This document shows positions 1-35,280 of a DNA stretch of 35,280 nt, piece by piece (position 1 is the stretch's first letter; every line of letters starts with the position of its first letter). The DNA comes from Brachyspira sp. G79 (lineage in GTDB: Bacteria; Spirochaetota; Brachyspiria; Brachyspirales; Brachyspiraceae), in contig NZ_JQIU01000007.1 in the NCBI RefSeq assembly GCF_002379365.1, forward strand, positions 99,364 through 134,643, written 5' to 3'. A program made the position numbers and the translations under genes. The notes beneath the pieces were generated by a model. It had not been told where the DNA came from, did not search any database, and saw only the letters and a list, made by a program, of their open reading frames with translations.

Positions 1-410
1 TAAAAATAGTACTAATAAAGTTAAAAAGAAAAAATTATTAATAAAGTAATAGAAATTAACAAGAAATATAAATTTTATAAAAAGAGTTTATAGTCCAGCT
101 ACGAAGAGACATATTGGTAGATAGTAATTGCTACAGTGCTGTAGTTGAAATACACATAACTATAACCAAAAAATAATTTTATGTATTTTGTCATTAAGAA
201 TTAACTTTAGAAAAAGCTAATTAAAAATTAAGAAAATATAATAATTTCTTGGAACTATAAACTCATACACTCTGCTTTAAATTATAGCACTCCTGTGTCA
301 TTATTCAAGAAATTAAGTAATACTTAAATATAATATCTCTGACTCCTATGCAAAATAAAAAATCAAAATGTCTTGATAAAAAACTAAAAATACTATATCA
401 TTTTTAGTAT
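1..410. other. Gene-free region with candidate structured RNA (84-315)
   Basis: I see no supported coding sequence here. Two long complementary pairs are visible. Bases 84-96 (GAGTTTATAGTCC) pair with 251-264 with a one-base bulge. Bases 242-251 (TAATTTCTTG) are perfectly complementary to 306-315. The two helices share base 251 and cross each other, so they are either a pseudoknot or alternative folds. Smaller hairpins include CTACAG/CTGTAG near 132-145 and nested ACAC/GTGT and TGCT/AGCA pairs inside 267-298. A possible -10 TATAAT lies at 329-334 and an 8-bp inverted repeat (CTAAAAAT/ATTTTTAG) at about 384-407, just before the riboswitch. I found no match to tmRNA, RNase P or SRP RNA hallmarks. 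An unknown small RNA or a longer leader is possible. Confidence 0.3.
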
Positions 411-515
411 AAAACTGGGGAGCTTGAAAAGGCTGAGAGGAAGTTTATTTTATTATAAAAAATAAAATATCTTCGACCCTTATAACCTGTTTGGGTAATG
501 CCAGCGTAGGGAATT
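411..515 (+). promoter_or_regulatory. TPP (thiamin pyrophosphate) riboswitch aptamer
   Basis: The conserved THI-box blocks are present in order: CTGGGGAGC at about 415-423, GGCTGAGAGG at 431-440, GACCC at 475-479, ATAACCTG at 482-489 and TGGGTAATGCCAGCGTAGGGA ending near 512 (read here in two parts, TGGGTAATG and CCAGCGTAGGGA). An AT-rich hairpin (ATTTTATT/AATAAAAT) extends the P3 arm between 447 and 468, closed by GAAG/CTTC. The element lies about 170 nt upstream of an OppA-family lipoprotein gene and tenA, so both are predicted to be repressed when TPP is plentiful. Confidence 0.94.
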
Positions 516-550
516 ATCTCTTTTATTACTTTTCAAATATTATAAATATA

Positions 551-588
551 ATAAAATGAGACCTTTTCTAAAGTTGGTCTTGTTTTAT
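551..588 (+). terminator. Putative expression-platform terminator of the TPP riboswitch
   Basis: Bases 551-563 (ATAAAATGAGACC) pair with 576-588 (GGTCTTGTTTTAT), including two G-U wobbles, around a 12-nt loop. The 3' arm is U-rich, but the run after it is short, so termination strength is uncertain. Its place between the aptamer and the first gene suits transcription attenuation. A second 8-bp hairpin (642-649/654-661) lies just before the ribosome site at about 672. Confidence 0.5.
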
Positions 589-683
589 TAAAAAATATCA
601 AGCAAGACTAAAAATTTCAATAAAACAAAACAAACGGCGTTATAAAAATCTCTATTTTTATTTATAATCTAAAGGAGCTTTTT

Positions 684-2291
684 ATGACTTCAAAACAAAG
701 ATTTATCGTTATATTATTTTTATTTATATCGTTCATATCTTGTAAAAAACAAACAAAAAATATCAAAGATGAAATCACTGTAAATTTGGGCTATGAACTC
801 AATACTATAGACCCAGCCTTAAATGATGAAACTTACGGATATATTTATATTAATCATGCCTTTGAGGGACTTCTTAATAAAGATATAAACGGCAATATTG
901 TAGGAGGTGTTGCTGAAAGTTTCGATATAAGCGATGATAAACTAATATACACATTCCATTTAAGAGATAATGCTAAATGGAGCGATGGTAAAAAAGTTAA
1001 AGCTGATGATTTTGTATATTCTTATAGAAGAGCAGCAGACCCAAAAACAGCTTCCCCGTTAAGTTATTTAATGGAATATATAAAAAATGCCAAAGACATA
1101 ATAAGAGGCAAACAAAGTGTAGAAAACCTAGGAGTTAAAGCAATAGATGAAAATATATTAGTGATAGAACTTGAAGAGCCTACGATATATTTTACGGATT
1201 TACTTGCATCAGGAGGCGTATATATGCCTGTAAGAAAAGATATAATAGAAAAATACGGAGATGATTGGACTTGGAATCCTAATACCTATATAGGAAATGG
1301 TGCTTATAAAATGACAGAAAGAAAACCAGATGAGATTCTAGTTTTTGAAATTAATACTAATTATTGGAATTATACAAATCAAATTGCTAAAAAAATAAAT
1401 TTTGTTTTGATAGCCGATGAATATATTTCACTTAATGCTGTAAGAACAGGTGATATCGATTTTTCTATAAATGCTCCGCCTATTGGAGAGATAGAAAATC
1501 TTATAAAAGAAAATATAATGGCAGTAAGTGATATTATAGGAACTTATTATATAGACTTAAATACTAGAGATAAAACACTATCTGATAAAAGAGTAAGAAA
1601 AGCATTATCATTAGCAATAGACAGAAACTATATAGTATCAAATATAGGATACGGAAAATTAATTGCAGCAGAGGCTTTCGTACCTCCTGCAGTAAAAGGA
1701 CTTGAAAAATCATTCAGAGAAGAAAGCAGTAATTATATAATAGCAAATAATTATAATAAAAATGTTGAAGAGGCAAGAAAATTATTAGCTGAGGCAGGAT
1801 ACCCAAACGGAGAAAATTTTCCTATTTTAGAGTTAAAAGTATCATCAGGTTTTTATACTACAGTTATGGAAGCAGTTCAGCAAATGTGGAAAGAAGCACT
1901 TAATATAGAGGTAGCTGTAAGAACAGAAGAATCAAAAATAACTTTGCCTTTTAGAGAATCTGGAAATTATCAAATGGCAAGAACAAGCTGGACAGGAGAT
2001 TATAATGATCCTCTTACTATGCTTCAGATTATGACAAGCGATAGCGATATAAATTACGGAGGCTTTTCTAATGAAAGATACGATTCTTTAATAGATTTTG
2101 CTATTACTGCCACAAATGCTAAAGAGAGAATGGATACATTAAAAGAAGCAGAATCTATACTTTTTGAAGAAGTCCCTATTATACCTTTTATATATAGAAC
2201 TGACTTTTTGGTAGTTAACCCAAAATTAAAAAATTATATTGATGAGCCTTTGGGCAGATATAAGTTTAACTATGCATATATAGAAGAATAG
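684..2291 (+). CDS. OppA-family ABC transporter substrate-binding lipoprotein under TPP control
   Basis: This 535-aa protein is an extracytoplasmic solute-binding protein of family 5 (the peptide/nickel OppA type). The N-terminus is a lipoprotein signal: a short basic start, a hydrophobic core and a lipobox FISC with Cys20 as the lipidation site. The family signature AKWSDGKKVKADDFVYSYRR sits near residues 98-117, and the C-terminal part carries the paralogue-shared blocks KALSLAIDRNYIV and AFVPPAVKG. AAGGAG precedes the start by 7 nt. Two paralogues of nearly equal length lie at 31698-33308 and 33422-35017, but only this copy has a TPP riboswitch upstream and tenA 83 nt downstream. That context suggests a thiamin-related ligand rather than peptides; this is inference. 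No permease or ATPase gene is present, so it must borrow a transporter encoded elsewhere. Confidence 0.9.
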   Translation: MTSKQRFIVILFLFISFISCKKQTKNIKDEITVNLGYELNTIDPALNDETYGYIYINHAFEGLLNKDINGNIVGGVAESFDISDDKLIYTFHLRDNAKWSDGKKVKADDFVYSYRRAADPKTASPLSYLMEYIKNAKDIIRGKQSVENLGVKAIDENILVIELEEPTIYFTDLLASGGVYMPVRKDIIEKYGDDWTWNPNTYIGNGAYKMTERKPDEILVFEINTNYWNYTNQIAKKINFVLIADEYISLNAVRTGDIDFSINAPPIGEIENLIKENIMAVSDIIGTYYIDLNTRDKTLSDKRVRKALSLAIDRNYIVSNIGYGKLIAAEAFVPPAVKGLEKSFREESSNYIIANNYNKNVEEARKLLAEAGYPNGENFPILELKVSSGFYTTVMEAVQQMWKEALNIEVAVRTEESKITLPFRESGNYQMARTSWTGDYNDPLTMLQIMTSDSDINYGGFSNERYDSLIDFAITATNAKERMDTLKEAESILFEEVPIIPFIYRTDFLVVNPKLKNYIDEPLGRYKFNYAYIEE

Positions 2292-2374
2292 CATAATAAG
2301 AAAATAATACTTAATAAAATAAAAACATAAAAATCTAATAATTAATAGTCAAATAAAATAAAAAGGAGAATAAA

Positions 2375-3037
2375 ATGAAATTTTCAGAAATGGTATGGAA
2401 AAAAAATGAGGAGCTATATAAAAAAATAATTGATATGCCATTTAACAAAGAGCTTATGGAAGGCACTTTAAATAAAGAAAAATTTGCCTATTATATAGAA
2501 CAAGACAGCCTGTATTTAAAATACTATTCTAAAGTATTGGCAACAATATCTTCAAAAATAAATAATAATGCAGATTATGCTTTTTTCTTTTTAAAATCAT
2601 CTATGAATGCCTATATAGTAGAAGAAGAAATCGTACATAAATATTTTAGAGATACTTTTCAATTAAAAAATACAAATAAAATTACAACTGCCAATTTAGG
2701 TTATACAAGTTTTTTAATTAATACAGCTCATACTGAGGCTTTTGAGGCTTCTGCTGCTTCTATACTTCCATGCTTTTGGATATATAATGAAATAGGAAAA
2801 TATATAAAAGAAAATGCAAAAATTGAAAATAATCCATACAAAAACTGGATTGATGCTTATGCTGATGAAGAGTTTTCAAAATCAACAGAAAATATGATTA
2901 AAATTATTGATGATTTATATAATAATGCTTCTGATTATGTTAAAGAAAAAATGATAATTGCTTTTGATATAGCCTTTGTTTGGGAGTATAGATTTTGGAA
3001 TGACGCTTATAATTTAGATGATTTTTATAATGTGTGA
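2375..3037 (+). CDS. tenA: TenA-family aminopyrimidine aminohydrolase (thiaminase II)
   Basis: This 220-aa protein has the normal TenA length. TenA enzymes hydrolyse aminopyrimidine breakdown products of thiamin to HMP, feeding salvage. The residues known from Bacillus subtilis TenA are all in place with the same spacing: Asp44 (EQDSLY), Tyr110, nucleophile Cys133 (ILPCFWIY), Tyr137, Tyr162 and Glu204 (FVWEYRFW). The protein should be cytoplasmic and has no signal peptide. AAGGAG precedes the ATG by 6 nt. It follows the OppA-like lipoprotein gene in the same direction and very probably shares its TPP-riboswitch transcript. It ends in TGA, which matters here because it shows that TGA is an ordinary stop in this organism. 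Confidence 0.93.
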   Translation: MKFSEMVWKKNEELYKKIIDMPFNKELMEGTLNKEKFAYYIEQDSLYLKYYSKVLATISSKINNNADYAFFFLKSSMNAYIVEEEIVHKYFRDTFQLKNTNKITTANLGYTSFLINTAHTEAFEASAASILPCFWIYNEIGKYIKENAKIENNPYKNWIDAYADEEFSKSTENMIKIIDDLYNNASDYVKEKMIIAFDIAFVWEYRFWNDAYNLDDFYNV

Positions 3038-3066
3038 AATTTATTTAAATAAATTAAATTAACTAA

Positions 3067-3113
3067 TTGAAATTTACTTCCCTGTATGATATAATTAACT
3101 TATACATACAGGG
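3067..3113 (+). promoter_or_regulatory. Sigma-70 promoter with operator-like dyad
   Basis: TTGAAA (3067-3072), a 17-bp spacer and TATAAT (3090-3095) form a near-consensus promoter. A perfect 9-bp inverted repeat brackets the -10: CCCTGTATG (3080-3088) and CATACAGGG (3105-3113). The left arm lies upstream of the expected start site near 3102, so the dyad is better read as a DNA operator than as an RNA hairpin. The right arm runs directly into the GGGGG ribosome site of the rhodanese gene. Confidence 0.7.
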
Positions 3114-3121
3114 GGTATATA

Positions 3122-3532
3122 ATGAATAATACTTTAACTTTAATAATAGGATTAATAATAACATTTATAGTATTAAGCTTTGTGAGAAAAATTATATTTA
3201 ATATAATGAGCAAGGGTAAGTTTAAAAATATCAGTATAAATGAAGCAGCATCATTATACAAAAATAACAAAAACATAGGTCTAATAGATGTAAGAAGCTA
3301 CGCAGAGGTACAGCAAAGCGGATATATAAAAAACAGTGTAAATATACCATTAGACGACAGCAAATTTAATGAAAAAATGTCTAAACTTGATAAAAATAAA
3401 GAATATATAGTATACTGTGCAAGCGGCAGCCGCTCAGGTATGGCTTCTATGCGTATGTATAAATTGGGTTTTACCAATATTAATAATCTTAGAGGGGCTG
3501 GATATTTTCAGCTTTCATCAGTTTTAAAATAA
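3122..3532 (+). CDS. Membrane-anchored single-domain rhodanese
   Basis: This 136-aa protein has an N-terminal hydrophobic segment (about residues 4-28) followed by one rhodanese domain (about 36-135). The domain has IGLIDVRSYAEVQQSGYIK at 52-70 and the active-site loop CASGSRSG beginning at Cys99, the persulfide-carrying residue. Rhodaneses move sulfane sulfur between thiols and acceptors. The membrane anchor leaves the topology open: there is no clear cleavage site, so the domain may face either side. The gene stands alone with its own promoter and an operator-like dyad, and a terminator follows, so it is likely a single-gene regulated unit. The donor and acceptor cannot be deduced from the sequence. 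Confidence 0.88.
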   Translation: MNNTLTLIIGLIITFIVLSFVRKIIFNIMSKGKFKNISINEAASLYKNNKNIGLIDVRSYAEVQQSGYIKNSVNIPLDDSKFNEKMSKLDKNKEYIVYCASGSRSGMASMRMYKLGFTNINNLRGAGYFQLSSVLK

Positions 3533-3600
3533 TTAAAAACAAAATATGATAAAAAAATAATACATCTTTATTTTTATAATAAATTCCTATGATATAAAGA

Positions 3601-3642
3601 AGTGAAGCTAATTAAAAAAATTAACTTCACTTTTATTTTTTT
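3601..3642 (+). terminator. Rho-independent terminator after rhodanese
   Basis: AGTGAAGCTAATT pairs with AATTAACTTCACT (one mismatch) across a short A-rich loop, followed by TTTTATTTTTTT. It lies between the convergent rhodanese and purH genes. The T-run favours plus-strand use. Confidence 0.8.
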
Positions 3643-3669
3643 ATAATCAAATTAACATTATAAAATTAA

Positions 3670-5199
3670 TTAATGTTTAAAATGTCTTATTCCAGTAAAT
3701 ACCATAGCAATACCATGTTCATTGCATGCTTCTATTGATTCTTTATCTCTAATAGATCCGCCCGGCTGAATTATAGCCTTAATATTGTATTTAGCACAAG
3801 CATCAATAACGTCTCTGAATGGGAAAAATGCATCAGATGCCATTACAACTCCATCTCCTGCACGTTCTAAAGCATCTTCGCAAGCCCATATTCTGTTAGT
3901 CTGTCCGCTTCCTATACCTTTAGCCATGAAGTCTTTTATTACCACTATAGCATTTGATTTAGCATATTTTACAACCTTCATTCCGAATATTAAATTTTTC
4001 ATCTCTTCTTCAGTAGGTTTTTTCTCAGTTACAACTTTATAATCTTCTACTAAAACACTATCCTCATCTTGAATAAGTAGTCCTCCGTCCACTTTTACAA
4101 GATTAATTTTATCGCTTGTATTAGTTTTATATTTTATAACTCTCAAATTATTTTTTGTTTTTAATACTTCCAAAGCCTCTTTAGTAAAGTCTTTAGCAAT
4201 AACAATTTCTAAAAATATTTTAACAAGCTCTTTCGCTGTTTCCTCATCTACTGTACTATTAAAGGCAACTATTCCTCCGAATATAGAAGTAGGATCGCAA
4301 TTATAAGTTCTAGTATAAGCCTCAAGTACATTACTACCCAAAGCAGCACCGCAAGGCGTAGAGTGTTTTATTGCAGAACAAGCATATTCATTTTTAGCCT
4401 CATCAAATTCAAGAACTATTTTTAAAGCTATATCCATATCTCTAATATTATTAAATGAAAGCTCTTTTCCGTTTAACTGTTCAAAATCTTTCATAGAGCC
4501 ATTATCTGTAGTAGATACATAATAGCTTGCCCCCTGATGAGGATTTTCTCCGTATCTTAATTTCTCCTTTAAGGCATAAGACATATTTAGATAATTAAGT
4601 TTTTTATCTTCCTTATTTTCCAATGAATTAAACATAAACTCAGACACTGCAGCATCATAAGCAGAAGTTAAATTAAATACTTTAGAAGCTAAATATTTTT
4701 TTGTTTCAAAACTAACTTCCCCTTTTTCCATCTCATTTTTAACTAAATCATAATCTTTAACATCGCTTATAACAACAACATCTTTAAAAGATTTAGCAGC
4801 AGAACGAAGCATTGTAGGTCCGCCTATATCTATAAACTCTATTTTTTCCTCAAACTTCAAACTGTCATCTTGTACCTTTTCAAAGAAAGGATAAAGATTA
4901 ACTATCACCATATCAATAGGAGTTATTCCTCTCTCTTTAATAGTTTGCATATGAGTAGGATTATCTCTTATAGCGAGTATTGCCCCATGTATTTTAGGGT
5001 CTAAAGTTTTTACTCTTCCGTCAAGCATTTCTTTAGCACCAGTAACTTCAGCAACCTCTATAACATTTATACCATTCTCTTTTAAATATTTATAAGTTCC
5101 CCCTGTGGAAACTATTTCCACATTTTTTGAAGCTAAAAACTTAGCGAACTCTAATATTCCGTCTTTATAAAATACGGATATCAATGCTCTTTTAATCAT
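3670..5199 (-). CDS. purH: Bifunctional AICAR formyltransferase / IMP cyclohydrolase
   Basis: This 509-aa cytoplasmic enzyme catalyses the last two steps of IMP synthesis. Residues 1 to about 145 form the MGS-like cyclohydrolase domain (STGGTYKYL at 31-39, [13 protein letters not shown] at 60-72). The rest is the AICAR transformylase domain, with RYGENPHQG and the catalytic Lys278-His279 in [11 protein letters not shown], plus GSGQTNRI near the C-terminus. The open frame extends upstream to 5277, but I start at 5199: that ATG begins [14 protein letters not shown] as in the family and has AGGAG 8 nt before it, while the extension is low-complexity. No other pur genes are adjacent. It has its own promoter at 5266-5293. 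Confidence 0.96.
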
Positions 5200-5265
5200 T
5201 GCAGCAACTCCTAATAATAGTTTTTTAATAATTTTTATTATTTTGAAAAATAAAAATAATAATAC

Positions 5266-5293
5266 ATTATAATACAAAATGCGTTATTGTAAA
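5266..5293 (-). promoter_or_regulatory. purH promoter
   Basis: On the minus strand TTTACA (5293-5288), a 16-bp spacer and TATAAT (5271-5266) form a good sigma-70 promoter, giving a leader of roughly 60 nt before the purH ATG at 5199. This also argues against the 5277 start. I saw no purine-riboswitch core in the leader. Confidence 0.65.
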
Positions 5294-5507
5294 GAGTAAT
5301 TTTTTTTAATGTACATTAAATTTATAATTAGTTTTATTCATGATTGTTCAATTAAACATAATTCAGGCACAATAATTTTTTATTATAAATTAATTTAATT
5401 GTATTATCTAAATAATTTATACAACATGTAAAACATCAATTTATAATAAAAAAATAAATTAAAAATTTTTTTTATAGTAGAACCTAAGTAAGATTAAGTT
5501 ATCATAA

Positions 5508-5536
5508 TTGTATTTTTATGTTAACTATGATATAAT
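5508..5536 (+). promoter_or_regulatory. Promoter of the exported beta-barrel-like gene
   Basis: TTGTAT (5508-5513), a 17-bp spacer and TATAAT (5531-5536) lie about 37 nt before the start codon at 5573. The remaining AT-rich DNA back to the purH promoter shows no further feature that I can support. Confidence 0.6.
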
Positions 5537-5572
5537 TATTCCTTATTATTTATGAAAAATTAGAGGCAGCTT

Positions 5573-6679
5573 ATGAAACGTTTTATTTATTTTGGTATTA
5601 TATCTTTTATGATGATATTTTTTAATATATACGCAGAAACAACTGTAGATTTCAGATTATTTACAAGTTCATATGCATATAATGCTGAAAACACCTTATG
5701 GCAGGATACAAGAACAACATTAACTTATTTTGAAAATTTCACAGAAGGAGCTTTTGATATAAAGTTTAATGATTTTATTAGCTTAAGAGTAGGAGCTTCA
5801 ATATTTTTTCCATTTACATTTGAATTTCCTCAGGGTATAAGAGTTTTTCCAATAGTTACTACCCAGTTATCTAATGAATATATTTCTCTTAGAATAGGAA
5901 CTATGACAGGCGGACATAACCTTCCTGCACCTATAAGAGATCCTTTAATGGATATGACGCCAGTAGTGCGTTCTACACCAGATAATACATTAATAGCAAA
6001 AGGACCAGAAGAGTATAAATATAATGAACCTTTTACACATGGTTATTATGAATATGGAGCCTCTTTTGAATGGTTTAAAGGCGGTAAAGGTGAAATATAT
6101 ATGAATTGGCAAATACAGCATAATGCCAAACATAGAGAAAGATTTGATGTAGGACTTACTTATGCTATGGATTTTGCTCATGATATAGCAACTCCTTATA
6201 TAGGTATACATTATTGGCATAATGGAGGACATGAATATGCGTTTGTTCCCGGAAGTCCTGCTATTACTGAAAACTATGTAGGAGCTATAGGTATTAACAG
6301 TTATTATGTATCTGTACTTTATATGGCTTCTTATAATTTAGCTGACAGAGATAATGAGCCAGGGGTATTTGGGCATGGGCTTTTTTTAAGAGGAACAATA
6401 CCTGTAAAAACTTGGTTTGAAATAGAACCTATAATATTTGTTTCAGGCTGGTATATAAATAAAAATCATAAGTTTATAAGTGTAGAAGGAGATCCTTTTT
6501 ATAGAGTTCCTTTCTATTTTGGTCTTAATATAAGAAAAGATTTTGTATTTGATAATGGTATAGTTTTGGGACTTGGTTTTGTTAATGGACTATTCCTTAA
6601 TGAAAAAAATGAAATAGGAATAAGATATGACCAAACACTTAAATTTGACTTCACCTATCTTGTACCAGTAAAAAAATAA
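5573..6679 (+). CDS. Exported protein, probable outer-membrane beta-barrel
   Basis: The 368-aa product starts with a clear signal peptide (about residues 1-21, ending NIYA before ETTVDF). The mature part has no hydrophobic helices and is rich in aromatic residues with alternating short strands. It ends in LKFDFTYLVPVKK, where the strand-like part resembles the last strand of a barrel. I do not recognise a named family; a spirochaetal outer-membrane or surface protein is the best guess, from composition only. GAGG lies 7 nt before the ATG. The DUF4261 gene follows after 54 nt without a visible terminator, so the two may share a transcript. Confidence 0.7.
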   Translation: MKRFIYFGIISFMMIFFNIYAETTVDFRLFTSSYAYNAENTLWQDTRTTLTYFENFTEGAFDIKFNDFISLRVGASIFFPFTFEFPQGIRVFPIVTTQLSNEYISLRIGTMTGGHNLPAPIRDPLMDMTPVVRSTPDNTLIAKGPEEYKYNEPFTHGYYEYGASFEWFKGGKGEIYMNWQIQHNAKHRERFDVGLTYAMDFAHDIATPYIGIHYWHNGGHEYAFVPGSPAITENYVGAIGINSYYVSVLYMASYNLADRDNEPGVFGHGLFLRGTIPVKTWFEIEPIIFVSGWYINKNHKFISVEGDPFYRVPFYFGLNIRKDFVFDNGIVLGLGFVNGLFLNEKNEIGIRYDQTLKFDFTYLVPVKK

Positions 6680-6733
6680 TAAATTGCTTTTATTAAAAAA
6701 TATAGTAATATATTAATAGGAGTTATTGCATAT

Positions 6734-7612
6734 ATGAAAGATAAAAAAGAAGTTAATCCTAATACTAGTCATAAAAGCATAAACCATGATGAAGCTAGTT
6801 TTTCGCATGTGTATTTTTATAAACTTTTATTTGAGGATAAACCTAGCCTTCCTAATATAGAATTTGTAAAACAAAAAATAAGAAAATATTATGAAGACAT
6901 TGATGTTGTATCATCTGATAATGGTATTTATAGTATATCAATAAATGATTTGAAAGTAAAATATAAAGATGATAAAGAAGTTCCAGCACAAATATTGATG
7001 CCTAGTGCTTTTGAATTTGATTATACTTCAATAAGCGACTATTATTATAGTCAGATGTGGGATATAAAAGAGCCTCAAGAATTAATAAAAAACTGCAATT
7101 ACGAAATAATGCTTAGTGATTTTTTGGCGGCTGGTCTTGATTATAAAGAGAGAACATCACTTTTAAATAATTGGCTTTATGCCTCATTACAGCTTTTTGA
7201 TAAATGCATAGCTGTATATAATGAACAAAGCGGAAAACTTCTTTTACCCAAACAAATACTCAATAATAACTATCCTAAAGAATTTAGATTTTTACTTTCA
7301 GGTGTTAATATAAGGCTTTTTAATGTACAAAACTCTAATGATATTATAATTGATACTTTAGGGATGTACGCTATAGGGCTCCCAGACATACAGTATCATT
7401 TCCATGATTTAAATGTAAATGAAGTTATATCTCATGCTTTAAATATAGCAGCCTATATATTTGATAAAGGCGATATTATAAAAAGCGGCGATACCATACA
7501 AAGCATATTTGAAAACGTACAATGGAAATGCCAATATGAAAAATCTTTGCTTAAACCTCATAGAGAAATTTTGGATATCAATACTTTGGAATATGCCTCT
7601 GGAAAAAGATAA
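6734..7612 (+). CDS. DUF4261 domain protein
   Basis: This 292-aa protein has no signal peptide or membrane segment and should be cytoplasmic. The C-terminal third (about residues 200-290) has the pattern I associate with DUF4261: LGMYAIGLPDIQYHF, a helix ending in AAYIFDKGD, then SGDTIQSI, and the ending LKPHREILDINTLEYASGKR. The function of this domain is unknown. The N-terminal half contains no motif I recognise. AGGAG at about 6718-6722 is 11 nt before the ATG. It lies downstream of the exported barrel-like gene in the same direction. The family assignment is from memory of the motif pattern and was not searched. Confidence 0.7.
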   Translation: MKDKKEVNPNTSHKSINHDEASFSHVYFYKLLFEDKPSLPNIEFVKQKIRKYYEDIDVVSSDNGIYSISINDLKVKYKDDKEVPAQILMPSAFEFDYTSISDYYYSQMWDIKEPQELIKNCNYEIMLSDFLAAGLDYKERTSLLNNWLYASLQLFDKCIAVYNEQSGKLLLPKQILNNNYPKEFRFLLSGVNIRLFNVQNSNDIIIDTLGMYAIGLPDIQYHFHDLNVNEVISHALNIAAYIFDKGDIIKSGDTIQSIFENVQWKCQYEKSLLKPHREILDINTLEYASGKR

Positions 7613-7776
7613 TTTTCTATACTAAATACTTATTAGTACAATATTATCAATTAACACATTATTATTTAATATTATTACAATTATAAAAACCACAAAAGCA
7701 TAGTATTTAATATAAAATAGTCAATAAATCATACTAAAAACGTCATTAATATACTAAAAAAACGAAAAAAATATTC

Positions 7777-7834
7777 TATAGGAAATAATTTTATTGAATT
7801 TGAAATTATTTTTTCCTATACTATTTAAGTATAG
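7777..7834 (+). promoter_or_regulatory. Overlapping hairpins in the hydrogenase leader
   Basis: Bases 7777-7791 pair with 7803-7820 (TATAGGAAA...TAATTT against AAATTA...TTTCCTATA, with a 3-nt bulge). A second inverted repeat, CTATACT (7816-7822) with AGTATAG (7828-7834), reuses the end of the first stem, so only one can form at a time. The pair ends 41 nt before the first hydrogenase gene. The rest of 7613-7875 is AT-rich and I see no clear promoter; TATAAT at 7856-7861 is too close to the GGAGG ribosome site to be convincing. Confidence 0.45.
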
Positions 7835-7875
7835 TTTTAAATTACATTTATATTGTATAATGGAGGTATAATATA

Positions 7876-8367
7876 ATGAGTGAAGATGTATCTTTGTTGA
7901 CCGAAGAAACCATTGCTGATGAAATAAAGGTGTTAGTTGAAAAATGGAAAGATGCTGAAGGTAATCTTATAATGATTTGTCATGGCATTCAAAAACATTA
8001 CGGCTATGTTCCTAGAAATGTTGCTAAATATGTATCTGAACAAATAAATATTCCGCTAGCGAGAATCTATGAAATTCTTACATTTTATAACTACTTTACA
8101 ATGGAACCGCCTGCTGAAAATAATATAGCAGTATGTATGGGTACAGCATGCTATTTAAAAGGAGGCGGACAATTAGTAGAAGAAATCAAAAGAAAATTAA
8201 ATCTTAAAGGCGATCAAAAATACTCAGCTGATAGAAAATACAAATTAGAAGAAGTTAGATGTATAGGCTGCTGCGGTTTGGCTCCAGTTATTACATTTAA
8301 TGGAGATGTATCTGGAAGAGTAGTTGTTGATGATATATCAAAGTTTATAGAAGATAAAAAAGATTAA
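7876..8367 (+). CDS. hydC: [FeFe]-hydrogenase subunit HydC (NuoE-like, 2Fe-2S)
   Basis: This 163-aa protein is a 24-kDa-type (NuoE) thioredoxin-fold subunit carrying one [2Fe-2S] cluster. The cluster ligands are visible as Cys87 and Cys92 (AVCMGTACYLKGG) and Cys129 and Cys133 (RCIGCCGLAP). In HydABC complexes this small subunit passes electrons between the flavin subunit and the rest of the complex. GGAGG lies 9 nt before the ATG. Its stop overlaps the first candidate start of hydB by one base, so translation is probably coupled. The same subunit type occurs in NADH dehydrogenases and NAD-dependent formate dehydrogenases; the downstream H-cluster gene decides in favour of hydrogenase. Confidence 0.93.
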   Translation: MSEDVSLLTEETIADEIKVLVEKWKDAEGNLIMICHGIQKHYGYVPRNVAKYVSEQINIPLARIYEILTFYNYFTMEPPAENNIAVCMGTACYLKGGGQLVEEIKRKLNLKGDQKYSADRKYKLEEVRCIGCCGLAPVITFNGDVSGRVVVDDISKFIEDKKD

Positions 8368-8378
8368 TGGAGAAAAAA

Positions 8379-10067
8379 ATGACAGAAAAATTAGATAGAA
8401 AAAAACTAGAAGAACATAGAATTAACAAGGCTAAAGAAATAGCTTTAAGAAAAGGTACAGAATCATCTGAATCTCATAAATATCATATACTTGTATGCGG
8501 AGGTACTGCATGCGAGTCCAATAAAAGCGATGAAATAGTAAGACTATTAAAAGAGTATGCAGAAAAAAATGGTATAGAAAATGATGTATTAGTTGTAAAA
8601 ACAGGATGCTTTGGTTTCTGCAGTCAGGGACCTGTTGTAAAAATAATGCCTGGCAGAGTTTTTTATACACATGTAGAGCCTTCACATGCAAAAGATATTA
8701 TAGAAAAACATATAATGAAAGGAGAGCTCCTCTTAAGAATACTTTATAAAGAACAAAGAGAACATAGAGATTTTTCAAAAGAGATTAACTTCTATCAAAA
8801 ACAAAGGAGAATAGTATTAAAAAACTGCGGTATGATAGACCCAGAAAATATAGATGAATATATAGGCAATGACGGTTATAAAGCATTATCTAAAGCATTA
8901 TTTGAAATGACTCCTGATGAAGTTCTAAATGAAATGCAGATTTCAGGACTTAGAGGACGCGGAGGAGCTGGATTTCCAACTTGGAAGAAATGGAGCTTTA
9001 CTAAAGGTGTAGAAGCAGAGCAGAAATATATAGTATGCAATGCCGATGAAGGAGACCCAGGTGCTTATATGGACAGGAGTATACTTGAAGGAGACCCTCA
9101 TTCTGTAATAGAAGCTATGACTATAGCAGGATATACCGTAGGAGCAAGCAAAGGATATCTATATATAAGGGCAGAATACGGGCTTGCTGTAGATAGAGTA
9201 AAAATAGCATTAGAACAGGCTTATAATTACGGATTATTAGGACAAAATATACTAGGAAGCAATTTCTCATTTGATTTGGATATAAGACTAGGAGCAGGAG
9301 CTTTTGTATGCGGAGAAGAAACAGCACTTCTTGCCTCTATAGAAGGAAACAGGGGAACTCCAAGACCAAGACCTCCTTTCCCTGCTATAAAAGGTTTGTT
9401 TGAATATCCTACAGTAATTAATAATGTAGAAACATTTGCTAATGTTACAGCTATAATAAATAACGGTGGAAACTGGTTTGCATCTATTGGTACAGAAAAC
9501 TCTAAAGGAACTAAAGTATTTGCTTTAACAGGCAACGTTAATGTGTCTGGGCTCGTAGAGGTTCCTATGGGTACTACTATCAGAGAGATAGTATTTGATA
9601 TAGGAGGCGGAATACCTAATGACAAATTTGTTAAAGGGGTACAGACTGGAGGACCTTCTGGAGGAATACTCCCAGAATCATTATTCGGAACTCATATAGA
9701 TTTTGATAATTTAGTAGAATTAGGTTCTATGATGGGTTCAGGCGGTATGATTGTAATTGATGAAGACAGCAATATGGTTGATTTTGCAAAATTCTATCTT
9801 GGTTTCTGTGTTGATGAAAGCTGCGGAAAATGCGTGCCTTGCCGAGTAGGAGGAATGCAGATGCTTAAAATATTAGAAAAGTTCACTAAAAAAAGAGCAA
9901 AAGAAGATGATATACAAAAATTAAAAGATATTGCTTTAACTATGAGAAAAGCTTCACTATGTGCATTAGGTTCTACTGCAGCTAATCCTGTAATGTCTAC
10001 ACTTAAGCATTTTGAAGATGAGTACAGAGCTGGCATATTTACTCCACCTGTTCCTAAAAAGAATTAA
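8379..10067 (+). CDS. hydB: [FeFe]-hydrogenase subunit HydB (NuoF-like, FMN/NADH-binding)
   Basis: The 562-aa product is the NADH- and FMN-binding subunit of a HydABC-type hydrogenase. An N-terminal thioredoxin-like [2Fe-2S] domain (VCGGTACES and KTGCFGFCSQGP) precedes the NuoF core with GRGGAGFPTWKKW, CNADEGDPGAYMDRS, GAGAFVCGEETAL and RGTPRPRPPFP, then the [4Fe-4S] motif ESCGKCVPCRVGG. I start at ATG 8379 because GGAG at 8369-8372 lies 6 nt before it; an in-frame ATG at 8367 would overlap the hydC stop but has a poor ribosome site. The protein ends soon after the SLQ/NuoF helical region and lacks the C-terminal two-[4Fe-4S] ferredoxin domain seen in the Thermotoga HydB. Confidence 0.94.
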   Translation: MTEKLDRKKLEEHRINKAKEIALRKGTESSESHKYHILVCGGTACESNKSDEIVRLLKEYAEKNGIENDVLVVKTGCFGFCSQGPVVKIMPGRVFYTHVEPSHAKDIIEKHIMKGELLLRILYKEQREHRDFSKEINFYQKQRRIVLKNCGMIDPENIDEYIGNDGYKALSKALFEMTPDEVLNEMQISGLRGRGGAGFPTWKKWSFTKGVEAEQKYIVCNADEGDPGAYMDRSILEGDPHSVIEAMTIAGYTVGASKGYLYIRAEYGLAVDRVKIALEQAYNYGLLGQNILGSNFSFDLDIRLGAGAFVCGEETALLASIEGNRGTPRPRPPFPAIKGLFEYPTVINNVETFANVTAIINNGGNWFASIGTENSKGTKVFALTGNVNVSGLVEVPMGTTIREIVFDIGGGIPNDKFVKGVQTGGPSGGILPESLFGTHIDFDNLVELGSMMGSGGMIVIDEDSNMVDFAKFYLGFCVDESCGKCVPCRVGGMQMLKILEKFTKKRAKEDDIQKLKDIALTMRKASLCALGSTAANPVMSTLKHFEDEYRAGIFTPPVPKKN

Positions 10068-10095
10068 TGAGAGTAAATTGAAGGAGTATAAAATT

Positions 10096-11844
10096 ATGGT
10101 TAAAATAAAAATAAACGGAAAACAAATAGAGGTAGAAGAAGGTCTTACTATATTAAAGGCTGCTAAAAAATTGGGAATAAAAATTCCATCATTATGCTAT
10201 CACCCTGATATACCACCTACTTCAGCATGCGGAATATGTGTTGTAAAATTGGCAAATCAGGGAAATAAATATGTAAGATCATGTTCTATGATTGTAGAAG
10301 AAGGAATGGATATTATCACACATGATGCAGAAATTAATACTGTAAGAAAAGGCGTACTTGAATTAGTATTATCTGCCCACCCTAATGATTGTCTAAACTG
10401 CATAAGAAACGGTGAATGCGAACTTCAAACTGCAGCTGCTGACTTTGGGGTTAGAAACTCCAAATACGATAATATAAAACAAAATCACCCTAGAGATGAA
10501 TCTGCTGGAAGTATTGTACTTAATCCAGAAAAATGTATTAAATGCGGAAGATGCGTTGTAGTTTGTCAGGAAATGCAGAGAGTTCATGCTTTGGGTTTTG
10601 TTAATAGAGGATTTGATACTTATTTTGCTCCTAGTGCTGTTTCATTAAAAGATTCGCCTTGTGTAGACTGCGGACAATGTGCTGCTCACTGCCCTGTAGC
10701 TGCAATATATGAAAAAGACCAAACTAAAGAAGTTGAAGCTGCTATTGATGATCCTAATACTTATGTTACAGTTCAAATGGCTCCTTCTGTAAGGGTTGCC
10801 TTAGGAGAATATTTCGGGCTTAAGGCTGGTGAAAATATTACTGGAAAAATATATGCTGCTATGCGTTTGATGGGATTTAATGCTATATTCGATACTAATT
10901 TCGGGGCTGATATGACTATTATGGAAGAAGCTCATGAATTTGTTAAAAGGTTTACAGAAAGTAACGGAACATCTGCTATGACTACATCATGCTGTCCTGC
11001 TTGGGTAAAATATGCAGAAGAATATTATCCAGACTTACTTGAGAATGTTTCAAGTGCAAAATCGCCTCATATGATGTTAGCACCTATGACAAAAACATAT
11101 TATTCTGAAAAAGCAAATGTGGACCCATTTACTATTTTTAATGTATCTATAATGCCTTGTACTGCTAAGAAAAATGAAATAAGAAAAAATGAAACTATGT
11201 ATTCAAGCGGATACAAAGATGTTGATGTTGTACTTACTACTAGAGAGTTTGCAAGAATGATAAAACATTATGGTATAGATGTAGCTGGAATAGAACCTGA
11301 AGAAGCCGACAGTATATTAGGGGAATACTCTGGAGCTGGTACCATATTTGGTGCCACTGGAGGAGTTATGGAGGCCGCTTTAAGAACTGCTTATAATATT
11401 ATATCTGGAACTAATCTTGATAATGTTGATTTTGAAGAGGTTAGAGGTCTTGAAGGTGTTAAAAGAGCTACTGTTAAAGTGCTTGATAAAGATGTAAAAA
11501 TAGCTGTTGTTAATGGACTTCATAATGTTGATCCTGTAATGCAGGAGATGAGAGAAGCAAAACAAAAAGGGAAAAATCCTCCTTATAACTTTATAGAAGT
11601 TATGGCTTGTCAGGGAGGCTGTGTAGGCGGTGGCGGTCAGCCTTATGGAACTACAAATCAAACTAGAACAGATAGAGCTAAGGGATTATACAATGAAGAT
11701 AAAAATACTGTAAAACATAGATGCTCTCATGAAAATGAAAATCTTAAAAAACTTTATGATGATTTTCTTGGAAAACCTCTTGGAGAGAGAGCTCATCATT
11801 TCTTGCATACAGAATATAAAGCTGATGAAAAATATACAAAATAA
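10096..11844 (+). CDS. hydA: [FeFe]-hydrogenase catalytic subunit HydA
   Basis: This 582-aa subunit reduces protons or oxidises H2. Domains in order: plant-type [2Fe-2S] (Cys34, 45, 48, 63); His-Cys [4Fe-4S] (His95, Cys99, 102, 108); two ferredoxin [4Fe-4S] motifs (Cys147/150/153/157 and 189/192/195/199); then the H-cluster domain with L1 TSCCPAW (297-303), L2 MPCTAKKNE (353-361) and L3 MACQGGCVGGGGQP (503-516). The C-terminal small-subunit-like tail (VKHRCSHEN to about 575) is also present. I start at 10096 with AAGGAG 9 nt upstream; the open frame runs to 10012 but that would overlap hydB. All metal ligands are intact. Association with hydC and hydB suggests a bifurcating NADH/ferredoxin enzyme (inference). 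The HydEFG maturases are not in the window. Confidence 0.97.
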   Translation: MVKIKINGKQIEVEEGLTILKAAKKLGIKIPSLCYHPDIPPTSACGICVVKLANQGNKYVRSCSMIVEEGMDIITHDAEINTVRKGVLELVLSAHPNDCLNCIRNGECELQTAAADFGVRNSKYDNIKQNHPRDESAGSIVLNPEKCIKCGRCVVVCQEMQRVHALGFVNRGFDTYFAPSAVSLKDSPCVDCGQCAAHCPVAAIYEKDQTKEVEAAIDDPNTYVTVQMAPSVRVALGEYFGLKAGENITGKIYAAMRLMGFNAIFDTNFGADMTIMEEAHEFVKRFTESNGTSAMTTSCCPAWVKYAEEYYPDLLENVSSAKSPHMMLAPMTKTYYSEKANVDPFTIFNVSIMPCTAKKNEIRKNETMYSSGYKDVDVVLTTREFARMIKHYGIDVAGIEPEEADSILGEYSGAGTIFGATGGVMEAALRTAYNIISGTNLDNVDFEEVRGLEGVKRATVKVLDKDVKIAVVNGLHNVDPVMQEMREAKQKGKNPPYNFIEVMACQGGCVGGGGQPYGTTNQTRTDRAKGLYNEDKNTVKHRCSHENENLKKLYDDFLGKPLGERAHHFLHTEYKADEKYTK

Positions 11845-11862
11845 TATCTAAAGATTATAAAC

Positions 11863-11910
11863 AAAAAAGCACTATGATTAAGAAAGAAATATTATCATAG
11901 TGCTTTTTTT
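11863..11910 (+). terminator. Rho-independent terminator of the hyd operon
   Basis: A 16-bp perfect stem, AAAAAAGCACTATGAT (11863-11878) with ATCATAGTGCTTTTTT (11894-11909), ends in a T-run. It begins 19 nt after the hydA stop. Confidence 0.93.
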
Positions 11911-12318
11911 ATTAGCCATGTTGCCATTTTGTGTATAGTGATATTATTATATAATAATTTAAAATTAGTATTTATAATTTTAATAATTTTGGCTTTGCCA
12001 TTACAAAATAGACAGAGTGACCTCTCTGCATACTAAGTACCTCTCAAGTTATTTTGTACGCGACCAAATGAAGTACCATTAGGATAGTACAAAAAATCTA
12101 TATTTTATACCTGAACAAATATAGTTTGCCGAAAAATAAAATTATATTTTCTCTTTAATATCTTGGATTTATTCCACACTTATTTTGTGACGCTGTCCGC
12201 CTGCAATGGAAAGAAGTACTGTTAAGTATGATCTGCTGCAGGCTTTGCCAAAAGTTGAATAAAAAATTATAAACTTAACAATTCCCAATTTATTTAAACC
12301 ATAAAAATACAGTTCTTT
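11911..12318. repeat. Gene-free, structured, repeat-like intergenic DNA
   Basis: I find no coding sequence. The stretch is locally richer in G+C than its surroundings. GGCTTTGCCA occurs at about 11992-12001 and again at about 12240-12249. TACAAAATA (12002-12010) and TATTTTGTA (12050-12058) form a perfect 9-bp inverted repeat enclosing a CAGAG/CTCTG hairpin. GCCTGCA and TGCAGGC bracket about 12200-12245. On the minus strand two diverged blocks share GTACTTC-TTT, then GCG, then ACAAAATAA, about 135 nt apart. This looks like degenerate copies of a dispersed repeat or a decayed element, but the identity is not established. Confidence 0.4.
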
Positions 12319-12954
12319 TCAAAGCATATCTATAAACACAGAAAAATCATTTGATAAATACTCATCAGATATTTTTATCTTGCATTTTAAATCCAAATCT
12401 TTTACTATATCACATACCATATTAAATACTTCATCTTTTTTATAGTAATAATATTTATCTCCATATTTTTCTTTGCAAGAAATGTCAAGTAGATTAAAAC
12501 ATACTCCTTTTCTAGCAGCAATCAAAAAATTCGTTAAAGCATTTTTCAAAAACTCTTCATTGTTCCCAAGATTAAGATTAAATATCCCAGAAGAATATAT
12601 ATAATCAAAATCATCCTCAATATCAGAAGTCTTAAAAAAATCAATAGTCATAAACTGAGGATTAATATTTTTAAAAACTTTCTTTTTTGCCCTTTCAATC
12701 ATCTCTGGCATTATATCTATACCAATATAATATGTATCAATATTTTTTCTATCTATATACTCAGCCAAATGCCCAAGTCCGCAACCTACATCAAGCAAAA
12801 CAGAGCCTTTTATATTAAAATGCTCAAGTAAAGTTTTAAATCTAGCCTCCTGTGCATCTTGTGATTCCCAGTCCAAAACCTGATATTCTGGTATATTAAA
12901 ATCTTTTACCCTTTCAATGTAATGTTCTATTATAATTGATTTTTTATCGTTCAT
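12319..12954 (-). CDS. Class I SAM-dependent methyltransferase
   Basis: The 211-aa cytoplasmic protein has a Rossmann methyltransferase fold. Motif I is LLDVGCGLGHLAEYI (near residues 56-70), followed by the acidic motif II strand YYIGIDIMPEMIERAKKK and motif IV around DDFDYIYSSGIFNL. It belongs to the broad Methyltransf_11/25 group. The substrate cannot be assigned. The ribosome site is weak (GGGAT, 7 nt before the ATG). It lies 29 nt downstream of galM on the same strand and may be co-transcribed with it, although the functions show no obvious link. The stop is TGA. Confidence 0.85.
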   Translation of the reverse strand: MNDKKSIIIEHYIERVKDFNIPEYQVLDWESQDAQEARFKTLLEHFNIKGSVLLDVGCGLGHLAEYIDRKNIDTYYIGIDIMPEMIERAKKKVFKNINPQFMTIDFFKTSDIEDDFDYIYSSGIFNLNLGNNEEFLKNALTNFLIAARKGVCFNLLDISCKEKYGDKYYYYKKDEVFNMVCDIVKDLDLKCKIKISDEYLSNDFSVFIDML

Positions 12955-12983
12955 AAATAATCCCGAAAATATTTTTATATTTT

Positions 12984-14009
12984 TTATTTTAATAATAATT
13001 TATATATAGTTTTATGATTATAATTTTTATTAGAATCAAATATTATGCTAGGAAAATGAGGAAAGTTCATAGCAGCAGGTAAAAACTCTGTCTCAAAACA
13101 AAAAGCATTATGCCTATTTAAAACAGTATTTCTCACCTCTCTGTTATCAAGCATATTTCCAGAATAAAAATGCATAGCAGGCTTTGTTGTATAAAGTTCT
13201 AAACATATTCCCGTTTTTTCACTATAGCATGAAGCTCTTAATTTATTAAAATTGTTACTTTCATTTGTATAGGATAATATATTTTTTTCATTAAAAATAA
13301 AACAATTATCATAACCATTTGCTTTTTCTATATCAGCACCTATTTTTTTTATTTTAGTAAAATCAAAAGGAGTATTTTCTGTTTTTAATATTTCCCCGCT
13401 TGATACGCATTCATCAGTTACTGGAAGGTAAAACAAAGAATCTATAAATAAATCATGTTCATATATAGTACCTTCTCCGTTAAGATTCCAATATGCATGA
13501 TTAGTTAAGTTCAAAGGCGTAGGAGCATCAGCATTTGCCAAATAATTTATTAATATTTCATTATTATCTGTTAAAGTATATATTATTTCAATATTAACAT
13601 TGGCAGGATATCCTTCTTCACCATTCTTTGAAAAATATGTAAATGATACAGAATTACTACCCAATACTTTAGAATCAAATTTCTTAAATGAAATACCTTC
13701 TATACCGCCATGCAGATGATGTTTATTATTATCATTTTTTGCTAATTTATATATTTGCCCATCAAGAGTAAACTCTGCATTTATAGTTCTATTAGCCACC
13801 CTTCCAACAGAAGCCCCTATATAATCATGAGGCTTTAAATAAAATGAATAATCATCACTTCCAAATGATACCTGTACTTCATTTCCATTCTTATCCTTAA
13901 AAAATACCCCAGTTATAGAAGCACCTATATCTGTTAGTTTTAATATCATATCATTTTTATTTTTTAATTCATACAAAAGGTAACCATTTCCAAAATTCTT
14001 AGCCTGCAT
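12984..14009 (-). CDS. galM: Aldose 1-epimerase (mutarotase)
   Basis: This 341-aa cytoplasmic enzyme interconverts alpha and beta anomers of glucose or galactose. Family motifs are in order: GRVANRT (69-75), NNKHHLHGG (94-102), KNGEEGYPANV (128-138), LTNHAYWNL (168-176) with the acid His171, GYDNCF (232-237) with substrate-binding Asp234, TTKPAMHFYSGN (274-285) and CFETEFLPAAMN (304-315) with the probable base Glu306. Length matches the family. It diverges from arsR, with about 180 bp of AT-rich DNA between them. No other galactose genes are nearby. Confidence 0.95.
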   Translation of the reverse strand: MQAKNFGNGYLLYELKNKNDMILKLTDIGASITGVFFKDKNGNEVQVSFGSDDYSFYLKPHDYIGASVGRVANRTINAEFTLDGQIYKLAKNDNNKHHLHGGIEGISFKKFDSKVLGSNSVSFTYFSKNGEEGYPANVNIEIIYTLTDNNEILINYLANADAPTPLNLTNHAYWNLNGEGTIYEHDLFIDSLFYLPVTDECVSSGEILKTENTPFDFTKIKKIGADIEKANGYDNCFIFNEKNILSYTNESNNFNKLRASCYSEKTGICLELYTTKPAMHFYSGNMLDNREVRNTVLNRHNAFCFETEFLPAAMNFPHFPSIIFDSNKNYNHKTIYKLLLK

Positions 14010-14099
14010 ATTATAAGCTCCGTATTTTATATAGTAATACTAAATTATATCATTATATATCATTTTTTCAATAAAATAATAAAAAATAAAGAAAACACA

Positions 14100-14154
14100 T
14101 TGACAATTATCGATATGTTTGTTATACTATATATCGATATATTTCGATATATAG
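14100..14154 (+). promoter_or_regulatory. arsR promoter with ArsR-type operator
   Basis: TTGACA (14100-14105), a 17-bp spacer and TATACT (14123-14128) form a near-perfect sigma-70 promoter. A perfect 11-bp inverted repeat, CTATATATCGA (14127-14137) and TCGATATATAG (14144-14154), with a 6-bp centre, covers the end of the -10 and the start site. A third ATCGATAT half-site lies in the spacer (about 14109-14116). Position and symmetry suit autorepression by the ArsR protein encoded 34 bp downstream, relieved by metalloid binding. Confidence 0.85.
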
Positions 14155-14187
14155 ATAAAAAATGAAAAAAGAATAACAGGAGATTAA

Positions 14188-14511
14188 ATGCAGGATTATA
14201 AGAGTAATTCAATAGTATTCAAAGCCCTATGCGATGAGAATAGATTAAAAATATTAGAAATGATTAAAGATGGTGAAATATGTGCATGCAAACTTTTGGA
14301 AGAATTGCATATAGTACAGTCTACATTATCACATCATATGAAAATACTTTGCGATTCAAATATAGTAGTAGGAAGAAAAGAAGGTAAATGGACTTATTAT
14401 AGTTTTAATGAAGAAGGAATTAAAAATGCAGAAAAGTTATTAAGTTACTATACAACTATAGTATCAGATAAAAATGCTGAAGGTACAGCAAAATGTAAAT
14501 GCGAAAAATAA
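14188..14511 (+). CDS. arsR: ArsR/SmtB-family metalloid-responsive repressor
   Basis: This 107-aa winged-helix repressor has the recognition helix in VQSTLSHHMKILCDSNIV (about 48-65) and the wing GRKEGKWTYYSF. The alpha-3 sensor site reads GEICACKLLEEL with Cys32 and Cys34, equivalent to the ELCVCDL motif that binds As(III) in classical ArsR. A third Cys15 and a C-terminal CKC pair (Cys103, Cys105) could add ligands. AGGAG lies 7 nt before the ATG. The gene heads the efflux operon and lies directly behind the dyad it most likely binds. As(III)/Sb(III) is the likely inducer, judged from the motif and the neighbouring acr3. Confidence 0.93.
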   Translation: MQDYKSNSIVFKALCDENRLKILEMIKDGEICACKLLEELHIVQSTLSHHMKILCDSNIVVGRKEGKWTYYSFNEEGIKNAEKLLSYYTTIVSDKNAEGTAKCKCEK

Positions 14512-14529
14512 ATTTTTAAGGATAAAATA

Positions 14530-15573
14530 ATGGATAGTGAAAAAAAAGAAAATATAAGTTTTTTTCAGAAATATTTAACATTGTGGGTATTTATATGTAT
14601 GATTATAGGTGTGTTAATATCAAAATTTTTGCCCATAATACCAAACACATTAAATAAATTTGAATATGCAAATGTTTCTATACCAATAGCAGTATTAATA
14701 TGGCTTATGATATACCCTATGATGATGAGTGTAGATTTTCAAAGCATAAAAAACGTTACTAAAAATCCAAATGGTATTTTTTTAACTTGGGTTGTAAATT
14801 GGCTTATAAAACCTTTTACTATGTTTTTTATATCATCTTTATTTTTCTATACTATATTAAATAATATAATACCTAAAGATTTAGCAAAAGAATATTTGAC
14901 AGGTGCTGTACTTTTAGGAGCTGCTCCTTGTACAGCAATGGTATTTGTATGGAGTGCTTTAACAAAAGGAAATCCATCGTATACTGTTGTTCAGGTAGCA
15001 ACTAATGATTTAATAATACTCATAGCATTTGTTCCTATAGTAAAATTTTTACTAGGCATATCAAATGTTACAGTACCTTGGGATACATTATTTTTATCTG
15101 TGGTATTATTTGTACTCATACCGTTAATAGCAGGCATTGCCACAAGGGTTTATGTATGCACTAAAAAGGGAACAGACTATTTTAATAATATTTTTGTACA
15201 TAAATTTGATAATATAACAGTAATAGGATTATTATTAACATTAATATTATTATTCAGCTTTCAGGGAAACATTATATTATCAAATCCTTTTCATATAATT
15301 TTAATAGCAATACCTTTGATATTACAAACTTTTTTAATATTTTTCATAGCTTATATTGCAGCTTATTTATTAAAACTTCCGCATAATATAGCATCTCCTG
15401 CTGCTATGATAGGGGCTTCCAACTTCTTCGAGCTTGCCGTTGCTGTTGCTGTATCATTATTTGGAGTTAATTCTGGAGCTGCTCTTGCTACTATTGTAGG
15501 GGTTTTGGTAGAAGTACCTGTAATGCTTACACTTGTAAAAATAGCAAATGCAACAAAAAATAAATTTAAATAA
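14530..15573 (+). CDS. acr3: ACR3-family arsenite efflux transporter
   Basis: The 347-aa integral membrane protein has about ten hydrophobic segments and the ACR3 hallmark GAAPCTAMVFVWS (about residues 130-142), whose Cys is essential for arsenite transport in studied members. A second conserved stretch is ASPAAMIGASNFFELAVAVA near the C-terminus. ACR3 exports As(OH)3 using the proton gradient. It starts 18 nt after arsR and is followed by the ArsP-like permease after 33 nt, so the genes form one operon under the arsR promoter. No arsC arsenate reductase is seen in the window, so this operon alone would handle As(III). Confidence 0.95.
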   Translation: MDSEKKENISFFQKYLTLWVFICMIIGVLISKFLPIIPNTLNKFEYANVSIPIAVLIWLMIYPMMMSVDFQSIKNVTKNPNGIFLTWVVNWLIKPFTMFFISSLFFYTILNNIIPKDLAKEYLTGAVLLGAAPCTAMVFVWSALTKGNPSYTVVQVATNDLIILIAFVPIVKFLLGISNVTVPWDTLFLSVVLFVLIPLIAGIATRVYVCTKKGTDYFNNIFVHKFDNITVIGLLLTLILLFSFQGNIILSNPFHIILIAIPLILQTFLIFFIAYIAAYLLKLPHNIASPAAMIGASNFFELAVAVAVSLFGVNSGAALATIVGVLVEVPVMLTLVKIANATKNKFK

Positions 15574-15606
15574 ATATGATAATTATAAAAATTAGGAGTT
15601 ATAAAA

Positions 15607-16617
15607 ATGTCAGTTATAAAATCAATATTTGTTTTTATACAGGATCAAATAATATCTATGAAATGGCTAAATACATTGATAGGTAATATATTAAATAATT
15701 TTGCTCTATCAGAAACAATGAAAGGAGTAATACAGTTTTTTATTTATGATGTTATAAAAATATTTGTTCTTTTATCTGTACTTATATTTTGTATATCATA
15801 TATTCAAAGCTACTTTCCTCCAGAGAGAACTAAAAAAATATTAAGCAGATTTAACGGAATATCAGCCAATATATTAGCAGCACTTTTTGGAACGGTTACT
15901 CCATTTTGTTCATGCTCTTCAATACCTTTGTTTATAGGATTTACTTCTGCAGGAATACCTATTTCTATGACATTTTCTTTTTTAATATCTTCACCTCTTG
16001 TAGATTTGGCTTCTTTAATACTTCTATCAAGTGTGTTTGGAATGAAAATAGCAATAGCTTATGTTATTGTAGGACTTGTACTTGCTGTTGTAGGAGGTAC
16101 TTTAATAGGTAAGTTAAAAATGGAAAGATATTTAGAAGATTTTGTTAAAAATATAAAATCAAATGCAGATGTAGAAATAGAGTCTATGACAAAAAAAGAT
16201 AGAATTATATATTCAAAAGATCAGGTAATGCAGACTATAAAAAAAGTTTATTTATATATTTTTATAGGGGTTGCAATAGGAGCTTTTATACATAATGTCA
16301 TACCAGAAGCATGGATAAATACTGTACTAGGAAAAAATAATTGGTATTCTGTACCTTTGGCAACTTTAGTAGGTATACCAATGTATGCAGATATATTCGG
16401 TACTCTTCCAGTGGCTGAAAGTTTATTTTATAAAGGTGCTGGAATAGGAACTATTTTATCTTTTATGATGGCGGTTACTGCTTTATCACTTCCGTCAATT
16501 ATTATGATAAAAAAGGTTGTAAAAATACAGCTTCTTGTTCTTTTTGTAGGTATAGTAACTTTAGGAATAATTATTATTGGATATTTATTTAATAATTTTT
16601 ATTTTCTATTTGCATAA
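15607..16617 (+). CDS. UPF0718/ArsP-type permease
   Basis: This 336-aa membrane protein belongs to the YraQ/UPF0718 permease group, which includes ArsP, an exporter of trivalent organoarsenicals. About eight hydrophobic segments are visible. The first conserved half holds GTVTPFCSCSSIPLFIGF with the adjacent Cys pair, followed by SSPLVDLASL; the second half holds GIPMYADIFGTLPVAE. AGGAG precedes the ATG by 10 nt. Placement after arsR and acr3 supports a role in arsenical export; the exact substrate (methylarsenite, roxarsone-type or inorganic) is not shown by the sequence. In many bacteria such permeases lie beside small thioredoxin-fold proteins, as here. Confidence 0.88.
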   Translation: MSVIKSIFVFIQDQIISMKWLNTLIGNILNNFALSETMKGVIQFFIYDVIKIFVLLSVLIFCISYIQSYFPPERTKKILSRFNGISANILAALFGTVTPFCSCSSIPLFIGFTSAGIPISMTFSFLISSPLVDLASLILLSSVFGMKIAIAYVIVGLVLAVVGGTLIGKLKMERYLEDFVKNIKSNADVEIESMTKKDRIIYSKDQVMQTIKKVYLYIFIGVAIGAFIHNVIPEAWINTVLGKNNWYSVPLATLVGIPMYADIFGTLPVAESLFYKGAGIGTILSFMMAVTALSLPSIIMIKKVVKIQLLVLFVGIVTLGIIIIGYLFNNFYFLFA

Positions 16618-16663
16618 ATAATATATAATAAAAAAATAAAACAAAAAAAGGAGATAAAAAACT

Positions 16664-16963
16664 ATGTCATCAGAAAAAAATTGCTGCTGCGGAGGTTCAT
16701 GCAGTGGAGAATCATCAAATGCTAGAATTAAAATATTAGGAAGCGGATGTTCAAACTGCCAAAAACTTGAGAAAAATGCCTTAGAAGCTGTAAAAGAAAT
16801 GGGAATTGATTTAAGTGTAGGACATGTACAGGATATGGCACAAATAGCTTCTTATGGTGTAATGTCAACTCCTGCTTTGGTGCTTGATGAAAAAGTATTA
16901 TCATACGGAAAAGTGCTTACAAAAGATGAAATCATTGCTTTATTAAAAGATAAAGTAAAATAA
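16664..16963 (+). CDS. Small thioredoxin-fold redox protein (Thioredoxin_3 / TM0996-MTH895 type), Cys form
   Basis: The 99-aa protein has a Cys-rich N-terminal tail (Cys7, 8, 9 and 13 in CCCGGSC) followed by a thioredoxin-like domain with the CxxC motif GSGCSNCQKL (Cys29, Cys32) and the cis-proline loop VMSTPAL. This matches the small redox-active disulfide protein 2 family. It should be cytoplasmic. AAGGAG lies 9 nt before the ATG, and a terminator follows within 25 nt, so it closes the arsR operon. Two paralogues downstream (17111 and 17613) have UGA-encoded selenocysteine in the corresponding N-terminal tail. A role in reducing or delivering the permease substrate is plausible but unproven. 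Confidence 0.9.
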   Translation: MSSEKNCCCGGSCSGESSNARIKILGSGCSNCQKLEKNALEAVKEMGIDLSVGHVQDMAQIASYGVMSTPALVLDEKVLSYGKVLTKDEIIALLKDKVK

Positions 16964-16986
16964 GCATATTTCTTAATTGTATTTAA

Positions 16987-17019
16987 GGCTTAGATATATA
17001 TTGTATCTAAGCTTTTTTT
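16987..17019 (+). terminator. Rho-independent terminator of the arsR operon
   Basis: GCTTAGATA (16988-16996) pairs perfectly with TATCTAAGC (17004-17012), followed by seven T. It separates the four-gene ars operon from the first selenoprotein gene. Confidence 0.9.
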
Positions 17020-17042
17020 ATATTATTTTTTTAATTTTAAAT

Positions 17043-17071
17043 TTGCAATTATTTTAATATACCTATATTAT
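17043..17071 (+). promoter_or_regulatory. Promoter of the first selenoprotein gene
   Basis: TTGCAA (17043-17048), a 17-bp spacer and TATTAT (17066-17071) lie about 40 nt before the ATG at 17111. Unlike the arsR promoter, no TCGATATA half-sites are present, so regulation may differ. Confidence 0.55.
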
Positions 17072-17110
17072 GTATTTAGAAATTATGAATTAAAGGGTAT
17101 TTAAAAAATT

Positions 17111-23867: not shown

Positions 23868-24944
23868 CTAATCAGAATATGATGCAAGCATATCTTCTTG
23901 CTCTTTTTTAAATAATGCATCAGTTATCTCAGTTATTTCACCGTCCATAAATCTGTCAAGTTTATAAAGAGTAAGATTTATTCTATGATCAGTAACTCTG
24001 TTTTGAGGGAAGTTATAGGTCCTTATTCTCTCACTCCTATCACCAGAACCAATCTGTTCTCTTCTTTCTTTTGCCTCTTTTGCCTTTCTTTCGGCCTCTT
24101 CTTTTTCATATATCCTAGCACGAAGTACCTTTAAAGCCTTAGCCTTATTTTTATGCTGGCTCTTTTCGTCCTGACACTGAACTACCAATCCTGTAGGCAA
24201 ATGTGTAATCCTAACAGCACTGTCAGTAGTATTAACAGACTGTCCTCCAGGACCACTTGAACGGAATATATCAACTCTTATATCTTCATCTTTAATAACA
24301 ACATCACTTTCCATAGCCTCAGGCATAACAGCAACAGTAGAAGCCGAAGTATGAATACGTCCTCCAGATTCTGTAGCTGGTATTCTCTGCACTCTATGCG
24401 TACCGCTTTCAAATTTTAATGCTCTATAGGCATTTTTTCCAGAAACAGAAAATATAACCTCTTTATAGCCTCCTAGTTCTGTAGGACTTGTATCTATTAT
24501 CTCCATTTTTAAATTGGCTCTCTCTATAAAACGGCTATACATTCTAAACAAATCTCCAACAAATAAAGCGGATTCATCGCCTCCAGTACCCACTCTTATT
24601 TCTACTATGATATTTTTTCCATCATTTTTATCTTTTGGAAGAAGCAGAAGTCTAAGAGAATTTATTATATCTTCTTTTTTTTGATTAAGTTCTTCTATTT
24701 CTGCCAATGCCATCTCTTTAAGGTCTTTATCAGTTTCTGGATTATTAACCATCTCATTTGATTCATCTATTTCTTTTAATACTGACTTTAATTTTCTGTA
24801 CTCTTCAACAATATCTTCTATCTCAGATTTTTTTTTCATTAAATCCTGAATAACTCTATTATCTTTTATATTTGCATCATTAAGTTTCTGCACTATATCT
24901 TCATATGTATTTTCTACTAAAGAAAGTTTATCAATTATAGACAT
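23868..24944 (-). CDS. prfA: Peptide chain release factor 1
   Basis: The 358-aa cytoplasmic protein ends translation at UAA and UAG. The stop-recognition tripeptide PAT is at 189-191 (RIPATESGG), which distinguishes RF1 from RF2 (SPF), and the catalytic GGQ is at 233-235 ([16 protein letters not shown]). The N-terminal coiled-coil domain spans about 1-100. Length is normal. It has no internal frameshift. The usual downstream neighbour prmC, the methyltransferase for the GGQ glutamine, is not here; the zinc-ribbon gene follows instead. The weighting of stop codons to TAA in this window suits an organism relying mainly on RF1. Confidence 0.97.
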
Positions 24945-25021
24945 AAAATAAATTTCTCTCCCAAAATAATGACTATTATATATGAATAATTATATTTATC
25001 AACCATTAATAATGATAATAA

Positions 25022-26638
25022 CTATTTAGTTACACTATTAAAATTAGCCTTAAAGTCAATATTAATATGAGTATAATTTGAGCCAATAGTAGAACCCACT
25101 ATAATACTATTAGGATAGCTCCAAGTTCTAAGAGGTATATCAAAATTTCTTAATATATCCTGAGATTTAGAAAGCTGTATTGTAAATATATAATCAGCAT
25201 TCATATCTTTGGAAGTTTGAGATTTTATATATGATTCCAAAGTATCTGAAGAGTAGCTGTTATCAATTACTGTTTCTATTGCCTTTTCATCTTCGCTTGC
25301 AAAATATATACTGTCTACAAATGTATAATAAAGCACATTAGAACCATTATCATAAGAATATATAAAATTATTATTATAACTTCTTTCACCTTTATTGAGA
25401 GTAGGATATTTATTTAAAAGTGCTATTTCTAATTTAGGCAAAAGAGAATTATCATTTTCTATATTAAATATAATAACAGGATAAATAAGTTCAGATCTTT
25501 TAGATTCTATATAAGCAACAGCTATTTCCCCATAAAGATCATTAATTATACTTCCAAATGAATATACATCATTCATCTTTGTAAATAGATTAAATATTTC
25601 AGAAGAAAGCTCATTATTATGTTTAAGTTTCAAATCATTATATATTATGGGATAAAGACCAGCCAAATACGATTTAAGTCCAAAATACATAATAGTACTA
25701 TCCTTTGAGAGATAATTTTGTATATCTATATTTCCATTTAATCCGTAAAGAGAATATCTGTCAGAACCTCCGTACTCATAATCAGCAAAAATGTCACAAA
25801 GTCCGTTATCGTCATTAAGCTTGATATTTCCATATATAGTATAAACATTATCAAAATATTTTAAAGGAGCAAATAAAAGAGAACCTTCGCATTTATTATA
25901 ATCAAATAAATTCTTATTAACATAAAAAGAAATATCTGGATTATATTCAATTTTTACTTTATCAAGCAAAGCTATATCCTTTAAATCAGAAGGTTTTGAG
26001 TTTAAAAAGTCTATAAATTTCTTAATATGATTATAATTTTTAGCAGATATTAAAATACCTTTATAAAAACTAAAAAAGAAATAAGGACTTCCATTATCTA
26101 AAGCATATATTCTATTACCATCATAATTAATTTTTTTTAAATTATAAGTATCATTTCCAATTGTAAGAGTTTCAGAATTGAAAAAAGCATTTAATAAAAA
26201 AGAATTTAATCTTCCAACATCAAATAAATAAAAAATTTCAGAGTTTTCTAATGTTCCATTATATCCCCAAAAGAGTAAAGCGGCATTTCTTTTTAATATT
26301 GAATCGGAAACCATTTTTACAAAAAAATTATCATTTGTTTTTAATCTGTTTGCGAATGCATCTACACTTCTAACAAGAATAGAAAAATCATACATAGATT
26401 CGTCATGAGATATTCTATATGCATATATAGAATCAGAAAATTTAAGTATGCTTTTGTCAAGGCTTTTCACACTAATATATGCGATACTATCTTTTGGTAT
26501 TTTTAGCTCAGACATATTTTTTTTATGAAGCCCATAAGGAAAATATCCAAATGTAAAAAATAAAATTATTAGTATGATTAATATAATAGATAATATAAAA
26601 AATAATTTAATCTGTCTTTGTCTTTTAATACTCACCAT
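25022..26638 (-). CDS. Membrane-anchored extracytoplasmic protein of unknown function
   Basis: The 538-aa protein has a basic N-terminus (residues 1-11) and one transmembrane segment (about 12-33), with no cleavage site, so the large remainder should face the periplasm. It contains only one Cys (in NKCEGSLL) apart from one in GLCDIF, and many short beta-prone segments. The overall pattern (SIAYISVKSLDKSIL near the start, later Y-rich repeats of self-similar strands) is loosely like DUF3352-type proteins, but I would not assign it. It lies 77 nt upstream of prfA on the same strand. No function is claimed. Confidence 0.75.
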   Translation of the reverse strand: MVSIKRQRQIKLFFILSIILIILIILFFTFGYFPYGLHKKNMSELKIPKDSIAYISVKSLDKSILKFSDSIYAYRISHDESMYDFSILVRSVDAFANRLKTNDNFFVKMVSDSILKRNAALLFWGYNGTLENSEIFYLFDVGRLNSFLLNAFFNSETLTIGNDTYNLKKINYDGNRIYALDNGSPYFFFSFYKGILISAKNYNHIKKFIDFLNSKPSDLKDIALLDKVKIEYNPDISFYVNKNLFDYNKCEGSLLFAPLKYFDNVYTIYGNIKLNDDNGLCDIFADYEYGGSDRYSLYGLNGNIDIQNYLSKDSTIMYFGLKSYLAGLYPIIYNDLKLKHNNELSSEIFNLFTKMNDVYSFGSIINDLYGEIAVAYIESKRSELIYPVIIFNIENDNSLLPKLEIALLNKYPTLNKGERSYNNNFIYSYDNGSNVLYYTFVDSIYFASEDEKAIETVIDNSYSSDTLESYIKSQTSKDMNADYIFTIQLSKSQDILRNFDIPLRTWSYPNSIIVGSTIGSNYTHINIDFKANFNSVTK

Positions 26639-26712
26639 AAAAAACTATTTCCTTATTATCACCCAATATTTACTGTCTATTATTTTCGTCAAAATTCAAA
26701 AATCATTTATAT

Positions 26713-26750
26713 AAAAAAGCCGATCCAAGTATAAAAACATGAATCGGCCT
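26713..26750 (-). terminator. Rho-independent terminator of the flavodiiron operon
   Basis: On the minus strand GGCCGATTCATGT pairs with a region reading ACTTGGATCGGC (one wobble and one mismatch), then a run of six T (plus-strand A at 26713-26718). It follows the flavodiiron stop by about 30 nt and can also work in the other direction. Confidence 0.85.
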
Positions 26751-26778
26751 TTATTCAATAATATATTATTTTATATTA

Positions 26779-27993
26779 TTATTTTTTCATAGATTCAACT
26801 ATAGCATCAACTAAAGCATCCATTTCTCCAACGTTAGCAGCTTTCATAGAAGAAGTAATAGAAACTTGAGCATCTAAAATCTCACATTGTTTCAAATTAT
26901 TTTCAATGAATTCCTGCATTAAAGCACCAGATTTAGGAGCCCAAGAACCATTTTCAATGATAGCAAATTTACGTTTTTGAACATTAAGAGCTCTCATATC
27001 ATCTAAATAGTTATGCATAGGCGGATAAATATTTAGGTTATAAGTAACAGAAGCTAATACAACATGGCTCAATTTGAAAGTATCAGAAATCAAGTAAGAA
27101 ACATCAGTGCTTGATACATCATGCATAACGATGTTTGTAATACCTTTTTCAGCTAATTTACAAGCTAAAACGCCAACCATATTTTCAGTATTACCATACA
27201 TAGAAGCATATACAATTAATACACCTTTTTCTTCAGGTTCATATGTACTCCATTTATTGTATTTATCGAGGATATATCCAAGATTGTTTCTCCAAACAGG
27301 TCCATGTAAAGGACAGAACATTTTAATTTTATCAATAATTCCACCAGCTTTTTTGAGCAAGTTTTGTACATGAGGACCATATTTACCAACAATGTTAGTA
27401 TAATATCTTCTAGCTTCATCTAACCAATCTCTGTCGAAGTTAACTTCATCATTGAATAGTTTTCCGTCTAAAGCAATGAAAGAACCGAAAGCGTCAGCAG
27501 AGAATAATACACCATTAGTAGTATCAAAGCTAACCATAGCTTCAGGCCAGTGTACCATTTGAGCAGCAACGAAAAGTATTTCGTGTTTACCAAATTTTTG
27601 AGTATCGCCTTCTTTTACTTGTATTTTTTTATCATCTGGAATAGTAAATCCGAACTGATCCATAAACATAAATGCTTTTTCAGTAGCAATAACTTTAGTT
27701 TCAGGATGTCTTATTAAAACTTCGTCTATAGAAGCAGCATGGTCTGGTTCCATGTGGTTGATAACCATGTAGTCAAGTTTTTTACCGTTTAAAACATATT
27801 CTAAGTTATCTAAGAATTGTCTGCAAACAGCCCAGTCAACTGTATCAAAAAGAACTGTTTTTTCATCTAAAAGAACATAAGAGTTATAAGAAACACCTTT
27901 AGTTAAAGGGTGTACGTTTTCAAATAGAGCCAAGCGGTGTTCATTAGCTCCAACCCAATATAAATCTTCAGTAACTTTTCTAACGCAATGCAT
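26779..27993 (-). CDS. FprA-type flavodiiron protein (O2/NO reductase)
   Basis: This 404-aa soluble protein has an N-terminal metallo-beta-lactamase-like diiron domain and a C-terminal flavodoxin domain. Diiron ligands are visible: His80, Glu82, Asp84 and His85 in NHMEPDHAAS, His148 (QMVHWPE), Asp167 (SADAFGS) and His230 (PLHGPVW). The flavodoxin domain starts near 257 with the FMN loop ASMYGNTEN. Such enzymes reduce O2 to water or NO to N2O, protecting anaerobes, and usually receive electrons from rubredoxin. AGGAGG precedes the ATG. It starts 37 nt after the acyl-CoA dehydrogenase/rubredoxin fusion on the same strand, so the two are surely one operon, and that rubredoxin is the obvious donor (inference). 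Confidence 0.95.
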   Translation of the reverse strand: MHCVRKVTEDLYWVGANEHRLALFENVHPLTKGVSYNSYVLLDEKTVLFDTVDWAVCRQFLDNLEYVLNGKKLDYMVINHMEPDHAASIDEVLIRHPETKVIATEKAFMFMDQFGFTIPDDKKIQVKEGDTQKFGKHEILFVAAQMVHWPEAMVSFDTTNGVLFSADAFGSFIALDGKLFNDEVNFDRDWLDEARRYYTNIVGKYGPHVQNLLKKAGGIIDKIKMFCPLHGPVWRNNLGYILDKYNKWSTYEPEEKGVLIVYASMYGNTENMVGVLACKLAEKGITNIVMHDVSSTDVSYLISDTFKLSHVVLASVTYNLNIYPPMHNYLDDMRALNVQKRKFAIIENGSWAPKSGALMQEFIENNLKQCEILDAQVSITSSMKAANVGEMDALVDAIVESMKK

Positions 27994-28030
27994 TATTTTC
28001 CTCCTAATTATTATTATTTAATTTTAATAT

Positions 28031-29956
28031 TTAAGCCTTAATGAAGTTAGCTTTTTCTTCACTACATTCAGGACATACCCATTCTTCAGGAAGAGCTGTA
28101 AAGTCTGTACCTGGAGCTATTTCTGCTTCAGGATCACCAATGAATGGATTATACTCATAACCGCAACCGCTGCATACATAAATTTTAGGTATTTCAATTG
28201 TTTTCTTAGGAGCAATTTTTTTCATTTTTTTGTATGGAACTTCTGCAGGTTTTTTAGCAGCAGTACCGCCTAATGCTTTAGTTAACAAAGGCAAAATTTC
28301 TTTAACATCACCAACAATACCATAGTCAGCATTTTTGAATATTTTAGCATTTCCTCTAGTATTGATAGCAACAATAATAGCAGCATTTTTGATACCTTTC
28401 AAGTGTTGGTTAGCACCAGAAATACCGCAGGCTATATATAAGTTACCATTGAATTTTTGACCAGACATACCAACATATCTGTTGATAGGTAAGTATCTTA
28501 ATTCTTCAGCAACAGGACGAGAACAACCTATAGCAGCACCAGCAGCTTTAGCTAAATCTTCAACAAGTTTCATGTTTTCTTTAGCACCAATACCTTTACC
28601 AGCACTTACTACTCTTTCAGCATCAACTATAGGAGTATTAATATCTATACCAACAGAGAAATCAATTCCATCTTTTTTAAGTGCAGCTACCAAAGCATCA
28701 ACTTTTTCTTGAGCTGAACCATCTTTGAAGATGATATTTCTTCTTTCACCTGTGATAGGACCTTTTTTAGCCATAGGACCAGCAACAGCACCTGCAGGAG
28801 CTTTAGGCATTTTACCAAGTATAGCAGCAGAAATAACAACTCTTTGAATTTCGTTAGTACCTTCATAAATTGTACAGATCTTAGCATCACGGTAAGCTCT
28901 TTCAACCATGTAAGCACCTTTAATATAACCGTTACCGCCATGGATTTGAAGTGCATCATTAACTACTTCCAAACCTATATCAGAAGCATATTGTTTAGCC
29001 ATAGCAGCTTCCATACCATAAGGTTCATGAGCTTGTTTTAATTCAGCAGCACTGTAAACCAAGAATCTAGCAGCACGTAATTTAGTAGCCATATCAGAAA
29101 GTTTGAAAGCAATAGCTTGCTGCTGAGCAATAGGACGTCCAAACTGTATTCTTTCTTTAGCATATTCTACAGCAGCTTCATAAGCTCCTTGTGCTATACC
29201 TAATGCTTGAGCAGCAATACCAATACGACCGCCGTCAAGAGTCATCATAGCAATTTTAAATCCTTGACCTTCTTTACCAAGTAAGTTTTCTTTAGGAACT
29301 TTAACATCATTGAAAAGTAATTGAGCAGTAGCTGATGAACGAATACCTAATTTGTTATAATGTTCTCCAAATTCAAAACCTTCCCAACCTTTTTCTACGA
29401 TGAAAGCACTGATTCCTCTAGTACCAATACCAGGAGTAGTAACAGCAAATACTACATAAGTATCTGCTTTAGGAGCATTAGTAATGAAGATTTTTTCACC
29501 ATTCAAAATATAATGATCACCATTTAATACAGCAGTAGTTTCTGTACCGCCTGCATCAGAACCAGCTTCTGGTTCAGTTAAACCGAAAGCACCTATTTTT
29601 TCTCCTTTAGCAAGAGGAGTTAAGTATTTTTTCTTTTGTTCTTCTGTACCGAAAGCATCAATAGGATAAGAACCTAAAGAAGTGTGGGCTGATAATATAA
29701 CACCTACACCGCCATCTACTCTTGAAAGTTCTTCTACAGCTATTGCATAACTTAATACATCAAGTCCTGCACCGCCATATTTTTTATCATAAGGCAAACC
29801 CATGATATTTAATTTTTTTTCACCCATTTCAGCTACAGCTGCATCTGGGAATTTGTTATCAAGGTCTAGCTCTACTGCTATAGGTTTAACAACCTCTTCT
29901 GCCCAAGCTCTGACCTTAGCACGGAACGCTTCATGTTGTTCAGTAGTTTTAAACAT
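28031..29956 (-). CDS. Acyl-CoA dehydrogenase / EtfA C-terminal domain / rubredoxin fusion
   Basis: Three modules are joined in 641 aa. Residues 1-380 are a complete acyl-CoA dehydrogenase with FGLTEPEAGSD (124-134), QIHGGNGY (337-344) and the catalytic base Glu365 in IYEGTNEIQR. Residues of about 435-565 match the FAD-binding C-terminal half of electron-transfer flavoprotein alpha (VSAGKGIG, CSRPVAEE, GNLYIACGISGANQHLKG, INTRGNAKIF); the N-terminal half of EtfA is missing. Residues 590-641 form a rubredoxin with iron ligands Cys595, Cys598, Cys628 and Cys631. The preferred substrate is probably a short-chain acyl-CoA, given the adjacent CoA-transferase. The fusion would let electrons from the dehydrogenase flavin pass through a second FAD to rubredoxin and on to the flavodiiron protein encoded next door. 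AAGGAG is 6 nt before the ATG. Confidence 0.95.
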   Translation of the reverse strand: MFKTTEQHEAFRAKVRAWAEEVVKPIAVELDLDNKFPDAAVAEMGEKKLNIMGLPYDKKYGGAGLDVLSYAIAVEELSRVDGGVGVILSAHTSLGSYPIDAFGTEEQKKKYLTPLAKGEKIGAFGLTEPEAGSDAGGTETTAVLNGDHYILNGEKIFITNAPKADTYVVFAVTTPGIGTRGISAFIVEKGWEGFEFGEHYNKLGIRSSATAQLLFNDVKVPKENLLGKEGQGFKIAMMTLDGGRIGIAAQALGIAQGAYEAAVEYAKERIQFGRPIAQQQAIAFKLSDMATKLRAARFLVYSAAELKQAHEPYGMEAAMAKQYASDIGLEVVNDALQIHGGNGYIKGAYMVERAYRDAKICTIYEGTNEIQRVVISAAILGKMPKAPAGAVAGPMAKKGPITGERRNIIFKDGSAQEKVDALVAALKKDGIDFSVGIDINTPIVDAERVVSAGKGIGAKENMKLVEDLAKAAGAAIGCSRPVAEELRYLPINRYVGMSGQKFNGNLYIACGISGANQHLKGIKNAAIIVAINTRGNAKIFKNADYGIVGDVKEILPLLTKALGGTAAKKPAEVPYKKMKKIAPKKTIEIPKIYVCSGCGYEYNPFIGDPEAEIAPGTDFTALPEEWVCPECSEEKANFIKA

Positions 29957-29989
29957 TTTTTTCTCCTTATAACAATATTATTTAATAAT

Positions 29990-30018
29990 AGTATATAAAA
30001 ATGATAATCAATATTCAA
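29990..30018 (-). promoter_or_regulatory. Promoter of the acyl-CoA dehydrogenase fusion / flavodiiron operon
   Basis: On the minus strand TTGAAT (30018-30013), a 17-bp spacer and TATACT (29995-29990) lie in the 64-bp gap after the CoA-transferase gene. The downstream pair can therefore be transcribed independently of it. Confidence 0.6.
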
Positions 30019-30020
30019 AT

Positions 30021-31370
30021 TTATTTATTGCTTTTTCTCCAAATTTTAGCTTTTTCTGCATCTTTTATCAATCCTTCTCTAAAATCAGGATGAGCTATAG
30101 ATATTAAAGCCTCTGCTCTTTGCCAAGTAGTTAATCCTTTCAAATTAACTTTTCCATATTCTGTTACTACATAATGAGTATTAGCTCTAGTATCTGTTAC
30201 GATAGTACCATTAGCAAAACTAGGAACTATTCTTGATTGCAATTGTCCGTCTTTACCTTTTACTGTTGAAGACAAACATATAAAGCTCTTACCGCCTTTA
30301 GATAAATAAGCACCTAATACAAAGTCTAATTGTCCGCCTGCTCCGCTTATATGCTTAAATCCTGTTGATTCAGCACTAACTTGTCCAAATAAATCTACTT
30401 CAACAGCATTGTTTATTGACATAAAGTTATCTATAGAAGATATCACTCTTACATCATTAGTGTAATCTACTGGAGCTGATAAACATTCAGGGTTATTATG
30501 TATATAATCATAAAGTTTTTTAGTACCAGCACCGAATGCATAAGTTTGTCTGCCTTTATCTATATTCTTTTTAGAACCTGTTATTTTTCCAGCTAAAGAT
30601 ATGTCAACAAATGCATCAACATACATTTCTGTATGAACACCTAAATCTTTTAAATCAGATTGTGCTATTAATGATCCTACAGCATTAGGCATACCGCCTA
30701 TACCTAACTGTAAACAAGCTCCATTTGGTATCTCTTCTACTATAAGTTTAGCTACTGTTTTATCAACTTCTGTAGCTGCTCCGCCACCACCCATTTCTAC
30801 TATAGGAGGATTATTACCTTCAACTATCATATTAACCTGATTAATATGAACCGATTCTCCCCCTATATTAGCAGCACCTAAGCATCTTGGCATATTTTTA
30901 TTAACTTCTACTATTACACATTTAGCTCTTTCAAGCATAGCCTGCATATGTGAAGCATTAGGTCCAAAACTGAAATATCCGTTTTCATCCATTTCTGATA
31001 CCTGGAACATTGCTACATCTATACCTCTTGGTAAATCTCTATAATATCTTGGCATTTCTGAATAACGTATAGGATCATAGAAACAAAAACCTTTATCTAT
31101 TGCTTTTCTTTCCAATCCAGACATATGCCATGAGTTCCAAGTCATATACTTAGCAGCATCTGGAACTTTGAATATTTCAGGTTCCCAAAACAATATACCG
31201 CCTCTGAAATTAAGGTCTTTTAATTCTGGAAGTCTCTTAGCTAGAGCTTTATCCAATTCTATTGGAGTAGCAACTACCCAGCCATAATCAACCCAATCAC
31301 CTGATTTTACAACTTTAACTGCTTCTTCTGCTGTAGTTAACTTTTCTTGATAAATCTTTTTAAAATCCAT
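30021..31370 (-). CDS. Acetyl-CoA hydrolase/transferase-family CoA-transferase (4-hydroxybutyrate or butyryl-CoA:acetate type)
   Basis: The 449-aa protein belongs to the family of 4-hydroxybutyrate CoA-transferase and butyryl-CoA:acetate CoA-transferase. Landmarks are [11 protein letters not shown] (170-180), [22 protein letters not shown] (221-231), [10 protein letters not shown] (243-252) with the probable catalytic Glu248, [13 protein letters not shown] and GAGGQLDF (343-350). Family members exchange CoA between acetate and a C4 acid. I start at ATG 31370, preceded by GGGGAG at 7 nt; the open frame goes on to 31454 but that region is low-complexity and holds the promoter. Next to an acyl-CoA dehydrogenase, butyrate formation or use is the likeliest role; substrate cannot be fixed from sequence alone. 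Confidence 0.9.
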
Positions 31371-31425
31371 AAAAAACTCCCCACTTATATTTTTGAATAA
31401 AATTAATCGTTTTTTAATAAACTCT

Positions 31426-31454
31426 AGTATAGTAAATTTAAATTTGATTGTCAA
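31426..31454 (-). promoter_or_regulatory. Promoter of the CoA-transferase gene
   Basis: On the minus strand TTGACA (31454-31449), a 17-bp spacer and TATACT (31431-31426) are almost consensus, giving a leader of about 50 nt. The rest of the divergent gap 31371-31697 is AT-rich and I see nothing else I can support in it. Confidence 0.8.
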
Positions 31455-31697
31455 TTAAATTTTAATTATTGAACATATTTTTTTTGTATTTTTACACAGG
31501 GCAAATTAATATTTTCTTATAAACTTACTAATCATATTTAACATATACATAGAAAAACATTTTTGTGAAATTATATAATAATTATAACTATACTAAATCA
31601 CAAAAATATATATATATTAATATTGACTTTATACCAATATCTAATATAATAATTAAATATATAATTAATGATTTTTTATTTCGGAGTCCCGTAAAAA

Positions 31698-33308
31698 ATG
31701 AAAAATATTTTTTTATATTTAATAATCATTATTGTAACCGTTTCCTGCAATAATCAAAATCAAAAAATTGATCCAACCAGAGATATAATAATTAATATGG
31801 GAAGTAATCCTGCTACAATAGATCCTACACTAAACTCTATAGGTGTAGTCAGTACATACATATTGCATGCATTTGAAGGTTTAACAAAAACAGACCTTAA
31901 TAATAATATAAAAGCTGGAATGGCAGAAAGCTGGGATATATCAAAAGATGGTTTAACATATATATTTCATCTAAGAACAAATGCAAAATGGTCTGACGGA
32001 AAACCAGTAACAGCTTATGATTTTCAATACAGTTGGAGAAGAGCTGTAGACCCTAATATTAATGCCTCATACTCATACATGATGGAAATTATAAAAAATG
32101 CAAAAGATATAAGAATGGGACTTATGAGTGTAACAAATTTAGCCGCTGAAGCTGTAGATGATTATACATTAAAAGTAGTACTTGAAACTCCATCTATGTA
32201 CTTCATAGACTTTTTGGCTTCTACTGGAATATTTGTGCCTTTGAGAGAGGATATTATAGAAAAATACGGGGATGAATGGACGCTAAAACCTGAGACATAT
32301 ATCTGTAATGGACAATATAAATTAAGAGAAATAATTGAAAATGAGAAAATAGTATTTGAAGAAAATCCATACTACTATGATAAAAATGAAATAATAGCTA
32401 AAAGAATAACTTTTGTATCAAATTCTGATGTAATAAATATTATTGAACAAATTACTAATGGACAAATACATTTTTCAGCATTAGAAGCCCCTGCTTATGA
32501 GCTAGAATATCTTAAAAATGAAGGATATATTGTTCCAAATAATGCAATAGGAACTATATATCTTGAATTAAATATAACAAATGAAGCATTAACAAATAAA
32601 CTAGTAAGACAGGCATTATCACTTGCTATAGATAGAAAATATATAGTTAATAACATAATAAAAGGATCTCAAACTCCTGCAGGAGCTTTTGTACCGCCTG
32701 CTGTAAAAGGTATTAGATATTCTTTTAGAGATGAGTCATCTAATTACATAGATACAGACAGCTACGAAAAAAATATTATGAAAGCCAAAGAATTAATGGC
32801 TCAGGCTGGATATCCTAATGGAGAAAATTATCCTGTTTTGCAGGTAAAAGTATCTCCTGGAATGTTTTATGAAGTTGGAGAGGCTATTAAAAAAATGTGG
32901 AAAGACAATTTAAATATAAATACTGATTTACAGGAGGAAGAGTTCCCAGCTACATTATTGGCACTCACAAAGAAAAAATATCAAATCGCAAGAATGGGCT
33001 GGACTGGTGATTATTATGACCCTATGACTATGCTTGATGTTATGATAAGCTATGGAGGAGTTAATCATTCTGGTTTTTCAAATGCTAAATATGACAGTTT
33101 AATATCTGAGGCTAAATTATCATATGATAATAATCTAAGAATGAAAAATATGAGAGAGGCTGAAGCTATACTTTTAGATGAAATGCCTATTATACCTTTA
33201 TATTATAGATCAGATTCTTTTATAGTATATCCATATTTGAGAGATTTGGTATTAAATCCTTTAGGAAGACATAGATTTAATTATTGCTATTTGGAGCAGA
33301 CTAATTAA
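31698..33308 (+). CDS. OppA-family ABC transporter substrate-binding lipoprotein
   Basis: The 536-aa protein has a lipoprotein signal ending in TVSC (Cys17) and a family-5 solute-binding domain. The signature NAKWSDGKPVTAYDFQYSWRR lies near residues 97-117 (conserved core KWSDGKPVTA). It shares long blocks with its neighbours, including QALSLAIDRKYIV, GAFVPPAVKG and GYPNGENYPVLQVKV. CGGAG precedes the ATG by about 13 nt. Oligopeptides are the family's usual ligand. It is followed by another paralogue after 113 nt, and neither has a permease or ATPase gene beside it. A 62-codon frame overlapping its start in another phase is an artefact of AT-rich sequence. Confidence 0.92.
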   Translation: MKNIFLYLIIIIVTVSCNNQNQKIDPTRDIIINMGSNPATIDPTLNSIGVVSTYILHAFEGLTKTDLNNNIKAGMAESWDISKDGLTYIFHLRTNAKWSDGKPVTAYDFQYSWRRAVDPNINASYSYMMEIIKNAKDIRMGLMSVTNLAAEAVDDYTLKVVLETPSMYFIDFLASTGIFVPLREDIIEKYGDEWTLKPETYICNGQYKLREIIENEKIVFEENPYYYDKNEIIAKRITFVSNSDVINIIEQITNGQIHFSALEAPAYELEYLKNEGYIVPNNAIGTIYLELNITNEALTNKLVRQALSLAIDRKYIVNNIIKGSQTPAGAFVPPAVKGIRYSFRDESSNYIDTDSYEKNIMKAKELMAQAGYPNGENYPVLQVKVSPGMFYEVGEAIKKMWKDNLNINTDLQEEEFPATLLALTKKKYQIARMGWTGDYYDPMTMLDVMISYGGVNHSGFSNAKYDSLISEAKLSYDNNLRMKNMREAEAILLDEMPIIPLYYRSDSFIVYPYLRDLVLNPLGRHRFNYCYLEQTN

Positions 33309-33373
33309 TTTATTTTTATTTTTTCTATAAACATTAATACTATTTATTATTCTATAAAAAATTTGTAGTTTTT

Positions 33374-33407
33374 ATTATTTTATACTAAAATAATAATACA
33401 CTATAAT
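33374..33407 (+). promoter_or_regulatory. Palindrome and -10 before the third OppA-like gene
   Basis: ATTATTTTA (33374-33382) and TAAAATAAT (33386-33394) are perfect 9-bp inverted copies 3 bp apart. TATAAT at 33402-33407 is a likely -10, with TTTATA (33379-33384) as a weak -35 inside the palindrome. Operator function is possible but unproven. Confidence 0.45.
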
Positions 33408-33421
33408 TTAAGGATAATTTC

Positions 33422-35280: not shown

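Follow-up and report, generated by a model that had tools for sequence, protein, structure and literature searches.

A gene for a family-5 (OppA-type) substrate-binding lipoprotein belongs to the TPP regulon in Brachyspira, where it stands directly behind a TPP riboswitch aptamer in all 25 genomes in which the locus could be read. Because this link comes together with a conserved off-switch in the leader, the receptor is best read as binding a thiamin-related compound, and we consider it very probable that the protein takes some ligand of this kind. The ligand that we favour, with moderate confidence, is thiamin itself, in which case the locus would be a TPP-repressed thiamin uptake gene. The earlier note on this DNA had proposed that a peptide-type binding protein was recruited for thiamin, HMP or thiamin degradation products, which TenA then processes. 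That interpretation is partly supported: its outline, a receptor of the peptide type within the thiamin regulon, is right and is reinforced by the data from the whole genus, which move our best guess to thiamin, with TenA as an optional downstream step. The aptamer, the promoter, the terminator, the competing pairing, the genus-wide link and the gene sets described below were established by computation.

The window, which is the whole stretch of 35,280 nucleotides analysed, contains a single RNA according to an Rfam search. This TPP aptamer (RF00059) aligns to the complete model (1-105 of 105) with a score of 56.4 bits (gathering score 54.3; E 1.2e-8), which bears out the complete aptamer noted before, apart from a start at 411 that was five bases late. 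The two genes previously recognised behind the aptamer were also confirmed. The receptor (535 aa) scores 288 bits against the SBP_bac_5 profile (cut-off 32.4), spanning positions 2-366 of 368, and this is its sole Pfam match; the TenA protein (220 aa) scores 101.8 bits against TENA_THI-4 (cut-off 22). As read from the sequence, the start of the receptor (...SFISCKK) is a lipobox. At 3067-3095, a promoter-like site (11 of 12 positions matching) separates tenA from the next gene (rhodanese), and the transcription unit is therefore probably receptor-tenA. The G79 genome as a whole contains 18 family-5 matches and two TPP aptamers, the second of which precedes thiM.

Table 1. Coordinates of the features of the receptor-tenA locus and of two paralogues in the window.
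Feature	Position	Strand	Remarks
Sigma-70-type promoter, TTGATA-17-TATCAT	373..401	+	10/12 consensus matches; ends shortly ahead of aptamer
TPP riboswitch aptamer (RF00059)	406..529	+	Above gathering score; core invariant in 25 leaders
Antiterminator strand, adjoining the P1 3' strand	517..528	+	Complementary to 549-561
Intrinsic terminator hairpin, U-rich 3' side	549..590	+	Pairs kept in 24/25 leaders
Conserved leader element ACGGCGTTATAAAAAT	634..649	+	Among 188 loci, only in those with the receptor leader
Family-5 (OppA-type) substrate-binding lipoprotein, proposed thiamin receptor	684..2291	+	PF00496, 288 bits
tenA, thiaminase II / aminopyrimidine hydrolase	2375..3037	+	PF03070, 101.8 bits
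Family-5 paralogue without riboswitch (for comparison only)	31698..33308	+	Profile matches, identity to receptor
Family-5 paralogue without riboswitch (for comparison only)	33422..35017	+	Profile matches, identity to receptor

The natural reading of the leader is that it is a switch that would turn transcription off with TPP, both the sensing of TPP and the direction of the response being deduced from the sequence. By eye, all 25 leaders have a promoter of this type at the corresponding position; it is the best-scoring site of a promoter scan in 23 of them, the best score falling on a different site in G011 and G014. In these 23 leaders the -10 element ends 11-15 bases before the GGGG of the aptamer, so the message should begin at the aptamer. 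The terminator hairpin keeps 13-15 of its 15 pairs in 24 leaders, the exception being G019, which keeps six and has another hairpin, and its predicted stability is -14 to -18 kcal/mol in most leaders. A simple consensus terminator scan detected none in the window; it missed this hairpin because its loop limit is 8. The strand at 517-528 can form 12 of 12 pairs with the 5' arm of the terminator in 17 leaders, 10-11 in four, eight in three and four in G019. Single-leader folds gave a shifted but similar antiterminator pairing for G001, G003 and G017, and in G002 both sides of one antiterminator pair are changed. Since most leader pairs are invariant, their support consists of sequence conservation, with little covariation.

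There was no sign of a transcription start between the riboswitch and position 684 that bypasses the switch, which would have spoken against the interpretation in the earlier note. The conserved promoter lies at the aptamer, though there is also the conserved element at 634-649. This element, situated between the terminator and the start codon, may be a second promoter, an RNA structure or a protein site. GTTATAAAAAT is kept in nearly all of the 25 leaders. The 12-base loop of the terminator (564-575, TTTTCTAAAGTT) is almost invariant across the leaders, which is beyond the needs of a terminator. In many leaders the 3' arm (576-590) shows complementarity as well to a AATAAAACAAGAC-like stretch further downstream, at about 619-631, a possible third pairing.

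The link between aptamer and receptor was analysed in 26 Brachyspira species genomes, in which the DNA around all 47 aptamer matches was read. Every genome contains TPP aptamers, and 45 of the 47 matches exceed the cut-off. An aptamer lies directly before an orthologue of the receptor in 25 genomes, the orthologues (excluding that of the window itself) being 72-96% identical, and an arrangement recurring in 25 of 26 genomes is not due to chance. Named matches to the receptor in a contig database came from Brachyspira in 13 of 14 loci, the other, from an Opitutae genome, being partial and at 31%. The gene tenA directly follows the receptor in only 15 of the 25 loci; the contig ends first in G023, and in the remaining nine tenA is elsewhere, broken or not found. 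It is therefore the receptor, and not tenA, that is the constant target of TPP control. The tie between receptor and TenA is thus looser than originally suggested, G001 and G003 keeping the receptor with tenA broken or not found. No second-aptamer locus was seen at the unlinked tenA genes, which, on these data, are therefore not under TPP control.

In the assembly of the 26th genome, G013, the receptor is absent, and the flanks of the locus reach two contig ends (C42 ends at 4276, C345 at 3320), which points to an assembly gap and not to loss of the receptor. For this reason, a joint loss of receptor and tenA in G013, which had seemed to be strong support, was rejected as evidence. The stretches L078:793-1098 and L078:6260-6630, which match the G013 contigs, contain repeats of about 30-270 bases that occur in dozens of places in G013; the same short repeats flank the locus in G011 and are probably small mobile or intergenic repeats.

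The remaining 22 aptamers precede a 450-aa membrane protein (16), thiM itself (five) or a contig end (one). The 450-aa protein is the first gene after the second aptamer in 16 genomes (e.g., L039:4644-5993, minus strand), often together with a PhzF-like gene and thiM. Its assignment to the Gate family, which we take to be a family of nucleoside recognition (YjiH-like) proteins, was checked for one protein and extended to the others by length and place, with thiM next except on the short G020 contig. The protein is a candidate transporter of thiamin or a precursor.

By its sequence, the receptor resembles peptide receptors. A sequence search against OppA structures gave E 8e-87 (2z23), and its best structural relatives are peptide receptors. 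It falls far below the cut-off of the NCBIfam OppA equivalog NF011684 (348.4 versus 947 bits), which says little about its ligand since both paralogues of the window also miss this cut-off. The receptor likewise gave no sign of being a ThiB-type protein: no ThiB model was matched in NCBIfam, and in Pfam only SBP_bac_5 was. The two paralogues at 31698 and 33422 do exist without a riboswitch, both TPP aptamers of G79 being located far away, but they are not the close paralogues that had been claimed, sharing 50% and 48% identity with the receptor; among the other family-5 proteins of the G79 genome, the nearest (C8:1923223) is 55% identical. Opp permease genes were not recognised near the G79 family-5 genes by a heuristic based on length, hydrophobicity and motif rather than on a profile search.

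Phylogenetically, the TPP-linked receptors form a single clade of 24 rows with a support of 100/100 and a stem of 0.65 changes per site. The alignment and the tree were built without the duplicates L089, L100, L103 and L107-L110, the 790-aa L104, the 327-aa L123 and the G011 receptor, whose start was mis-set by the ORF rule; G013 has no row. We then compared the positions Asp419, Arg413, Tyr109, Lys307, Trp397 and Gly415 of OppA, which we take to be peptide contacts. The peptide anchors Asp419 and Arg413 are kept in all 24 rows of the clade. The position of Tyr109 is occupied by Leu, Ile, Met or Asn in 24/24 rows and by Tyr or Phe in 38 of 40 paralogues, and Lys307, Trp397 and Gly415 are replaced by Gly, Ser and Ser, respectively, throughout the clade. 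A role of Asp419 in OppA is described in PMC9967938 and PMC5736914. As it is kept, an amine may still be anchored there, and a peptide ligand is possible.

The comparison of pocket residues with the paralogues, which the earlier note had advised, did yield private changes, but not an unusual number of them. Private fixation was found at five of 18 contact positions in the receptor clade versus 35 of 469 elsewhere (p 0.011), and four other receptor groups of the genus have four, four, three and one of the 18 contacts privately fixed. The control on the pocket change used only the contact positions named in PMC9967938; with the shorter contact list of 13, two positions are privately fixed, which is not significant (p 0.29). 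Pocket divergence had been considered as proof of a new ligand and was rejected, because other groups nearly match it (4/18 in two of them); such changes are no mark of a changed ligand class. Judged by its residues, the pocket indicates that the receptor has a specificity of its own, as its paralogues do, and is silent on which ligand is bound. An AlphaFold2 model of the receptor (23 rows) was poor, with a mean pLDDT of 64.5.

Next, we determined which genes for handling thiamin are present in the 26 genomes. ThiL exceeds its cut-off in 24, and thiamin pyrophosphokinase was found solely in the other two, G001 and G003, so that the two enzymes are mutually exclusive across the sample (24 versus 2). 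TenA was found in 24 genomes, intact in 23 of the 24 with ThiL (not in the fragmentary G013) and as a remnant in G001. This remnant (L034:3298-3480, minus strand) contains one TAG and one TAA and ends a thiM-thiE-HAD-thiD operon. ThiE and a strong ThiD are each present in 24 genomes and are missing from G003 (88% complete) and G023 (85% complete). In G003, which has the receptor and the kinase, TenA, ThiL, ThiE and a strong ThiD were not found. Its assembly consists of 990 contigs, and its missing genes form one operon, thiM-thiE-thiD, in the sister G001, so a single assembly gap could explain their absence. The receptor tree places G001 and G003 as sisters, and the exchange between kinase and ThiL may therefore be a single event. 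ThiT was found in none of the 26 genomes, and ThiB exceeded its cut-off in none, with weak matches in 18.

The TenA of the window scores below the cut-off of the NCBIfam salvage_TenA equivalog (120.7 versus 130 bits). In an alignment with B. subtilis TenA, the Cys (LPC.W), Asp (EQD) and Glu (WEY.FW) motifs are present in all 15 receptor-linked TenA proteins, the LPC motif having also served as a filter for picking these 15. The three residues are presumably those of the TenA active site. S. aureus TenA takes thiamin, not TMP or TPP (PMC2766623).

These data can be joined in the following mechanism. When TPP is ample, the aptamer would close and the hairpin at 549-590 would form, stopping transcription ahead of 684. 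When TPP is scarce, 517-528 would pair instead with the 5' arm of the hairpin, and the message would continue into the receptor gene and, in G79, into tenA. An OppA-type lipoprotein would thus have switched its ligand to thiamin. Since no permease gene adjoins the receptor, it would probably deliver thiamin to an Opp-type permease that is shared. In the 24 species that lack the kinase, G79 among them, TenA would split imported thiamin into HMP and thiazole, from which ThiD, ThiM, ThiE and ThiL would rebuild TPP. The two species that have the kinase would pyrophosphorylate thiamin directly, and TenA would be dispensable there. Thiamin is favoured as the ligand because it alone suits both direct pyrophosphorylation and the route of TenA cleavage and rebuilding. 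The full scheme, in which the family-5 receptor is the thiamin receptor of the whole genus, works through a shared Opp permease and feeds a cleave-and-rebuild route of TenA, ThiD, ThiM, ThiE and ThiL in the species without the kinase, is tentative, and we would put it at somewhat below even chances.

Weighing against thiamin is the invariance of the putative peptide anchors Asp419 and Arg413 in 24/24 rows of the clade, which would fit an ordinary oligopeptide receptor that came under the TPP riboswitch accidentally or through some indirect cause. Peptide receptors being its best structural relatives, and a pocket change that is not unusual among paralogues, agree with such a protein. However, the aptamer is linked to the receptor in every readable genome (25/25), terminator and promoter are conserved, and the Tyr109 position, aromatic in 38/40 paralogues, is so in 0/24 rows of the receptor clade; we therefore regard a plain peptide receptor as improbable. 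Of the recruitment proposed earlier, then, the place in the regulon (25/25) and the conserved off-switch stood up, whereas thiamin is no more than the favoured candidate for the ligand, since the anchors of the peptide N-terminus are kept.

Among thiamin-related ligands, a precursor or breakdown product (HMP, an aminomethyl- or formylamino-pyrimidine, or thiazole), processed by TenA together with ThiD or ThiM, would be the counterpart of what ThiXYZ imports in Bacilli. The adjacency of tenA and receptor in 15/25 loci would agree with this, as would the 24 genomes without a kinase for intact thiamin and the presence of ThiE, ThiD and ThiL, each in 24/26. Yet G003 keeps the receptor and the kinase with ThiE, ThiD and TenA undetected (in an 88% complete genome), G001 keeps the receptor with merely a broken tenA, and the second TPP-controlled membrane protein, of the Gate family in 16 genomes, could import a precursor instead. 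We consider a precursor unlikely. TMP or TPP, as for ThiB and mycoplasma p37, would be the ligand in another reading, TMP feeding ThiL directly; ThiL in 24 genomes and several arginines that are invariant in the receptor clade point that way. This reading would leave TenA without a role, although 23 of the 24 genomes with ThiL retain TenA and the S. aureus enzyme refuses TMP and TPP (PMC2766623), and a phosphorylated ligand seems to us quite improbable. Thiamin itself remains the ligand that we prefer.

The receptor shares with OppA and other SBP_bac_5 proteins the fold family (by sequence), export as a lipoprotein and the Asp419 and Arg413 positions, and differs from them in its TPP riboswitch, the loss of the aromatic residue at Tyr109 (24/24) and an operon without permease genes. 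In another spirochaete, Treponema denticola, Bian in 2011 reportedly described a TPP-regulated ABC transporter for TPP, and the two systems are alike in the TPP riboswitch and the ABC-type uptake of a vitamin. The T. denticola receptor is, we assume, a ThiB/TbpA-type protein that has a permease of its own; in contrast, that of Brachyspira belongs to family 5 and stands alone, in a genus with ThiB above cut-off in 0/26 genomes. The p37/Cypl lipoprotein of mycoplasmas presumably belongs to another protein family than the receptor of the window, which matches SBP_bac_5 alone in Pfam. It too is a lipoprotein binding a vitamin, thiamin or TPP, beside a TPP riboswitch (PMC4498124). In Bacillota, ThiXYZ-type HMP transporters and TenA similarly combine a receptor and TenA in one TPP-regulated unit, but there the receptor is of the SsuA family and has permease and ATPase genes (PMC12452182), whereas the family-5 receptor is alone. 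The tenA-thiM-thiD-thiE genes of S. aureus, under a THI box (PMC2766623), resemble the Brachyspira set in a thiamin-splitting TenA, salvage enzymes and TPP control; S. aureus also has a thiamin pyrophosphokinase, which 24/26 Brachyspira genomes are without.

TPP regulons otherwise consist of genes for thiamin synthesis and for the transport of thiamin or its precursors, as stated in PMC3766115. The main text of this survey, which spans 24 bacterial groups and treats TPP among other regulons, mentions neither spirochaetes or Brachyspira nor oligopeptide or OppA. The texts available to our literature search described neither a thiamin receptor of family 5 nor this TPP switch of Brachyspira.

If thiamin is indeed the ligand, a vitamin would be added to the ligands of a large family of peptide receptors, a job not known for it, and the thiamin uptake gene would be named for a genus of gut spirochaetes without ThiT and without ThiB above cut-off. 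In species that lack the pyrophosphokinase, TenA would then be the first enzyme to act on intact thiamin and would take on a central role in their physiology. The case also warns that, in spirochaetes with many such genes, like the 18 matches in G79, automatic OppA annotations can mask other ligands, and that riboswitches can reveal ligands hidden behind them. A further family-5 gene (L145:8247-9860) is located about 1.3 kb from the G79 thiE gene (G000:C7:331202-331756); it has no aptamer, and its position there is probably due to chance.
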